Of a DNA stretch of 64,000 nt, positions 1 through 64,000 are shown piece after piece (the stretch's first letter is position 1; the number at the start of each line of letters is the position of its first letter). The notes beneath the pieces are model-generated. The model worked only from the letters and a program-made list of their open reading frames with translations. It made no database searches and had not been told where the DNA came from. Origin of the DNA: Paraglaciecola arctica BSs20135 (GTDB lineage: Bacteria > Pseudomonadota > Gammaproteobacteria > Enterobacterales > Alteromonadaceae). The DNA lies in the NCBI RefSeq assembly GCF_000314995.1, contig NZ_BAEO01000010.1:124001-188000 (forward strand), read 5' to 3'. The translations under genes were made by a program, and so were the position numbers.

Positions 1-362
1 ACACGTATCCCAGGTCCGAGCCACATTTGACCTCCTACTAGAGCGAGAAGTGAAGTTGCACCAATAGAATGCCCTACACCTACAACTGTTGTGTTAGGTT
101 CAACAAACGCATCGAGAGCGAGAGACAAGCGCCTCGCTCGGAGAGTCAATTCATCATCACTTGGAACTGGCGAAACAAGTCGCTCGAAATGTGGTGCAAC
201 AACCATACAACCGGATTCAGCTAATGCGTTCAAAAGCGTAACATGCCGCTCCGGCAAGCCACCTGATCCCACGGCAAAAAGCACCATGTGGGAAGTCTTT
301 GTGGTTTCGTATAGCGAAACTGTAAATGACTCAGCTCCATCTTGAATTGTCTTTATTTGCAT
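1..362 (-). CDS. Alpha/beta hydrolase (serine hydrolase fold), partial at left edge
   Basis: An open frame of 120 codons reads leftward from the ATG at 362-360 and runs off the window. It has a beta-strand followed by a VGSGG loop (residues about 27-35), typical of an oxyanion-hole region, and GHSIGA at residues 97-102, the nucleophile elbow (GxSxG, Ser99) of alpha/beta hydrolases. The AGGAG ribosome site at 373-377 lies 10 bases before the ATG, which supports this start. The catalytic Asp and His would lie beyond the edge. The stretch seems richer in G+C than the DNA around it, which may mean recent transfer; that is inference by eye. The product is probably a cytoplasmic hydrolase of the dienelactone-hydrolase/lipase type; the substrate is unknown. 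The forward frame at 91-345 is its shadow. Confidence 0.75.
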   Translation of the reverse strand, partial: MQIKTIQDGAESFTVSLYETTKTSHMVLFAVGSGGLPERHVTLLNALAESGCMVVAPHFERLVSPVPSDDELTLRARRLSLALDAFVEPNTTVVGVGHSIGATSLLALVGGQMWLGPGIR

Positions 363-574
363 TAAAAACTTGCTCCTAGTTTTCATAACTTAAATTCGGG
401 CGCCAACTTAGACACCTTAGACTCCATTTTAAAGATGGGATGTCCTTAGATCCCTTATAGTTTATAATAGCTTGGCTATTAATTAGAGAGCCTGTCCTTT
501 TCATTTAATATTTGGGGTATTATGAGCCTGTTTTATGCTGATAGAGTTACAACTCCGGCCCTAGTTTTTTTTAA

Positions 575-931
575 ATGAACAAACTATTATTTTTTATCCT
601 ATTGACCTATTGCTGTAGCGCTTGGTCAGTAAGCAAGGCAACTTCAGTCGATAGTAGCTCAGATATAAGTAATATTATTGAGGAAATTGAACAGGCTAAA
701 TATTCTAACCCTGAACAAGCCAAAGCACTCGCCCTCGAATCGCTAAAAATCACCCAGTCCTACGACAACATCAAGCCACAAATACAACTTTATAAAATTT
801 TAGGTGAATTAGAAATTGAACTCGCCAATTACGAAGCGGCGATCACCTACTTTTCTACAGGGTTATCATTAAGCGAAGGGATCAACAAACAAAGTTTAAT
901 GATCGATATGCTTAATGCCCTAACGAATTAA
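575..931 (+). CDS. Short secreted TPR-repeat protein, probably a truncated remnant
   Basis: 118 residues. An N-terminal signal peptide (hydrophobic residues about 4-18, ending near CSAWS) is followed by two tetratricopeptide-like helical repeats (residues about 35-110, with AKALALESLKIT and YEAAITYFSTGLSL). Such signal-peptide plus TPR segments normally form the periplasmic sensor half of longer membrane proteins (GGDEF or histidine kinase type) in Alteromonadales. Here the frame simply stops 26 bases before the next gene, with no membrane segment or output domain, so it looks like a broken gene. An 18-codon frame at 522-578 overlaps its start, but I give that no weight. It could still be a small functional periplasmic adaptor. 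Confidence 0.5.
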   Translation: MNKLLFFILLTYCCSAWSVSKATSVDSSSDISNIIEEIEQAKYSNPEQAKALALESLKITQSYDNIKPQIQLYKILGELEIELANYEAAITYFSTGLSLSEGINKQSLMIDMLNALTN

Positions 932-957
932 CGAGACAGCCATGGTGAACAATTGAA

Positions 958-2793
958 ATGAACCACATCCCCCAGCACACTCTTGATTTTATAAGGGATT
1001 CAGCCCCCTTTGATCTATTAGATGAGCAAGAAACCAAAATTTTGGCTCAATCAATCACTGTGGCATATTTTAGTCAGGAAGATGTCGATAGTATTTTGAA
1101 GCAGCAGCAAGGCGGGTTGTTTCTTATTAACGGTGGCCAGTATTCCATAAAAGATTCAGCAGAGCCTCAGCGTCACTTGAGTGAAGGTGATTACTTTGGT
1201 TGCGATAATTTGTGGCAAAAACAGCCTAATGAGATCAGTGTCAAAGTTGATAAGCCAGGCTTAGTCTATTGCCTCCCCAAAAAGAGCTTTACAGTGTGGG
1301 CAAAAAAGCATCCTAATATTGCCATTTTCTTTCAAAATTATACCTCTGAGAAAATCCATTCTGTACATCTAGATGATTCAAAATCTATGTGGTTGTATAA
1401 ACCTATTAGCGAAGTGATCTCCGATGGTGTAGTGAGCGAGGACATACATAGCAGTATCTTACAGGGGGTGCAAAAAATGTCCCACAGCGGCGTGTCATCT
1501 TTGGTGATAACCGATAACCAATCTTTAGTTGGAATACTAACTGATAAAGATATACGTAATCGTGTTGTCGCAGAGCAAGCTGACGTCAACCTTGCCGTTA
1601 GTACTATTATGACCCATGAACCTATAAGAATTAGCGACCAGCACACCCTGTTTGATGCCTTGTGCGTTATGACAGAGCACAACGTACAACATTTGCCAGT
1701 GGTTAACAGCAACACGGGTATCCCTCTTGGTATGCTGACAGCCAGCGATATGATTCGTCATCAAAGAGGCAATGTTTTATTGGTTATTAACGAGTTAACC
1801 AAAGCGACCTCACTATATGACTTGACACGTTTATCCTGGCAGTTACCCCATTACTTTTCTAAACACGCCATTCGTTTAGGAGACTTTGATATCGCCGGCA
1901 AGGTTTTGTCCCAAGCAACTGATATTATGACTCGTAAATTGATTGTTTTTTATCAGCAACAACATGGCGAAGCTCCGCTAGAATATTGTTGGTTAGTGTA
2001 TGGTTCCCAAGCACGGGAAGATCAAACCATGGGCTCTGATCAAGACAATGGTTTGTTGTTTTCACAAGAGCCAAACGCGCAGCAAGATAAGTATTTCGCC
2101 GATATGGCTGAGTATGTATGCAGAGGATTAGATAAATGCGGGATTAGGCTATGTACCGGTAATATAATGGCCAGCAATCCGAAACTACGATTGTCAGTAG
2201 ATCAGGCCGTAAAACAAGCCCAAGAATGGGTATATGAGCCCAGTCCGCAAGCCATTTTGGACTGCAATATTTTTCTTGATGTACGGGCCGTAGCGGGTAA
2301 TCGTTTTTTACTTGAACAACTGCAGACTAAACGCAAAGAATTACTTAAACAGTCTAGGTTTATTGCTGCACTGGCACGCCATGCTGGAGAGGCGCAAGTT
2401 CCCCTGTCGATGTTTCAGAAATTTATTTACAAAACGGGGCTGGATAGAAAAGACTGTATAGATTTGAAGCATAGTGGCGTGTCAATTATCAATAATTTGG
2501 TGCGTATTTATTCATTGGTCAATGGCTTAACTATGCCCGCTATTCCTCATCGGTTAGATGGATTGCTAGCCCACGCTGGAATGCCCAGTAAAGATGTCAA
2601 AAATATTCGGGATATCTGGTTATTACTAAATAGGTTGCGTTGGCGACATCAGATTCAAAATAAAGTCACTGATAATTACATCTCCATCAGTGACTTGTCA
2701 TCTATAGAAAAATACCAGCTAAAGGAAGCATTGCGGGTTATTCGTCGCATGCAACAAATGGCAATATTTAAATTTACGGGCGGCTTACGGTAA
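958..2793 (+). CDS. cNMP-binding / CBS-pair / DUF294 nucleotidyltransferase-like signalling protein
   Basis: 611 residues with four parts in order: a cyclic-nucleotide-binding fold (about 15-130, with the GDYFG turn), two CBS domains (about 150-270, with GILTDKDIRNRVVA and GMLTASDMIRHQRG), a DUF294 nucleotidyltransferase-like domain (about 300-440) with the motif YGSQAREDQTMGSDQDNG near residue 347, and the DUF294 C-terminal helical domain (about 470-605). The GS...SDxD motif has the metal-binding acidic residues of the DNA polymerase beta superfamily. The family is thought to be a cytosolic signal-transduction protein; the true ligand and target are not known. In many gammaproteobacteria it sits beside acs or actP and is followed by the DnaQ-like exonuclease, as here (24-base gap), so the two are likely co-transcribed. 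Confidence 0.85.
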   Translation: MNHIPQHTLDFIRDSAPFDLLDEQETKILAQSITVAYFSQEDVDSILKQQQGGLFLINGGQYSIKDSAEPQRHLSEGDYFGCDNLWQKQPNEISVKVDKPGLVYCLPKKSFTVWAKKHPNIAIFFQNYTSEKIHSVHLDDSKSMWLYKPISEVISDGVVSEDIHSSILQGVQKMSHSGVSSLVITDNQSLVGILTDKDIRNRVVAEQADVNLAVSTIMTHEPIRISDQHTLFDALCVMTEHNVQHLPVVNSNTGIPLGMLTASDMIRHQRGNVLLVINELTKATSLYDLTRLSWQLPHYFSKHAIRLGDFDIAGKVLSQATDIMTRKLIVFYQQQHGEAPLEYCWLVYGSQAREDQTMGSDQDNGLLFSQEPNAQQDKYFADMAEYVCRGLDKCGIRLCTGNIMASNPKLRLSVDQAVKQAQEWVYEPSPQAILDCNIFLDVRAVAGNRFLLEQLQTKRKELLKQSRFIAALARHAGEAQVPLSMFQKFIYKTGLDRKDCIDLKHSGVSIINNLVRIYSLVNGLTMPAIPHRLDGLLAHAGMPSKDVKNIRDIWLLLNRLRWRHQIQNKVTDNYISISDLSSIEKYQLKEALRVIRRMQQMAIFKFTGGLR

Positions 2794-2816
2794 GCACTGC
2801 ACAGAGGAAATATTCG

Positions 2817-3491
2817 ATGTGGCAAAAAATAAAACAATGGCTGGCTCCTCGCCCGCAAGTGCCACAAAAGTGGTTAAACATGCCGCTAGTCGAGATCCCT
2901 TTTTTATGTATCGATTTAGAACTGACGTCACTTGATTTGAATGATACCAAAATCCTGTCTATTGGTTGGGTTGAGGGTAAAGGTAAGCAGATATCCATGC
3001 AAAGTTGCTTTTATCAAGTGGTGTCTACGACTGCGTCATTAAACCAAAGCCCAGTAATACATGGGCTCACTGCCCAAGACATAGCTCAAGGGCAGCCGCT
3101 ACGTGTGGCACTTGAAGCGCTTAAAGGCTTTGCTAGCAGTCATATTTGGGTGTTCCATTGTACCGGATTAGATATGACTGTATTAAACGGCGTATTTAAG
3201 AAATTAAATATCCCGTTGCCAACAGTAGTGACAGTAGACACTCTGCGTTTTGACTTATACCAATTAACGAAAAACTTGCGCCCACCGCCACTAAACGCAA
3301 CGGTTTTACCTGTTTGCCGAGCTCGATATAATCTTCCTGCAGTACCTGCCCATAACGCCTTAGATGACGCGATGGCGACAATGGAATTACTTTTCGCGCA
3401 GATTCAAAAATTTGCCCCCGCTAAACACAACACCTTAGAAAGTTTATTGGTAACCGATGCTATTGATGTATTTCCTGCTAATGAAATATGA
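2817..3491 (+). CDS. DnaQ-like DEDDh 3'-5' exonuclease
   Basis: 224 residues. Exonuclease motif I is FLCIDLELTSLD with the metal ligands Asp33 and Glu35. Motif II is in VFHCTGLDMTVL, and motif III is AHNALDDAMATMELL with the His...Asp of the DEDDh class. The family is that of the polymerase III epsilon subunit and RNase T; a stand-alone form beside a CBS/DUF294 protein is common in gammaproteobacteria. It presumably trims DNA or RNA 3' ends, but the substrate is not known. It begins 24 bases after the preceding gene and appears to be in the same transcript. It lacks the C-terminal polymerase-binding region of true DnaQ. Confidence 0.85.
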   Translation: MWQKIKQWLAPRPQVPQKWLNMPLVEIPFLCIDLELTSLDLNDTKILSIGWVEGKGKQISMQSCFYQVVSTTASLNQSPVIHGLTAQDIAQGQPLRVALEALKGFASSHIWVFHCTGLDMTVLNGVFKKLNIPLPTVVTVDTLRFDLYQLTKNLRPPPLNATVLPVCRARYNLPAVPAHNALDDAMATMELLFAQIQKFAPAKHNTLESLLVTDAIDVFPANEI

Positions 3492-3630
3492 ATAAATAAC
3501 CTAGGTAACTAACCTCAATTCGGGATAATCGACTTGAAAAATGTTTGAAATCTAAAGCATCAACAATAGAGTTACCAGTCTATCGATAAGTATCGATAAT
3601 TGACCTTTAATTAGAGCAACATATTTTTCC

Positions 3631-3644
3631 TTGATACGGATCAA
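3631..3644. promoter_or_regulatory. FNR/Anr-type box
   Basis: TTGATACGGATCAA matches the FNR consensus (TTGAT, four bases, ATCAA) at all ten fixed positions. It sits in the 329-base gap before the membrane flavin reductase at 3821, about 176 bases ahead of the ATG, far enough for a promoter and a leader. The sequence match is direct; oxygen control of the reductase is inference. The rest of the gap holds nothing else I recognise apart from a short direct repeat of TATCGATAA near 3581-3600. Confidence 0.65.
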
Positions 3645-3820
3645 GTCGGAATGAATAGTCTATGAAACCATAGTGTTGAAGTACCTGACACCGGAGGATA
3701 GATTGCTTGTAAGCAGCATCAAACGATTAGGTATTATTGCTTGGGTATTGAGATCAAACCGACTCTGTTCCATGAAACGTACTAACAGATTAACGCAACA
3801 CTTTTAACATAAGGGTTATC

Positions 3821-5080
3821 ATGAGAGTAAAGGCTTGGCAGCTTATCAGCAGTATCCTGTTCATCACTATCGTCAGTGTACTGCTCCAAGTTCCCAGGGA
3901 AACCTGGGGGACCGCAGCAACTGTCAGCCTAATATTGGGTGCTTCGGCTTTAGCATGTATGGCGACCTCCTGCTCCTTATCTAGCCGCTGGGGCTTTGTT
4001 GAACAGTTATTTGGCGGTTTGGATCAACTCTATCAGACCCACAAATGGCTCGGTATATGGGCGCTTGTCTTCGCCGTTTATCACTTTGTTTTTAAGGCTA
4101 ATCTCGATTCCTGGGATGTCGCGCCTATTCTCGAGCTACCCAAATACTGGACGCGGCTGGTACGTCAACTCAGCATCGCGGCGCTAGGCCTTATTGTGCT
4201 GCTAGCATTGAATCGTAACATTCCTTACAACGTCTGGCGTTGGTGGCATAAGCTCTCCGGCCCGCTGTTTTTCATTGTCATCCTGCATTGGCTAAGTATT
4301 AAATCACCCATCACGTTACAGAGTCCGGCTGGTATCTGGTTAGCGCTGCTGTGCACTATAGGTGTGCTTGCGGCTCTATACAAACTGGTTCTGTATCCTT
4401 TTTTCGCCTCAGGTGGCGAATATAAAGTAGCCTCAGTGTCTCATGGCAATAATGCGGTGCACCTGAAGCTCGAACCAGTTCACAGTGGCTTTGCATTCGA
4501 GGCCGGCCAGTTCGGCTTTCTGGCCATGAAAGAAACAGGCTTGCGAGAGCCCCATCCATTTACCATCGCCAGCGCACATTCCGACACTGGGCAGATTCAT
4601 TTTGTGATCCGCGCATTAGGCGACTACACGCGCAAGTTAAGTGAACAGGTTAAAGTCGGTATGATGGCCGATGTATATGCACCGCACGGTCGCTTTAAGC
4701 GAATACCAGATGCACAGACTGAGATTTGGATTGGTGCAGGAATAGGTATATCACCTTTTATTTCCTGGTTGAATGATAAAACTATTGGTCGCTTTGAATG
4801 CGCGACTTTGGTCTATTGCTTCGATCCGTCACGTGCTTTTCCTAGTGTTGAACGCATGCAGGAAATAGCCGCTGATTCCGGGGTACAGTTTATATCCAAC
4901 CCAAGTAATAGTGACGCATTAGAAGCGACAATTCGCCAAGTGGTAACTGAAGTAGATCCACAGCAGGTCAAAATCAGCTTCTGCGGTCCAAAAGGGCTAT
5001 TGAAACACGTTAAAAAATTGATGGAAGAAAATGGTATTCCTTTAGAAAACATCCGTTATGAGTTTTTTGAATTTCGATAG
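3821..5080 (+). CDS. Ferric-reductase-like membrane flavin oxidoreductase
   Basis: 419 residues. The N-terminal half has about six hydrophobic segments (roughly 5-25, 32-52, 74-94, 117-135, 148-165, 172-195) with histidines (VYHFVF, WWHKLSG, LHWLS) placed as heme ligands of the ferric-reductase-like transmembrane domain. The cytoplasmic half has an FAD motif HPFTIAS near residue 246, a pyridine-nucleotide motif GAGIGISPF near 305, and the C-terminal FCGPKG...YEFFEFR end typical of the ferredoxin reductase fold. It should carry electrons from NAD(P)H through FAD to membrane heme and on to an acceptor such as iron, oxygen or a quinone; the acceptor is unknown. AAGG at about 3811 gives a ribosome site. 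The gene stands alone, and an upstream FNR box suggests anaerobic control. Confidence 0.85.
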   Translation: MRVKAWQLISSILFITIVSVLLQVPRETWGTAATVSLILGASALACMATSCSLSSRWGFVEQLFGGLDQLYQTHKWLGIWALVFAVYHFVFKANLDSWDVAPILELPKYWTRLVRQLSIAALGLIVLLALNRNIPYNVWRWWHKLSGPLFFIVILHWLSIKSPITLQSPAGIWLALLCTIGVLAALYKLVLYPFFASGGEYKVASVSHGNNAVHLKLEPVHSGFAFEAGQFGFLAMKETGLREPHPFTIASAHSDTGQIHFVIRALGDYTRKLSEQVKVGMMADVYAPHGRFKRIPDAQTEIWIGAGIGISPFISWLNDKTIGRFECATLVYCFDPSRAFPSVERMQEIAADSGVQFISNPSNSDALEATIRQVVTEVDPQQVKISFCGPKGLLKHVKKLMEENGIPLENIRYEFFEFR

Positions 5081-5124
5081 CCTGCGCAACATCAAAAGGG
5101 CGCCAGTCACAAGCTAAAAAGGGG

Positions 5125-5156
5125 TTGCTTGCTTCACAATACTATTGAGCAAGCAA
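5125..5156. terminator. Stem-loop after the flavin reductase
   Basis: TTGCTTGCT (5125-5133) and AGCAAGCAA (5148-5156) form a perfect 9-bp stem with a 14-base loop, 45 bases after the reductase stop. There is no clean T-run, so termination is only likely. It also lies just beyond the stop of the decayed minus-strand gene at 5169-5303. Confidence 0.4.
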
Positions 5157-5168
5157 AAGCGATTTTAT

Positions 5169-5303
5169 CTATAAAATATGAATAGATTCAAAAAACTGTT
5201 TTACATTCGGCAGGCACTCCAGCGCAGCTAGGAAATCCGCGGGCACTTCTATTTCACTGACTACAGAGGCGTTTCCCCAACGACCGTCCGCTTTCAGAGC
5301 ATT
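5169..5303 (-). pseudogene. Remnant of a YdeI/OmdA-family protein (C-terminal end)
   Basis: Read on the minus strand from 5303 to the TAG at 5171-5169, 44 codons give a frame with ALKADGRWG, then EIEVPADFLAALE and VKQFFESI. This matches the pattern near the C-terminus of YdeI/OmdA family proteins (KADGRW, then a PxDL stretch, then a short helix ending in FF). A TGA stands immediately upstream in frame and no start codon or N-terminal part is visible, so only a truncated end remains. The rest of the 5081-5538 gap holds a stem-loop and the acuR operator. The match is from memory of the family; the call is moderate. Confidence 0.55.
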
Positions 5304-5502
5304 TCATAAACTTAGCTTTTTGAAAAGATTAATCTAGATTTGACATATTTTAAAATGACTATCTCTTTATGCAGATTTAATCGCGCACGCATCTACCGTT
5401 GTAAACGAAATTTTTATGCTTAAAAGCAACTAAAACCACCATTCTAATAGACATTTGTTTAAGCGGACTTTCTGACATTCAAGGGGTCTACAAAAATATT
5501 CA

Positions 5503-5532
5503 TTGCAATTAATTAGACGATCGGTCTAATAT
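5503..5532 (+). promoter_or_regulatory. acuR promoter, start point close to the ATG
   Basis: TTGCAA at 5503-5508 and TAATAT at 5527-5532 are spaced by 18 bases and make a plausible sigma-70 promoter. The expected start of transcription, 6-8 bases past the -10 box, falls at about 5538-5540, that is on the acuR ATG (5539). No ribosome site precedes that ATG, so a leaderless message is suggested. The operator lies between and over the two boxes. Confidence 0.5.
5513..5529. promoter_or_regulatory. AcuR operator 1
   Basis: TTAGACGATCGGTCTAA is a perfect inverted repeat (TTAGAC, five bases, GTCTAA). It lies 10 bases before acuR inside its promoter. A second copy stands before acuI. TetR-family AcuR proteins are known to bind sites of this form, so it is taken as the autoregulatory operator. 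Confidence 0.75.
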
Positions 5533-5538
5533 AAATCT

Positions 5539-6171
5539 ATGACAACCTTAGTGATTAAACCAAGACGTGGACGCCCCCCCAAAGTGGCACGGGAAAACTA
5601 CGATACCAGAGCAGAACTTATCCGCAGTGGCGTAGAGCACCTAACGGAGTTTGGTTTTTCCTCTTCGGGGATAGAACCAATATTAAAAAAGGTCGGTGTG
5701 CCTAAAGGTTCCTTTTATCATTACTTTGCCAGTAAAGAAGCATTCGGCGAAACGGTTATTGCTCACTACGACGGATATTTTTCTGGCAAGTTAGACATGC
5801 ACCTTTTAAATACTGATTATTCCCCTCTTACGCGACTTCAAAAATTTGTGGATGACGCTGTGCAAGGCATGACTCGACATGATTTTAAACGTGGCTGTTT
5901 GGTGGGTAATTTAAGCCAAGAAGTTGATGCGTTACCATCAGGATTCCGCACTCTACTAACAGCAATTTTTGTGAGCTGGCAACAACGAGTCAGAACCTGC
6001 TTAATCGAAGCGCAAGCATGTGGTGAAGTGGCTCACAATGCAGATTGCACTCAAGTAGCTGAGTTTTTTTGGATTGGATGGGAAGGAGCTGTCAGCCGGG
6101 CTAAGCTAGTTGAAAACGCCGAGCCATTGCGGCTTTTTATTCAATATTTTTTACAAACATTACCTAAGTAA
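5539..6171 (+). CDS. acuR: TetR-family repressor AcuR of acrylate/DMSP metabolism
   Basis: 210 residues. A basic N-terminal tail (RRGRPPK) leads into a TetR helix-turn-helix at about residues 22-67, with VGVPKGSFYHYFASKEAFG as recognition helix and following loop. The C-terminal half carries the AcuR-like segments HDFKRGCLVGNLSQEVDALP and FFWIGWEGAVSRAKL. In Rhodobacter, AcuR represses acuR-acuI and is released by acrylate. The next gene here is acuI, and matching operators stand before both genes. The start at 5539 is supported by the position of the basic tail. No Shine-Dalgarno is visible, which fits a leaderless transcript. The gap to acuI is 46 bases. Name confidence is high because sequence pattern, partner and operators agree. 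Confidence 0.85.
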   Translation: MTTLVIKPRRGRPPKVARENYDTRAELIRSGVEHLTEFGFSSSGIEPILKKVGVPKGSFYHYFASKEAFGETVIAHYDGYFSGKLDMHLLNTDYSPLTRLQKFVDDAVQGMTRHDFKRGCLVGNLSQEVDALPSGFRTLLTAIFVSWQQRVRTCLIEAQACGEVAHNADCTQVAEFFWIGWEGAVSRAKLVENAEPLRLFIQYFLQTLPK

Positions 6172-6189
6172 AAATTTTTTAACTATTAA

Positions 6190-6204
6190 TAGACGAACGG
6201 TCTA
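6190..6204. promoter_or_regulatory. AcuR operator 2
   Basis: TAGACGAACGGTCTA (TAGAC, five bases, GTCTA) is the same half-site and spacing as the operator before acuR. It lies 14 bases before the acuI start and just ahead of its GGAGAG ribosome site, so it could block a separate acuI promoter or act as a roadblock to read-through from acuR. Confidence 0.7.
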
Positions 6205-6217
6205 AATTGGAGAGCAT

Positions 6218-7204
6218 ATGTTTAAAGGCATCTTAATTAACAAAGACGATGATGGTTATCACGCTGCGCTACAAGACATTGACGATAGCACTCTGCCTGA
6301 GGGTGATGTCAGCGTGAAGGTTTTATACAGCACGTTGAACTATAAAGATGGACTTGCCATTACCGGTAAAGCGCCGGTTGTTCGTTCATTTCCAATGATA
6401 CCTGGGATTGACTTAGTGGGTGTAGTTGAGCAAAGCGATAGTAGCCAATTTAAGGTTGGTGATTTGGTGATCCAAAATGGCTTTGGCGTCGGTGAAACTC
6501 ACTGCGGCGGATTAGCCCAAAAGGCACGCTTAAAAAGCGATTGGCTTATCCCCTTACCTGCGGCTTTCACGCCAAAACAGTCCATGATCATCGGTACCGC
6601 GGGTTATACGGCCATGTTATGCGTCATTGCCCTTGAGAAAAACGGCGTGACACCCGACAAAGGTAAAATCCTAGTCACAGGAGCCAATGGTGGCGTAGGT
6701 AGCTTTGCTATTTCGATACTCGCCAAACTAGGCTACACAGTAGTTGCCTCAACCGGTCGCATGGAAGAAGCTAGCTATTTGCAGTCACTTGGCGCTAGTG
6801 AAGTTATACACCGGGACACTTTATCAAGCCCAGGCAAACCTTTGGCTAAAGAGCGTTGGGCTGGGGCAGTCGATTCCATAGGTAGTCATACCCTAGTTAA
6901 TGTATGTGCCAGTATCCAATATGGCGGAACAGTAGCCGCCTGCGGTTTAGCCCAAGGTATGGATTTTCCCGGGTCCGTAGCCCCATTTATTTTACGAGGT
7001 ATCACCCTGGCAGGCATTGACAGCGTTATGCGCCCAATTGCCGACAGAAAAGAAGCATGGCAACGCTTAGGTGAGATTTTAGAACCAAGTGTGTTTGACG
7101 ACATCGCTAAGGAAATCAAACTAGATACAGTAGTAGCAACCGCAAACCAGCTATTAGCCGGCAAGGTGCGCGGCCGTATTGTGGTTGATGTACAAGCAGA
7201 TTAG
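6218..7204 (+). CDS. acuI: Acrylyl-CoA reductase (NADPH), YhdH/YhfP family
   Basis: 328 residues, a zinc-independent medium-chain dehydrogenase/reductase. The N-terminal catalytic domain has LYSTLNYKDGLAITGKAPVVR and PGIDLVG; the Rossmann part carries VTGANGGVGSFAISILAKLGY (about 151-171), and the C-terminus ends KVRGRIVVDV as in YhdH. The family reduces acrylyl-CoA to propionyl-CoA with NADPH, the step that removes toxic acrylyl-CoA made from DMSP cleavage or 3-hydroxypropionate. No DMSP lyase gene (dddL, dddP or alma1) lies next to it, so here the pair may act as an acrylate-detoxifying unit. GGAGAG stands 3-8 bases before the ATG. The TetR gene upstream and the repeated operator indicate induction by acrylate or a derivative. 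Confidence 0.88.
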   Translation: MFKGILINKDDDGYHAALQDIDDSTLPEGDVSVKVLYSTLNYKDGLAITGKAPVVRSFPMIPGIDLVGVVEQSDSSQFKVGDLVIQNGFGVGETHCGGLAQKARLKSDWLIPLPAAFTPKQSMIIGTAGYTAMLCVIALEKNGVTPDKGKILVTGANGGVGSFAISILAKLGYTVVASTGRMEEASYLQSLGASEVIHRDTLSSPGKPLAKERWAGAVDSIGSHTLVNVCASIQYGGTVAACGLAQGMDFPGSVAPFILRGITLAGIDSVMRPIADRKEAWQRLGEILEPSVFDDIAKEIKLDTVVATANQLLAGKVRGRIVVDVQAD

Positions 7205-7329
7205 GCAACGATTTGGCTTAATAGCAAGTAGATGCCGTGTCATTTTTAGTTAGAGCTGGTGTTAACTAGCCCTATTTTTGTTGCTCTATACAGGTTAAGA
7301 GGATGCTATTAGTATCAGCGCATGCTCTT

Positions 7330-7362
7330 AATTTATAGCCTCAGCCATTGAGGCTATAAATT
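7330..7362. terminator. Long symmetric hairpin after acuI
   Basis: A perfect 14-bp stem: AATTTATAGCCTCA (7330-7343) and TGAGGCTATAAATT (7349-7362) with a five-base loop. Its core GC pairs are flanked by A/T pairs, so it can serve as a terminator in either direction. It is 126 bases past the acuI stop. Confidence 0.6.
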
Positions 7363-7500
7363 ACATCCACAAAACAAAGTTATCACTTCTCATACCCAAG
7401 TATCACTTAACAGATTTTTAACATCTCGTTAATAGTCTTTAATAGTTCCATCAAAACGCAGCAACAGCTGCAAACAAACTTAAATACGAGGAACTTAACC

Positions 7501-7896
7501 ATGTTGAAAATTGTTAAAACTTCTATCGCTATCGCAACTATCTCTTTATTAACAGCGGGCAACGCTCAAGCTGATGTAGGCGAAGCATTACAAAACATCT
7601 GTACTATCGTTAAAGCAGATGACAAAGGCGAACTACGTAAAAAAATGAAACGTGTTCAGTCTGACTTTAGACTTAAACTTAAAGATTACTACACAGGCGT
7701 AACTTGTGGTGGTAACAGCCTTATTCGTACAGCTATGCTTAACGGCGCAGTTGAAACAGGTACCTTGATGGTCAAGAAAATGCCTAAAGGTGACTTAAGC
7801 TCACCAGAAAGTGACGGCAAAACAGTATTAGCTTGGGCTTCTGAGAATGGTTTAGATGCATCACCAATAGTTGCTGCACTTAACGACAGAATATAA
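7501..7896 (+). CDS. DUF3718 secreted protein
   Basis: 131 residues. A signal peptide (MLKIVKTSIAIATISLL, cleavage near NAQA/DV, about residue 24) precedes a small domain with two cysteines (NICTIVKAD and GVTCGGNSLIRTAM) that fits the DUF3718 family seen in Alteromonas, Shewanella and Vibrio. The function is unknown; a periplasmic location is expected. The codon choice (many GTT, GCT, CGT, AAA) looks like that of a highly expressed gene. AGGAA lies about 8 bases before the ATG. It stands alone, with two strong terminators behind it. Confidence 0.75.
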   Translation: MLKIVKTSIAIATISLLTAGNAQADVGEALQNICTIVKADDKGELRKKMKRVQSDFRLKLKDYYTGVTCGGNSLIRTAMLNGAVETGTLMVKKMPKGDLSSPESDGKTVLAWASENGLDASPIVAALNDRI

Positions 7897-7937
7897 GCTT
7901 CGAGCTTCGAGCTTCGAGCTTCGAGCTTCGAGCTTCG
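7897..7937. repeat. Seven-base tandem repeat (GCTTCGA) directly after a stop codon
   Basis: Five full copies of GCTTCGA and a sixth partial copy begin at the base after the TAA of the DUF3718 gene. Each unit contains TCGA, so the array can fold on itself. The inverse CTCGAAGCT occurs at about 8464-8472, beyond the large repeats. It may be a slippage-prone tract; no reading frame depends on it. Confidence 0.85.
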
Positions 7938-7977
7938 CAAAGAATTGTTCGCGAACGAACTAAACGTTCAACATGGT

Positions 7978-8020
7978 AGGTGAGTAGCATTCTTTTTAAA
8001 TAGAAAGCTGCTCACCTTTT
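7978..8020 (+). terminator. Terminator 1 after the DUF3718 gene
   Basis: AGGTGAGTAGC (7978-7988) pairs with GCTGCTCACCT (8007-8017) with one G-T pair and is followed by T residues. Confidence 0.7.
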
Positions 8021-8026
8021 AAAAAT

Positions 8027-8051
8027 GGCCTCTTTTGAGGCCTTTTTTTTT
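8027..8051. terminator. Terminator 2, strong rho-independent
   Basis: GGCCTC, a TTTT loop, GAGGCC and then a run of nine T. An A-run precedes the left arm, so it works in both directions in principle. It follows terminator 1 by only a few bases. Confidence 0.85.
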
Positions 8052-8075
8052 ATGCGTAAAGATAAAAGAATATTC

Positions 8076-8449
8076 ACCACAGAGGAAAAGGAGGACACAT
8101 AGAAAAAGAATTAATTCTTAACATTTTATCCCTCTGTGCAGCGCAGCGCTCCGTGCCCTCTGTGGTTCAAACGCTTTTAAGGCTGAAGATCTAAAAGATT
8201 CAAAAAATTAACCACAGAGGAAAAGGAGGACACAGAGAAAAAGAATTAATTCTTAACAATCTATTCCTCTGTGCAGCGAAGCGCTCTGTGCCCCTGTGGT
8301 TCAAATGCTTTTAAGGCTGAAGTTCTAAAAGATTCAAGAAATTAACCACAGAGAAAAGGAGGACACATAGAAAAAGAATTAATTCTTAACAATCTATTCC
8401 TCTGTGCAGCGAAGCGCTCTGTGCCCTCTGTGGTTCAAACGCTTTTAAT
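8076..8449. repeat. Three direct copies of a ~135-bp repeat with inverted ends
   Basis: Units start at about 8076, 8211 and 8345. Each opens with ACCACAGAG and closes with CTCTGTGGTT, so each unit can fold into one long hairpin; inside are GAATTAATTCTTAA (itself near-palindromic) and a GCAGCGAAGCGCT stretch. Copies 2 and 3 are closest to each other; copy 1 differs in several bases and copy 3 is cut short after the inverted end. There is no gene in it. It resembles the dispersed REP or MITE-like elements with CACAGAG ends found in many proteobacteria. It lies between the DUF3718 gene and the stop of the reductase gene on the other strand. Confidence 0.8.
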
Positions 8450-8476
8450 CTTAAGCTTTTAAACTCGAAGCTGCCT

Positions 8477-9451
8477 TTAAGGCCTCAACGTCATCTTACC
8501 TTTTACTTCTCGATTCATGACTTTATTCAAAGCATCTTTGGCGTTTTCTAAAGGTACTACATCATCAACTACCACTTTTACTTTACCTTGCACATACCAC
8601 ATTAATAACTCTTTCATGTTATCTGCAAATTCTTTGGGTTGATGCTGGGTAAACGAACCCCAAAAAACGCCCATTACCGAATAACCTTTCACCAAGGCTA
8701 AATTCACTGGGAATTCTGGAATAGTCCCACCAGCAAAGCCAACGACTAATAATCGACCGTTCCAAGCCATGCTTCTTGAACAGGCGTGAAAAGTATCGCC
8801 GCCTACACATTCATAAACTACATCAACACCTTTACCATCGGTCACTTCTTTAATAGCCGTTTTTAAATCGGTTTCTGTGTAGTTAATTAGAATGTCGGCA
8901 CCATTTTCTTTGGCCATATCTAACTTTTCTTGAGTAGAGCAAACCGCAATAACAGTCGCCCCCATTTCTTTACCTATTTGCACCGCGGCCAAGCCAGTTC
9001 CACCAGCAGCACCAGTAACCAATAGCGTTTCGCCAGGCTTGATTTGAGCACGTTGTTTAAGTGCGTGATGGGCAGTTGCATGAGCAGTTACTAACGCTGC
9101 AGCTTCTTCATCAGGAATTTCATCAGGAATAGGCATAATGTGCGTAGCAGGGCATAACACTTTTTCAGCGTAGCCACCTAACATGACCATGGCAATCACT
9201 CGCATACCCACTTTAAGGTAAGGGACACCCTCGCCTACCTCACTTATCACGCCTGCAACTTCATTACCCGGTATAAAAGGGAATGGAGGTTTCATTTGAT
9301 ACAAACCTTGTACCAATAGTCCATCAGGAAAGTTAACGCCACATGCTTTAACGTCGACTACCACATGGCCTTTTTTGACCACTGGATCTGGTACATCTTT
9401 ATATTGTAATTGCTCTACTGGGGCAAATTCTTCACATACTATGGCTTTCAT
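8477..9451 (-). CDS. NADPH:quinone oxidoreductase-like MDR enzyme
   Basis: 324 residues of the zinc-independent medium-chain reductase superfamily: N-terminal GVNFPDGLLVQGLYQMKPPFPFIPGNEVAG (about 39-68), Rossmann segment VTGAAGGTGLAAVQIGKEMGATVIAVCST (about 144-172) and a C-terminal VKGKMTLRP end. It should transfer hydride from NADPH to an enone, quinone or enoyl-CoA. It is the last gene of a four-gene minus-strand operon with an acyl-CoA dehydrogenase and a kinase-like protein, which points to an enoyl-CoA or a branched-chain intermediate as substrate rather than quinone. A ribosome site (GGAGA) precedes the start. The exact substrate cannot be read from the sequence. Confidence 0.8.
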   Translation of the reverse strand: MKAIVCEEFAPVEQLQYKDVPDPVVKKGHVVVDVKACGVNFPDGLLVQGLYQMKPPFPFIPGNEVAGVISEVGEGVPYLKVGMRVIAMVMLGGYAEKVLCPATHIMPIPDEIPDEEAAALVTAHATAHHALKQRAQIKPGETLLVTGAAGGTGLAAVQIGKEMGATVIAVCSTQEKLDMAKENGADILINYTETDLKTAIKEVTDGKGVDVVYECVGGDTFHACSRSMAWNGRLLVVGFAGGTIPEFPVNLALVKGYSVMGVFWGSFTQHQPKEFADNMKELLMWYVQGKVKVVVDDVVPLENAKDALNKVMNREVKGKMTLRP

Positions 9452-9505
9452 TACATTCTCCGTGAAATGTCTGGTATTCCAACCCCCGTTTTAGGGGCTG
9501 TTACA

Positions 9506-10540
9506 TTATTGGGTTAGTTTTAAGGCGTATTGGGCCAAAGGTTTAACAATTGCACCTACAGCTTGAGCTTCTTTATTAGATGCATTTCCATCTTCAGCTC
9601 GTTTTGCCACACCTTGGGCAATAGCCCCTAAACGGAAAAAACTAAAAGCTAAATAGAAATTCCAATTGTCGATTTTGTCGATACCCACTAATTTGCAATA
9701 AGCATCCACATATTCTTGTTCTTCTGGGATCCCCAAGGGTGCCCTTTCAATTCCGCCTAAGCCTGTGGCTTTGCCGACATTTTCAGGCAAACGTAATTGC
9801 ATACACTGATAAGCTAAATCAGCATAAGGATGTCCTAAAGTGGACAATTCCCAATCCAACACGGCCAAAATTTTAGGCTCTGTTGCATGAAACATTAAAT
9901 TATCCATACGATAATCACCGTGCACCAGTGACACTTTGCCATCATCTTCTGGCAAGTGTTTCTCTAGCCAAGCGATGAGCTGATCCATTTCGGGGATATC
10001 TTGAGTTTCTGACAACTTATACTGCTTACTCCAACGGCTAAATTGACGTTCGTAATAGTTGCCGGGTTTGCCGTAATCACTCAAACCCACAGCATCAACA
10101 TCCACACTATGTAGCGCAGCCATCACCTCAACCATTTCTTGATACATTTGACTGCGTATTTGTTTGTCGGAAATTTCTGGTAATGCACTATCCCAAAACA
10201 CCCGCCCATCGACATATTCCATGATATAAAACATGCTGCCAATTAGGGATGTGTCTTCACAAAGGTGGTAGACCTTGGCCACTGGTACATTTGAGTTTTC
10301 GAGTGCAGCCAATACTTTATATTCGCGGTCAACGGCATGGGCAGACTTAAGTAACTTACCCGGCGGCTGACGACGCAAAACATATGACTGTTTGGCGGTG
10401 GTTAATTTAAAGGTGGGGTTTGATTGCCCACCAGCAAATTTTGTTGCCGTAACAGGCCCTTCAAAACCCGCCACATGTTGGGTTAAGTAGTCTGCCAAAA
10501 GCTGCTCGTCTAATTGATCAACTGAGCCTCTATCAGTCAT
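9506..10540 (-). CDS. APH-family phosphotransferase of the ACAD10/11 type
   Basis: 344 residues with a kinase-like fold: FAGGQSNPTFKLTT as nucleotide loop (about 35-50), YVLRRQPPG with the invariant Lys/Arg region, VHGDYRMDNLMF as catalytic loop (His, Asp and Asn present) and VLDWELSTLGHP as metal-binding DWE motif. It corresponds to the N-terminal kinase half of human ACAD10/ACAD11 and to LvaA of levulinate catabolism, which phosphorylates 4-hydroxyacyl-CoA so that the neighbouring acyl-CoA dehydrogenase can use it. It is separated by 27 bases from that dehydrogenase upstream. The role in 4-hydroxy-acid breakdown is inference from family and neighbourhood. AGAGGAAAATG gives a clear ribosome site. 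Confidence 0.82.
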   Translation of the reverse strand: MTDRGSVDQLDEQLLADYLTQHVAGFEGPVTATKFAGGQSNPTFKLTTAKQSYVLRRQPPGKLLKSAHAVDREYKVLAALENSNVPVAKVYHLCEDTSLIGSMFYIMEYVDGRVFWDSALPEISDKQIRSQMYQEMVEVMAALHSVDVDAVGLSDYGKPGNYYERQFSRWSKQYKLSETQDIPEMDQLIAWLEKHLPEDDGKVSLVHGDYRMDNLMFHATEPKILAVLDWELSTLGHPYADLAYQCMQLRLPENVGKATGLGGIERAPLGIPEEQEYVDAYCKLVGIDKIDNWNFYLAFSFFRLGAIAQGVAKRAEDGNASNKEAQAVGAIVKPLAQYALKLTQ

Positions 10541-10567
10541 AACATTTTCCTCTTTATTAAATCGATT

Positions 10568-11782
10568 TTAAGCATTTTTATCTTTGATTAGGTTTCGGCC
10601 TAATTGCATCATATGCACTTCATCAGGACCATCAGCTAAACGGATAGTTCGCGCATAAGCATAAGTGGCAGACAGAATAAAGTCTTGGCTAGTTCCCGCC
10701 GCACCGTGCATTTGAATTGCCTGATCAATAACATTACAGGCCATTCTAGGTGCAACAATTTTAATCGCAGCAATAATATTGCGGCTGACTTTGTTGCCGT
10801 ATCTGTCCATGTTATCTGCAGCTTTTAAGGTTAACAGACGTGCTTGTTCAATGTCACAATGCATTTGCGCAATACGTTCACGGATAGACTGTTGTTTACT
10901 TAAAGGTTGACCAAATGCAACACGACTATCTACACGTTCACAAGCCAAGTCTAGGGCGCGCTGTGCACAACCAATCAATCGCATACAATGGTGTATTCTT
11001 CCCGGCCCTAAACGACCTTGAGCAATAGCAAAACCTTCTCCTTCACCCACCAATAAATTGGCAGCAGGTACGCGTACATTATCAAATGATACCTCTGCGT
11101 GCCCGACAGGTTCATCATAGTGCCCCATTGCGGCCATAGGACGAATGACAGTGACACCCTTAGTATCCAATGGCACTAAAATCTGTGATTGTTGCGCATG
11201 ACGAGCGGCAGATGGATCAGTTTTACCCATCACCACCATGATTTTACAATTGCTGTTCATCGCACCGCTGGTGTACCACTTAAGGCCGTTTATGACATAT
11301 TCGTCCCCATCGCGCACAATAGAAGTTTCGATGTTAGTGGCATCTGAGGAAGCAACCGCTGGTTCGGTCATTGCAAAAGCAGAACGAATTTTGCCTTCAA
11401 GTAAAGGCACTAACCATTTTTTCTTGTCTTCCTCTGAACCGTAACGTGCTAATACTTCCATATTGCCAGTATCAGGAGCGCTACAATTAAATACTTCACT
11501 ACTCCACATCACTCGGCCCATAAGCTCGCATAAAGGAGCGTATTCCAGATTACTTAAGCCGGCGCCATATGGCAGGTATTCTTCAGGTAAAAACAGGTTC
11601 CATAAACCAGCATCTTTAGCTTTTTGTTTAAGAGCCTCAATCATTGGAGGCGTAGTCCAGCGATCCGCATTATTATGAACAGCGTCAATATATTCCTGCT
11701 CAACAGGGTATATATGCTCATCCATAAAGGCTTGTAGGCGGTCGATTAGTTTTTGCGATTTGTCGGAGTAATCAAAATTCAT
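10568..11782 (-). CDS. Acyl-CoA dehydrogenase, ACAD10/11 type
   Basis: 404 residues. The sequence has the acyl-CoA dehydrogenase layout: N-terminal helical domain with [30 protein letters not shown], middle beta domain with [18 protein letters not shown] (FAD-contact signature, about 137-154), and C-terminal helical domain with [29 protein letters not shown] and [35 protein letters not shown]. The HGAAGTSQD and [10 protein letters not shown] parts are those of the ACAD10/11 subfamily, which works together with an APH-like kinase on 4-hydroxyacyl-CoA. Flanked 13 bases upstream by a histidine phosphatase, it is the second gene of the operon. Confidence 0.88.
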
Positions 11783-11795
11783 AGTTGTCTTTCCT

Positions 11796-12473
11796 TTAGC
11801 TAAAGGTGATGGAGTCCAGTCTATCTGGACTGTCTAAATGTGGAATATTGTTAAAGCTTGCTAAACGTATAGTGCTTTTGTTGAAGTAAAAATGGCTGAA
11901 GCTAGTGTTGCGAACTTGCATATTCAGTTCTATCACCTGCTTAGCATCCAGACCTAATACCAAGCTCATTAACATGGATATGGCCCCTCCCGAACTCACA
12001 ATCAAAATGGGCTTATCACTTTGTTGTTGGCAAACCCCATGTAAAGCGCCTTGCACTCTACTTTTAAAATCTTGCCAGCTTTCATCTAAGGTATCTTTGG
12101 GCAATAATTCATCAGACCATGCGTGCATTGCTAGCTTCAACAAGCGGTAAAAATCAGCGGGTTTGGGGTTGTCTGGCAAACGACTTTGTGGGTTTAATGA
12201 CAAATAACTATTGCCAATATTTTTAAAATCAAATTCATTGAACCCAGTATCTACTGTAACATCAGGAGCTTGACTTAAGCCTTCTACAATACCTTGGGTT
12301 GTTTCTCTATGGCGCACCATATCTCCCATAAATGCCTGGGAGAAGGTAATATCTCTTGCCGTGAAGTATTCACCTAACCAGCGAGCCTGTTGATGACCAA
12401 GTTCACTTAATTTGTCGTAATTTTTGGCTCCAAATGAAGCTTGTCCATGACGGACTAAATAGAATTCAGACAC
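11796..12473 (-). CDS. Histidine phosphatase family protein
   Basis: 225 residues with [12 protein letters not shown] at the N-terminus (the RHG motif; catalytic His at residue 9), [11 protein letters not shown] (second conserved Arg), and [10 protein letters not shown], where the usual second His (SHG) is replaced by SSGG. The protein belongs to the phosphoglycerate-mutase-like histidine phosphatases and would remove a phosphate group. It is the first gene of the operon with the ACAD and the APH-like kinase, so it may dephosphorylate a by-product of that route; this is inference. The altered second motif should be checked before assuming activity. Confidence 0.75.
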
Positions 12474-13118
12474 GTATTCACCGTTAATTTTATAACTGCT
12501 TCGATAGTATTCTTTATAGATCTATTAGTTGAATTTATTATTTTAATTAAATTACATTTCATATAGTTATATCGTCAACTAAAACAACCAAGCTTGATCA
12601 CTTACCAGCCACTGTATAATCAGTCTAAGCACAGCTTTATTTAACAAAATTCTAGAAGTAAATTTATTGCTGAATAAACGGTTAAATTAAGTTAGCAACC
12701 AAACTGAGATACCTTGGTATATGCTTCATATTGCTGAACCTGCTACTTTGGTGTAACAGTAAAAAACCCTTTAAATTCATATCACCTTAGTTAGATTTTT
12801 AAGCCAGCTTTTTACTATCCTAAAACATGAAACCACCAACACTCTTCTGATGCTACCTTCTGTAATGCCCATCAACAAACAATGACCTCGCTTGACTCAA
12901 GTGTTTTAATCATAAGCAGGACTAATAACATATATAACTGTGAGCTATATTAGCTAATCACACAATTTCACTAACATTTCAATAACCAATCATTTACTTT
13001 TCACTATTATTGTTGGTAAAGTTACAGGTCTGATGAGTGGATTTATTGAGTTTCAAAGCTAAACAGGGATCCACTATTTGTCATTTTTTTACTAAAAGCC
13101 AAAAAAGAGAACGCATCG
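12474..13118. other. 645-base non-coding gap between divergent genes
   Basis: AT-rich and without a gene I can support on either strand. It must hold the promoters of the minus-strand acyl-CoA operon and of the TonB receptor at 13119. I see no clear Fur box, operator palindrome or RNA gene in it. Confidence 0.5.
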
Positions 13119-15629
13119 ATGAATAAAAACACGGTCAATAACCTACCTAGTGCAAACAAAGCCTTTAGAAAAACACTATTAGTTTCAGCTGTATTAAGCG
13201 CTTTAAGCGCGACTACTCTTCAAGCCCAAGAAAATGATGTCGACGAAGCCGAAAAAGGAGGCATTGAGCGGATTTTTGTTACGGCCTCAAAACGCCAGAC
13301 AGGATTACAACAGACGCCAATAGCGGTCTCAGTAACCAGTGGCCAAGCTGTAGAACAAGCCAAAGTGTTAGATATTGGTGATTTACAAGTATTAGTCCCT
13401 ACTTTAAGAGTGACACCATTACAACGCTCAATAAACACTGGTTTTGCTATTCGTGGATTTGGTAATGGTACCAACAATACGGGTATTGAACCTTCAGTAG
13501 GTGTTTTCATCGACGGTGTATATCGTTCACGTGCTGCCGCTTTAATTGGTGACTTACCTAAACTTCAACAAATCGAAGTATTAAGTGGTCCTCAAAGTAC
13601 ACTTTTTGGTAAAAATGCTTCTGCCGGTGTTATCAGTGTGCGTACCGGTGGTCCGTCTTATGATATGGAAGGTAAGGTTGAGGCCAGCGTCGGAAACTAT
13701 AATCAACGACTACTTCGTGGTTATTTCTCAAATGGCATATCGGATAACCTAGCGTTTAGTGTGTCTGGTGGCATGAATACGCGAGATGGTTACTCAGAAA
13801 GTATTTCTGGTATTGGAGACGTCAACGATCGTGATCGTTGGAACTTACGTGGTCAACTGCTTTATGAACCAACCGAAGATGCGACATTCCGTTTTATAGC
13901 TGATTATAGTGAAATTGACGAAGTTTGTTGTACTACCGCAGGTTTTGTTAATGGACCTACAGCTCCCGCTATTGAGGCACTTGGTGGTTTAGTCACTTCT
14001 GATGAAGACCCCTTTTCTTACGAAGTGGCACTAAACAATGACCCAACAAATCATGTAGAAGACAGTGGTATCTCTTTACAAGCAGATATCGATTTTGATG
14101 GTTTTGTGTTTACTTCTATTTCAGCCTATAGAATTAACGATTCTGGTTTCTTAAATGATGTTGATTTTACCTCTTTGGATATTCTTGTCGAAGAAGCCAA
14201 CGTTGAAATAGATACACTTACTCAAGAATTTCGTTTGACCTCGACTGGCGATAACAAATTAGACTGGATGGTGGGTGCGTTTTACTTCGACGAAAATGTT
14301 GATACCACAGGTGACGTATTAACTTACGGCACTATGGCTAGACCTTATTTCGATGTATTGAATTCATTTAACCCAGCAACAAATGGTCTCTTTGATACCC
14401 TAGAGGCATTGTACCCCGCACTCAATCCAGGGGACATTTTGGGCGCAGGTTCAACAATAGCCAATGATTTTATACAAGATAACCAAGCCTATTCATTATT
14501 TGTTAATTTTGATTATCACTTAACAGATAATTTTACTGCTACTTTAGGGGTCAGTTATACCAAGGATGAAAAAGAAATCACCCTTGAATCAGAAAATACC
14601 GACGCACTTTCTCAAGTCGATTTTAATAATGATTTAACAGTTTATGGTGTACCACTTTACCAAGTATTTATGGGTCAAGGTATGCCGGAAGCCGTTGCAC
14701 TCGGTACTGTTGAATCTTTGAAAGCCTTTCAATTCCAGCCACAAATGCTGGAATTACCTAATGCGGCTGAATCCAATAAAACCAGTGATGACAAAATAAC
14801 TTGGTCACTTCGTGGGGCGTACACTTTTAATAAAAATGTTAACTTCTTTGCCACTGCGGCTACGGGATTTAAAGCCTCTTCATGGAATTTATCACGTGAT
14901 TCTCGTCCGTTTCCTTCAGATCAGGCTGCAATTGAAGCCATTCCCAGCTTACAGCTACCCAACCAATCTTACGGTACGCGATATGCTAGCCCTGAAGAAG
15001 CGACAGTATATGAGCTAGGTATTAAGTCTAACTTCTCAAGCGTGTCATTTAATGCCACAATTTTCGATCAAACAATTGAAGGTTTCCAATCGAGTACTTT
15101 CTTAGGAACTGGTTATGTGCTTTCAAATGCCGGTGAACAAAATACTCGAGGCATTGAATTTGACTCTAAGTTCCTAGTTACAGATGAATTGACTATCACC
15201 TTTGCAGGTACTTTACTTGACCCTGAATATGTTTCCTTTGTTGGTGGACAAGATGAGAATGGACCAGCTGACTTGTCTGGTACAACAGTTCCTGGTGTAC
15301 ATGAGAAAAGTATTGTTGCCGGTGTTACCTATGACTTAGAGTTTGATAACGGGATCTACGGTTATTTACGTGCTGATTATATCTACGAAAGTAATGTCCG
15401 CGCGGTAGGTAATATCCCCGATACCGTAAGGCGTCAAGTCAATACATTGAATGTCAGTGCCGGTCTAAATTTCGAAAACGGTGTATCGCTACAACTTTAT
15501 GTTCGTAACCTTACTAATGATGAGTATTTCCTGACATCATTCCCACGCCCAATTCAATCTGGCAGTCTTCAGGTCTACCCGAATCAACCCAGAACATTTG
15601 GCGCAAGTATCTCTTATACGTTTGACTAA
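13119..15629 (+). CDS. TonB-dependent outer-membrane receptor
   Basis: 836 residues. A signal peptide (about 1-36, ending TLQA/QEN) is followed by the TonB-box-like ERIFVTAS (about 50-57), a plug domain with TPIAVSVTSGQAVEQAK, FAIRGFGNG and VSVGVFIDGVYRSRAAAL...LPKLQQIEVLSGPQSTLFGKNASAGVISV, and a beta barrel ending in ISYTFD with a terminal aromatic-acidic pair. The plug type resembles receptors that Alteromonadales use for complex organic substrates; the ligand is unknown. It stands alone between a large intergenic space and its own terminator, with no sigma or anti-sigma partner and no STN domain. Confidence 0.88.
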   Translation: MNKNTVNNLPSANKAFRKTLLVSAVLSALSATTLQAQENDVDEAEKGGIERIFVTASKRQTGLQQTPIAVSVTSGQAVEQAKVLDIGDLQVLVPTLRVTPLQRSINTGFAIRGFGNGTNNTGIEPSVGVFIDGVYRSRAAALIGDLPKLQQIEVLSGPQSTLFGKNASAGVISVRTGGPSYDMEGKVEASVGNYNQRLLRGYFSNGISDNLAFSVSGGMNTRDGYSESISGIGDVNDRDRWNLRGQLLYEPTEDATFRFIADYSEIDEVCCTTAGFVNGPTAPAIEALGGLVTSDEDPFSYEVALNNDPTNHVEDSGISLQADIDFDGFVFTSISAYRINDSGFLNDVDFTSLDILVEEANVEIDTLTQEFRLTSTGDNKLDWMVGAFYFDENVDTTGDVLTYGTMARPYFDVLNSFNPATNGLFDTLEALYPALNPGDILGAGSTIANDFIQDNQAYSLFVNFDYHLTDNFTATLGVSYTKDEKEITLESENTDALSQVDFNNDLTVYGVPLYQVFMGQGMPEAVALGTVESLKAFQFQPQMLELPNAAESNKTSDDKITWSLRGAYTFNKNVNFFATAATGFKASSWNLSRDSRPFPSDQAAIEAIPSLQLPNQSYGTRYASPEEATVYELGIKSNFSSVSFNATIFDQTIEGFQSSTFLGTGYVLSNAGEQNTRGIEFDSKFLVTDELTITFAGTLLDPEYVSFVGGQDENGPADLSGTTVPGVHEKSIVAGVTYDLEFDNGIYGYLRADYIYESNVRAVGNIPDTVRRQVNTLNVSAGLNFENGVSLQLYVRNLTNDEYFLTSFPRPIQSGSLQVYPNQPRTFGASISYTFD

Positions 15630-15657
15630 GTGATAAACATTTAAATCCCAACATTGG

Positions 15658-15680
15658 AGCCGGCATTTGCCGGCTTTTTA
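15658..15680 (+). terminator. Terminator of the TonB receptor gene
   Basis: AGCCGGC, loop ATTT, GCCGGCT, then T residues; a strong GC stem 28 bases past the stop. Confidence 0.85.
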
Positions 15681-15789
15681 TTGTTTGAAATAATTAAATG
15701 TGTTTTTAATACCACTTACACAACGTACTAGTAAATAAAGTAAACTTACTTCTCAAGACACAGTGAAAATGTGTGAAGCCGATCAAGGA

Positions 15790-16190
15790 TAAATAACTCT
15801 ATTCGTGAACCCTGCCAGTTATTGTGGATTTACTCCCCAATTTAAAAAACATGAGATCTTGTATAGTAAACACAGTAACCAAGGTTTTGTCGTATTAGTT
15901 TTCCCTCACACGACTTTAACCAAGAAGACAAGAGTGAAGTTAAAACAGGGCAAATTTGCCGATTAACCTACGGGGTTAAATTTCCCATGTTTGAAGCGAT
16001 CCCGGTGCAAGGTGAAGAGGCGGATCCTTTATATCGGATGTTAGCCAATAAATCAGAGCAAGCACTCAAGTGGAACTTTTTTAAATACCTAATAGATAAA
16101 AATGGCAATATTGTTAATGCTTATGCCTCTGCAGTTAAACCTACAGATAAGGCATTAGTAGATGATATTGAAAAGGCGTTACAGCTTTAA
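15790..16190 (+). pseudogene. Decayed glutathione peroxidase (BtuE/GPx family)
   Basis: Two frames together recover most of a glutathione peroxidase. In the first (about 15793-15905) one reads FVNPASYCGFTPQF with the catalytic Cys in SYCGFT, then NQGFVVLVFP. In the second (about 15906-16190) one reads HDFNQED, a degenerate form of the NQFxxQE motif, then LTYGVKFPMFEAIPV, DPLYRMLA, ALKWNFFKYLIDKNGNIV and the C-terminal end. A frameshift near 15905, a stop just upstream at 15790-15792 and the loss of the first ~25 residues show that it is not a working gene. The 3' part alone stays open from an ATG at 15987 (67 codons), but it lacks the active site. Confidence 0.8.
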
Positions 16191-16233
16191 TCCATCCCAT
16201 CTTTTAATCGCAACTTACACTATAACTTATCAA

Positions 16234-16253
16234 GCGAACACTGCTGTGTTCGC
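16234..16253. terminator. Small hairpin with nearby GTTCGC repeats
   Basis: GCGAACAC and GTGTTCGC with a 4-base loop. The next 35 bases repeat GTTCGC or GTTCGG three more times, which allows alternative pairings. It follows the glutathione peroxidase remnant. Confidence 0.45.
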
Positions 16254-16345
16254 TAACTGTTCGCATGTGTTCGCTAAGTGTTCGGTCACCTCTAACCCTC
16301 CTCCCAAAAACTACTAAACCATTGTAATAATTAACTATTATTAGT

Positions 16346-16361
16346 TGGCAAGGCCTTTGCA
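16346..16361 (+). promoter_or_regulatory. Sigma-54 (RpoN) promoter of the export operon
   Basis: TGGCAAGGCCTTTGCA: the -24 element TGGCA and the -12 element TTGCA match the RpoN consensus, with exactly ten bases between the GG and the GC. It is 87 bases before the first gene of the operon, which itself encodes an NtrC-type activator (21142-22482). A 10-bp inverted repeat (TACTATTACA at 16376-16385 and TGTAATAGTA at 16395-16404) follows just past the expected start point; a weaker repeat (TAATA...TATTA, 16325-16340) precedes the promoter. Confidence 0.8.
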
Positions 16362-16447
16362 GTACCTTTACTTAATACTATTACAGAAAACTTTTGTAAT
16401 AGTACAAATAAACAAGAGCTACAAAAAATAGTAACGGGATCAACAAA

Positions 16448-17725
16448 GTGAATATGCGCAACACAGCAGGACAAGACAGGATGATTGAAAAAGCCACGCT
16501 TCCCTATACAAAAACCATGGTAAGTATTGCAATAATCATAGTGATTGTTACTGCCTTGTTTTATGCATGGCCAAATTTGACCCGTTTATTTAGTGCCGAC
16601 CAAACGATATCTCAAGCTCAACTACGATTTGCTAAAGTACAACTAGGTGATTTGCAACGTGATGTGTCAGTCCAAGGTAAAGTGATTGCTGCCAATAGCC
16701 CCACTCTTTTTGCCCCCTCATCAGGCATAGTCAGTTTACAAATCAAAGCTGGCGATACAGTACAAGAAGGTCAAGTATTGGCCTCGATATACAGCCCTGA
16801 ACTCACCAATAAGCTCTCGCAAGAAGATGCAACTTATGATCAACTAGCCATTGAAGTGGGCCGTCATAGAATACAAATAAAGAGTTCGCTGCTGAATAAT
16901 CAACAGGCCATAGAGTTGGCATTGGTAAATCTTGAAGCATCACAAGTCGAAAAAAACAGAGCCGAATTAAGTATCCAAGATTCGTTGATCAGCCAACGAG
17001 AACTCGAAGAAAAAGTCGCCGCATTTAAACGTGCCGACCTTGCCTATCGTCATGCTTTGCAAAATCATCAATTACAAAAAGAAAGCATGGAGTTTGATCT
17101 TAAAAGCAAACAATCTCAGCTCGAACGTCAGGAGTTTGTGGTGACAGATTTACGTAGGCAAGTGGCCAACTTATCTATCACCTCCCCTACCAGCGGCATT
17201 ATTGGCAGTGTCAATATCCGCGAAAAAGACACAGTTGCTCTCAATGCCCCGCTTTTGACAATCATTGATCTGAGTATCTTTGAAGTAGAAGTCATGATCC
17301 CCGAGAACTATGCAGATGATTTAGGCATAGGTCTTAAAACAGAAATAAGTTTTAACGGCCAAACCCACATGGGCGAAGTGACAGCTATATCCCCCGAAGT
17401 ATTTGAAGGCCAAGTTGTTGGTCGTATACGTTTCGAACAAACAGATTTAGCTGGGCTACGCCAAAATCAGCGAGTGACGGCGCGGGTGTTAATCGAATCC
17501 AAAGAAAACGTGCTTAAGGTAAAACGTGGGGCTTTTGTTGAATCAGGCGGCGGACGTATTGCCTATGTGGTCAACAACCACAGCGCCACTAAACGCAACA
17601 TTCAACTTGGTGCCAGAAGCATAGGCGAAGTGGAAGTGTTAAGCGGCCTCGAACAGGGAGATGAAATTATCATATCCAGCATCTCGCAATTCAATGATAG
17701 CGAATTAATCAGTATCACCAATTAA
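16448..17725 (+). CDS. HlyD/MacA-type periplasmic adaptor of an efflux system
   Basis: 425 residues from a GTG at 16448 (an ATG at 16454 is also possible). One transmembrane helix (about 24-43) anchors a periplasmic part with a split lipoyl domain (SSGIVSLQIKAGDTVQEGQVLASIYSPEL and SGIIGSVNIREKDTV), a long coiled-coil hairpin between (about 115-230, rich in Q, E, K) and a beta-barrel with membrane-proximal part (EVMIPENY...). It would join an inner-membrane MacB-like ABC transporter to an outer-membrane channel such as TolC, which is not encoded here. It is the first gene of a six-gene operon, behind a sigma-54 promoter. Confidence 0.85.
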   Translation: MNMRNTAGQDRMIEKATLPYTKTMVSIAIIIVIVTALFYAWPNLTRLFSADQTISQAQLRFAKVQLGDLQRDVSVQGKVIAANSPTLFAPSSGIVSLQIKAGDTVQEGQVLASIYSPELTNKLSQEDATYDQLAIEVGRHRIQIKSSLLNNQQAIELALVNLEASQVEKNRAELSIQDSLISQRELEEKVAAFKRADLAYRHALQNHQLQKESMEFDLKSKQSQLERQEFVVTDLRRQVANLSITSPTSGIIGSVNIREKDTVALNAPLLTIIDLSIFEVEVMIPENYADDLGIGLKTEISFNGQTHMGEVTAISPEVFEGQVVGRIRFEQTDLAGLRQNQRVTARVLIESKENVLKVKRGAFVESGGGRIAYVVNNHSATKRNIQLGARSIGEVEVLSGLEQGDEIIISSISQFNDSELISITN

Positions 17726-17762
17726 TCAAAACCTATTGCTCAGTTATGGCAGGAGAATCAAG

Positions 17763-18464
17763 ATGTTAAAAATGGAAAATGTCAGTAAGATTTATCGAAC
17801 TAATCTAATCGAAACACATGCACTGCGCAAAGTAGATTTGCATATAGGTGCTGGTGAATTTGTCTCGGTAACTGGCCCTTCAGGATCGGGTAAAACCACT
17901 TTTTTAAACTTGGCAGGTTTGCTTGAAACCTTTGAAGAAGGTGACTTTTATTTAGATGGTCAGAATGTAAAAGGCTTAAGTGACAATCAACTATCCGAGC
18001 TCAGAAATGAAAAAATAGGTTTTATTTTTCAGAGCTTTAATCTTCTACCAGAATTACCCCTTTTCGATAACGTCGATGTACCTTTACGATATCGCGGCTT
18101 TAATGCCAAAGAACGTAAAGAACGTATCGAAAATGCCTTAGAAATAGTGGGATTATCGTCGCGTATGCAACATCTTCCCACGCAACTTTCTGGTGGTCAG
18201 CAACAACGTGTGGCCATTGCCAGAGCGATTGCGGGACAACCTAAGTTTTTGTTAGCCGATGAACCTACCGGAAATTTGGACTCACTGATGGCACAACAAG
18301 TCATGGAGCTACTAGAAAAGATCAACCAACAAGGTACGACTATTATTATGGTGACTCACGATGAGCAACTCGCTCGCCGAGCCCATCGTAATATCCAAAT
18401 TTTTGATGGTCAGGTAAGTGACTTAGCAAAAGACCAAACCGACGTATTAATCCAATCAGAATAG
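17763..18464 (+). CDS. MacB/LolD-type ABC transporter ATP-binding protein
   Basis: 233 residues from the ATG at 17763, preferred over a TTG at 17736 because AGGAG stands 7 bases before it and the family starts in this way (LKMENVSKIY). The Walker A motif is GPSGSGKTT, the signature is LSGGQQQRVAIARAI and Walker B is LLADEPTGNLDS, followed by the switch His in VTHDEQLA. It belongs to the group that drives lipoprotein release or MacB-type peptide and macrolide export, where the ATPase works mechanically on periplasmic partners rather than transporting across the membrane. The two following permease genes and the adaptor complete the system. Confidence 0.9.
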   Translation: MLKMENVSKIYRTNLIETHALRKVDLHIGAGEFVSVTGPSGSGKTTFLNLAGLLETFEEGDFYLDGQNVKGLSDNQLSELRNEKIGFIFQSFNLLPELPLFDNVDVPLRYRGFNAKERKERIENALEIVGLSSRMQHLPTQLSGGQQQRVAIARAIAGQPKFLLADEPTGNLDSLMAQQVMELLEKINQQGTTIIMVTHDEQLARRAHRNIQIFDGQVSDLAKDQTDVLIQSE

Positions 18465-18474
18465 GAGCCATAAA

Positions 18475-19830
18475 ATGTTTGCATATAACGCAAAACTGGC
18501 TTTTAAAAGCCTCAACGACAGACCATCCTTAACCATACTGATGGTGGCTGCCATTGCTATTGGACTAGGTCTATTTATGACCACGCTGACGTTAGCCCAT
18601 CAAGCTGGAAAAATTCCTATCCCACATATCAGTCAACAGATTCATTTGGTGCAGTTGGATAATCGCGAAGTGACAGCTGACGATGCTGAAAACTTTAATG
18701 AAATGGTTGACCTCACTTATCAGGATACTAACAATTTACTAAATTTAAATATGGCTGGTGCAGAACAAACTTTAGTTTGGAATAGCTACGGTATTTTAAA
18801 CGTAGAGGAGCAAAATATTCAGCCGCTACGCTCATCAATAGTGGCGACTAATCATGCCTTTTTTAACATGTTTGAAGTGCCATTTTTATATGGTAAAGCT
18901 TGGGATAGTGACGCCGACCAATTTGCTCAAGCCGTTATTGTTTTAACCAAAAAAAGTAACGATTACCTCTTTGGTGGCACAAATAGTGTAGGCCAACAAG
19001 TACGACTCAACACCCAAGTGTTGACTGTTATTGGTGTATTAGACGACTGGTTTTTAGCACGAAAGTTCTATGATCGCAGTTACTACCAAGCCTTTCCAGA
19101 TCAAGGATTAATACCCAGCAACTTTGCTTTTGACAATAATTTTCCTCGCAACGCGCGTTTTGATTGTTGGTCAACCACAACAAATCCTAGAAAATTTACT
19201 AACAATTACCTGACGGAGTTAAAAACCTCTGAGTGCGCTTGGATCACCTTTTGGGCGAAATTACCCAATAACACCAAAGAGGATTATCAAACACAACTTG
19301 GCCAATATATTGATTCCCAAAAACTCCTAGGACGTTTTCCACGTAAAAACCAATACTTTCTAACCAATATTAATGAGCAACTGAGCATTATTAGTAGCAT
19401 GGGCGGAAGGCAGCAAATGCTTGGTGTTATCAGCTATATGTTTTTTGCAGTTTGTCTAATCAACGCAGTGAGTATCTTACTAGCCAAATTTATGCGCCGC
19501 ACTAAAGAAGTAAGTTTACGTAGGGCATTAGGGGCTAAAAAACGTACCATTTTGCAACAACACCTAATTGAAGTGATTTTGATTGGTGTCATAGGTGGTT
19601 TATTCGGTATAGCAGTGACATACCTAAGTTTACAAGCTATGTTACGAGTCAATTTATACGCCAGTGACTACATGCGCACTGCTGCAGACCTAATGCCCTA
19701 TCACCAAATGGATTGGGAAATGATTATGATGGCTTTTTCTGTATCAGTCGGCTGTACCCTCTTAGTCGGCTTGTATCCCATATGGCGGATTTGCAACGTG
19801 TCGCCAGCCAGTCAGTTAAAAGCACAATGA
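18475..19830 (+). CDS. FtsX/MacB-type ABC permease, first copy
   Basis: 451 residues with the MacB layout: one N-terminal membrane segment (about 20-41), a large periplasmic MacB_PCD-like domain (to about residue 310) and three C-terminal segments (about 325-345, 365-390 and 415-435). The cytoplasmic RRTKEVSLRRALGAKKRTILQQHLIE between the second and third segments is the usual coupling helix region (E-x-x-L-R-R-A-L-G-A). It starts 10 bases after the ATPase gene. It forms a heterodimer with the second permease in all likelihood. Confidence 0.85.
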   Translation: MFAYNAKLAFKSLNDRPSLTILMVAAIAIGLGLFMTTLTLAHQAGKIPIPHISQQIHLVQLDNREVTADDAENFNEMVDLTYQDTNNLLNLNMAGAEQTLVWNSYGILNVEEQNIQPLRSSIVATNHAFFNMFEVPFLYGKAWDSDADQFAQAVIVLTKKSNDYLFGGTNSVGQQVRLNTQVLTVIGVLDDWFLARKFYDRSYYQAFPDQGLIPSNFAFDNNFPRNARFDCWSTTTNPRKFTNNYLTELKTSECAWITFWAKLPNNTKEDYQTQLGQYIDSQKLLGRFPRKNQYFLTNINEQLSIISSMGGRQQMLGVISYMFFAVCLINAVSILLAKFMRRTKEVSLRRALGAKKRTILQQHLIEVILIGVIGGLFGIAVTYLSLQAMLRVNLYASDYMRTAADLMPYHQMDWEMIMMAFSVSVGCTLLVGLYPIWRICNVSPASQLKAQ

Positions 19831-19907
19831 TGTATTTTCCCTTTTACTTTTTACCCTTATGTAAAGCCGCTCTATATTTAGCGGCATCAATAGATTAGGT
19901 GAACACT

Positions 19908-21125
19908 ATGGAATTTAGACCGATTTTATTAAGTATCAAACACAATAAAGCCATTGCTATGTTAGTGATTATCCAAGTGGCAATCACACTCACTGTGTTG
20001 AGTGGTTCATTGTTAATGACAACCTCGACTCTAAAAGAATGGAACCTACCTTCAGGTATCCCTCACGATAATATAATCTCAGCCGTACCACAATTTTATG
20101 ACTTGGATGTTGATGTTCGCCAAAGTGTGGTGGATGACTTAGCAGGAATTAAGGCACTACCAGGCGTCATAAACGCAAGCCCTGTCACGCAACGACCATT
20201 TGACGCTCAAGGTATCCAAAAAGTTTATTTAGATGCGACAAATGAAGCCCAAGAATACGATACCAACATTTTTACTGGCGATGCTAACTTTCATGAAGTA
20301 TTACAACTTTCACTGATTGAAGGACGTCTTTTCAGAGAAAATGAAATCGTAACAGGCAAAAAGGATGAACTGAACGCAACTCCCCCTATTGTGATGGTAA
20401 GTGAAGATATGGCGAAGGCTTTGTTCCCAGATGGCGATGCGTTAGGCAAAACCATCTGGTTAGCTAAAGGCGCTTCACCTGTCGAGATAATTGGCATATA
20501 TAGCAATTTTATGAACGGTGAACGGCTCAACTATTTTGGCCAATCCTATCGCACAGTTTTACAGCCGCTAGTCACTTGGCAAAACAGAGAAGATCCAAGT
20601 TATTTGATCAGAGTCGAAGATGGTATGGCCGAAGGGTTGCTAGAAACTGTACGTAACCAGTTATACCAAATAGACGGTCGTTATATAAATCAAGTCGAAG
20701 TCTTAACCCGTACCCAAAAGCGCATGTATGATGGGCGCGGGAGCCACGCCATTATGTTATTAGTGATCAGTATTATACTATTGTTAATTACCGCCTTTGG
20801 CATGGCTGGACTTGTATCATTTTTAGTCACCCAACGACAAAAACAAATCGGCACTAGGCGCGCATTAGGGGCAACTAAATGGGACGTTGTGCGTTATTTT
20901 ATGTTGGAAAACGGCATACTAACTTCTATTGGTATCTTGACCGGTTTAGTATTAAGTATTGTATTTGCTTTTGTGCTTACCGAAGATAGTGGTGTCAACA
21001 TACTGGATATGAGTTATATTTTCGCTACTGCTTTTTTTATACTATTAATCAATCAGTTAGCAGTATATTTCCCGGCAAAAAAGGCAGCTAACGTAGAGCC
21101 TGCTATTGTCACCCGAGCAGCATAA
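19908..21125 (+). CDS. FtsX/MacB-type ABC permease, second copy
   Basis: 405 residues from the ATG at 19908, which has AGG eight bases before it (the GTG at 19899 lies inside that site). Same layout as its neighbour: one N-terminal membrane segment (about 15-37), a periplasmic domain, and three C-terminal segments (about 280-305, 328-350 and 365-385) with the coupling region QRQKQIGTRRALGATKWDVVRYF. The two permeases differ clearly in the periplasmic part, so they are expected to make an asymmetric pair. A 68-base gap precedes it, and its stop is 16 bases before the next start. Confidence 0.85.
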   Translation: MEFRPILLSIKHNKAIAMLVIIQVAITLTVLSGSLLMTTSTLKEWNLPSGIPHDNIISAVPQFYDLDVDVRQSVVDDLAGIKALPGVINASPVTQRPFDAQGIQKVYLDATNEAQEYDTNIFTGDANFHEVLQLSLIEGRLFRENEIVTGKKDELNATPPIVMVSEDMAKALFPDGDALGKTIWLAKGASPVEIIGIYSNFMNGERLNYFGQSYRTVLQPLVTWQNREDPSYLIRVEDGMAEGLLETVRNQLYQIDGRYINQVEVLTRTQKRMYDGRGSHAIMLLVISIILLLITAFGMAGLVSFLVTQRQKQIGTRRALGATKWDVVRYFMLENGILTSIGILTGLVLSIVFAFVLTEDSGVNILDMSYIFATAFFILLINQLAVYFPAKKAANVEPAIVTRAA

Positions 21126-21141
21126 GAGTACCCATACTAAA

Positions 21142-22482
21142 ATGAATGCCAACATACTCATCATCGATGACAATCAAGATATTGCCCAAGCATTGCAGGT
21201 GTTGTTTACCCTAAACAAACTGCAATGCTGCTTAGCTTACTCGCCAGAAGAAGGCTTAGCGCAACTGCAACAACAACATTTTGATTTGGTGATCCAAGAC
21301 ATGAACTTCACAGCTGATACCACCTCAGGTGAAGAAGGCATGCAACTGTTCAACGATATACGTCAAATCACCCCTGATATTCCTATTATATTGATCACCG
21401 CTTGGACTCATCTTGAAACCGCAGTGGAGCTGGTTAAATCGGGCGCTGCCGACTATCTCGCTAAACCTTGGGATGACGACAAACTATTAGTCACAGTCAA
21501 TAACTTACTTGAACTCAACGAGTTACAAGATCAACAGCGCCAGCGAGCCAAACGTAAGCACAGCCAACAATTGCAGCTAGAACAAGAATATGATTTATGC
21601 GCCATGCAATTTCGTAGTGATGCCATGTTGCAGTTATTACAAATGGCCACCCAAGTTGCCGCAGCCGATGTGCCCATCTTAATCACTGGTCCTAATGGTT
21701 CAGGTAAAGAAAAAATAGCCGAAGTGGTGCAAGCTAATTCAAGCTGTAAAAATGGGCCTTTTATTAAGGTCAATGTAGGTGCCTTATCCCAAGACTTACT
21801 CGAAGCAGAACTTTTTGGTGCTGAGGCTGGCAGTTATACCGGCGCCAATAAAACCCGTATAGGGCGTTTTGAAAGAGCCCATGGCGGCACCTTATTCTTA
21901 GATGAAATCGGCAATTTGTCGATGCAAGGGCAAGCCAAATTACTGAGAGTATTAGAAACAGGCGAATTTGAACGTATTGGGGGCAGTCAAAGCATTAAAG
22001 TGTCGGTTCGGATCATCAGCGCTACTAATACCGATATCCCACAAGCCATTATTGATGGAAACTTTAGGGAAGATTTGTATTACAGACTCAACGTCATCAA
22101 TTTAAAATTGCCCCCATTAAACGAGCGTAAAGAAGACATTTTTCCTTTAGTCGATTCATTGCTAGCGGGGCAATATCAACTCAGCACCTCAAGTCGTGAA
22201 TTGTTATTGGCCCATGATTGGCCAGGTAACATTAGGGAGTTGCTTAACACCCTAAAACGCGCTCAACTTTTATGTAAGGATGGCATAATAACCGAACAAC
22301 ATTTAGGTCTTGAGTTAAAAATCACCGCCAAGCTAGCGCCCAAAGAAGATGTGACTGAACAAGACGTAATAACAGCTATCAAGTCATCTGGTGGCGTCAT
22401 TTCAGACGCGGCCAAGGCGCTAGGATTAAGCCGCTCGGCGTTATATCGACGCATGAAAAAATTTAATATTCAATATGAATAA
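21142..22482 (+). CDS. NtrC-family sigma-54-dependent response regulator
   Basis: 446 residues from the ATG at 21142. The receiver domain has the acidic pair in IIDDN, the phospho-Asp in DLVIQDMNF and the conserved Lys in LAKPWD. The AAA+ domain has Walker A GPNGSGKE, the L1 loop as GSYTGA in place of GAFTGA, and Walker B TLFLDEIGNL. The C-terminus carries a Fis-type helix-turn-helix (SDAAKALGLSRSALYRRMKKF). It should activate RpoN promoters; the only such promoter I see is that of its own operon at 16346, so an autoregulatory loop is likely. Its kinase follows 15 bases later. Confidence 0.88.
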   Translation: MNANILIIDDNQDIAQALQVLFTLNKLQCCLAYSPEEGLAQLQQQHFDLVIQDMNFTADTTSGEEGMQLFNDIRQITPDIPIILITAWTHLETAVELVKSGAADYLAKPWDDDKLLVTVNNLLELNELQDQQRQRAKRKHSQQLQLEQEYDLCAMQFRSDAMLQLLQMATQVAAADVPILITGPNGSGKEKIAEVVQANSSCKNGPFIKVNVGALSQDLLEAELFGAEAGSYTGANKTRIGRFERAHGGTLFLDEIGNLSMQGQAKLLRVLETGEFERIGGSQSIKVSVRIISATNTDIPQAIIDGNFREDLYYRLNVINLKLPPLNERKEDIFPLVDSLLAGQYQLSTSSRELLLAHDWPGNIRELLNTLKRAQLLCKDGIITEQHLGLELKITAKLAPKEDVTEQDVITAIKSSGGVISDAAKALGLSRSALYRRMKKFNIQYE

Positions 22483-22497
22483 AGGTTTTTATTAGCA

Positions 22498-23832
22498 GTG
22501 AAAAGACAAACTAGCCTCAGAAAAAACTTGCTCGGTAATGTGCTGTTGGTAATGATTATTCAACTGATATTGTTAGGCTTTGTCATTCAATTAATGGAAC
22601 AACCTAGTCTGTGGATTATGGGAATTTTATTGCTTGGCAACGCAGCGATTGTAATAGCAGTATTCAGCGCCTTAAACCCTATTAAAGATGTGTTGCTGGC
22701 GTTAGATATTGGCGTTAACTCCTTCAACGACAAAGACTTCAGTATCACCATAGACAATCAACAATATTCTGAATTTAGTCTGATCATCGACACCTATAAT
22801 AACTTGGCAAAAATCATGCGTGATGAACGTATGGCGATTTACCAAAGAGAGTTATTACTCGACACAGTGATCCAGTCCACCCCTGTTGCATTAATATTGA
22901 CCAACAATCATGATCATATTGTCTACAGTAACCTTGCCGCAAAAAACCTGCTCAACCAGAAAAAAGCCTTAGAGGGCATGAAGTTCGCAGATATTTACCA
23001 ACATATGCCACAGGCATTAATGGAAGCGACTGCCAATAAACAAGATGGTTTAATCACCGAAAAGTTAAATGACGAGACTATTGTTTACCACTTCAACTAT
23101 CAATCTTTCACCTTAAACAAACAACAACATAATCTGTATTTATATAAAAACCTCACTTCAGATATGTCCCGTAAAGAAAGTGAAATTTGGAAACAGGTTA
23201 TTCGCCTAATCAGCCACGAACTAAACAACTCATTGGCGCCTATTAGTTCACTGACCAACTCGGCTAAAAAGATAATAGGCTCTGGCGAAAATCAACATAT
23301 GTTACCAGACATGTTAGACACTATTTCTAGGCGCAGTGCACATTTACATCAATTTATCGAACAATATGCGCACTTTGCGCGCTTACCGCAACCGAACAAA
23401 GCAGTAATTGAACTCAGACCCTTTATTCAAACCATCAGCCAATTATGTGCCGTTGAAACCGTTACCCGGTTTGAAGCCGAAACACTATTTTGTGACCCAG
23501 CTCAAATTGAACAAGTTTTGATAAACCTCATTAAAAATGCCAAAGAATCAGGCTCAGCCTTAGATGGAATATTACTCAATGTATATCAAACAGCTGAGCA
23601 AATTACTTTTGAAGTGACCGACCAAGGTAAAGGCATGACAGAACAACAACTTCTACAAGCTCTATTACCGTTTTACACCACAAAATCCAAAGGTACTGGA
23701 GTGGGGTTGGCACTATGTAATGAGATAGTCATTGCCCACGGCGGCAAACTTAAACTAGAAAACCGCAAAGAAGGAGGGTTAGGAGTATCCTTTATCTTGG
23801 GGCTAAACCAAGCCAAAAAAACTACTCAGTAA
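22498..23832 (+). CDS. Membrane histidine kinase, NtrB/NtrY type
   Basis: 444 residues with a GTG start. Two membrane segments lie at about 12-32 and 36-58 with almost no periplasmic loop between, so the signal is probably sensed within the membrane or relayed by the transporter. A PAS-like region follows (about 120-220), then the H-box LISHELNNSLAPISSLTNSA (phospho-acceptor His in SHEL) and the ATPase domain with NLIKNAKESG (N box), VTDQGKGM (G1) and GTGVGLALCNEIV (G2). It pairs with the regulator just upstream. It resembles kinases that sit beside MacB-like exporters and respond to antimicrobial peptides; the signal here is unknown. Confidence 0.85.
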   Translation: MKRQTSLRKNLLGNVLLVMIIQLILLGFVIQLMEQPSLWIMGILLLGNAAIVIAVFSALNPIKDVLLALDIGVNSFNDKDFSITIDNQQYSEFSLIIDTYNNLAKIMRDERMAIYQRELLLDTVIQSTPVALILTNNHDHIVYSNLAAKNLLNQKKALEGMKFADIYQHMPQALMEATANKQDGLITEKLNDETIVYHFNYQSFTLNKQQHNLYLYKNLTSDMSRKESEIWKQVIRLISHELNNSLAPISSLTNSAKKIIGSGENQHMLPDMLDTISRRSAHLHQFIEQYAHFARLPQPNKAVIELRPFIQTISQLCAVETVTRFEAETLFCDPAQIEQVLINLIKNAKESGSALDGILLNVYQTAEQITFEVTDQGKGMTEQQLLQALLPFYTTKSKGTGVGLALCNEIVIAHGGKLKLENRKEGGLGVSFILGLNQAKKTTQ

Positions 23833-23881
23833 GCTTGGAGTTTTCATATCTGAATAGGTACAAAACAAGCAACCAATATAG

Positions 23882-24178
23882 TTATTTGAGTAATTGTACC
23901 TTATCTTCCAGCGTCACCGTTTTGGCATCCACACGATCAATAATTTTAATGATAGTTGTTTGTACTGTCTCATCCACACGAATATCCGTTTCGCTGTTAA
24001 AGGTTTCTAGCATAGGCTCGGCATTTTCTTCTTGAATAAAGCCCACTTCTACTTTTGTTGCTAATGTTTCACTAGGCCCAAAGTACTGAATACTGATCAT
24101 CGGATAACCATGAAAGCCACGTTTAACCCGCTTACTGATACGTTTTTGCGACTTGTCTAAGTTCATATTGTGTTCCAC
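23882..24178 (-). CDS. Small conserved protein of unknown function
   Basis: 98 residues (94 if the second ATG at 24166 is the start). No signal peptide or membrane segment. The N-terminal part is basic (KSQKRISKRVKRGFHGYP) and is followed by a beta-rich stretch (MISIQYFGPSETLATKVEVGFI) and an acidic stretch ending ...VDAKTVTLEDKVQLLK. I recognise no family with certainty, though it has the look of a conserved Alteromonadales hypothetical. It is convergent with the histidine kinase gene (stop at 23832) and stands alone. Confidence 0.55.
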   Translation of the reverse strand: MEHNMNLDKSQKRISKRVKRGFHGYPMISIQYFGPSETLATKVEVGFIQEENAEPMLETFNSETDIRVDETVQTTIIKIIDRVDAKTVTLEDKVQLLK

Positions 24179-24329
24179 TGAATTACTTTTTCTTAGATGA
24201 TAACTGAGTAGAGATTTAAAAGAAGGTAATTTATTTAGTGTTTATCAAGCCGCGACTCAAATTATTCTTGAATTCACATTATAAAGTATGTCAGCCCAAC
24301 TTTAAGAACTGGGATCCGCTATAAATATT

Positions 24330-24361
24330 ATTCGGCGAAGCAGTTTACCTGCTCGCCGAAT
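24330..24361 (-). terminator. Terminator-like hairpin after the STN-TonB receptor gene
   Basis: ATTCGGCGA and TCGCCGAAT, continued by GCAG and CTGC with one bulged A; in all 13 pairs and a 5-base loop. It is 9 bases past the stop of the receptor gene, and AT-rich sequence follows in the direction of transcription. Confidence 0.65.
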
Positions 24362-24369
24362 GGTGCTTG

Positions 24370-27300
24370 CTACATTGAGTACCTTACCCCAAACATTACT
24401 CTGCGTTCCAATTGCTCTAAGCTAATCGCTAGCTGTGGATTGTTAGATTGCATTTTTACCACTTGCTCGTCGGTCAAATTGAGTGCTTCGAATTGCACCG
24501 AGAGGTTGTCGGTAATATTGTAATTTGAAGAGAAGTCTAGTTGACCATAGTCATCTTGATATTTCGCTTCTGGGAAATAGTCAACATAGTCGCTACGCCA
24601 TGCATACGATAAACGAGCATCGAAGGTTTGATTGTCGTAATACACAACAGCGTTATAACTATTTTTAGAAAGACCCGGCAGCGTTGTACTGCGAATATCC
24701 CCTTCTTCTGCAAAAGATGCCGCACTATCCGTATAAGTGAAGTTTAAGATGGTACCAAAGTCACTTAAGGTTTCAGACACAAAGGTCAGTGGGCTCTGAA
24801 AACTAAGTTCTAACCCTTTGACTGCGGCATCGGTACCATTTTCTGGTTGCGTAAACTCAATCGGGCCAGTCACTTGTTCGTTTGATATCTGTTGACGATA
24901 AGTAACCACTTCGGTCGATACAGTGTTTTCTACCAGTGCATCAATCTTTTTGTAAAAGATTGCCGCGGCTACCAAAGATTCGCCGGCAAAATACCACTCT
25001 GCACCTAGGTCAATATTATTTGACGTGTAAGGTAACAAATTCACATTGCCTTTTTTACCTTCAAGGCGTGACGCATCTATGGAGGTTGCAGGTGACAAGC
25101 TCGCTAGTGGCGGGCGTGTCATCGTTCTAGAATAGGCTGTTCGCAAAAGCACATCGTCGTACAGTTGATAACTTAAGTTAAAACTGGGTAGGAATTCAGT
25201 ATAACTACTCTTGTAGGTAACCGGATATATACCACCGTTTTCAAGCAGGGAACCTTCAGATTCAATTTCAGTTTTCACTACCCGTAAACCAATATTAAAA
25301 TCTGCATTTTTTGTTTCAAAATTAGCTTGAACATATGCGGCGTTTGTTTGTTCTGTTATGCCATAAGACCCCGCAGCACTGTCTTCTGCTTTATAAGTAT
25401 TATTAGCCACATCATAGCCATGTAAACCTTGCATATAAGTTGATTGCATCAGGGCGTGATCAGCATATAGTAGCGAGCTAGGGCCATTGATCCCGTCTAC
25501 TGAATAATCGCGATTTTCACCTAAAACTGCGGCAAGTGTCATGCCTGCACCAGCCAATAAATCATCTTGCCCTTGTGCTGGGCCGTTACCCCAGAAATCT
25601 CCCCATGCAGCTTCATTATCTGCATAATGTTCGGGATTCATATGTTGCACTGCACTGTCACCCATGGCCCAAAAATCATAGTTTCTAGTTTTCTCACGAT
25701 CACTGGCCAAAAAACCGTAATCTATGCTCACTAAATTTTCGAAATCTAACAGTTGCTCAAAGTCTACCTTGGCCACTAACTCAGCATCTTCGTTTTGACG
25801 ATCTTTACTGAATACCACATTAAACAAAAAGTTTTCAGCGTTGTTTTGATCCCCATAATATTCAGCTGAACTGCCAACTGGGTAAAGTTCAAAACCGGCA
25901 CCGGCTCTTTGCACTTGAGTGGCTATACGGTTATAGAAAGAATAAAGATAGGTTTCTTCTTCACCTGTGCGTTTGGTATAACCAATTAAAGGACGAATAG
26001 TTAACGAATCAGAAACCGACCAGTCAGCGCTCAATACATGTGAAGCGAAGGTTTCTTCTCTATCAATATTTTGCGTGCCTACACGATTTCTGACTCTCGG
26101 AAATGCCGCAGAGATGATGTAGTCTTGGCCGTCAATGTTTTCTAACACTGCGCTGGTTGGCTCACCGCCAATGTCCCACTCTAACGTGGCGTCAATCCGG
26201 TTATATTCTCGTAAACTGTCTGACGTGACATAGATATTATCGAAGGTAAATTGCAAATCATCTGATGCATTGTATTGCAGAGTTAAGGTGGTACCTAAAG
26301 ATTCACGGTTAATATCATTACGTAAATAGCGGGGATCATCAGGCATCATCGCATCACCATAATTAGGTGCAGTGTGTACATCGCCGCCCGTTGCACGGTA
26401 TTCAATGTTCTGCCCTAAGCTGGCGTACTTCCAAGTACCACTTTCGTTGACTACGGTATCGACTTCAGAATAGGCAACGGATGCAGCTAGTCCCCATACA
26501 TCATCAAAATTATTACTGAAGAACATCGATGCTCTTGGGGTTTTATCTTCAGAAAGACTGCCATAACTGCCCTGAATTGCGCTAGTAAACTTAGGTTGAT
26601 TAGCGTCGTAGGTAAAAGGTCTAGGGGTTTCTAGGTTTACCACACCGGCTAAACCACCTTCAGTTTGTTTGGCTGAAGTGGTTTTATAAATATTTACTTG
26701 GCTAAATAACTCTGAGGCCAACAAACTAAAATCAAACTCACGGCCACCTTCTGCATCTAACTGCCCACTTAAACCAGACGATGTAGACGACACACCATTA
26801 ATTTGCACCATAGTGAATTCAGGACCTAACCCCCGCAAATTAATGGTTGAGCCTATTCCAAAATCCCGTTCAATGGTCACACCAGGAATACGCTGTAATG
26901 ATTCTGAAATATTATTATCTGGGAACTTACCTAAGTCTTCAGCACTGATACTGTCAACAATTCCGGTATTGAGTCGTTTTTCGCTTAAGGCACGATTAAT
27001 ACTTCCTCGCACACCTCTCACATCAATTTTTTCTACATCTTCAATTTGTTTATCTGTCTCTTGAGCGTTAACATGACTACTAACAGTTGCCCCCGAGAAC
27101 AATAATGCGATAACGCTGGCAAGTATACTTTTTTGGTTCTTCACTATGTCTTCCTCTTCGAATTTTTTAGTAGGTATTGATGAGCTTTTTTGGCTAATCA
27201 TCAAGACTTCTTTTTCGGAAATGCCACCAACTAATCCTGTATTGAGCAACAATATATTAATTGCTTCTGCCAGAGTGTATTGGCCGTTGACGGCGTTTCC

Positions 27301-27471
27301 TTTGCGGTTTTCTACTAAGTCGTAAGGGAAAAGAACCAAGGTTTGAGTTTGATTCGACAGTGCATTTAGCGATGTAGCTAGTGATTGCACGGGAAGGGCA
27401 AATGGGTATTTTTTTTGTTCAGCAGCCATACCAAAGGTGGTAAACAACAATAAACACATAAAACCCGTCAC
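24370..27471 (-). CDS. STN-domain TonB-dependent transducer receptor (FecA-like partner)
   Basis: 1033 residues. A short signal-like N-terminus (about 1-17) precedes an STN/secretin-TonB N-terminal domain (about 20-95, PVQSLATSLNALSNQTQTLVLFPYDLV), the part that signals to a FecR partner. Residues 111-137 form a second signal-peptide-like stretch (basic KNQKS, hydrophobic, then VNA/Q). Next come the plug (IDVRGVRGSINRAL, RIPGVTIERDFGIGSTINLRGLG) and a long barrel ending VMFGVRYSM. The plug type is that of large receptors thought to import oligosaccharides. A GTG at 27471 is the first start; an ATG lies at 27459, and the frame stays open upstream to about 27570 without a further start. It follows FecI- and FecR-like genes on the same strand. 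Confidence 0.85.
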   Translation of the reverse strand: MTGFMCLLLFTTFGMAAEQKKYPFALPVQSLATSLNALSNQTQTLVLFPYDLVENRKGNAVNGQYTLAEAINILLLNTGLVGGISEKEVLMISQKSSSIPTKKFEEEDIVKNQKSILASVIALLFSGATVSSHVNAQETDKQIEDVEKIDVRGVRGSINRALSEKRLNTGIVDSISAEDLGKFPDNNISESLQRIPGVTIERDFGIGSTINLRGLGPEFTMVQINGVSSTSSGLSGQLDAEGGREFDFSLLASELFSQVNIYKTTSAKQTEGGLAGVVNLETPRPFTYDANQPKFTSAIQGSYGSLSEDKTPRASMFFSNNFDDVWGLAASVAYSEVDTVVNESGTWKYASLGQNIEYRATGGDVHTAPNYGDAMMPDDPRYLRNDINRESLGTTLTLQYNASDDLQFTFDNIYVTSDSLREYNRIDATLEWDIGGEPTSAVLENIDGQDYIISAAFPRVRNRVGTQNIDREETFASHVLSADWSVSDSLTIRPLIGYTKRTGEEETYLYSFYNRIATQVQRAGAGFELYPVGSSAEYYGDQNNAENFLFNVVFSKDRQNEDAELVAKVDFEQLLDFENLVSIDYGFLASDREKTRNYDFWAMGDSAVQHMNPEHYADNEAAWGDFWGNGPAQGQDDLLAGAGMTLAAVLGENRDYSVDGINGPSSLLYADHALMQSTYMQGLHGYDVANNTYKAEDSAAGSYGITEQTNAAYVQANFETKNADFNIGLRVVKTEIESEGSLLENGGIYPVTYKSSYTEFLPSFNLSYQLYDDVLLRTAYSRTMTRPPLASLSPATSIDASRLEGKKGNVNLLPYTSNNIDLGAEWYFAGESLVAAAIFYKKIDALVENTVSTEVVTYRQQISNEQVTGPIEFTQPENGTDAAVKGLELSFQSPLTFVSETLSDFGTILNFTYTDSAASFAEEGDIRSTTLPGLSKNSYNAVVYYDNQTFDARLSYAWRSDYVDYFPEAKYQDDYGQLDFSSNYNITDNLSVQFEALNLTDEQVVKMQSNNPQLAISLEQLERRVMFGVRYSM

Positions 27472-27600
27472 TCCCCTTACTAGCTGCTTGATGTCATAAA
27501 AATGCCATAAAGCAGCTTTCGAAGAGATATAACTTTTGACGGTGATAAAACCGCTAGTTAAGTGTGACGTTATTGTGAAAATAATTTATTCCACATATTT

Positions 27601-28755
27601 TTATTTAGCAGACAATTGCACATAACGCTTATTTACTCGGGTGATTTTGATACCAAAACCAGATTCTAATACGTCAAATAAGGCATCGGTTTCACCTGCT
27701 TGAAACTGCCCGCCAATACGTAATTTTTTCAGCTCAGGATCGGCCACTTCAATCTTTATGGGAGTGTGCCGGCTAACTTCCTGCACTACTTCATCTAAAG
27801 ATTCACCGGCGAAAATTAGTTTGCCTTGTAACCACGATAATTTACGCGCAAGTTCTCCTCTTTCATGGGTAACCACTGGGTCGACCAAATCATCTGATAC
27901 CGCGGGGATCATCACACTTTGCCCAGCTGTAAGTGACGTCAATATCTTTTTAATCACAGGTTCATTTTCTGTTGTGGTATTTCGTTCTTTTCGAGTTTGC
28001 GAGTTATTTGTTAGCGCTGTTAGCTCAGGAGTTAACACCAACGCATCCTCTACTATGGCTAAGTCGACTTTACCTTCGGTGACCATGATTTGTATTCTGT
28101 CTTTAAGACGGTAAACAGAAAACGCGGTTCCTACGGCTTGCACCATTCGGTTACCAGCATAAACCTCAAAAGGACGCTGAGGGTCAGGCACAACATCAAA
28201 ATGAGCTTCGCCTTTTAGCAACATGATTTTACGTTTGGTTTTACTGTAGTTAACCTCTACTTGGGTATTACTGTTCAACCACAATAAAGATCCATCTTTG
28301 AGGGTGTGCACCGAATGCTCTCCTAAAGATGTTAAGTAAATATTACTGTGAACAGGGGTTTGATTAACCACGTACCAAGCAGATGAACCTAATGTAAAAA
28401 TCAAAGCCAATGCTGGCAGGGCAATGATAGGGCGACAGGCATGGCCAAGTACTTTTTTAATCCAGCCAAGCAACGCGGTTAACGTGTTCAGAGGTGAACA
28501 TAACCAGTCTTTAAACTTAGTGATTTTTGAAAGTTTACCGTGGGGCACACTCAATCCGCTTAATACGTCCATTCCACCCCAAGTATTCGCCATACTTAAC
28601 AGTACTGACTTATGCCTTGGGCTTTGCGCGACCCATGCCTTAAATTCAGCGATTTCTTTGGCTGTAGGTGGTTCATCGCCTTCCAGTTTAACTATCCAAT
28701 CACAGGCCTGTTCTTCGATTAGGTTAATATTTGGAAACTCGGTCAAGTTACTCAT
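27601..28755 (-). CDS. FecR-family anti-sigma regulator
   Basis: 384 residues. The N-terminal cytoplasmic helices (EEQACDWIVKLEGDEPPTAKEIAEFKAWVAQSPRHKSVL) are of the DUF4880 type that bind the sigma factor. One membrane segment (about 110-132) leads to a periplasmic FecR domain (about 145-240, LTSLGEHSVHTLKDGSLLWLNSNTQ and GEAHFDVVPDPQRPFEVYAGNRMVQAVGTAFSVY) and a C-terminal STN-like fold (about 310-384). It carries the signal from the STN receptor to the ECF sigma factor. Its start overlaps the sigma gene stop by one base, so translation is coupled. Between residues about 250 and 300 there is a long insertion rich in T and E. Confidence 0.88.
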   Translation of the reverse strand: MSNLTEFPNINLIEEQACDWIVKLEGDEPPTAKEIAEFKAWVAQSPRHKSVLLSMANTWGGMDVLSGLSVPHGKLSKITKFKDWLCSPLNTLTALLGWIKKVLGHACRPIIALPALALIFTLGSSAWYVVNQTPVHSNIYLTSLGEHSVHTLKDGSLLWLNSNTQVEVNYSKTKRKIMLLKGEAHFDVVPDPQRPFEVYAGNRMVQAVGTAFSVYRLKDRIQIMVTEGKVDLAIVEDALVLTPELTALTNNSQTRKERNTTTENEPVIKKILTSLTAGQSVMIPAVSDDLVDPVVTHERGELARKLSWLQGKLIFAGESLDEVVQEVSRHTPIKIEVADPELKKLRIGGQFQAGETDALFDVLESGFGIKITRVNKRYVQLSAK

Positions 28756-29399
28756 TATTTTTCCCTCCTAACATCAAACACCTGTGCTTCAGAATGTTTA
28801 CCGTCAACCCTAGAGGTCATTTTTTCCCCACTGTAGCGCTGAGAAATAATCGCATTACTTTGTTTGATCCCCTTTGAAAGGTGTTTTTCCACTGTGCTAA
28901 CAGATAGCTCTAAACGTCTGGCGATTTCTTTGTTTTGCATGCCATACACTTTTTTCATAATAATCACTCGCCGACATTGTGCAGGTAAGGCTGCAACGGC
29001 TTCACAATAAATCCCGACCTTTTGCTGAGCCATGGCATCCGACTCTAAAGTTTCAGTGTTAAATGCAGCGTCGAACTCATCACAGTCATCGATGTAATCT
29101 GTAATTTTTCGTGTCTTGCGGCTAAATTCGGATAACATCAAATTTTTGGCGATGCGAAACAAAAAAGCTTTAGGAAAATCAATTTTGCGTTCTTTTTCAA
29201 CTTTATAAGCACGCAGAAAAGTTTCCTGGGAAACGTCTTCAATATCGTGGGAAGACACCATATATCGGGCGATAAAATTACGTAAGGATAACTGATTGTT
29301 TCTAAACTCAGCAAGTATACTAAAACGAGGCACCGCGTTTTTATTGGCTTTAGAGTGTGACGAGGCGTCTTCAGCCCTCAACTCATCGTCTTTTTTCAT
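28755..29399 (-). CDS. ECF sigma factor, FecI type
   Basis: 214 residues. Region 2 covers about 38-105 (NFIARYMVSSHDIEDVSQETFLRAYK, AFLFRIAKNLMLSEFSRK) and region 4 about 135-190 (ALPAQCRRVIIMKKVYGMQNKEIARRLELSVSTVEKHLSKGI, the helix-turn-helix). It lacks region 3 as expected. It should direct RNA polymerase to the promoter of the STN receptor gene when that receptor is loaded. The order sigma, anti-sigma, receptor on one strand is the standard FecIR arrangement. An N-terminal tail of about 25 polar residues precedes region 2. Confidence 0.88.
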   Translation of the reverse strand: MKKDDELRAEDASSHSKANKNAVPRFSILAEFRNNQLSLRNFIARYMVSSHDIEDVSQETFLRAYKVEKERKIDFPKAFLFRIAKNLMLSEFSRKTRKITDYIDDCDEFDAAFNTETLESDAMAQQKVGIYCEAVAALPAQCRRVIIMKKVYGMQNKEIARRLELSVSTVEKHLSKGIKQSNAIISQRYSGEKMTSRVDGKHSEAQVFDVRREK

Positions 29400-29671
29400 G
29401 TAGTGTCCCTAGTGACAAATCACAGGTGCAACCATCTATTTATATAGATCGAACACCCATCCATAAAGTATAACTCTTGACTGGGGAAAATCCGCTATAG
29501 CAGCAATGCTTTTTTTTAAATTAATATAAAAGCGCACCTCATTTTCAAACATCTATTATTACTAGTGACAACCACTTCTTAGATTATTGTATAACCCAAG
29601 CCTCGAAAGACTTACATCAGTTAGCAACAAAATAAACACCTAACATCTGATTTAAGATTCGTCAGACAGCA

Positions 29672-29845
29672 AAACTATCGTATAATCACCGTAATTACTT
29701 TGCTTAAGATATCTTCATGACAGTTGAAACCTTTACCCCAATAAAACCACTCCCCTAGAAACGCTGGTCAAAATATTAGAAGACTCGCCTGTACAAAAAA
29801 CCAACGGCACTAAAATTGACTTTGTCAGGCTAGGCTGGCTGAGCT
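29672..29845 (+). pseudogene. rimO: 5' remnant of rimO with its promoter region
   Basis: From about 29672 to 29845 the sequence follows the 5' end of the intact rimO at 45066, including the TATAAT (29681), the TTAAGATATC just before the ATG and the ATG at 29717. The first ~40 codons agree at roughly nine bases in ten by eye. One base is lost after the ATG (29733 region), which shifts the frame and produces a TAG; the homology then ends near 29840 at the SLGC segment. It cannot make a protein. The companion 3' remnant lies at 55731-56366. Confidence 0.85.
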
Positions 29846-30380
29846 AATAACATCAACCCGATGTTTAAACACTGATATTTATAGACTTTTACAATGATAA
29901 ATATAGAACTACGTATTTTGTGAAATTTATAAAATCCAAAAACGATGAAACTCCATTCATAAATATAAAAGATGTTCCAATGCTAAATGCAGTAAAGTTT
30001 CTGTTGAAATATCGGTTCAAGTATTTACTCTAAGTAAAAAAACTATAAGAGAATCTAAGAATTAATCAAAGTAATTCATTACTGGTGCGGTGTTGACCAT
30101 AAGCGAGATATTCAGTGGCTGACTCAATGTCCTTATACTTGTTTATAATATAATCGGTGGTTCTATCATAGGAGCTTGTTATAATTAAAGTTTTTTGTAT
30201 TCCAATAAATTATTACTAATCCCAACATTCCTCAACAAGAATATACCTATTGTAACGATACTATTCATCATCTACTCGCCACCAAGACCCTTCGTGCCAC
30301 TTTGTTTAAAGAGTCTTAAATTACAATCGCCAGAGCGACAGCTTCAAATAAGCGGCTAAACAATCATCTAAATCAGGAGA
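29846..30380. other. Non-coding gap of 535 bases
   Basis: AT-rich DNA between the rimO 5' remnant and the phosphatase gene. I found no open frame, tRNA, terminator or repeat that I can support in it. Confidence 0.4.
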
Positions 30381-31697
30381 TTATTTTAATAACTTAAATA
30401 GTTTTTTGGCAATATCGGTATTATCTTGTGATCCTGAAAAGATATTTTTACTATTTCCTAAGGCAAATACTTGTACGTCTACCGCATTGTGAGCAGACGT
30501 TGACCAGCCAGTGTTAGTCCGACCATCAATAATTTGTCGTATGTTGATAGTGATCGCGTTGACTAAATCAGCTGCCTCAATTTCATATAACAACGCATAT
30601 TCTTCATCTGTGAGTTCAAAATTCAACATAGTATTGAGTGTTTGTTGGTTGAGTTTTTGCTCTGTTATTTTTTGAGCTATGGCCTGTGGCGACATGGTCA
30701 TCTGTCTTAATACTTTGGGCTCCCATTCATATTTACCATTAGCCCCAAGACTCAAACCTCCAGTACTATGGTCAGCAGTCAAGACCACTAAAGTATCAGG
30801 ATTTTCAGCTACAAATACTTCTAAATATTCTAATGTTTTTGCTAAATCATGCATTTCAGCCATAGCGGTTGCTATATCATTTTTATGCCCGCCCCAGTCG
30901 ATTTGAGACGCTTCAATAAGCAGAAAAAAACCACCTTCAGTATTAGATAACGCGCTGATTGCCGCCTTAGTCATAGTTTTTAGGCGATTAGCTTGTTTAT
31001 CATCTATGGCCCATGGCAAACCAATATTAGCAAACAAACCTAATACAGGTTTATTATCAGGTAGATCAGATAATTGTTGATAATGATTGATGAAATGGCC
31101 GTTATCTTTTTTAAACTCTTCAATTAAGTTACGATCCTCCCGGTGAAAATATTTCAGACCGCCCCCTAAGAGCACATCTGTTTTCCAACCATCGTCCACA
31201 TAACTATCGGCTATTTGATTGTAGTTATTACGATCTTCGTTATGTGTTAAATACGTAGCTGGAGTTGCATGATTAACTTGAGATGTAACCACAACACCAA
31301 TCTTTTTATTCTTTGCTTTGGCAAATGTCAAAACACTAGTTAGTGGTCTTTTATCTGAATCTACACTAATAGCACCATTATAACTTTTTACACCTGTTGC
31401 TAGTGCTGTGGCACCGGCAGCAGAATCCGTAACATAACCCGACTCCCGAGCAGGAAAAGTACTAGCCATGCCCACAAAGTGACGATCAAATACGGTTTTT
31501 TCGATACTCGGCGTGTCTGGATCATCAACAAAATAACGGTACGCTGTGGTATAGGCTGGGCCCATTCCATCTCCAATAATCATGATGATATTTTTAGGAG
31601 TGTTATTGGATACAACACTTATTTCCTTGCTTGTAACTACAGAGTTAGCTGTTGCAGTGCAACCTGTTAATAAGATTACCGCCAAAAATCGTTTCAT
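30381..31697 (-). CDS. PhoA-family alkaline phosphatase, lipoprotein
   Basis: 438 residues. MKRFLAVILLTGC is a lipoprotein signal with the lipobox LTGC (Cys13). The core has IIMIGDGMGPAYTT (metal Asp), YVTDSAAGATALATGVKSYNGAI with the nucleophile Ser in DSAAGATA, LIEASQIDWGGHKND, and VVLTADHSTGG with metal-binding Asp and His. This is the standard alkaline-phosphatase (PF00245) pattern. It would release phosphate from monoesters in the periplasm, held to a membrane. It begins 3 bases after the end of the LysR gene and is the third gene of a symporter-LysR-phosphatase unit on the minus strand. Confidence 0.88.
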   Translation of the reverse strand: MKRFLAVILLTGCTATANSVVTSKEISVVSNNTPKNIIMIIGDGMGPAYTTAYRYFVDDPDTPSIEKTVFDRHFVGMASTFPARESGYVTDSAAGATALATGVKSYNGAISVDSDKRPLTSVLTFAKAKNKKIGVVVTSQVNHATPATYLTHNEDRNNYNQIADSYVDDGWKTDVLLGGGLKYFHREDRNLIEEFKKDNGHFINHYQQLSDLPDNKPVLGLFANIGLPWAIDDKQANRLKTMTKAAISALSNTEGGFFLLIEASQIDWGGHKNDIATAMAEMHDLAKTLEYLEVFVAENPDTLVVLTADHSTGGLSLGANGKYEWEPKVLRQMTMSPQAIAQKITEQKLNQQTLNTMLNFELTDEEYALLYEIEAADLVNAITINIRQIIDGRTNTGWSTSAHNAVDVQVFALGNSKNIFSGSQDNTDIAKKLFKLLK

Positions 31698-31700
31698 TTT

Positions 31701-32606
31701 TTATCCTAGGTTGTTTTGACTACATAAAGATTTAAAACATTGCCAAACAGGTTCTAAATACAAATTTTCTTTTTTATTTCTATAAATCTTCACATCTAAA
31801 GTTTGTTGGAATTTACTTGGGTCACACAGCGCTAATTGTTTATTTTCCAATTCATCTCGAATACAGTATTCAGGAAGCCAAGTTATCCCTAGCCCTTTCA
31901 AGGCCATCATTTTCAAGCTGTCCGCCATTGAGGATTCGATGATTTTATGTAAATCCAGCCCATCAATACTGTGGTTAATCAATTGTGCTACAACACGGCC
32001 AAGATAGATGTTTTGTTGGTAAGCTAAGTAAGGTAATTTCTGATTTTTATTGATTAATTTATAAATTGGCTGCCCATAACTATCGGCTTTGCATACAGGT
32101 AATAATTGAACCCTGTCTAATAAAATAGAATCCACTTGTAGATCGTTTAACTTAGGATCACTAAAAGCGATTAAATAGTCACACTGACCTGTTAATAATA
32201 TTTCAATGCAGTCATCAGCATCTGCAACTTTTAACTTAGTGTTGATTTTGGAAGGCTGTTGATTCAAATGTTGTAATACAGTTGGAAAGACGCCAGTAGA
32301 TAAGGTATGAGTGGCAGCAAAAATTACCGGAGCACTTTCAATAGATAAAGAATTAAGTTGTGCAAAACAATGATCAAGCTTAGATAAGATCGTCTTCACT
32401 GTTTTTTCAAAAATAATGCCTTGCTCAGTTAATCTGACGGGCTGACTGTAACGATTAATTAAATTACAATTTAAATTATTTTCAAGTGATTGAATGCGCC
32501 GACTAAAGGCTGGCTGGCTCAAAAACCTTAATTTAGCCGCTCTGGAAAAATTCTTTGTTTCAGCGAGAGCTAAAAAATCTTTAAGCCAAGTTAGCTTTAT
32601 ATCCAT
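31701..32606 (-). CDS. LysR-family transcriptional regulator
   Basis: 301 residues. The N-terminal winged helix-turn-helix is LTWLKDFLALAETKNFSRAAKLRFLSQPAFSRRIQSLENNL (about 4-46), followed by the linker helix and a periplasmic-binding-like effector domain (about 90-295, VIFAATHTLSTGVFPTVL, LKGLGITWLPEY). LysR proteins usually control a divergent gene, but here the regulator lies inside an operon between a Na+/amino-acid symporter (11 bases upstream) and an alkaline phosphatase (3 bases downstream). The effector could be the amino acid that is carried or a phosphorylated amino compound. It could also act elsewhere. Confidence 0.85.
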   Translation of the reverse strand: MDIKLTWLKDFLALAETKNFSRAAKLRFLSQPAFSRRIQSLENNLNCNLINRYSQPVRLTEQGIIFEKTVKTILSKLDHCFAQLNSLSIESAPVIFAATHTLSTGVFPTVLQHLNQQPSKINTKLKVADADDCIEILLTGQCDYLIAFSDPKLNDLQVDSILLDRVQLLPVCKADSYGQPIYKLINKNQKLPYLAYQQNIYLGRVVAQLINHSIDGLDLHKIIESSMADSLKMMALKGLGITWLPEYCIRDELENKQLALCDPSKFQQTLDVKIYRNKKENLYLEPVWQCFKSLCSQNNLG

Positions 32607-32617
32607 TATTAGGCAGC

Positions 32618-34138
32618 CTAGCTTTCACTGGGTTTATTGGATTTTTTAGCGGCTAGCCTTGCCACCCAGAAATCGGCATTTTTTATGCCTAATTTAAGCG
32701 GATCAAAGGAGTATTCTTTCACACCTGCCTGTTGCTGTGCTTCATAGTCTTTTAAGGCTTTTATTGCTGGTTTTGACATGAAAAATATAATTAAAACACC
32801 AATAATATTTAACCACGCCATAAGACCTACTCCAATATCGCCCATGCCCCAGGCTATATCGGCTGCCTTTATGGTGCCATAAAAAGTAGTAGTGACTATG
32901 ACAACCTTAAGAAAAAATAACGCACCAGGAATTTTAAAAGTACGCTTAATATAATAAATATTATTCTCAGCGATAAAGTAATAAGCAAGCAAGGTAGTAA
33001 AAGCAAAGAAGAATAAAGCAACAGCAACAAAAGGCTTACCACTTCCCGCAAAAACGTGCTCAACTGCTATTTGTGTATAGGCCGGACTATTCGCTGCTAC
33101 ATCGGTAGAAATGTTTTGTATAATGAACGTTTCGCCAAGGCCATGTACATTATAAGCGCCAACTATCAAGATCATAAAAGCAGTTGCCGAGCATACAAAT
33201 AAGGTATCAATGTAAACCGATAAAGCTTGGACTAAACCTTGTTGCGCTGGATGCGCTACTTCAGCCGCCGCGGCTGCATGGGGACCAGTGCCTTGGCCGG
33301 CTTCATTTGAGTACACCCCTCGCTTCACCCCCCAGCCTACAGCGGCACCAAAACCAGCTAAGGGTGTAAAGGCATCACCAACAATCATCATAAAAACTTT
33401 AGGTAATTGGTCAATATTCAAACCAATAATAACCATTGAAATAAGTATATAAATCAACGCCATAAATGGCACAACCACCTGAGTAAAATGCGCTATACGT
33501 TTCACGCCACCAAAAATAATAAAACCAAGTAAAGTGACAATAGCAATTGCGGTATAAATTTTTGCGTAACTGATAGTACCCAATACCGTATCCAGTGACT
33601 CTGATGCTCCAAAGACTTGTTCTACAGCTGCGCCTATTGTATTTGATTGCACCATAGGCAAACAAATACTTGTCGCTATTATGGTGGCAATAGCAAAAAT
33701 CCAGGCATACCATTTTTGTCCCATGGCCTTTTCAATATAATAGGCAGGTCCTCCTCGATAAATACCGTCATGCTCTTCTTTATATATTTGCCCTAATGTA
33801 GATTCTACATAAGCAGTGGCTGCACCAAAAAATGCCACCACCCACATCCAAAAAATAGCACCCGGTCCACCAAAACCTATAGCGGCGGCGACCCCCGCAA
33901 TATTACCCGCGCCTACGCGGCCAGAAAGTGACACTGCTAAGGCTTGAAAAGATGAAATCCCTTTTTCTGAACTTTTACCTGACATTAACAAGCGCCACAT
34001 TTCAGAAAAGTGCCGCACTTGCATCATTCGAGTGCGTATTGAGAAGAAAATTCCTGCACCTAAACAAAGGAAAATAAGTGCGGGACTCCAAATAATACTA
34101 TTAATTTCATTTACTAGTTGTTGCATCAGTAACGTCAT
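32618..34138 (-). CDS. Sodium:alanine/glycine symporter family (AGCS) transporter
   Basis: 506 residues with 10-11 membrane segments. The AGCS signatures are present: FQALAVSLSGRVGAGNIAGVAAAI (about 63-86), GGPGAIFWMWVVAFFGAATAYVESTLGQ and GWGVKRGVYSNEAGQGTGPHAAAAA (about 266-290). Members bring in alanine, glycine or related small amino acids with Na+. Being first in a unit with a LysR regulator and a phosphatase, and near a homoserine dehydrogenase and an aspartase, it may carry a different amino acid such as homoserine; this is inference only. The C-terminal tail is long and charged. Confidence 0.88.
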   Translation of the reverse strand: MTLLMQQLVNEINSIIWSPALIFLCLGAGIFFSIRTRMMQVRHFSEMWRLLMSGKSSEKGISSFQALAVSLSGRVGAGNIAGVAAAIGFGGPGAIFWMWVVAFFGAATAYVESTLGQIYKEEHDGIYRGGPAYYIEKAMGQKWYAWIFAIATIIATSICLPMVQSNTIGAAVEQVFGASESLDTVLGTISYAKIYTAIAIVTLLGFIIFGGVKRIAHFTQVVVPFMALIYILISMVIIGLNIDQLPKVFMMIVGDAFTPLAGFGAAVGWGVKRGVYSNEAGQGTGPHAAAAAEVAHPAQQGLVQALSVYIDTLFVCSATAFMILIVGAYNVHGLGETFIIQNISTDVAANSPAYTQIAVEHVFAGSGKPFVAVALFFFAFTTLLAYYFIAENNIYYIKRTFKIPGALFFLKVVIVTTTFYGTIKAADIAWGMGDIGVGLMAWLNIIGVLIIFFMSKPAIKALKDYEAQQQAGVKEYSFDPLKLGIKNADFWVARLAAKKSNKPSES

Positions 34139-34641
34139 TCACTCTATAAATTAAATAATAACGAGTATTACTATAACAACGTACAGCAAGGCTAAACATT
34201 CATACTTTTACTTATTCTGAATGTATCACATCAAAATAATTGAAATAATGCCGCTTAACAAATACATTCAATGCATACTAGATTATAATTAATTTCAAAA
34301 ATAAGTCCGCATTAACGCCCACTGCGACTTGACTATCTGCTAGGTAATGACGAGGTTAATTTGTCCGCAAAAAAGAGAGGTTATGATCCATTTCAGAGCG
34401 GCATTAGGTGCCAGAAAATGACCAAAATTTACATTTGAAACAGCCCAGTGGCTGATCAGGGGTTCCCATAAAATGCGTAAACCACTATGGAAAGAGGGTG
34501 CAGCTAATAGTAATCAGTATAAAGAAGAAACTTATAAAGCCCCTGCCGATTTTGCGCAAGGCGTCGCTACGCAACATTAGCGAAGGCGCAGCATAAAACC
34601 GACTAGGACTTTTTTATATTAAAAGTAATGACCCATTCAAA
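34139..34641 (+). other. 503-base gap with a possible gene remnant
   Basis: From about 34421 to 34581 a plus-strand frame without a start codon near its opening reads 52 codons, with WLIRGSHKMRKPLWKEGAA and YKAPADFAQGV, up to a TAG at 34579-34581. It looks protein-like (mixed polar composition, no runs) but I do not recognise the family, and a stop codon precedes it in frame. It may be the 3' end of a lost gene. The rest of the gap is AT-rich and shows nothing else. The promoter of the symporter lies at its left end. Confidence 0.3.
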
Positions 34642-35679
34642 TTAATGGCTGTTCTTATGGATGGTTAAAATATCTTCTATGATAGCGTAACCTGTTTCCA
34701 ACCTACCGGCTCCGGGTCCAATTAAGGTGATATCCCCCATTAATTCAGTCGTGTAGGTAATTGCGTTTGTGGCACCAGATATTGATGCTAAAGGGTGTTC
34801 TTTCATTAACATTTCAGGTTTAACCGATGCAATATAACCTGTTTGAGTTTTTTCAACTGTGCCTATTAATTTCCAATGTTTTTTATTCTCTATGGCATAG
34901 TTAATATCTTCTGCGCTTAGATTACTTATACCAGTGCAATCGACGTCAGATAAGGTTAATGATAAGTCCATCATTACATTGCCTAAAATAACCACTTTTG
35001 CTGCGGCATCATGACCGTCAACATCTCCTGCTGGGTTTGCTTCTGCGTAGCCCAACTCTTGCGCTTTTTTTAGTGCAACTGCATATTCTGCACCTGCTTC
35101 CATTTCACCCAAAATATAATTGGTTGTGCCATTTAATATTCCCTGAATTTTAGTAATTCCTGACGCCAACAGCATCTCACTACCTAGGTTTAGTGATGGT
35201 GTGCCACTCATTACCGTACCTTCAATTCCAATTTGTACTTTATTCTTGCGCGCTAAGCGTTTTAATTCAGGAAAATGTAAAGCAACAGGACCTTTATTTG
35301 TCATGGAAATATGCATCCCAATATTCATTGCTTGTTTTACATGTGAAAATGCCGGCTCTCCGGTTTTTAAATCGGTATATGCTAGCTCCACCAGAATATC
35401 AGCACCACTTTTTGCAATGGTTTGTTCGGCATCCCAAATGTTACTCATTTGACCAAATTGTTTGAGGTCGCCATTAACTTCAATATGATGCAATAACATT
35501 GCAGGGTCTAATCCGTTTAAATCAGCAACACTGCCTTTATATAAATCACAAACCGCCACAATACGTATATCGATCCCAAACTTTTCTTTTAAGAACGAAT
35601 ATTTATCACTGAGTATTTCTGCTAATCCCTGCCCTACGTTGCCAAAACCTATGATTGCAAGTTTGTATTGAGTTATCAT
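34642..35679 (-). CDS. Homoserine dehydrogenase without ACT domain
   Basis: 345 residues. The NAD(P)-binding motif is LAIIGFGNVGQGL (Gly11, Gly13, Gly16); the catalytic region has SMTNKGPVAL (Lys) and the signature ANPAGDVDGHDAAAKVVIL (about 216-234). There is no kinase part and no C-terminal ACT regulatory domain. This short form lacks feedback control, and such forms occur in catabolic settings; with an aldehyde dehydrogenase 36 bases upstream and an aspartase and symporter nearby, oxidation of homoserine to aspartate semialdehyde is a reasonable guess. The other possibility is a duplicate biosynthetic enzyme. GAGGT precedes the ATG. Confidence 0.85.
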   Translation of the reverse strand: MITQYKLAIIGFGNVGQGLAEILSDKYSFLKEKFGIDIRIVAVCDLYKGSVADLNGLDPAMLLHHIEVNGDLKQFGQMSNIWDAEQTIAKSGADILVELAYTDLKTGEPAFSHVKQAMNIGMHISMTNKGPVALHFPELKRLARKNKVQIGIEGTVMSGTPSLNLGSEMLLASGITKIQGILNGTTNYILGEMEAGAEYAVALKKAQELGYAEANPAGDVDGHDAAAKVVILGNVMMDLSLTLSDVDCTGISNLSAEDINYAIENKKHWKLIGTVEKTQTGYIASVKPEMLMKEHPLASISGATNAITYTTELMGDITLIGPGAGRLETGYAIIEDILTIHKNSH

Positions 35680-35715
35680 TTTATTTACCTCTATTGTTTA
35701 AATTATTGCAGCTGA

Positions 35716-37128
35716 TTATGTATTCAAATTGAAACAGTAAGTTTTGGCTTCTGTCATTTCACGTACAGTATTCGCGACTCCTTCTCGACCTAGACCAGAC
35801 CCTTTAACACCTCCAAATGGCATGGCATCAATACGATAATCACTACTGTCATTTATCATGACTCCACCGCATTCCAATGCATCAGCAACTTTAAACGCTA
35901 AATTCATGTCGTTTGTAAATACGCCAGCTTGTAATCCGAAGTCCACATTGTTTGCCATTTCAATAGCGCTATCTACATCAGTAAAGCGATAGAGTATTGT
36001 TACCGGACCGAACACTTCTTCATTGGCAATGAAGCAGTCATCGCTAACATCAGTCAGTACTGTTGGTTGAAAATAGCTACCGTTGCGCTTTCCACCGCAT
36101 AACAAAGTTGCATTTTTGCTAAGGGCGTCAGCGATTAATGATTCTACTTTTTGGGCGGCTGTTGCATTTATCATTGGCCCCATATCTGTTGTTTCTTTAA
36201 GTTTGTCCCCCATTTTGATTTTGTTAGCACGCTCACAAAAAGCATTAGAAAACTGGTCGTATATTGGATCCGCTATGTAAATTCGTTGTACATGTAAACA
36301 GTTCTGTCCAGCAGCCCAAAACGCGCCACTGACTGTCGCGTCAAGGGCTTTTTCAATATCCGCATCAGCCAAAACAACTGCAGGACAATTGCTACCTAAC
36401 TCTAAGGCAACCTTCTTCAATCCAGCTTTTTTTAATATGTTATTACCAACAGCACTTCCACCAGTAAAAGACACCATACGAACACGAGGATCAGTAACTA
36501 AAACATCCCCAATAACGTCGCCATGACCTGTGATTAGCTGTAAAACGCCTTCAGGAAGCTCGGTATTATTAAATAAATCTACAAGCATTTTTGCAACTAG
36601 AGGCGTTTCTGTATGGGGCATAAGAATGACACTATTACCTGCCGCAATTGCAGGGCCAATTTTATGTGCAACTAAATTTAATGGATCATTAAAGGGGGTA
36701 ATTGCAACAATAACGCCTAGAGGTAATTGTTTAAAATATCCAAATCTATTTTCAGATCCTGGCGCCTGATCAAATGAAATAGTTTCACCATTTAAGCGCC
36801 GCGCCTCTTCTGCACTTAAACGTAAAGTGTCAACACAGCGGAGTGTTTCTTTTCGCGCTTCTCTAATCGTTTTTATACCTTCACGGGCGATAATTTGTGA
36901 AAAGCGTTCTTGTTGTTCAAATAGAGCATTGGCGACCTTATTTAACACTGACATTCGAACGTGTGCTGGCAATATTTTTGATTTATTAAAAGCATCAACA
37001 GCGGTATCTATCATCTTCAATGCATCAACAGCATTATGGTTTTTAACTTCATTAATATAGGTTCCATCTTGTGGATCAACGACTGTAATCACTGACTTTT
37101 CATCAAGAACATTAGAATTAACCGGCAT
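35716..37128 (-). CDS. NAD(P)-dependent aldehyde dehydrogenase, PhnY/lactaldehyde type
   Basis: 470 residues. The catalytic Cys is C277 in AAGQNCLHVQR, the general base Glu243 is in ALELGSNCP, the nucleotide-site motif FTGGSAVG is at 221-228, and FNDPLNLVAHK (146-156) is the stretch shared with phosphonoacetaldehyde dehydrogenase (PhnY) and lactaldehyde dehydrogenase. Unusually, the position of the KPSE-like cofactor loop reads MPHTET (170-175), so the conserved Lys is absent. Candidate substrates are aspartate semialdehyde made by the downstream homoserine dehydrogenase, or phosphonoacetaldehyde from phnW in the same block. Operon order favours the former. A divergent Lrp-type regulator starts 226 bases away. 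Confidence 0.82.
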   Translation of the reverse strand: MPVNSNVLDEKSVITVVDPQDGTYINEVKNHNAVDALKMIDTAVDAFNKSKILPAHVRMSVLNKVANALFEQQERFSQIIAREGIKTIREARKETLRCVDTLRLSAEEARRLNGETISFDQAPGSENRFGYFKQLPLGVIVAITPFNDPLNLVAHKIGPAIAAGNSVILMPHTETPLVAKMLVDLFNNTELPEGVLQLITGHGDVIGDVLVTDPRVRMVSFTGGSAVGNNILKKAGLKKVALELGSNCPAVVLADADIEKALDATVSGAFWAAGQNCLHVQRIYIADPIYDQFSNAFCERANKIKMGDKLKETTDMGPMINATAAQKVESLIADALSKNATLLCGGKRNGSYFQPTVLTDVSDDCFIANEEVFGPVTILYRFTDVDSAIEMANNVDFGLQAGVFTNDMNLAFKVADALECGGVMINDSSDYRIDAMPFGGVKGSGLGREGVANTVREMTEAKTYCFNLNT

Positions 37129-37353
37129 ATCAAAAACTCCTAAAATATGTAAAACATTGCTTTATTTTTTCTTGCATTGTGGCTTCATAAGCCAATAGTC
37201 AACTGAACATTTTATTGAGTAGCTGAGCGGAGCAAATCATATCAACCCTATAAAAGGTGAAACGTTCTACATTTGGCTTTTAATGAATGATTTGATGCGA
37301 ATATAGTTAAAATATGATTGAATTGATTCGTAATATATTTAAAGGTGATAATT

Positions 37354-37815
37354 ATGGAACTAGACAAGCAAGATCTGAAACTACTCAGCATGCTGCAAGT
37401 AGATGTCAAAACAAGTATCGAACTTTTATCAGAAAAAATTGGTTTATCGACAGCTAGTGTACAAAGAAGATTAAAACGTCTGCGTAAAGAAAACGTTATT
37501 ACCAGTGAAGTCGCGAATATTTCACCTGAAGCAGTTGGCCAGGCAATGACCTTTATTATTTCAGTCCAGCTAAATAGAGATAATATGGACTGTTTTAATA
37601 CCTTTAAGAGAAAAGTTAAAAAAACAGCTCAAGTACAACAGTGTTATTACATCACTGGTGAAGCTGACTTTATATTAATTGTCACAGCCAAAGATATGAT
37701 TGATTTTGAAGCTTTTACCCAATCAATTTTTTTTACTGATAATAATGTTAAACATTTTAAAACCTCAGTCGTTATGGGGAGAACCAAAGTAAGCTTAGCT
37801 TTACCTCTAGGATAA
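37354..37815 (+). CDS. Lrp/AsnC-family regulator (first)
   Basis: 153 residues from the ATG at 37354, chosen over a GTG at 37345 because AAGG lies 8 bases before it. The helix-turn-helix is DLKLLSMLQVDVKTSIELLSEKIGLSTASVQRRLKRLRKENVI; the C-terminal RAM domain includes VQQCYYITGEADFILIVTAKDMIDFEAF. Such regulators sense amino acids. Its position, divergent from the aldehyde-dehydrogenase and homoserine-dehydrogenase genes, makes it the probable local regulator of that pair. Confidence 0.85.
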   Translation: MELDKQDLKLLSMLQVDVKTSIELLSEKIGLSTASVQRRLKRLRKENVITSEVANISPEAVGQAMTFIISVQLNRDNMDCFNTFKRKVKKTAQVQQCYYITGEADFILIVTAKDMIDFEAFTQSIFFTDNNVKHFKTSVVMGRTKVSLALPLG

Positions 37816-38001
37816 CAATGTGTTAAAAACTTTAATTCTCGCAGCATTTTATATTTAGCTGTAGAGGGTGTTCAATTGGTTAGTGATTTGGTAACAGCAA
37901 GGTATTTAGGGAGGATTTTGACTAGTAGTAAAAGTATATAAATGCGTACCAGAAGGCTATCTGATACGCATTGAATAGGTGTTTTTTAGTGCTAACTTTA
38001 T

Positions 38002-40527
38002 TTAAAAGCTATAAGTTACTTTTGCATATAAAAAGCGACCATTATAACCGTATGGTGAAGTTGAAGAGTATGAACGACCACTCGGATTACCTTCAGCAAC
38101 AGGACCATTATCATCAGTTAAGTTATTAATGCCTAAGGCAAAACCTGCACCATTATCTAAATAATAGGCAAATTCAGTATCTAAGATAATCGCCGCATCA
38201 CCAGGAATATCTGGATCAAACTGTGACCATTCACCATAATAATTAGCTCTTGTCATTAATGACCATGAATCAGATAAATAACTTACTGTGAATGACCCCT
38301 TGTGCGCAGGTAGTCCTTTTTCTAAACGATTAAGTTTAACTTGGTTAACATTTTCTCCATATTTATCTACGTTTGTATCTGTCCAGTTATAGGCCAGAGA
38401 ATATTTCATATCCCCGCTAAACATTTCATTAGAGTAGTTAGCAACAATATCTACTCCTTGAGTTGTGGTATCAAAGTCGTTAGTAAAGAACTTAACTTTT
38501 GATAAACCTATAGCATCGGTAACGCCGTTATCAATAAGTTCTTGGCGTTCATCATCACTTAATGCAATTGAAGATGTTTGAGTAATTCTATCGGTTAATT
38601 CAATATTAAAATAATCTACTGTTAAGAAAAAATCATCTTGTTGGTAAACCATACCCATGGCATAACTGAACGACTCTTCAGGCGTTAATGCAACACCACC
38701 ATAACTAGCTGATACTGGGTGAGTTGGTGGTAATGTAGCAACATCTACCAATATGCCATTTTCAGTTTGAGTTTGTACCGCTCGCACATTATTTTGCCCA
38801 ATAGTAGGGGCGCGGAAACCGGTACTCAATGAAGCGCGGACTTTAAATGAGTCGTTGATGTCATATAAACCAGAAACCTTCCAATTAAAAGATGATCCAA
38901 AGTCACTAAAATCTTCATATCGGAAAGCTACTTGTGCTAAAAAGTCTTCAGTAATATTTGTTTCGGTATCTAAATAAGCCGCTTTACTTGTTCGTGAAGA
39001 CGCCCCTGAATCTGCTGGTTTAAAACCAGGAAAACCATTAGAACCAATACTAAAGCCTTGATCTACTAAAGGACCCAATTTCCAGGATGCTTCATCGCCT
39101 GCCGAAATGGTAAAAGTTTCATGGCGTAATTCTAAACCATAAGAAACAATCATATATTCCAAGCCCATAATGGATTGTAACTCTTTAGAAAAATCAGCAT
39201 TAAGGGATTGTTCTAATTGAGCATAGGCTCCTGGGGTGAATTCTGTAGGGCTATCTGGCCCCATAGATGAATTGATAGTATTACTAATGCGATATTCTGT
39301 TGAATGCTCTCCGACGCTACCGCTAAAGTCATAAGTAGTACCATCGCTAAATTCACCGCGAGTTCCCATAACTAAAGAAAGGTCGACAACACTACCACCA
39401 AAAAAGGGAGCGAAACCACCAGGGAAACGTAGATTATGAGCGTAACAATTCGCCGACTCCAAAGAAGCTAACGCATTAGCATCAATAGCATTATTAATAA
39501 TCGGCACTATAGGACAAGCCGAGTTATCAGTTGCTCCAGGAGTTAAATCAGCAACCAAGATAGTTTCAGTGCCATCGTCAAGCGTTGGCCCTTCAAATAC
39601 GCCGCTTTTGGTATGTGGGTCACGGAAAAAGAAACCACCTTCAACCGTTTTCTCAGACCAATTACCAAACATATAAGCATCGCCACCATTGGCTAGCTCA
39701 ATTCCTGCATTTAAAAAGAGTTTAAAGTCATCTGAAAATTTAGGTGTACCCCAAACTTGAGCTGGGTTTGCTACCGCTGAGTTACCCGCATCAATCAAAG
39801 CTTGTGCACTACTTCCTTGGGTACTTCGGCTTGTCGGATCTTGTTGATTAACTTCAAAACTAGCGTTAATAAAGCCATTATCACTTAGACCCATGCCAAT
39901 ATTGCCAGAAACAGTAACTTGATTACCATCACCTTCAGAATACTGCCCCATTTTAAGCTCGAGTTGACCGCCACTATCATTATCTTTTAGGACAAAGTTG
40001 ATAACACCCGCTACAGCATCAGAGCCATATTGAGCCGATGCACCGTCACGCAATACTTCGACCTGTTTTAGAGCAATCGCTGGTATAGTTGATATATCTG
40101 GACCCTGTGCTCCATCGGAAACGCCACCACCTGAAAAAGTGATAACAGAAGCTCTATGATGACGTTTTCCATTAATTAAGACTAAAGTTGAGTCTGGCGA
40201 TAATCCTCGTAAATTAGCTGGTCGAACGACGGTTGAGCCATCAGAAGCAGTTTGTGGATGTACATTAAATGAGGGAGTAACCGTTCTCAGTAATGAGTTC
40301 ATATCTGATGTACCGTTAGCCATTAACTCTTTGCCACCAATAACATCAATAGGTACTGGGGAATCAGCTATAGATCTAGGAGCAGCACGAGATCCTACCA
40401 CCACTATAACCTCATCATTTTCAGTTTTTTTGTTATCCTGCTCAGCAGCGATGCTAGGCATGGCAACACAAGTCATCCCCATAGCTATAGCTAAACTTTT
40501 TAATTTAAATTTATTCGGCATGTTCAA
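38002..40527 (-). CDS. TonB-dependent outer-membrane receptor
   Basis: 841 residues. A signal peptide (about 1-27, SIAA/EQ) and a TonB-box-like EVIVVVGSRAAPR lead to a plug with SPVPIDVIGGKEL, RPANLRGLSPDSTLVLINGKRHHRASVI, IPAIALKQVEVLRDGASAQYGSDAVAGVINFVLK, and a barrel with the last residues FLYAKVTYSF. It is of the ordinary Cir-like type without STN. The neighbour on the other side, starting 288 bases away, is an AsnC-type regulator followed by a PhoD phosphatase, so a phosphorylated organic ligand is conceivable, though the ligand cannot be read from the sequence. A 16-bp perfect inverted repeat lies 74 bases before the start. Confidence 0.87.
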   Translation of the reverse strand: MNMPNKFKLKSLAIAMGMTCVAMPSIAAEQDNKKTENDEVIVVVGSRAAPRSIADSPVPIDVIGGKELMANGTSDMNSLLRTVTPSFNVHPQTASDGSTVVRPANLRGLSPDSTLVLINGKRHHRASVITFSGGGVSDGAQGPDISTIPAIALKQVEVLRDGASAQYGSDAVAGVINFVLKDNDSGGQLELKMGQYSEGDGNQVTVSGNIGMGLSDNGFINASFEVNQQDPTSRSTQGSSAQALIDAGNSAVANPAQVWGTPKFSDDFKLFLNAGIELANGGDAYMFGNWSEKTVEGGFFFRDPHTKSGVFEGPTLDDGTETILVADLTPGATDNSACPIVPIINNAIDANALASLESANCYAHNLRFPGGFAPFFGGSVVDLSLVMGTRGEFSDGTTYDFSGSVGEHSTEYRISNTINSSMGPDSPTEFTPGAYAQLEQSLNADFSKELQSIMGLEYMIVSYGLELRHETFTISAGDEASWKLGPLVDQGFSIGSNGFPGFKPADSGASSRTSKAAYLDTETNITEDFLAQVAFRYEDFSDFGSSFNWKVSGLYDINDSFKVRASLSTGFRAPTIGQNNVRAVQTQTENGILVDVATLPPTHPVSASYGGVALTPEESFSYAMGMVYQQDDFFLTVDYFNIELTDRITQTSSIALSDDERQELIDNGVTDAIGLSKVKFFTNDFDTTTQGVDIVANYSNEMFSGDMKYSLAYNWTDTNVDKYGENVNQVKLNRLEKGLPAHKGSFTVSYLSDSWSLMTRANYYGEWSQFDPDIPGDAAIILDTEFAYYLDNGAGFALGINNLTDDNGPVAEGNPSGRSYSSTSPYGYNGRFLYAKVTYSF

Positions 40528-40600
40528 TTCCTTAAAGAATTTTATTGGTTGTTTTTATATTGTTTTTTTTAGTACTCATTCATTTTTGTGCGCTTGTTTT

Positions 40601-40642
40601 CTTTGCATATAACAAATGGTTTCTAATTTGTTATATGCAAAG
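40601..40642. promoter_or_regulatory. 16-bp perfect inverted repeat between divergent genes
   Basis: CTTTGCATATAACAAA (40601-40616) and TTTGTTATATGCAAAG (40627-40642) are perfect arms separated by 10 bases. The site is 74 bases from the receptor start and 173 from the AsnC-type gene start. It could be a double operator or a stable hairpin in the receptor leader; no T-run follows, so a terminator is unlikely. Confidence 0.7.
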
Positions 40643-40814
40643 CACCGCACATAAAACATATAAAAAACAATATTACAAAGATTTTATAACTCCAAATCAA
40701 ATTTATTAGAGATTTAGACCCTCAATTTCTTTACATAATTTTTTATGAGCGCTAATATGAAGTTGTGAATCGTCGTTAACTAGTATGAAATTATAAAAAG
40801 AGCATATTAATAAG

Positions 40815-41279
40815 ATGAAAAAACTTGATAACACTGACCTTACAATTTTGAGTGAGCTATATGCCAACTCTCGTATTACCAACAAAGAACTATCTTCTAA
40901 GGCAAACGTTGTACCCTCAACATGTCTTGAAAGAGTTAAAAAGATGCAATCCTCAGGAGTCATTAAAGGATTCGGGGTACATATAGATTACAAAGCTGTT
41001 GGTGGAAACATCGAAGCAATGACTTCTATAAGGCTTGGTAAGCACAGCAGTAAAGTTATTCAAAGCTTTAGAGATGATTTAATTTTATCTCCAGAAGTTA
41101 TCAAAATATTTTACATGGGTGGAGAGGATGACTTTTTACTACATATAACAGTAAAAGACACCGAGCATTTACGTAATTTTATATCTAATTCAATAACCTC
41201 TCGTGATGAAGTAGTACATATTGAAACTGCCATTATTTACGAACAACTAAGCTGTAATAAATTACCGATTTTTGAATAA
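40815..41279 (+). CDS. Lrp/AsnC-family regulator (second)
   Basis: 154 residues. The helix-turn-helix is DLTILSELYANSRITNKELSSKANVVPSTCLERVKKMQSSGVIKGF and the C-terminal ligand domain includes VIKIFYMGGEDDFLLHITVKDTEHLRNF. It lies divergent to the TonB receptor at 38002 and 66 bases before the PhoD gene, so it may regulate either. It is not close in sequence to the other Lrp-type protein of the window, which argues for a separate role rather than a duplication. Confidence 0.85.
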   Translation: MKKLDNTDLTILSELYANSRITNKELSSKANVVPSTCLERVKKMQSSGVIKGFGVHIDYKAVGGNIEAMTSIRLGKHSSKVIQSFRDDLILSPEVIKIFYMGGEDDFLLHITVKDTEHLRNFISNSITSRDEVVHIETAIIYEQLSCNKLPIFE

Positions 41280-41345
41280 CTTAATTATTACTCACTCCAA
41301 TAAACACAATTCAACACTAATAATATTAGTAAAGGTAAATGTAAA

Positions 41346-43016
41346 ATGACTGACCATATGACACGACGAAAAGCACTGAAACTAGTGTCAGGGGCAATAA
41401 TGTTGCTACCTATTGCTTGCAGTCCTTTACCATCAAGACAAATAATAGATTTAACCTTTTCTCATGGTGTTGCAAGTGGCGACCCCGATCAAAGCAGCGT
41501 CGTGATATGGACCCGCGTTAGTCAATCAACAGTTCCAGTTAACGTAAATTGGTTTGTTGCTAGCGATCCAACTTTCAAAAATATTGTTTCTACTGGTCAA
41601 TATACAACAGATAAACAACAGGATTACACTGTCAAAGTAGTAGTGAATGCCCTTGAACCAGGTGAGACTTACTTCTACAAATTTGTAAGTAAAGGTGTTG
41701 ATTCTATAGTTGGTCAGACTCACACACTGCCAGTAGGACACGTTAAAGAATTAAACTTTGCTGTTGCTACTTGTGCTAATTTTCCTTTTGGATTTTTCAA
41801 TGCTTATGAGGCTATAGCTAATGATCCTACAATTGATCTTGTGGTTCACCTTGGTGATTATATTTACGAATATGGTGTTGATGGCTTCGGCGGTGAAACA
41901 GGAAAACAGTTAGGACGTAATCATGAGCCAAGTCATGAGGTACTTAGTCTTGATGACTATCGTCAGCGACATGCTCAATACAAAACAGATCAAGGCTCAT
42001 TAGCCATGCATGCTCGCCATCCTTTAGTTGTTATTTGGGATGATCATGAAACGGCAAATAACCCTTGGATGGGTGGCGCTAAAAACCATCAAGAAAACGA
42101 AGGAAGTTGGGCTGATAGACGGGCTGCCTCCTTAAAAGCTTATTATGAATGGTTGCCTATTAGAGATCCTGCAAAGGATGGCAGCCAAGAGGAATATTGG
42201 CGCCATTATAAGTTTGGAGATCTTGCAAGTTTAATAACACTCGAAAGTAGACATACCGGCCGTAGTCAACAAATTAGTTATAATGAACACTTATCAAACA
42301 TTGATACAACCGAAAAGGCACAACAATTTTTGCACTCAGTTGTTGGTGCACCAAATCGCAATATGCTTTCCTCTGGAATGGAGACATTTCTTAAAAGTGA
42401 ACTTGAGGAATCATTACAAGCCAATAGACGCTGGCGTATTATTGGTAATCAAAGTGTGATTGCAAAATCCACCTCCCCCAAATTAGACACCCCATTTTTT
42501 ACGGAACTTAAAAACAAACTCAATGCCGATGGTTTAAGTATGCTTGAAGAACTGAGCCATCAAGGAAAGTTTGATTTACCTGCCGATTTAGATACATGGG
42601 ACGGCTATCCTGCAGCACGTGAACGATTTTACCAAGTAGCAAAAGATGCAGGTGTGCATGATTTACTTGTTTTGTCAGGAGATAGTCATAGTTATTGGGC
42701 TAACCAACTTTTTGATAATGATACACAATCAATGGGAGTTGAGTTAGGGGCCACAGGAATAACCTCACCGCGCTCTTTAATGACGATGGGAGAAAGTGCC
42801 ATGAAAAGCTACGATCAATTAAATACTGAACATAACAAAGAAATTGTATGGGCAGATGGCAGACATCGTGGCTTTATTCGTTTACATATTGACCATAATA
42901 GCGGCCATGCAGACTTTATTGCTGTTAGTAATGTCGAGTCCCGTATTTATGAAACCAATATTATCCACTCTGTAGATATTCTTAATAATGGCAATATGCT
43001 TAAATTTGACGAATAA
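41346..43016 (+). CDS. phoD: PhoD-like alkaline phosphatase/phosphodiesterase
   Basis: 556 residues. The N-terminus has twin arginines (TRRKALKL) before a hydrophobic stretch and LLPIAC, so Tat export and a lipid anchor are both possible. An N-terminal fibronectin-like domain (FSHGVASGDPDQSSVVIWTRV...) precedes the metallophosphatase domain with LVVHLGDYIYEYG, VVIWDDHETANN, NQSVIAKS and LVLSGDSHSYWANQLF, which carry the metal ligands. PhoD enzymes use Ca and Fe to free phosphate from mono- and diesters, including lipids and teichoic acids, outside the cytoplasm. It follows the AsnC-type gene. It adds to the PhoA-like enzyme 10 kb away. Confidence 0.87.
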   Translation: MTDHMTRRKALKLVSGAIMLLPIACSPLPSRQIIDLTFSHGVASGDPDQSSVVIWTRVSQSTVPVNVNWFVASDPTFKNIVSTGQYTTDKQQDYTVKVVVNALEPGETYFYKFVSKGVDSIVGQTHTLPVGHVKELNFAVATCANFPFGFFNAYEAIANDPTIDLVVHLGDYIYEYGVDGFGGETGKQLGRNHEPSHEVLSLDDYRQRHAQYKTDQGSLAMHARHPLVVIWDDHETANNPWMGGAKNHQENEGSWADRRAASLKAYYEWLPIRDPAKDGSQEEYWRHYKFGDLASLITLESRHTGRSQQISYNEHLSNIDTTEKAQQFLHSVVGAPNRNMLSSGMETFLKSELEESLQANRRWRIIGNQSVIAKSTSPKLDTPFFTELKNKLNADGLSMLEELSHQGKFDLPADLDTWDGYPAARERFYQVAKDAGVHDLLVLSGDSHSYWANQLFDNDTQSMGVELGATGITSPRSLMTMGESAMKSYDQLNTEHNKEIVWADGRHRGFIRLHIDHNSGHADFIAVSNVESRIYETNIIHSVDILNNGNMLKFDE

Positions 43017-43127
43017 AAGTACCTATTGAAAAAGCTAAGCTTGATTGGCATTTAAAGACCAATGTTGTCTTCTGTTTTTTTCGTCAATTTAATCAGACAG
43101 CTGATTTGTTTTGCTAGTATTTACGCA

Positions 43128-43172
43128 CATCATCTTAATCATAAAAAACATTCGTTGATGATTAAGGTGATG
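43128..43172. terminator. Hairpin between phoD and the aspartase gene
   Basis: CATCATCTTAATCAT (43128-43142) and ATGATTAAGGTGATG (43158-43172) form a 15-bp stem with one G-T pair. It ends the phoD unit or acts in the leader of the next gene. Confidence 0.5.
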
Positions 43173-43298
43173 CATTTATGTGCCATCAAGCAAAGATCAT
43201 ATGCAGATTTTGCATGAGCTAAGAGACACAATTGCATTGGTATTGTTTTACAAAACGAATTAATTTATTGGCTACATTCACTATAAAAAAATAAATTA

Positions 43299-44711
43299 AT
43301 GCTTCATTTAAACTCATCAGAAAATCGTATAGAAAAAGATTTATTAGGTCATATGGAAGTTGCCAATTCCGTTTATTATGGTATTCAAACTCAAAGGGCA
43401 ATTGACAACTTTCAACTTTCCAGAAATAAACTTTGTAATTACCCTGAGCTTATAAAAGCCTTGGTCTTAGTTAAAGCCGCTTGCGCGAAAGCCAATAACA
43501 AACAAAAGTTATTAGATGATAAAAAATACGATGCCATAATATTTGCAACTCAGGCAATCATAGATGGTGAGTTTGATAAATACTTTAGTGTTGACATGAT
43601 CCAAGGAGGTGCAGGCACCTCATGCAATATGAACATGAATGAAGTGATAGCTAATGTAGGTTTAGAATATATGGGGTTGAAAAAAGGTCAATATTCATTT
43701 TTACATCCTAATTCACACGTCAACATGTCCCAATCAACTAATGATGTTTATCCAACCGCGATAAGACTCGCCATTCACCTAAAACAAACACATCTTCTAG
43801 ATGCGCTTAGTAGTTTAGTTAACGCTTTTGGTGAGAAATCCCATGAGTTTAAAGACATACAAAAATTAGCTAGAACTCAATTACAAGATGCTGTGCCTAT
43901 GACTTTAGGACAAGAGTTTAATAGCTTTTCATCAACATTGCGCCAAGAAGTAACACTGCTAAATTCGATGAGTGAGTTGCTAATGAGTATTAATTTAGGG
44001 GGAACGGCTGTCGGCACAGGAATAACCACTAAACAAGGCTACAGCAAACTAGCAATCAAGGCTTTAGCAGATCTAACAAGTATTGAGTTTAAACCCGTAG
44101 ACGACTTTTTTGATGCCAGCTCAGATATGGGGGCATTAGTCACTTATTCATCAGCACTAAAACGGCTCGCCTTGAAACTATCAAAGATTTCTAATGATTT
44201 AAGATTATTAAGTATGGGGCCTCGAGGGGGGATCAGTGAGATTAAATTACCAAACCGCCAACCTGGTAGTTCAATTATGCCCGGGAAAGTGAATCCGGTA
44301 ATACCTGAAGCGGTTAGTCAATGTGCGTATCAAGTTGTAGGTCTTGATTTAGCGATTTCCATGGCAGCAGAGGCGGGGCAGCTTCAGCTTAATGCAATGG
44401 AGCCTTTAATTGCCGTTAACTTGCTAGAGTCGATGAATTTATTAACGAATGCCATAGTGATGCTGAAAACCTTATGTGTGGATGATATTGAGGCTAACGA
44501 AAGTAGATGTCGCGATAACCTAAACAACAGTTTAGCCATGGTAACTGCACTCAATCCTGTACTAGGTTATGAAGTGTGTACACAGATAACTAAAGAAGCA
44601 TTACAAAATGGCGGCTCTATCTTAGAACAAGTTATAGGTAAGAAATTACTCACCCGACAGCAACTACATAGTATTTTAAATACCAATAACATTGTACAAC
44701 CTATTCCGTAG
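43299..44711 (+). CDS. aspA: Aspartate ammonia-lyase (fumarase/aspartase superfamily)
   Basis: 470 residues. The superfamily signature GSSIMPGKVNPVIPE is present (about 326-340), with the early motifs YGIQTQRAIDNF, QGGAGTSCNMNMNEV and HPNSHVNMSQSTNDVYPTA. The TSCNMNMNEV and GIQT forms are those of aspartase rather than fumarase C. It would deaminate L-aspartate to fumarate and ammonia in the cytoplasm. The gene stands alone between phoD and rimO. Together with the homoserine dehydrogenase and aldehyde dehydrogenase it would complete a path from homoserine to fumarate. No clear ribosome site precedes the ATG; the alignment of the N-terminus supports the start. Confidence 0.85.
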   Translation: MLHLNSSENRIEKDLLGHMEVANSVYYGIQTQRAIDNFQLSRNKLCNYPELIKALVLVKAACAKANNKQKLLDDKKYDAIIFATQAIIDGEFDKYFSVDMIQGGAGTSCNMNMNEVIANVGLEYMGLKKGQYSFLHPNSHVNMSQSTNDVYPTAIRLAIHLKQTHLLDALSSLVNAFGEKSHEFKDIQKLARTQLQDAVPMTLGQEFNSFSSTLRQEVTLLNSMSELLMSINLGGTAVGTGITTKQGYSKLAIKALADLTSIEFKPVDDFFDASSDMGALVTYSSALKRLALKLSKISNDLRLLSMGPRGGISEIKLPNRQPGSSIMPGKVNPVIPEAVSQCAYQVVGLDLAISMAAEAGQLQLNAMEPLIAVNLLESMNLLTNAIVMLKTLCVDDIEANESRCRDNLNNSLAMVTALNPVLGYEVCTQITKEALQNGGSILEQVIGKKLLTRQQLHSILNTNNIVQPIP

Positions 44712-45065
44712 CTAACTATTTATTAGAAGTTCCCTCTTAGTGTCAGAGTAGTCGTGCCTCAATGGATTCTTATCCTTATGCTATAGAGAAGTGACCACTC
44801 AGCGAGATTTAAAAGAGACTAATCAAGGCCATTGAATGAAGAAATAATGGTGCAATTTCAAATTCATTCAATGCAGAATAAGTTTTTTTAAACCTCTCGC
44901 TAGGGAAATCCCTGTTGGTTTTGTAGTGCATTTTCGCTATTTGAAAAGGAATGAACATTCCTGCACAGCGACGCCTTAGCCAAAAACGGCAGGGGCTTTC
45001 TGAGAGAGCAATTCTCTATACGCAATGGTATAATAGCAGGAATTACGTTTGTTTAAGATATCACC
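44712..45065. other. 354-base gap before rimO, with its promoter
   Basis: The rimO -10 box TATAAT lies at 45029-45034, with no good -35 box. A short inverted repeat GGAATGAACATTCC lies near 44950. Nothing else is supported here. The part from about 45020 on is copied in the rimO remnant at 29672. Confidence 0.5.
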
Positions 45066-46469
45066 ATGACAGTTGAAACCTATACACCCAATAAAACCAC
45101 CACCCTAGAAACGCCGGTCAAAATATTAGAAGACTCGCCTGTACAAAAAACTAATGGCACCCGTATTGGTTTTGTTAGCCTAGGCTGCCCTAAGAATTTA
45201 GTAGACTCAGAGCGCATTTTGACTCAGTTACGTACTGAGGGATACGATGTAGTACCTACCTATAATGATTCAGATTTAGTGATAGTGAACACTTGTGGAT
45301 TTATCGATTCTGCTGTTCAAGAATCATTAGATACCATTGGTGAAGCGTTGGCCGAAAATGGCAAAGTGATAGTCACAGGTTGTTTGGGTATTAAAGAAGA
45401 TGAAATTCGTGAGGTACATCCTAATGTATTAGCCATTACTGGCCCTCATGCTTATGAAGAAGTCGTCAATCAAGTGCATGAACATTTGCCTAAACCTGAA
45501 CATAACCCTTATTTGAATTTAGTCCCGGACATTGGGATTAAATTGACTCCTAGGCACTATGCATATTTGAAAATATCAGAAGGCTGTAATCACCGTTGTA
45601 CATTCTGCATTATTCCGTCAATGCGTGGCGATTTAGATTCGCGCCCAGTGGGTGATGTGTTAGGTGAAGCGCAACGTTTGGTTAAAGCTGGCGTAAAAGA
45701 GTTGTTAGTTATTTCTCAAGATACTTCTGCTTATGGTGTTGATGTAAAGCACAAAACGGATTTTTGGGAAGGCATGCCAATTAAAACGCACATGCAGCAA
45801 TTATGTGAAGAATTGGCCAAGCAAGGCGTTTGGATACGCCTACATTACGTTTATCCGTATCCCCATGTGGATAAAATCATTCCATTAATGGCAGAAGGTA
45901 AAATATTACCGTATTTAGATATTCCCTTTCAGCATGCTAATAAACGTATATTAAAACTAATGAAACGCCCTGGTAGCTCAGACCGAGTATTAGAGCGCAT
46001 TGCTAAATGGCGTGAGACTTGTCCTGAATTAGTTATTCGTTCAACCTTTATTGTTGGCTTCCCCGGTGAAACAGAAGAAGAATTTGAAGAATTATTAGAC
46101 TTTTTAGAAGACGCACAATTAGACCGTGTCGGTTGTTTCAAATACTCTCCCGTTGAAGGCGCTACGGCGAATGCACTACCTGATCATGTTTCAGATGAAG
46201 TAATGGAAGACAGACTTCAACGCTTTATGGCAGTACAAGCGAAAATCAGTAGCGATAAATTACAAGCACGCATCGGGCAAGAATATCTCATTCTTGTTGA
46301 TGAAGTGAATGACCTTGGCATAGTAGGCCGCTCTTACATGGATGCACCAGAAGTTGATGGCAAAGTGTATATGTCGGATGATTTTGATGCTGAGCCGGGC
46401 GATCTGATTTGGGCGCAAATTATTCATGCCGATGAACATGATGTTTGGGGTGTTCGCGTAGAAGATTAA
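45066..46469 (+). CDS. rimO: Ribosomal protein S12 methylthiotransferase RimO
   Basis: 467 residues. The UPF0004 N-terminal domain has three cysteines for one 4Fe-4S cluster (SLGCPKN, VNTCGF, VTGCLG); the radical-SAM domain has CNHRCTFC for the second cluster, then [11 protein letters not shown] and [15 protein letters not shown]; the C-terminal TRAM domain ends DVWGVRVED. It adds a methylthio group to an Asp of ribosomal protein S12. The first 28 residues are an extension before [10 protein letters not shown]. It is a core gene placed inside an otherwise accessory block, with fragments of rimO copies at both block ends. Confidence 0.95.
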
Positions 46470-46476
46470 TTATTTT

Positions 46477-46514
46477 AGGTAGGCTTTATCTATTCAGGTA
46501 AAGCCTACCTTTAA
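46477..46514 (+). terminator. Terminator of rimO
   Basis: AGGTAGGCTTTA (46477-46488) and TAAAGCCTACCT (46499-46510) form a perfect 12-bp stem seven bases past the stop, followed by TTT. Confidence 0.8.
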
Positions 46515-46677
46515 AGTATAAAACAATAATCATACTCATTCATTAAGTTAAAATTGTTCATCATATTTTATAGTTAGACGTTATTTTTAACGTTCTTTAG
46601 TCCCTAAGCTAACTAGTACAAAATATTACAACCTGACTAAGTATGATGACACTTTTATGAAACCTGCCTAAGTACTA

Positions 46678-46706
46678 TTGAATATTATCCTTTCTCTCTT
46701 TAAAAT
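46678..46706 (+). promoter_or_regulatory. phnW promoter
   Basis: TTGAAT (46678-46683) and TAAAAT (46701-46706) with 17 bases between form a good sigma-70 promoter. The expected start point (about 46713) falls inside the operator that follows. Confidence 0.6.
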
Positions 46707-46707
46707 C

Positions 46708-46719
46708 TGGTCTAGACCA
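46708..46719. promoter_or_regulatory. GntR/UTRA operator before phnW
   Basis: TGGTCTAGACCA is a perfect 12-bp palindrome. It is close to the TGGTATAGACCA site known for PhnF of the same GntR/HutC subfamily. It covers the predicted start point of phnW, 18 bases before the ATG, and recurs in extended form before the TonB receptor gene at 55395. Confidence 0.8.
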
Positions 46720-46737
46720 AATTAAAAAGATCATAAA

Positions 46738-47829
46738 ATGCAACATTATAAATTACTTACCCCTGGCCCATTAACCACCTCAGATACTGTTAAACAAGCA
46801 ATGTTAAAAGATTGGTGTACTTGGGATGACGATTATAATATTGATATCGTAGAAAATATTCGTACTAAAATCACTCAATACGCTACTGATGATCCTCGTT
46901 ATTCCAGTGTACTTATGCAAGGCAGCGGTACTGCATCAGTTGAAGCTGTACTTGGTAGCGCAATTAGCCGTGATGATAAAGTATTAATTATTAATAACGG
47001 CGCTTACGGCAAAAGAATGGCAGAAATTTGCGAAATTCTGCACCTGTCTCATCACGTGGTTAATTACCTTGAAGAAATACAGCCTGACATCGCAGAGATA
47101 ACATCCATTCTTGTTGAAGATAATAGTATTACGCATCTGGCTATGGTGCACTGTGAAACCACAACAGGAATGCTTAATCCTATTAATGAAATCGCTCATT
47201 TATGCCAACAACAAAAAATTACTTTTATTCTTGATGCGATGTCGAGTTTTGGGGGGATTGAATTTGATATAGGTAAGCTTGATATTGGTTTTATGATCAG
47301 TTCAGCCAATAAATGCATTCAAGGCGTGCCCGGCTTTGGCTTTATTGTGGCTAAACGCCAACTTCTTGAGGCATGTAAAGGCCAGGCCAAGTCATTGAGT
47401 TTAGATCTATATGAGCAATGGCACACTATGGAAACAACTAATGGAAAGTGGCGATTTACTTCCCCTACCCATGTTGTCAGAGCATTTTACCAAGCACTAA
47501 TAGAACTTGAAGATGAAAAGGGCATTACCGCACGTGCCAAGCGTTATGCACAAAATCAAACATTGCTGGTTCATGGTATGCGAAAGTTAGGCTTTAAAAC
47601 ACTGCTTAGGGATGAATTACAGTCCCCCATAATTACCTCCTTTTTATCACCTGATCACCCTGATTATGAATTCAAAAAATTCTATTATAAGTTGAAATCT
47701 TTAGGATTTGTGATTTACCCAGGTAAAGTGTCCAATGCCGATTGTTTTAGAATAGGTAACATCGGTGAAATATATACTGATGATATTGTGCAATTACTTG
47801 ATGCAGTAACGCAGGCTATCTACTGGTAA
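46738..47829 (+). CDS. phnW: 2-aminoethylphosphonate:pyruvate transaminase
   Basis: 363 residues of the class-V aminotransferase fold. The N-terminus [29 protein letters not shown] is diagnostic for PhnW. The PLP Lys is in [15 protein letters not shown] (about 187-201), and [13 protein letters not shown] supplies the cofactor Asp. It moves the amino group of AEP to pyruvate, giving phosphonoacetaldehyde and alanine in the cytoplasm. The partner phnX lies 2.5 kb away on the other strand (50294). An operator and promoter stand just upstream. No Shine-Dalgarno is evident. Confidence 0.93.
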
Positions 47830-47861
47830 TCGATTAGGTAAACAGATAAAATTTAAAACAG

Positions 47862-47890
47862 AAAAAAGCCGCACTATGATGCGGTTTTTA
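47862..47890. terminator. Bidirectional terminator between phnW and the GntR gene
   Basis: CCGCA and TGCGG with a 6-base loop, flanked by an A-run on the left and a T-run on the right, so it can end transcription from both convergent genes. Confidence 0.75.
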
Positions 47891-47984
47891 TAAATATACT
47901 CATATAACCTCAATTCGTCAGCTTCAGCGGAAGCATAAACCGCTTTAAAACCCGCCCGAAAGGAACGACTGCGGTTCTCCAATT

Positions 47985-48032
47985 CTTCGTTACGCCAATT
48001 CAGAGGATGATCGACATTCAGTCACTGATATG
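47985..48032 (+). repeat. Copy 1 of a dispersed ~45-bp element (direct repeat)
   Basis: Starts CTTCGTTACGCCAATTCAGA, then ATTCAGTCA. A second copy in the same orientation starts at 55600. Copy 1 is just outside the 3' end of the minus-strand phosphonate operon and copy 2 just outside its 5' end. Looser similarity (GGTGGNATG) continues to about 48085. On the minus strand the left-hand part reads RSRSFRAGFKAVYASAEADELR, a type of peptide I associate with repeated non-coding DNA, not with a gene. Confidence 0.6.
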
Positions 48033-48094
48033 TTTTGGATTAAAACGCCTAATCGTTCTGAAATGGGCATCTTGCGGTGGCATGGGTATAAGCT

Positions 48095-48799
48095 TTAGTT
48101 ACTAGTAACATTAATCTCAATAGCGCCATGCACCCAATATTCAATATTGTAATCAATTAGTTCATTGTTCTCATTAAAACGCTGTCTAAAAATCTTAAGG
48201 CAAGAAGCGCCGCTATTAAGTTGTAACTGCGCAGCTTTGTCTGCGGGCAATGCGGTAACATAAATACGACTACTTTCTCGGCTGATTTTTACATCATAAT
48301 CTTGGCTAAATATTGTCGTTATTGAGCCTTCAAGATCCTTCTTTTCTAGCCCCTCGAATTGTGCTGTTTGGCAGTATATTTCTTCCACCATGACAGGACG
48401 ATCATCAAGTGATCTCACTCGACATATTTTAAATAACGAAACATCAGTATCTTGGTTATTATTACCTACAAAAGCGCTGTTAACATCACCATCCACTTTG
48501 ACAGTATTAATCGCTATTAAACTAGTTTTAGCTAAAAAGTCCTGATCTTTCGCTAACTGGTAGAAATCAACTTTATTAACAGGATCCCATTGCAGCCTAG
48601 GGGGACAAATGAACCAACCTTTACGGTTTTGTCGATAAATGATCCCTTCAGTTTCCAAAAGCGTTAATGCTTCACGCACTGTGATACGTGTTGATTGAAA
48701 TAGTTCTAATAATTCCCGCTCAGAAGGCAGCTTTTTCATTGTTGGTTGCTGTTCAATAAGGGTGTAAATGTATTGTCTGATTTTTTGATAAAGTAACAT
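48095..48799 (-). CDS. GntR-family regulator with UTRA domain (PhnF/PhnR-like)
   Basis: 234 residues. The winged helix-turn-helix is MKKLPSERELLELFQSTRITVREALTLLETEGIIYRQNRKGWFI (about 20-63); the UTRA effector domain fills about 90-230. HutC/UTRA members sense small molecules, and relatives control phosphonate genes. It is the last gene on the minus strand of the AEP operon, 103 bases after the oxidoreductase. The two TGGTCTAGACCA-type palindromes in the window are the probable binding sites. The effector may be AEP or phosphonoacetaldehyde; this is inference. Confidence 0.85.
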   Translation of the reverse strand: MLLYQKIRQYIYTLIEQQPTMKKLPSERELLELFQSTRITVREALTLLETEGIIYRQNRKGWFICPPRLQWDPVNKVDFYQLAKDQDFLAKTSLIAINTVKVDGDVNSAFVGNNNQDTDVSLFKICRVRSLDDRPVMVEEIYCQTAQFEGLEKKDLEGSITTIFSQDYDVKISRESSRIYVTALPADKAAQLQLNSGASCLKIFRQRFNENNELIDYNIEYWVHGAIEINVTSN

Positions 48800-48902
48800 T
48801 TAAGTATGATCCTTAGCCAACTATTGCTCTATAAGCGTTAACCATAATTTTTACCGCCATAGCGTTGTTATAAGTGTACTATCTCTTTCATAACCTCGGT
48901 AC

Positions 48903-50297
48903 TCACTTATCTGCTTTACCGGCAGCTGCGGCAAACTTGGCCATTTGACAATCAAACCATTTCGCCCGTTGTTCACTGTCTTCAGCATGCTCTTTTCTCA
49001 ATACCGATTGTTTTACTATGTTAGCGCCTAAATAGCGAATAGGTTCAGGGGGGAAGGCTCCCAGCGGTCCTTTTGCCATAGGAGAACGAGTCCATTCATT
49101 ATCTAATTCTAACGCCAAAGAAGACAAAATTTCTCCACCTAAATAACTTTGTACCACCCCATTTCCTGAATAACCAAGCCCATAAAATACGTTATTATCT
49201 TCTGATAAGCGGCCAAAAAAAGGTAAACCTGTGGTTGAACGATCTGAGGCACCTGTCCATGTGGTTTCAAACGATGGTTTTAGTCTTGGAAAAAACTGAC
49301 CAAAAGCTTTAGTGAGCATGGGTTCAAAACGACTGGGCTGATCAAACGCGGGCAACATTTTATTGTTGTAGGCGAACATATTACCGCCTTTACCTAACAT
49401 CAATCGGCCGTCACTAGTGGTACGATAATAATGCACAAAAATTCGTGAATCAGCGATAGATTTACCATGACTTAGACCAATTTCAGCTAACTGTTCAGGC
49501 ATAGGTTTTGTGATGATCATATCTGACGATACTAAGGTAATGTGTCGATTGAATCTATTAAAGTGCTTCCCCATCCAAGCATTGATGGCAAAAATAACTT
49601 TAGTGGCGTTGACTTGTCCGGCACAGGTTTTTACTGTGGGTCTTTGACCAAAGGCAATATCTTTATATTCTGTTTGCTGGTAGATTTTCACACCAATTGA
49701 TAGGGCAAACTTCACTAAACCTAAGACTAATTTTCCTGGGTGTAATGACCCACCCGCTTTATTTTCTATCCCCGCCAAGTTATGGTCCGAGCCAGTAAAA
49801 CGCGCGGTATCTGCAGGTGATAAACGCTGCCACTGGTTCAACTTATGTTGTGATAATAGCTTAAGAGGTTGGCATAATGAGGTAATCTGCTGACTATTAG
49901 TTGCTGTATAAATCGCGCCATCGGTACGCACTTCCGCATCTATTTGATTCATTTGACAAAATTTTTCAATATCAAATACGGTTTGTTCTGACACCTTTAC
50001 CAGGCGTATAGCCTCAGCTAAACCATAAAATCGAATTAGTGATTGAAATTTAGTTGAAAAAGTCAACATACAGCCACCATTACGACCCGAAGCACCTTGC
50101 CCACAAAGACCTTTTTCAATAATAACAATACGCTTATTCGGGGCTTGTTGTTTGGCTTTTATTGCTGTCCATAATCCAGTATAACCGCCGCCGATAATAC
50201 AGATATCCGCAGTGATTTTTTTATCGAGCTTAGACATTTGAGGCATTGGTATGTTCGCCAATGCCTGTTCAAACCAAAAGGGCTTTATCAACTTCAT
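48903..50297 (-). CDS. FAD-dependent aminophosphonate oxidoreductase
   Basis: 464 residues of the DAO/GlpO-type fold. The FAD motif is ICIIGGGYTGLWTAIKA (about 31-47), followed by IEKGLCGQGASGRNGGC, and the C-terminal region has TWTGASDRSTTGLPFFGRL and YGLGYSGNGVVQSYLGGEIL. This is the pattern of the putative aminophosphonate oxidoreductases found beside phnW and phnX. Members oxidise AEP or its N-substituted forms to phosphonoacetaldehyde, so the enzyme could widen the range of usable aminophosphonates. It overlaps phnX by four bases and is therefore translationally coupled to it. The exact substrate is not certain. Confidence 0.85.
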   Translation of the reverse strand: MKLIKPFWFEQALANIPMPQMSKLDKKITADICIIGGGYTGLWTAIKAKQQAPNKRIVIIEKGLCGQGASGRNGGCMLTFSTKFQSLIRFYGLAEAIRLVKVSEQTVFDIEKFCQMNQIDAEVRTDGAIYTATNSQQITSLCQPLKLLSQHKLNQWQRLSPADTARFTGSDHNLAGIENKAGGSLHPGKLVLGLVKFALSIGVKIYQQTEYKDIAFGQRPTVKTCAGQVNATKVIFAINAWMGKHFNRFNRHITLVSSDMIITKPMPEQLAEIGLSHGKSIADSRIFVHYYRTTSDGRLMLGKGGNMFAYNNKMLPAFDQPSRFEPMLTKAFGQFFPRLKPSFETTWTGASDRSTTGLPFFGRLSEDNNVFYGLGYSGNGVVQSYLGGEILSSLALELDNEWTRSPMAKGPLGAFPPEPIRYLGANIVKQSVLRKEHAEDSEQRAKWFDCQMAKFAAAAGKADK

Positions 50298-51103
50298 GGC
50301 CGTTCGTTTCTTGCTCTAGCCGACATGATCAATTGGATCGTAGGAATAGCATCAGCTAGTGAATCAACGACATAGTGCGCTCCAGCCCGATAAAGTTCAT
50401 TATAAGCTTGCTGGCGTTTTAGCTGTTGTTGCTCTTTAGTTAACGCGAGCCATTCATTTTCAGTTAGACCAACCGCATTGCCGGTCAGAGCAATACCTAC
50501 AGTCCACATTCCCGCATTGAGTCCTTCAGTAATACCTGGAGTTGAATCGTCAAATTTAATACAATTAGCGACATTATTGATGCCAAGCTCTTGCACATTT
50601 TGTAGTGCCATCCATGGACCAGGACGTGAACCAGCAGCAATATCATCACTAGCCACCCAGCAATCCGGTTTATAGCCATAATCAGCGGCCACTGGTACTA
50701 AAATCTCCATGACTTCACGAGGGTAACCTGAACACGACCCAATTTTTATGTCTTGAAGTTTTAACCAATCTAATGTTGATAAAACGCCATCAATCGGCTT
50801 GGCGTGTTCAGCCACTTTAGCCTTTTGCAGTGGCATAAAGCTTTGATAAATGTCATCAACCACATCGTCTGTCATATCGTGACCAAATTGTTTGCGCCAT
50901 CTTGTCGCTAATTCAGGTTGTTGGCCTAAAGTTTTAATATGATCCCATTTTCCCATCCCCATAGGACCTCTAGCTTCACTCAAGCTAATGTCAAAATTGT
51001 ATGCTTGCTTAAATGCTTCAACAAAAATGGTGGTGGGCGCTACAGAGCCATAATCAACAACAGTACCTGCCCAATCAAGTATAACGGCTTCTATTTTTTG
51101 CAT
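50294..51103 (-). CDS. phnX: Phosphonoacetaldehyde hydrolase (phosphonatase)
   Basis: 269 residues of the haloacid dehalogenase superfamily. The nucleophile Asp10 is in VILDWAGTVVDYGS, the Schiff-base Lys52 is in GPMGMGKWDHI, and the later motifs are IGSCSGYPREVM and VASDDIAAGSRPGPW. All the residues that set phosphonatase apart from other HAD enzymes are present. It splits the C-P bond of phosphonoacetaldehyde to acetaldehyde and phosphate. It lies between the transporter gene (32 bases upstream) and the oxidoreductase gene (4-base overlap). Confidence 0.93.
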   Translation of the reverse strand: MQKIEAVILDWAGTVVDYGSVAPTTIFVEAFKQAYNFDISLSEARGPMGMGKWDHIKTLGQQPELATRWRKQFGHDMTDDVVDDIYQSFMPLQKAKVAEHAKPIDGVLSTLDWLKLQDIKIGSCSGYPREVMEILVPVAADYGYKPDCWVASDDIAAGSRPGPWMALQNVQELGINNVANCIKFDDSTPGITEGLNAGMWTVGIALTGNAVGLTENEWLALTKEQQQLKRQQAYNELYRAGAHYVVDSLADAIPTIQLIMSARARNERP

Positions 51104-51134
51104 AATAACTTTCCTATAAATAAAATGATGTGAT

Positions 51135-52466
51135 CTAACTCTGGATTGATTTAGCTTTACTCAAATTAAAATGAAATATTTTTTCAAAATTAAGTAACTT
51201 GTGACTGAAGTAAATTACCGAGCAGGTAACCAATAACCCACCAACAATTGAAACGACGTAACAAAGCTGTATAAAAAATGTCAACCAGCTAATATCTGGT
51301 GAAGCGAAAGTGCGATAAAGTAAAATACTAACGCTGCCGAGGTAACCAGCAGAGTCGGCAAGATAGAGAAGGAAACCAGCATTGGCGGTTGAACCAACAG
51401 CAGAAATCATCCGGTCAAACAAAAAACAATTGTAGGGGATATAGGCGATATACAATCCAGCGCCTAGCCAAACCATCCATGTTTTTCCATCAACTAACTG
51501 TTGTTCAAATAGAAAGGTACTGCCTCCTAATAACAAACAACCCAATAAAATAAAGCCGTGGTTACTTAAAAATGCTTTGCAGTTGTCTTTCACCATGACC
51601 ATAGCAGCAAGAACAACCAGCACAACTAACGCTATGCGTATGCCTGCATAAGCAAAAATGGCTGGCTCTTCACCATGACCGAGCGCTTGCCATATTTCCG
51701 CGGAAAAATTATCGCGAAAGTCACGTAGACCAGTAAACAGTAAGAAGCTCGAGATCAGTAATAAAATTCCAGGAGAGAAACGCAGGAAGAATGACCATCT
51801 TTGTTGGGCATTCATGGGTTGTCGTTCTTGGCGAGCAATACGATCACTTTTCGATGGTGCTGGCGTTTGTGCCAAAAAAAACACTGATAGACACAAAGGT
51901 AATAGGAAAATTGCCCCTGTTGTTACCGGCATCCAAAATTCGGGAATATTAATATCAACTAGGAGCCATTGACCTACAGTGCGCACTAACCCAGACGCAA
52001 TAATAAAAGTGACACTTAAAAAGGCCCCCAGTATTTCTGATGTTTTTCTTCCTTCTAGAAAACTAAAAACAATTCCCCATACCATGCCTAGCGGTACGCC
52101 ATTAATAAACATCATCAAGGGTTTGTATGGCTCAGGTACAATTGCAAACATCAACAAAGCAAATTGAGCAACAAATATTAGGCCTAATAATAAGCTAATA
52201 CGTTTATTCACTGTTAATTCAGAGATAATTTTAATACCAATAAATTTCGACAGTAAATATCCCAAAACTTGAGCCAAAACTAAGGCAACTTTAAAATCAA
52301 TGAAATCCCAGAAATTATCTGCTTGCTCATAACTAGCAACCGAAAACGGTTTTCGAAAAGCATACATACAAAAATATGTCATAAAAGCTGCAGAGGATGC
52401 ATACACAACAAAAATGGCGGTATGACAGCGTTGCAAATACAGTTGAATATTAAACATTGAACACAA
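51135..52466 (-). CDS. MFS-type transporter (DUF5690 family)
   Basis: 443 residues with about 12 hydrophobic segments in two halves, the second starting after the hydrophilic loop near 215-235 (PSKSDRIARQERQPMNAQQ). YFCMYAFRKPFSVASYE and MFINGVPLGMVWGIVFSFLEGRKTSE are typical of the DUF5690 group, which has been seen near phosphonate genes. It is second in the AEP operon, 61 bases after the TonB receptor gene, so it is likely to carry AEP or a related phosphonate across the inner membrane after uptake by the receptor. No ABC-type phosphonate importer (phnCDE) is present in the window. Confidence 0.75.
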   Translation of the reverse strand: MCSMFNIQLYLQRCHTAIFVVYASSAAFMTYFCMYAFRKPFSVASYEQADNFWDFIDFKVALVLAQVLGYLLSKFIGIKIISELTVNKRISLLLGLIFVAQFALLMFAIVPEPYKPLMMFINGVPLGMVWGIVFSFLEGRKTSEILGAFLSVTFIIASGLVRTVGQWLLVDINIPEFWMPVTTGAIFLLPLCLSVFFLAQTPAPSKSDRIARQERQPMNAQQRWSFFLRFSPGILLLISSFLLFTGLRDFRDNFSAEIWQALGHGEEPAIFAYAGIRIALVVLVVLAAMVMVKDNCKAFLSNHGFILLGCLLLGGSTFLFEQQLVDGKTWMVWLGAGLYIAYIPYNCFLFDRMISAVGSTANAGFLLYLADSAGYLGSVSILLYRTFASPDISWLTFFIQLCYVVSIVGGLLVTCSVIYFSHKLLNFEKIFHFNLSKAKSIQS

Positions 52467-52526
52467 CCCTAAAGGAATTACACTTTAAATAAACGGGAAG
52501 GCAGCCCTTCCCATTTGACAGAATGA

Positions 52527-55364
52527 TTAGAAAAAGTCGTATTTAAAGCCTAATTGTCCTCGGGTTCCGTAGTACTCAATTTGATTTGGGCGTTGCTCAG
52601 AGCCAGTGAAATACTCTAATGGTTCATCCGTTAAATTATTCAATTCAACATAAAGCATTGCTTGGGACGTTATTTGATAGGATGCAGTAAAATCAACGCT
52701 AGTGTAATCGCCATAGTAGGTATCAAGTGAGCTGTTACTGCCGTGATCTTCTATGTACTTACCTTTGTGATTAACCGCAATTCGTGCAGCAAGATTGCCA
52801 TTATCGTAATACATGCTGATATTGTATAACTCATCTGCTTGGCGAGAAACTTTAGCGTTATCAATACGCTCTGGAATAGCCATTTCCGAGTCCATCAGGG
52901 TAAAATTAAAAGCAATACCAAAATTATTCAGCTGCTCGCTAATAAAACCTAAATTACTATTGGTGGCAAATTCAATCCCATGTAACCAAGCATCATCACC
53001 ATTAAGTGGACTTTTTACGGTGACAGATTGATCTCGGTAGTTACCTTGATAACTTTGAGAAAAGACCGGGTCAATGATCTGTTTATAAAAATAGCCAACA
53101 GAAATGATACCGGCATCATCAAAGTAATGTTCATACATTAAATCAAAATTGTTTGAATAAGTTGGGTCTAACTCGGGGTTACCTGACTCTAATTCATTCT
53201 CCATTTCAGAATAAGTTGCTCCTGGGGATAATTGACCAAAGTCGGGCCGAGAAAAAGTTCTGGTTAATGCCAAACGAACGTTAGTCATATCATCTACATG
53301 ATAGGTAGCGTGTAGCGAGGGGAGAATTGACCAATAATTTTTACTTCCTTGTTCTGGTTCAACTGACGTGCCTTGATCCGTTTCAACGGCAACAAAACCA
53401 TGCACATCAGTTTTTGTTTGTGTTGCCCTAAGGCCACCTAATATGTTCCATTTATCCGATGGTTTATAGGTCGCCATTCCGTATAACGACATATGTGTTT
53501 CTTCCAAGTCGAAGTTGCGACTTAAGCCACCACCATTTTCGACAACTTCAGAGTCCCCCTCAAGAAAAGTAAGTTTATGCTGATTCTCATCCCACCAACG
53601 TTTTAAGTCATTAACGGGAATAACTTTAGAAAAAATTGATTGATAATCAATAGCGAAGTCTTCTAAGTAGTCCTCTCGTCCAGGTTGATTAACTAAATCA
53701 ATATTTAGGTCTGCGGCTACTTGAGCAAGTGTGGGTGTTGCACCATATTCAGCTTCGTTCCAACCGTAAAACTTGTCATAAAAATTCGCGTTTCGTTCCT
53801 TACTTCGGTATTTAAAGCCCGTTTTTAGCTCAAGTTGATTATTATAGTCATGCACTAAATCAAGTTGAGTGACAATTTTGTCACGTTCGTTAATATCTAT
53901 ACCATATAACTCAACATCAGCTAACACGGCTTTTGTTGGATCCATTGACCAATTACTCGGTAAATGAGTGGCAATTGATAAGGCCGGATCTGTTCCGCCG
54001 TCAATGGTATTATAAATCAAGCCACTGCCGGTATTTACGCCATCACGCATACCTACATCATCATCAAAATCAACACTTTGCTTGAACTTCACTACATAAT
54101 AGGCATTATCTTCACTATTAGGAATATCGCCATATTCAAATTGATTTTGATAGGTACTTAATTTCCAGTTCAAACGTGTGTTAAAAGAAAAATCATATTC
54201 GCCACCTATTTCAAAACCGTGCATTTCAGTATTGAGTTCATTGTAAATATGTTGTAATTCAACGCGGTTTTTATTATATCTAACACGACTTTTGTAATGG
54301 GTTTCTTCATCAGATAGTGTGCCGTACATTGCTTTGGCATAAATCAAACCATTATCGAGCAAATATTCAGCCGCCATATTTAAGCCAAAAGTGCTACGGG
54401 TTCCGGTGTAATCTCTCAGCTCTAAACGGTGAATGCCTGCTATGCCATCCGCATCAATAGCTCGGCGTGGTTCGTAGTTATCGGTAGCCCAGTCTCGTAC
54501 CCAGCCAGTACCATTTATTAAAAAACCAAACTTCCCATCTTCAGAACGATCACCATAAAGCACATTTAACGACTGACTGCCTCCTTCCGCTTTTTCCGAA
54601 GTGCCCGCACCTAAATTCACTGATAAGACTTGGTTACTTGGCGCTCGTCGCGTAATAAAGTTAACGTTACCACCTATAGCATCACCTTCCATATCAGGTG
54701 TTAATGCTTTTGAAACCTCAACCAATTCAATCATATCCGTTGGGAAAAAATCTAGTGCTACCGCTCTACTGGTTGTTTCTTCTTCTGCTGTTGGCAAACG
54801 ATCTCCATTTATAGACGTCGAATTCCATTGTGCAGGTAAACCACGAATGGCGACAAATCGACCTTCTCCTTGATCTCGTTCGATAGAAACACCAGGCATA
54901 CGTTGCAAGGCTTCAGCAGCATTTCTGTCGGGTAATTTACCTATTCCATCTGCTGACATCATATTTTTGATGCTGTTAGACTCTTTTTGCATATTAATCG
55001 ACTTCATCTCGCCGCGGCGCATATAACCAATGGATACAACTTCATCCAAGGGGTCTCTGCTCACGTTAAGATTTAAGCGACCTAAGTCTATCGATTTATC
55101 GTCTACAACAATAACATCGTACTCAGCAGTAGGATAACCAAGGTATTCAACACGAACTTTTTGCTTACCTGATGGTAAATAGTTTAGTGAAAATTGACCT
55201 TTAAGGTTTGTTGATGTTTCAAACTTACTACCAACAACGCTAACTTTAGCGCCAGATAAAGCCCCAGATGTATCACTGACTAGACCAGAAACAGCGCCAT
55301 CAGCGAGTGAATTTAGGCTATTAAGCGCTAATAAACTTACAGCAATAGGTGTTAACTTTCTCAT
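52527..55364 (-). CDS. TonB-dependent receptor of the AEP operon
   Basis: 945 residues from the ATG at 55364, preferred over the ATG at 55394 because GGGAG lies just before it and a clean signal peptide follows (MRKLTPIAVSLLALNSLNSLA). After that come a carboxypeptidase-regulatory-like beta domain (about 23-95), the plug (MKSINMQKESNSIKNMMSADGIGKLP, ALQRMPGVSIERDQGEGRFVAIRGL) and a large barrel ending LGFKYDFF. The type (CarbopepD domain plus Caulobacter-type plug) is usual for uptake of large organic nutrients. It is the first gene of the phosphonate operon and has an operator 31-46 bases ahead of the start. The ligand could be AEP or, more likely, an AEP-containing glycan or lipid. Confidence 0.85.
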   Translation of the reverse strand: MRKLTPIAVSLLALNSLNSLADGAVSGLVSDTSGALSGAKVSVVGSKFETSTNLKGQFSLNYLPSGKQKVRVEYLGYPTAEYDVIVVDDKSIDLGRLNLNVSRDPLDEVVSIGYMRRGEMKSINMQKESNSIKNMMSADGIGKLPDRNAAEALQRMPGVSIERDQGEGRFVAIRGLPAQWNSTSINGDRLPTAEEETTSRAVALDFFPTDMIELVEVSKALTPDMEGDAIGGNVNFITRRAPSNQVLSVNLGAGTSEKAEGGSQSLNVLYGDRSEDGKFGFLINGTGWVRDWATDNYEPRRAIDADGIAGIHRLELRDYTGTRSTFGLNMAAEYLLDNGLIYAKAMYGTLSDEETHYKSRVRYNKNRVELQHIYNELNTEMHGFEIGGEYDFSFNTRLNWKLSTYQNQFEYGDIPNSEDNAYYVVKFKQSVDFDDDVGMRDGVNTGSGLIYNTIDGGTDPALSIATHLPSNWSMDPTKAVLADVELYGIDINERDKIVTQLDLVHDYNNQLELKTGFKYRSKERNANFYDKFYGWNEAEYGATPTLAQVAADLNIDLVNQPGREDYLEDFAIDYQSIFSKVIPVNDLKRWWDENQHKLTFLEGDSEVVENGGGLSRNFDLEETHMSLYGMATYKPSDKWNILGGLRATQTKTDVHGFVAVETDQGTSVEPEQGSKNYWSILPSLHATYHVDDMTNVRLALTRTFSRPDFGQLSPGATYSEMENELESGNPELDPTYSNNFDLMYEHYFDDAGIISVGYFYKQIIDPVFSQSYQGNYRDQSVTVKSPLNGDDAWLHGIEFATNSNLGFISEQLNNFGIAFNFTLMDSEMAIPERIDNAKVSRQADELYNISMYYDNGNLAARIAVNHKGKYIEDHGSNSSLDTYYGDYTSVDFTASYQITSQAMLYVELNNLTDEPLEYFTGSEQRPNQIEYYGTRGQLGFKYDFF

Positions 55365-55380
55365 TGTATCTCCCAATATA

Positions 55381-55392
55381 ATTATCATTGTC
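55381..55392 (-). promoter_or_regulatory. Possible Fur-like hexamers in the receptor leader
   Basis: On the minus strand GACAATGATAAT, followed by TATATT, resembles two and a half of the NATAAT hexamers of a Fur site, between the GntR operator and the ATG. It is weaker than the box at 60963 and may be chance in AT-rich DNA. Confidence 0.25.
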
Positions 55393-55394
55393 AT

Positions 55395-55410
55395 TCTGGA
55401 CTAGACCAGA
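55395..55410. promoter_or_regulatory. GntR/UTRA operator before the AEP-operon receptor
   Basis: TCTGGACTAGACCAGA is a 16-bp palindrome with one mismatched pair. Its core GGNCTAGACCA agrees with the perfect palindrome before phnW (46708). It lies 31 bases ahead of the receptor ATG (55364). The same site in two separate places, both before genes of one pathway, supports a shared repressor. Confidence 0.8.
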
Positions 55411-55599
55411 TGGAAGGTATTCTAATTAGCATTTATGACATTTAGATTTCAAAAAAATGACAAGTACTTTAATAATTTATGGCTGGACGAAACATGCTCA
55501 ACTGTTAGAAAGGGTATGGAGACTTATCAGTGAGGATCTAAGTTAATAGAAAAGACAGATTCAATCCCTCCCAAAATGGCACATTTGGGCACACTACGT

Positions 55600-55647
55600 C
55601 TTCGTTGCGCCAATTCAGAAGCGGACCAAAATTCAGTCATTGAAGTG
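55600..55647 (+). repeat. Copy 2 of the dispersed ~45-bp element
   Basis: Starts CTTCGTTGCGCCAATTCAGA and then ATTCAGTCA, matching copy 1 at 47985 at about 37 of 48 bases, same orientation. It lies between the 5' end of the AEP operon and the rimO 3' remnant. Confidence 0.6.
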
Positions 55648-55730
55648 CCCAAGTCGCTTTTAAACGCACATGTTGAGGTGGTATGCCAGTCAAAACTAAG
55701 ATAATATCGTTTTGTGGAAAAACGGAGATA

Positions 55731-56366
55731 TAAGTACGTTTATACGGTGTCTCACCCTAGCCTTCTGAGAGCAAAACTATGTCTTTGTTGGCACAAGGGG
55801 AAATACGTTCTTATTTAAATATTCCTTTTCAACACACCAGTCCTAGCATTCTAAAACTGATGAAACAGCCAGCTGCTGAACACACTATGAAACGAATCAA
55901 AATATGGTGTGAGATTTGCTCGAAAATTGTTAGTCGCTCGACTTTTATTGTAGGTTTCCCCGGTGAAACTGAAGAAGACTTTCAGATGTTGTTGGACTTT
56001 TTAGATGAAGCCTATTTAAACCCTGTAGGCTGTTTTAAATATTCAGATGTAGACGGCGCAAAAGCGAACGACTGACCCGATCTCGTAAGCGAAGACATTA
56101 AACAAGAACGTTAAAAGCGTTTTATGCAAAAACAATCATAGATCTGCACGGCCAAATTAAAAGAAAAAATTGGCTTAGAATATCAAGTGACTATCGATGA
56201 AGTCACACCAGAAGGCGCAGTGGGACGATGTTATGCCGATGCACCTGAGATTGATGGTAATGTACATTTAACTGATGAATTTGATGTAGAACCTGGGGAT
56301 ATTATCTGGGCGCAAATCATTCACTCCAATGAATATGATGTTTGGGGTGTGCGCGTAGAAGATTAG
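55731..56366 (+). pseudogene. rimO: 3' remnant of a rimO-like gene
   Basis: From about 55731 the sequence follows the second half of RimO. After a frameshift near 55770 one frame runs from 55779 to 56366 and reads [35 protein letters not shown] and [15 protein letters not shown], then in-frame TGA (56073), TAA and TAG codons, then a TRAM end DVWGVRVED identical to that of the intact rimO. Protein identity is about 60-65 percent in the middle and higher at the end, by eye. It lacks the first half including both iron-sulphur cluster sites and cannot work. Confidence 0.9.
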
Positions 56367-56372
56367 GTAATT

Positions 56373-56412
56373 AAAGATAGACTTAACAACTATGATTAAG
56401 TCTATCTTTCTT
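56373..56412. terminator. Terminator after the rimO remnant
   Basis: AAAGATAGACTTAA (56373-56386) and TTAAGTCTATCTTT (56396-56409), perfect 14-bp stem with a 9-base loop. Same place relative to the stop as the terminator of intact rimO but a different sequence. Confidence 0.75.
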
Positions 56413-56448
56413 ATGTTAAGCAATGCCTTTATTTTTTTCTATAAATAC

Positions 56449-58026
56449 TTATAGCGCCCATATACTGTTACGTTCACCATGATATGCCCGTTGTTTAGTT
56501 TTAAACGCACTAAAATAGAATATCCCAGCAAATACCAAAGCGACAATATCAACAATGAAATTGGTCGAATTAGTGGAGGTCCATTCCCCAAAACTTGGTA
56601 TGGCTATAGCTAATAACGTAGTGATAGGAATACATAAGCAGGCAATAAATAGTGTTTTTTGTATATAAATAGCACTTTTTGCAGCTCCATGGAAAAAGCT
56701 ATAAATTAATGCAGCAAAAAACACCAAGTAATAACATGTGATGTAAGCATTATTAATATGTGCGTTAATTAGGTATAACCATTTACTTGATAATAAAGTG
56801 GCAACAACCGCTAACATTGAACCTAAACATACTCCAACAGTAAGGTTTGCCATAAAGCGATTGGATTTACTTTGTATGGGTTGTTTTTGTCTGCGTTTTT
56901 CTAGCCAGAGTAAATTACCGCTATAAAATAAAAATGCCCCTAATAAGCCCATAACAAAATACACCCAACGACCAATATCACCGCCCATTCCACCAAAATG
57001 CAATGAAAAGAAACTGGCAACATATGAGACATAATACTGTTCTTCGTTCATTGGTATACTGCTAAACGACACGTCGAAAGTATAAGGATGCATATAAATA
57101 AAATCGCCAGTGTTATTACGCATCATTTCTTGGTGGTTGATAACCGTAATCCCCACTGAAGGTCGTGAGGATGACAAACCAGAAAACGCCATGCTTTGCG
57201 CATGGTAACCATCGGTAAGCTCATCGACTTTACGCAAATAGGTAGAAATAGACGGCAGTTGATCTATGGAATATTCTATTTGAGGTGTGTCACTTCGTTC
57301 GAACATGGGTTTATCAGCATAAACCAGACTTAAACCATCGTAAAATACATCGTGAAAGGCAAATACAACCACGCTCCAAGCAATAATAAGGTGAAATGGT
57401 AAGCTGGCAATGCCGACTAGGTTATGACTATCAAGCCAGAAACGGTTCACACCTTTATTTTTTCGTAAAGCAAAAAAGCTTTTAACTAAGGTAGGCAATA
57501 AAAAAATAATCCCTGATACCAGTGCTAAAAAATAGAGTGCAGATGCGATACCTAAAACGAGTACCCCCAAGTCTTCATGGCCTAATTTTCCAGCGATACC
57601 GGCAGTACGGTGTAACATGTCAATTAAGTTACCCAGTTCATTAGCTGGCTCGGCATTAGTAATTAATTCACCTTGTTCAGACAAACTCGCATGCATCATG
57701 ACATCATCTAAACTCAAGCTTCTGCCACCTCCTTGCTCGTACCAAGTCATTGGAGATGAATGCTCATTAAAGTTAATTTTGAAGCCTTGTTGAGCTTTTT
57801 CATATGTTGCGGATGCTTTCAAAATCAAATCATCAAGCTGCTCGACTGAAATTTGTGCTAACTGATGGCTTGGTGGAGTAGCCCATTGGGTTATCTCTTC
57901 CTCAAACATGGTAAGTGAGCCAGCGTAAAAACCGATAAATAACACTAAGCCAGCCACAATTCCTGTCCACGTATGAATGGATTGATATGTGCGAAGTATA
58001 TCGCCACGAATTCTCATGATACCCAC
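56449..58026 (-). CDS. PepSY-domain membrane protein of a siderophore cassette
   Basis: 525 residues. Membrane segments at about 15-37, 155-178, 200-225, 355-375, 395-415, 430-455, 465-485 and 495-515 surround two extracytoplasmic PepSY-type regions. TWTGIVAGLVLFIGFYAGSLTMFEEEI and FHDVFYDGLSL are typical of the PepSY-associated transmembrane family found with siderophore receptors. It may act as a ferric-siderophore reductase or uptake helper at the inner membrane. It overlaps the upstream small gene by 13 bases, and the order receptor, small protein, small protein, PepSY is the familiar one. Confidence 0.85.
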   Translation of the reverse strand: MGIMRIRGDILRTYQSIHTWTGIVAGLVLFIGFYAGSLTMFEEEITQWATPPSHQLAQISVEQLDDLILKASATYEKAQQGFKINFNEHSSPMTWYEQGGGRSLSLDDVMMHASLSEQGELITNAEPANELGNLIDMLHRTAGIAGKLGHEDLGVLVLGIASALYFLALVSGIIFLLPTLVKSFFALRKNKGVNRFWLDSHNLVGIASLPFHLIIAWSVVVFAFHDVFYDGLSLVYADKPMFERSDTPQIEYSIDQLPSISTYLRKVDELTDGYHAQSMAFSGLSSSRPSVGITVINHQEMMRNNTGDFIYMHPYTFDVSFSSIPMNEEQYYVSYVASFFSLHFGGMGGDIGRWVYFVMGLLGAFLFYSGNLLWLEKRRQKQPIQSKSNRFMANLTVGVCLGSMLAVVATLLSSKWLYLINAHINNAYITCYYLVFFAALIYSFFHGAAKSAIYIQKTLFIACLCIPITTLLAIAIPSFGEWTSTNSTNFIVDIVALVFAGIFYFSAFKTKQRAYHGERNSIWAL

Positions 58027-58313
58027 CTTAAAAAAAAGAATACGCTGTAAGCGATTATATTAAATGACAATAGGTAAATAATAGCTTTTACCCCCGTTTT
58101 AAACAGGTAGCTAAAGGACAAGACTAATAACCAAATGGGCGAAATCATCCACATATTAAATTGTATCTTGGCTGTTGCACCAATGCCGCCAGAGCCAAAC
58201 CATGCAAAGATAGCGACAATAGCGTAGCTAAATGTAAAACCTAAGATTGCACCAGCAAATGTTTTTAACCACCAATGAGGTTTAATTTTTTGCTCAGCAG
58301 TTAACCTGTTCAT
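58014..58313 (-). CDS. Small membrane protein (DUF3649-like)
   Basis: 99 residues with three hydrophobic segments (about 18-38, 50-68, 75-96). It sits between the 95-residue membrane protein and the PepSY protein and overlaps both (4 and 13 bases). In other proteobacteria the same place is held by DUF3649 proteins of siderophore cassettes; I use that position and the size, as the sequence alone is not decisive. Function unknown. Confidence 0.65.
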   Translation of the reverse strand: MNRLTAEQKIKPHWWLKTFAGAILGFTFSYAIVAIFAWFGSGGIGATAKIQFNMWMISPIWLLVLSFSYLFKTGVKAIIYLLSFNIIAYSVFFFLRWVS

Positions 58314-58597
58314 TTTACTATTCCTTTACAAAAGCGTTTACGTTTATCAAATTTGAACCGTAAACTAAGTAATGGAATACAAATTAACAGGGTTGAAAGT
58401 ATAAAAAGCCAAATAAAAAAAGCCGCAGAAAACACATGTATTTGAAGCCATGAAACTAAAGCAAATGACCAACAACAGTAACTCGCTATTCGCCATTTTT
58501 TTGATAATGAACGGGCAATAAAACCTTGGTTTTTATTAGTCAGGTAAATAACCAACACCCCAATAAACGTAAAAATTAGCGCCAATAATTGCCACAT
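58310..58597 (-). CDS. Small membrane protein (DUF3325-like)
   Basis: 95 residues with hydrophobic segments at about 3-19, 37-53 and 57-78, and a basic tail (FKFDKRKRFCKG). The first gene after the siderophore receptor, 120 bases away, with a hairpin between. The position and length match DUF3325 proteins of PepSY cassettes. The role is unknown. Its 3' end overlaps the next gene by four bases (ATGA). Confidence 0.6.
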   Translation of the reverse strand: MWQLLALIFTFIGVLVIYLTNKNQGFIARSLSKKWRIASYCCWSFALVSWLQIHVFSAAFFIWLFILSTLLICIPLLSLRFKFDKRKRFCKGIVK

Positions 58598-58629
58598 ATA
58601 AGATTCTCTTTATTAAACGGTAGATATAA

Positions 58630-58673
58630 AAATATAGAAACTCAATCTATGCATTTAGTGAGTTTCTATATTT
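58630..58673. terminator. Hairpin between receptor and PepSY cassette
   Basis: AAATATAGAAACTCA (58630-58644) and TGAGTTTCTATATTT (58659-58673), a perfect 15-bp stem. It may lower or end transcription after the receptor gene, giving more receptor than membrane proteins. Confidence 0.6.
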
Positions 58674-58717
58674 GGGGAGAAAACGAATGCTTTCTTATTG
58701 TTAACTAGAAAATAGAC

Positions 58718-60847
58718 CTAGAAGTCCATTTTCACTTTGACCGCAAAAGTACGTGGCTCGCCTATTCTTAAACCGCTGTAAGAATCACTCACAGCCCAAT
58801 ATTGCTTATCAAACATATTATCTATGGTGCCAATTAGTGTTACCTTTTGACCACTAATTGTTGTGTTATAACTCACCCCACCATAAACCACGGTATAAGC
58901 AGGTAACTCCCAGATATTACTGGCGTCTAATGTAGTGGTTCCATGATATTTAGCTCCTAGGTTTAGGGTTAAACCCGGTAGTGCTGCAACATTATAGTTC
59001 GACTGTAAACTAAACTGCTTTTTAGGGGCCCCACCAACATTGTTACCTTCTGTCTGTGAGGTCGTCTTGTCGTATTCAGAATTTAACAACATAAAATCAC
59101 CATAAAATGATAAATTTTCTGAGACTTCCAATGCACCGCTAAATTCTAGTCCCTGATAAAGAGTTACCCCTTCTTGGACTACGTAATTGTCCTCTGTTAT
59201 AAGGGTCGCTCCGCGCTCAATACGAAATAATGCTGACGTAACAGACCAGCCATCTCCCACGGCTTTAAGACCCAACTCATACTGTGAACTATCTAGAGGA
59301 GCTAGTAACTCGTTGGCGTTTTCATACGATTCACCCACGGATGAAGTTTGCCCCTCGATCGACTCGACATAACTAGCGTAGTAAGTCGTATTAGCATCAG
59401 GTTTGAACATCAAGGCTACCGTAGGAGTAACAGCGGTATCATCATAAACCTCATGATACGCAGAAAAATATTCACTAGGCGTATGCTTAATACCGTTTGA
59501 TCGCACACCCACTAATGCTTCCCACTGGTCTGTTATCGAAATGAAGTCACTAATAAAAATAGAATCTTGTGTATCTATCCACGCCATTTGGATATCTTTT
59601 TTCAACTCAGCGCTGTACGCAGGTACTTCAGCTAGATTAAATAAATTATCGCTAGCGTAGCCCCATGTAACTATACGGCCATATTCACCACCATCGTTTC
59701 GATAGGTAGTTGCTTTTTGATGAGATGCTCCTATGACTAAATTATGCTTAACACTACCTGTATTAACCTCTCCAGTTAACACAGCTTGCACTTGCTCATA
59801 TTCAACATCAAAATATTGCTCATATAACGCAACATCAAGATCTCCAGCACTATTTAACAAATCAGTTAAATGTTTCACCCATCTCGTTTCATTTTTAGAA
59901 TAGTCATAATCAACACGAGCATTCCAGTTATCGTTAATAGTCCAATTTAAACTAGTGATAGCTATCAAATTTTCGTATTCGTCAAATGTACCTTCAACGG
60001 CTAAATTTCGTGTGCCACTTACTGTATCAGGTAAAGAGTCGGTACTATCTAATGCATTACTTAATTGAGTCCATGAATTTTCAATTAGGCGATCATTGTA
60101 AATAACATCAACAGTCCAGTAGAGCGAATCGGTTAATTGCGCGTCAAAAGCTAACGAGGCGGTATCACGATCAATAGAGCCACCATCAAGATAAGTATCA
60201 CCAGTTTCTTTAACCAAGTTAACTCTTAGTCCGTATTCGTCGTTATTCCCTATACGAGTACTCGCATCAACATGCCCACTGAATACACTATCGCTGCGCA
60301 TACCCAGAGCAACACTTACCTCATCTTTTTTGGCTTTTTTAGTAACATAATTCACTACACCGCCTGGCGCCGCCATACCATACATAAAACCGGTTGCGCC
60401 TTTTATTAATGTGACTTGCTGAAAGGCTTCATAGGGTAGCTCACCACTGAAGCTGTTAATTGACATGCCATTCACTTTAAAACTTTGGGTATAATCTAAT
60501 GCCAAGCCCCGTACGCGAAGAGTGTCACCAAATGCACTATAAGCACTACCATCAACTGACACAGAAGCTTCTCGACTGAAGAGGCTATCTAACGTATTCA
60601 CCTGGCGAATTTGCATATCTTCTAGCGAAATAACATCCACTGAAAAAGGAGTTTCAAGTACAGATCGTTTACCTAAAGCTCCACCATTATTCTCTTCACT
60701 AAGTTCGGTAAGTTTGTGTCCCACAACGCTAATGACTTCCATACTTTTTTCAACGTCTTCTGCCGCTAAAACCGAATAGTTATTGACTGATAAAGCAGTA
60801 GCACATACCACAGCAAGTTTGCTTTTCTTAAACTGTAAAGTAATCAT
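58718..60847 (-). CDS. TonB-dependent siderophore receptor
   Basis: 709 residues. A signal peptide (about 1-28, LAAEDV) and TonB box EVISVVGHK precede a plug with LETPFSVDVISLEDMQIRQVNTLDSLFSREASVSVDG, LRVRGLALDY, ELPYEAFQQVTLIKGATGFMYGMAAPGGVVNYVTKKA and a barrel ending FAVKVKMDF. The plug (SVDVIS, GATGFMYG, GGVVNYVTK) is that of the ferrichrome/catecholate siderophore family. A Fur box stands about 116 bases before the start, shared with the divergent esterase gene. The PepSY and small membrane genes follow on the same strand. Confidence 0.88.
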   Translation of the reverse strand: MITLQFKKSKLAVVCATALSVNNYSVLAAEDVEKSMEVISVVGHKLTELSEENNGGALGKRSVLETPFSVDVISLEDMQIRQVNTLDSLFSREASVSVDGSAYSAFGDTLRVRGLALDYTQSFKVNGMSINSFSGELPYEAFQQVTLIKGATGFMYGMAAPGGVVNYVTKKAKKDEVSVALGMRSDSVFSGHVDASTRIGNNDEYGLRVNLVKETGDTYLDGGSIDRDTASLAFDAQLTDSLYWTVDVIYNDRLIENSWTQLSNALDSTDSLPDTVSGTRNLAVEGTFDEYENLIAITSLNWTINDNWNARVDYDYSKNETRWVKHLTDLLNSAGDLDVALYEQYFDVEYEQVQAVLTGEVNTGSVKHNLVIGASHQKATTYRNDGGEYGRIVTWGYASDNLFNLAEVPAYSAELKKDIQMAWIDTQDSIFISDFISITDQWEALVGVRSNGIKHTPSEYFSAYHEVYDDTAVTPTVALMFKPDANTTYYASYVESIEGQTSSVGESYENANELLAPLDSSQYELGLKAVGDGWSVTSALFRIERGATLITEDNYVVQEGVTLYQGLEFSGALEVSENLSFYGDFMLLNSEYDKTTSQTEGNNVGGAPKKQFSLQSNYNVAALPGLTLNLGAKYHGTTTLDASNIWELPAYTVVYGGVSYNTTISGQKVTLIGTIDNMFDKQYWAVSDSYSGLRIGEPRTFAVKVKMDF

Positions 60848-60962
60848 TTTTATTTAGTGTTCCATATTGTTTTTATAAAAATTTAGAAGGAAAGCTATCA
60901 AATTAGTTGGAATTGCCTTCACCCAATGGTTTATTTCAGCCATATAGTAACAATAACTCAAA

Positions 60963-60977
60963 TGATAATGATTACCA
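60963..60977. promoter_or_regulatory. Fur box between receptor and esterase
   Basis: TGATAATGATTACCA matches the 7-1-7 Fur site TGATAATNATTATCA at all but one position. It lies 116 bases from the receptor start and 108 bases from the esterase start, so a single site can repress both divergent genes when iron is plentiful. Confidence 0.75.
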
Positions 60978-61084
60978 ATTGCATTTGGTTATTTTATATT
61001 TATTATTAAAAACGAATAAGTTAGCTATTAAAAATAATTAGTTAATTTGATAGGCGACATGTGAAATAAAATAAGGGGAAATAT

Positions 61085-62749
61085 GTGAAAAAAAAGAGGC
61101 TTGACTTTAACCAAGTAAATTGTCCAATCGCAGTAATAATTTGGTTACTGAGTTCAATATCACACTCTGCACTTAGCTCTGACAAAATGTTTTTGCAGGT
61201 AGAAAGCCCCTTAAGCGGAGAGCTAAAAGTTATAAATAGCCAACAAGGTGATTTAAATAAAAGGACACCTTTGGTAAAAATAAACGTTCCTTGTGAGAAA
61301 GGTGATTATCTTACAGGGTATATAGAAAGTGCCAATGGCAGTATCACGATTGAGGTTATAGGTCCTTCTGGAAAAGTATCGCGTCGTTTAATTGATCGAC
61401 AAAAAGGTAAAAACCACTTCTACTCTATTGCTGAAAACTGTGAAGAAATTTGGCAATTATCAGGTTCCGGTAATTATCTGATAGTACTTGAAGAACGTAT
61501 TGGCTTAAGAAACCAAGTGCCAACTAAATTTATTGAACCGTTAAGCCCGAGCATATCTGCGCTACTTAAAAAATTGGAACAAGGAGAAAATGCCAACAAC
61601 TTTTGGCTGACAGTAGAAAAATCGGGCACACCAATTATAGAAAAAACACCCGCTGGTACCGTGATGACGTTTTTAGTGCGGGGAGATTATAGTAATGTAA
61701 AATTATTAGGCGCGCCCTCAAATAATCATGAGTCACTACAAAAACTGGCTAACTCAGATACTTGGTACAAGAGTTTTATTGTACCCGTAGATACACAATT
61801 ATCTTATCAAATTGCACCTGAAATACCTCAACTACCGCTTTCTGGTTTTGCTCAGCGAATTGCAATTAAAGCGGTTGCTCAGGTTGATCCCTACAATAAT
61901 AATCCATGGCCAGAAATTGCGGCTGACAAGTATGCGCAACAATCAACAATAAGCCTACCAGAAGCCCCTACTAGAAGCTGGATAGAACCTATTGACGGAA
62001 GAGACAAAGGCACGCTTTCTACGTTCTCATTTACGAGTAATACCTTAGCTAACATACGGGATATTACAATTTATTCCCCGCCGGTTAATGCTACGAATAA
62101 AGAGAAGACAGTGTTGCTGTATATCTTTGACGCAAGAGCTTATATTGAGTTGGTTGATGTACCTACAATATTAGATAACTTAATAGCTGAAGGTAAAATA
62201 CCGCCAGTGATTGCCGTGTTTATTAGTAATCCTGATGGTAATGCTCGCGCTCGAGAACTCCCGGCAAATAAACTATTCGCAGACGTAATAGCTAACGAGC
62301 TTGTTCCTCAAATAAATCAAAAACTTGAAATGATTATACCAAAAGAAAGAACCGTAATTGGAGGATCCAGTTACGGCGGATTAGCAGCGACGACCATTGC
62401 ATTGCGTCACCCAGAAATTTTTGGCAATGTCATTTCAATGTCTGGTTCTTTTTGGTGGTACCCAAAAGAAATGGGCGTAAACAGCCAGCACTTTGTTGCC
62501 AGTGAAGTGATTAATATGGCAAAGAAACCTGTACGTTTTTTTCTAAGCGCAGGGTTGTTTGAAACCTCTCGCGGTGTCGGCGATGGTATTTTGGAAACCA
62601 ATCGACATTTACGAGATGTTTTGTCGGCGAAAGGATACAAAACCTTTCATACAGAATATAGTTCAGGGCATGATTATTTTGCTTGGCAGGGAATACTAGG
62701 TGATGGTTTACTGACGCTTTTTCCGCTAACAAACAATAATATCAGGTAA
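61085..62749 (+). CDS. Enterochelin-esterase-like alpha/beta hydrolase
   Basis: 554 residues. A hydrophobic stretch (about 13-30, AVIIWLLSSISHSALS) suggests secretion. An N-terminal beta-rich part (to about 290) contains a glycogen-debranching/CBM48-like region (VMTFLVRGDYSNVKLLGAPSN, as in Fes). The C-terminal esterase domain has TVLLYIFDARAYIE, VIGGSSYGGLAATTIALRHPEIFG with the nucleophile Ser in GSSYGG, and SSGHDYFAWQ with the catalytic His. It would hydrolyse a ferric catecholate siderophore after uptake; the signal peptide suggests a periplasmic enzyme. GTG at 61085 is used as start; GGGGAAA lies just ahead. Divergent from the receptor gene with a shared Fur box. Confidence 0.85.
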   Translation: MKKKRLDFNQVNCPIAVIIWLLSSISHSALSSDKMFLQVESPLSGELKVINSQQGDLNKRTPLVKINVPCEKGDYLTGYIESANGSITIEVIGPSGKVSRRLIDRQKGKNHFYSIAENCEEIWQLSGSGNYLIVLEERIGLRNQVPTKFIEPLSPSISALLKKLEQGENANNFWLTVEKSGTPIIEKTPAGTVMTFLVRGDYSNVKLLGAPSNNHESLQKLANSDTWYKSFIVPVDTQLSYQIAPEIPQLPLSGFAQRIAIKAVAQVDPYNNNPWPEIAADKYAQQSTISLPEAPTRSWIEPIDGRDKGTLSTFSFTSNTLANIRDITIYSPPVNATNKEKTVLLYIFDARAYIELVDVPTILDNLIAEGKIPPVIAVFISNPDGNARARELPANKLFADVIANELVPQINQKLEMIIPKERTVIGGSSYGGLAATTIALRHPEIFGNVISMSGSFWWYPKEMGVNSQHFVASEVINMAKKPVRFFLSAGLFETSRGVGDGILETNRHLRDVLSAKGYKTFHTEYSSGHDYFAWQGILGDGLLTLFPLTNNNIR

Positions 62750-63270
62750 AATTATAACCGCAGATTTGGTTAAGCCATTATCAAATTACCGCTTTTTTTC
62801 TGGGGTCGACAAAATGAATACCAATCGGGTATCCAAGCTTTAAGGTCAAGTAGCTACACATAAGCACTACTTAGAAATATTGTGTAGCTCAGTGATTCTG
62901 AGAAATAGGCTCAGAGGTGCCGACTGACGTAATGGCAGATAACCATTTTGAAACCGCGATAATGGGATTAATACAAGTGGGTTATTATTGGCATCACCTC
63001 GGCAGATGATAACTTGCAAGACCAGCGGCGTTTTAGCTGGCCATTATTAAGCCGTGTGCGTAACCACAGCTTAATAAAAAAATCACAAAAAATCATCGAC
63101 ATCACAATACGATTCTACTAGTTTAACCATGCTAATACCTTTTTAAACTTATCACTCTTGGTCGAATGATCAGTTCTTGGAACATGCTATTAGTTCTTTA
63201 AGAATACCTACCTCTTATCCAGAACTGAGGTTAACTCAGTATTTGTTAATTTGTTTGGGTATTAACGAAA
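62750..63270. other. 521-base gap with likely gene debris
   Basis: Short stop-bounded frames on the plus strand (about 62931-63010 and 62975-63121) look protein-like but match nothing I know; the second ends at a TAG at 63119-63121. I see no terminator of classical form, tRNA or repeat. It is probably old gene debris plus the promoter of the DUF2721 gene. Confidence 0.35.
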
Positions 63271-63297
63271 ATGAAGCAACTTAAAAAGGCAATAACA

Positions 63298-63750
63298 ATG
63301 GACACGACTGTTACCGATTTAGCTCAAACAATACAAATTGTTGTGGCGCCAGTTTTTATGTTAACCGGCATTGCCGGGTTTTTAAACGTTATGTCTGGAC
63401 GTTTAGGCAGAATTGTTGACCGAGCAAGGATCATGGAACGTCGTGTACACACCATCAAAAACCCTGAGTTTCTTGAACAATCAGAAAACGAGTTAAAAAA
63501 CATATGGCGCAGGATAAAACTAATTAATCGTTCAATTGGCTTATGTACTGCCTCCGCTTTGTTTGTATGTGCTGTAGTGGTATTTTTATTCTTAGGGGAT
63601 TTTTGGACTTTCCATTTAAGCGAAGTCATAGTCACGCTTTTTATTGTGGCATTATTTCTGCTGATTTTTGCATTACTGACTTTCTTAAAAGAAGTGCAAT
63701 TAGCGACTAGAACTTTACAGATGGGTAAAGAGAATATGTACGATGAATAA
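63298..63750 (+). CDS. DUF2721 membrane protein
   Basis: 150 residues from the ATG at 63298; an upstream ATG at 63271 is possible, but the family begins close to TVTDLAQTIQIVVAPVFML and AAGG lies 9 bases before 63298. Hydrophobic segments lie at about 10-30, 79-100 and 105-128. LTGIAGFLNVMSGRLGRIVDRARIMERRV is the DUF2721 signature. The function is not known. The 145-residue frame on the other strand over the same place is its shadow. Confidence 0.85.
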   Translation: MDTTVTDLAQTIQIVVAPVFMLTGIAGFLNVMSGRLGRIVDRARIMERRVHTIKNPEFLEQSENELKNIWRRIKLINRSIGLCTASALFVCAVVVFLFLGDFWTFHLSEVIVTLFIVALFLLIFALLTFLKEVQLATRTLQMGKENMYDE

Positions 63751-63761
63751 CCCTCTACCAA

Positions 63762-64000
63762 TCATGTTTGATAATCTCTAGTAAAATCAAACTCATTCAT
63801 AAAACTTTTAAAATAGAAATTATTGAGAGGTTTAGAGATCAGATAACCTTGAATAAAATCACAGTTTAATGATTTTAATATTTTTAACTGGTTACACGTC
63901 TCTACGCCTTCAGCCACTACTTTATAACCGAGTTTGTGCGACATATTAATGATTGATTCAACTATGACTCTGTTTGATTTCACTTGATTATCTAATTGCC
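63762..64000 (-). CDS. EAL-domain c-di-GMP phosphodiesterase, C-terminal part (cut by right edge)
   Basis: The minus-strand frame is open to the window end and gives about 78 residues: ...NRVIVESIINMSHKLGYKVVAEGVETCNQLKILKSLNCDFIQGYLISKPL. VVAEGVET and DFIQGYLISKP are the late EAL motifs (the catalytic Glu of EGVE and the QGY segment). It is the C-terminal end of a cyclic-di-GMP phosphodiesterase or of a GGDEF-EAL protein; the EAL motif itself lies outside. Its stop is 12 bases from that of the DUF2721 gene, so the two are convergent. Confidence 0.88.
   Translation of the reverse strand, partial: QLDNQVKSNRVIVESIINMSHKLGYKVVAEGVETCNQLKILKSLNCDFIQGYLISKPLNNFYFKSFMNEFDFTRDYQT

Follow-up and report, generated by a model that had tools for sequence, protein, structure and literature searches.

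A locus in the 64,000-nucleotide stretch of DNA from the marine bacterium Paraglaciecola arctica BSs20135 analysed here (the window) is probably a self-contained unit of phosphonate acquisition, which combines import by a receptor, a permease, catabolism, and control by PhnR and PhoB. The best reading is of phosphonate import along a dedicated, TonB-dependent route, behind which the catabolic modules can be exchanged. The model rests on gene content, conserved linkage, operators, Pho-box-like repeats, and the predicted fold of the DUF5690 protein; transport, the ligand, the sign of the repressor, the action of PhoB, and the ester substrate are what we infer.

According to this model, the TonB-powered receptor would deliver an aminophosphonate that is scarce or bulky to the periplasm. 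Where the compound is esterified, as in lipid or glycan head groups, many relatives would cleave it with a secreted type I phosphodiesterase, either extracellularly or in the periplasm. DUF5690, a carrier of the organophosphate:phosphate antiporter type, would carry the liberated aminophosphonate on into the cytoplasm and might export phosphate in return. PhnW would then convert 2-aminoethylphosphonate (AEP) to phosphonoacetaldehyde, the FAD enzyme would yield the same product, probably from N-methyl-AEP, and PhnX would split it into phosphate and acetaldehyde. PhnR would occupy operators at or just past the transcription start of both units, repressing them until a phosphonate ligand is present, and PhoB would raise expression during phosphate starvation.

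Gene content and the DUF5690 permease

The phnW gene (46738-47829, plus strand), encoding 2-aminoethylphosphonate:pyruvate transaminase (TIGR02326, 583.8 bits, cut-off 400.8), faces a minus-strand operon of five genes, and family matches confirmed this layout as a sequence-only reading had given it. At the head of the operon is the TonB-dependent receptor (52527-55364; TIGR01782, score 470, cut-off 310), whose start codon is probably at 55364 rather than at the end of the open reading frame (55394), because of the alignment with relatives and a GGGAG upstream. It is followed by the putative inner-membrane permease DUF5690 (51135-52466; PF18943, 535.5 bits; MFS fold), phnX, encoding phosphonoacetaldehyde hydrolase (50294-51103; TIGR01422, score 328.3, cut-off 220), an FAD-dependent aminophosphonate oxidoreductase (48903-50297; score 665.8, cut-off 632.8, for the hypothetical-equivalog model TIGR03329), and a phnR-like GntR/UTRA regulator (48095-48799). 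The top NCBIfam match of this regulator is PhnR (TIGR03337), with 215.1 bits, under the equivalog cut-off of 296.75. Both PhnW and PhnX exceed their curated cut-offs, which bears out the complete hydrolytic AEP pathway that had been claimed. The same enzymes, PhnW, PhnX, and an FAD-dependent oxidoreductase, make up the phnWX pathway with Pbf FAD enzymes, and N-methyl-AEP is oxidized by FAD enzymes of such clusters (PMC10590968); TonB and the outer membrane are absent from the text of that paper.

The model of DUF5690 (pLDDT 93.7) has an MFS fold nearest to members of the organophosphate:phosphate antiporter (OPA) group. Foldseek ranks 1-5 in the PDB are the human glucose-6-phosphate:phosphate antiporter G6PT1/SLC37A4, and many other MFS carriers follow (357 matches, E up to 0.001). 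In a profile search of PDB sequences up to E 10, SLC37A4 alone was recovered, at a non-significant E of 0.11, in an alignment that includes the invariant YxxRKxF segment; a single-sequence search found no PDB match up to E 1. The phosphate-binding arginines of GlpT lie in helices 1 and 7. In DUF5690, R38 and R248 are invariant (46/46); R38 lines up with the RK of SLC37A4 in the E 0.11 profile alignment, and R248 is a candidate by its conservation. Another carrier of AEP clusters, the inner-membrane permease AepP, is likewise related to GlpT organophosphate:phosphate antiporters (PMC8316502). AepP is 27.75% identical to GlpT, whereas DUF5690 is a Pfam family of its own with a sub-threshold match to SLC37A4 and none to E 1 in the single-sequence search, and the identification of DUF5690 as AepP was rejected. 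The text of the AepP paper does not mention TonB or the outer membrane. The sequence-only reading was silent on this phosphate-antiporter-like fold and on the Pho-box-like repeats described below.

Linkage of the receptor family to phosphonate genes

The receptor has plug and barrel domains (PF07715 and PF00593), and its model (pLDDT 85.2) matches receptors of the TonB-dependent class (best E 3e-34). The best 50 PDB fold matches listed are haem, siderophore, transferrin, copper, cobalamin, and similar receptors, and no phosphorus ligand is named among them.

Its family was followed in the window locus and in the 80 best of the 414 loci found, 81 in all, with neighbours in the other loci typed by representatives of recurrent groups. 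Phosphonate-catabolic families (FAD oxidoreductase, PhnX, PhnX-like, or PhnW) lie within 10 kb in 77 of these 81 loci, a PhnX or PhnX-like hydrolase is found in 74, and DUF5690 also in 74; these counts are not independent, because the loci are the best 80 of 414 and 29 of them are from Chryseobacterium. When those 29 are set aside, catabolic genes remain at 48/52 loci and DUF5690 at 45/52. One further receptor (L063) heads a C-P lyase operon (PhnF, a PhnCDE-type transporter, and PhnG, H, I, J, K, M, and N), so the receptor's tie to phosphonates does not depend on which enzyme degrades them. Among these 81 loci, the homologues thus lie mostly inside phosphonate loci, as the proposed tie to phosphonates would have it. 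A single catabolic gene exceeds the threshold in each of L070, L078, L079, and L080, and none does so in L069, L077, and L103. In L069, an FAD oxidoreductase adjoins the receptor, and L103 is cut by a contig edge.

As a control, paralogues of 30-34% identity were considered, and none of their 8 loci has phosphonate genes over threshold. Among 369 genomes of the class, two, including the source genome, have the receptor family (>1300 bits, next match 264), and these two are also the ones with DUF5690 above its cut-off. Ten arginines are each conserved in 56 or more of the 57 family rows, and each occurs in no more than two of the eight paralogues. This residue comparison, like the tree, was made after removal of 24 Chryseobacterium loci and of L103 and L073 (split frames). 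DUF5690 itself also occurs outside phosphonate loci: G067 has it next to a PhoD phosphatase and showed no phosphonate gene there, and in G080 it adjoins an HD gene only, far from the receptor of that genome. Caulobacter vibrioides also has DUF5690.

The earlier statement that no such receptor had been described does not stand as worded, since PusCD complexes of Flavobacterium, which respond to low phosphate, co-localize with phosphonate-degrading enzymes (PMC8115612), though these are of the SusD-bearing type. PusCD pairs SusC with a SusD lipoprotein partner, whereas the present receptor belongs to TIGR01782 and no SusD gene occurs among the six typed genes of the window locus. The Flavobacterium PUS comprise six differing clusters, the commonest of which (PUSI) is predicted for phosphodiesters, as against one receptor-permease pair here; orphan TonB transporters are also described for that system (PMC8115612).

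Operators and Pho-box-like elements

A motif scan of the window and the genome located two operators. The first (O1, 46708-46719) is the perfect palindrome TGGTCTAGACCA; it ends 18 bases ahead of the phnW ATG and is therefore upstream of the start codon, not on the phnW start point where it had been placed. The second (O2, 55395-55410), TCTGGACTAGACCAGA, is the extended near-copy reported before the receptor, and holds TGGACTAGACCA at 55397-55408. The exact palindrome and the near-copy each occur once in the whole 6 Mb genome. Counted in the window alone with up to two mismatches, the motif is not significant (2 seen vs 1.58 by chance), and significance was abandoned there in favour of conservation. 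The palindrome is shown to be real by its conservation in relatives, where it stands ahead of the same genes. Counting the window among the phnR-type loci, a site with at most one mismatch precedes 25 of 26 testable receptors and 16 of 19 phnW genes, which upholds the idea of an operator shared by both units, and the palindrome also precedes all five phosphodiesterase genes of such loci; it is found ahead of none of 40 receptors in XRE-type loci. Across 1.70 Mb of loci, 52 of the 53 sites with at most one mismatch lie just before system genes (counted up to about 250 bases from the start, and slightly into the gene), and no such site occurs in 896 kb of XRE-type loci. This count replaced a first background of 244 regions (7 with at most one mismatch), because some of the open reading frames shared intergenic regions with system genes. 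A relaxed pattern of the PhnR site has seven places in the genome, two of them at the phosphonate locus; no tie to phosphonates was found at the others (L132 and L133 read).

The likeness of the core to the PhnF site holds in its letters, the palindrome being identical to PhnF/DasR-type operators or one base off, but is a weak clue, because the same 12-base sequence is a general GntR/HutC (DasR) operator. The arrangement differs from PhnF/DasR in that the regulator is PhnR-like and the sites precede the receptor and phosphodiesterase as well as the enzymes.

Direct repeats resembling Pho boxes precede both units. Before phnW, GTTTCATAAAAGTGTCAT (46646-46663) is on the minus strand, pointing away from the gene (score 22, p 0.004); before the receptor, TTGTCATTTTTTTGAAAT (55463-55446, minus strand; score 20, p 0.034) is followed by TGTCATA (55440-55434), a third half-site read by eye. 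The p values are against 264 upstream regions, and the scores, like the putative assignment to a Pho regulon, depend on the Pho-box consensus used. In L043-L076 and the window locus, 35 of the 81 in all, scores of at least 20 occur upstream of 54.5% of 33 receptors and 52.4% of 21 phnW genes; the comparable figures are 2.7% for a set of 149 other intergenic regions and 1-3% for shuffled sequence. Directly 5' of O1 lies a sigma-70-like promoter, TTGAAT-17-TAAAAT (46678-46706, plus strand), which is no evidence alone because 1 was seen vs 1.8 expected in shuffles. Between the Pho-box-like repeat and O2, a -10-like TAGAAT (55419-55424, minus strand) was read by eye and not reported by the scan.

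Substrate of the receptor

By its size, AEP could pass through porins, the route into the periplasm that a recent review presumes for phosphonates (PMC10574752). The sequence-only reading, which is partly supported as a whole, had proposed a larger substrate for the receptor. The recurring phosphodiesterases, in which signal-like N-termini were seen by eye, lead us to favour esterified aminophosphonates. This part of the proposal gains indirect support from the operator on 5/5 of these genes and loses some from their rarity in loci that share the catabolic type of the window (1 of 22) and from the source genome, where the catalytic part of the enzyme has no match and its C-terminal part alone has one, away from the phosphonate locus. 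More tentatively, DUF5690 and this receptor family, which is not known to have been described, may be the core, conserved in Gammaproteobacteria, one alphaproteobacterium, and Bacteroidota, of a system that imports esterified aminophosphonates (AEP and N-methyl-AEP bound to lipids or glycans), with secreted phosphodiesterases freeing the head group and the catabolic module freely exchanged. If so, the receptor-permease pair would be a marker gene for bound-phosphonate uptake in sea and soil, DUF5690 would gain a function, and there would be a testable route for invertebrate phosphonolipids and bacterial phosphonoglycans back into the phosphorus cycle.

A receptor that scavenges free AEP or N-methyl-AEP at very low levels, with high affinity and no ester involved, is somewhat unlikely but the strongest alternative. 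The lack of a match to the catalytic part of the phosphodiesterase in the source genome and the scarcity of that enzyme in loci of its catabolic type would fit such a receptor, as would the ten family-specific arginines (anionic ligand) and the source genome's lack of any match to a TIGR01098 PhnD-type protein that could concentrate AEP. Against it stand the PhnR operators on the phosphodiesterases and the other phosphoesterases of some loci without that enzyme, namely a metallophosphoesterase in L050 (as in L014), an endonuclease/exonuclease/phosphatase family member in L070, and an alkaline phosphatase in L052.

We think it rather doubtful that the receptor serves organophosphates in general, with phosphonates as one substrate among phosphate esters and nucleotides, as proposed for the Flavobacterium PUS (PMC8115612). 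The PusCD precedent, the Pho-box-like repeats, the resemblance of DUF5690 to phosphate-ester antiporters, its place beside PhoD in G067, and the lack of phosphonate specificity of such phosphodiesterases all lend themselves to that idea; it accords poorly with the 77 of 81 receptor loci that have genes of phosphonate-catabolic families, with the further one that has C-P lyase, and with the PhnR operators ahead of both receptor and phosphodiesterase. DUF5690 could export surplus phosphate instead of importing phosphonate, given its antiporter-like fold and the phosphate export by a bacterium with AEP as nitrogen source (PMC8316502); this appears improbable, as DUF5690 is the recurring carrier gene (74/81 loci) and the typed groups showed no second inner-membrane carrier that recurs. 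Import of something else (an iron chelate, a cofactor, or a phosphonate antibiotic) by a receptor that is only co-regulated is very improbable. The top fold matches to haem and siderophore receptors would fit it, though they are expected for the whole class; against it, the recurrent neighbour groups that were typed showed no genes for siderophores or cofactors, the permease partner is phosphate-ester-like, and the linkage persists across different catabolic types.

Linkage of the receptor family to phosphonate genes

At the window locus, phnW (46738-47829, + strand) faces a converging minus-strand operon that encodes, in order, a TonB-dependent receptor (52527-55364), the putative permease DUF5690, PhnX, an FAD oxidoreductase and a GntR/UTRA regulator. 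The curated NCBIfam cut-offs are passed by phnW, phnX, the oxidoreductase and the receptor; for the regulator, PhnR is the best match, under its cut-off. The most likely receptor start is 55364 and not the first ATG (55394), since most aligned relatives start there and a GGGAG lies upstream.

The sequence-only reading had proposed that this receptor belongs to phosphonate catabolism, and the association proved both real and wider than it had supposed. A scan of the species-genome collection returned 414 receptor places, the best 80 of which were retained (19 named genera and six MAGs lacking a genus name, with 29 loci from Chryseobacterium). When the window's own locus is included, at least one gene for an FAD oxidoreductase (TIGR03329- or TIGR03364-like), PhnX, a PhnX-like protein or PhnW lies within 10 kb in 77 of these 81 loci; DUF5690 is found in 74, as is PhnX or PhnX-like. 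Without Chryseobacterium, the catabolic genes are present at 48 of 52 loci and DUF5690 at 45. Neighbors were assigned with HMMs built from clusters, each typed via one or two representatives; that of the PhnX-like cluster falls slightly under the TIGR03351 cut-off (213.7 vs 218.9). A single catabolic gene occurs at L070, L078, L079, and L080. The four loci where all are absent are L063, which has C-P lyase instead, L069, where a PF01266 FAD oxidoreductase adjoins the receptor, L077, where none was seen within 10 kb, and L103, which ends at a contig end.

The catabolic sets are of three kinds: (i) phnX with TIGR03329, accompanied by phnW in 19 of 22 loci, in Alteromonadales as well as an unplaced gamma MAG, (ii) TIGR03364 with PhnX in Microbulbifer, Cellvibrio, Ferrimonas, and the alphaproteobacterium Woodsholea, and (iii) TIGR03364 with PhnX-like in Bacteroidota. 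In a tree, the receptor family is split from its paralogues with a support of 0.91. Eight loci served as controls; their receptors rank next after the family, at 30-34% identity and with scores of 391-447 bits for the receptor-family HMM. Neither DUF5690 nor phosphonate genes over threshold were present at these loci, and one of them gave weak HAD (41 bits) and FAD (26 bits) matches. In an even sample of 369 genomes from the class, the receptor exceeds 1300 bits in two, one being the window's own (next match, 264), and DUF5690 is over its cut-off in the same two only.

Among 147 genomes (the window's and its relatives), four others have receptor matches of 48-77% identity. G085 has the entire operon, G080 has receptor-phnX-FAD-phnR, and Paraglaciecola hydrolytica (G011) has receptor-phnX-FAD-HD, separated by some 10 kb from DUF5690 and phnW. 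The fourth is Marinifaba aquimaris (G055). There, at L039 (507-13721, on the contig shared with L063), the receptor gene is the first of a C-P lyase operon that also encodes PhnF, a PhnCDE-type transporter (PhnC, PhnD-like, PhnE), PhnG, PhnH, PhnI, PhnJ, PhnK-like, PhnM, and PhnN; PhnD and PhnK are under their own NCBIfam cut-offs. Behind the same receptor family, this operon represents a different C-P cleavage chemistry.

A phosphonate-type HD-domain oxygenase, whose representative is under the TIGR03276 cut-off, was observed at 18 of the 81 loci, L044 (16460-17011) among them, and also at L016 (6027-6650); its gene often lies between the FAD enzyme and phnR, and the window locus is without one. 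In Colwellia maritima (L073, 10010-17940), the assembly has each of three frames (receptor, DUF5690, and FAD) in pieces, through either decay or sequencing error.

The nearest precedent is provided by the PusCD complexes associated with phosphonate-degrading enzymes in Flavobacterium (PMC8115612). Among the matches listed for TonB or SusC with phosphonate in open-access titles and abstract starts, no other such receptor is described, and the one TonB passage in PMC5720770 is unrelated.

Operator palindrome and Pho-box-like repeats

The palindrome TGGTCTAGACCA (46708-46719) ends 18 bases upstream of phnW, and a variant, TGGACTAGACCA (55397-55408), ends 32 bases upstream of the receptor start. 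By itself, the palindrome is at chance level within the window; its exact form occurs once in the 5.96 Mb genome. Allowing one mismatch at most, 53 sites were found in the 80 loci (1.70 Mb). Of these, 52 are shortly 5' of a gene for a receptor, PhnW, a phosphodiesterase, DUF5690 or an FAD enzyme. The 53rd, in P. hydrolytica, precedes a small operon inside the phn region (L050, 2304-6275) that encodes a protein of 193 aa, one resembling HupE, and an additional TonB receptor.

That the palindrome would precede both phnW and the receptor held in loci with a phnR-type regulator: it lies before all but one of 26 testable receptors (one more, whose start is too close to a contig end, was left out), 16 of 19 phnW genes, and all five phosphodiesterase genes. 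The missing receptor site (L062) has two mismatches, as do the phnW sites of L055 and L072; at L048, the site is inside the called phnW start. In XRE-type loci, no site with at most one mismatch was found in 896 kb, including before 40 receptors. Loci without either regulator have it before two of 13 testable receptors and both phnW genes. The predicted operator sits directly 3' of promoter-like sequence (TAGAAT at the receptor, read by eye), which suggests that it acts in repression.

A Pho-box consensus was applied to 35 of the 81 loci. A score of 20 or higher was reached before 54.5% of the receptors (n = 33), 52.4% of the phnW genes (n = 21), and 40% of the phosphodiesterase genes (n = 5); the corresponding figures were 2.7% for other intergenic regions (n = 149), 0% for downstream operon genes (n = 61), and 1-3% for shuffles. 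The window scores are 20 (receptor) and 22 (phnW); the repeat 5' of phnW is oriented away from the gene here and in several near relatives. This enrichment supports phosphate control, putatively through PhoB, and is not proof of it because the scored regions share descent.

The putative DUF5690 permease and the proposed substrate

The structure model of DUF5690 is confident (pLDDT 93.7), and its five best PDB fold matches, among 357 with E up to 0.001, are all human G6PT1 (SLC37A4), a glucose-6-phosphate:phosphate exchanger. SLC37A4 was also the sole return of the DUF5690 profile against all PDB sequences, at a non-significant E of 0.11, in an alignment that takes in the RK pair invariant in the first long helix. 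Together with gene linkage, these matches point to a phosphonate permease of the antiporter type, which would parallel AepP in function (PMC8316502). "DUF5690" is not named anywhere in the open-access literature searched.

DUF5690 is over its cut-off in seven of the 147 genomes, four of which also have this receptor. In G080, the two are far apart and DUF5690 is adjoined by an HD gene only; in G067, G081, and G127, DUF5690 lies within about 8 kb of another TonB receptor and a phosphoesterase. At the G067 locus (L019, 9068-16670), these are an out-of-family receptor and a PhoD-type phosphatase, and no phosphonate gene was found. The G067 and G080 cases count against a strictly phosphonate role, and the permease may serve phosphate esters too.

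The sequence-only reading had also suggested a larger phosphonate as the substrate, for example a glycan or lipid head group bearing AEP. PF01663 phosphodiesterases recur in 38 of the 81 loci (32 XRE-type, five phnR-type). Judged by eye, their N-termini are lipobox- or signal-like; alternatively, as in the representative of the larger cluster, there is a T9SS tail. Some further loci have other phosphoesterases. According to one study, gastropods produce sphingophosphonolipids containing N-methyl-AEP, and degradation of host lipids by Vibrio is suggested (PMC10590968). On these grounds, we favor esterified aminophosphonates as the reason for having the receptor. For the window, this reading is weaker because the phosphodiesterase occurs in only one of 22 loci of its catabolic type and its catalytic part has no match in the window's genome.

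Possible origin of the phn block

The cluster is flanked by an intact rimO upstream (45066-46469, + strand) and a second, degraded rimO downstream (55680-56363, + strand), of which only the 3' half is left. Compared over 98 residues with the rimO genes of the genus, the remnant has 74-78% identity to 20 of 21 members, vs 60% to the intact window copy and 61% to that of G004, also of the genus. The intact copy is closest to other genera (87-88%), with 85% identity to G004 and 76-81% to the remaining genus members. Possibly, a foreign rimO came in together with the phn block and took the place of the native gene. On both sides of the minus-strand operon, the intergenic stretches 47984-48028 and 55599-55643 have in common a 45-base segment (82% identity), perhaps a small dispersed element.
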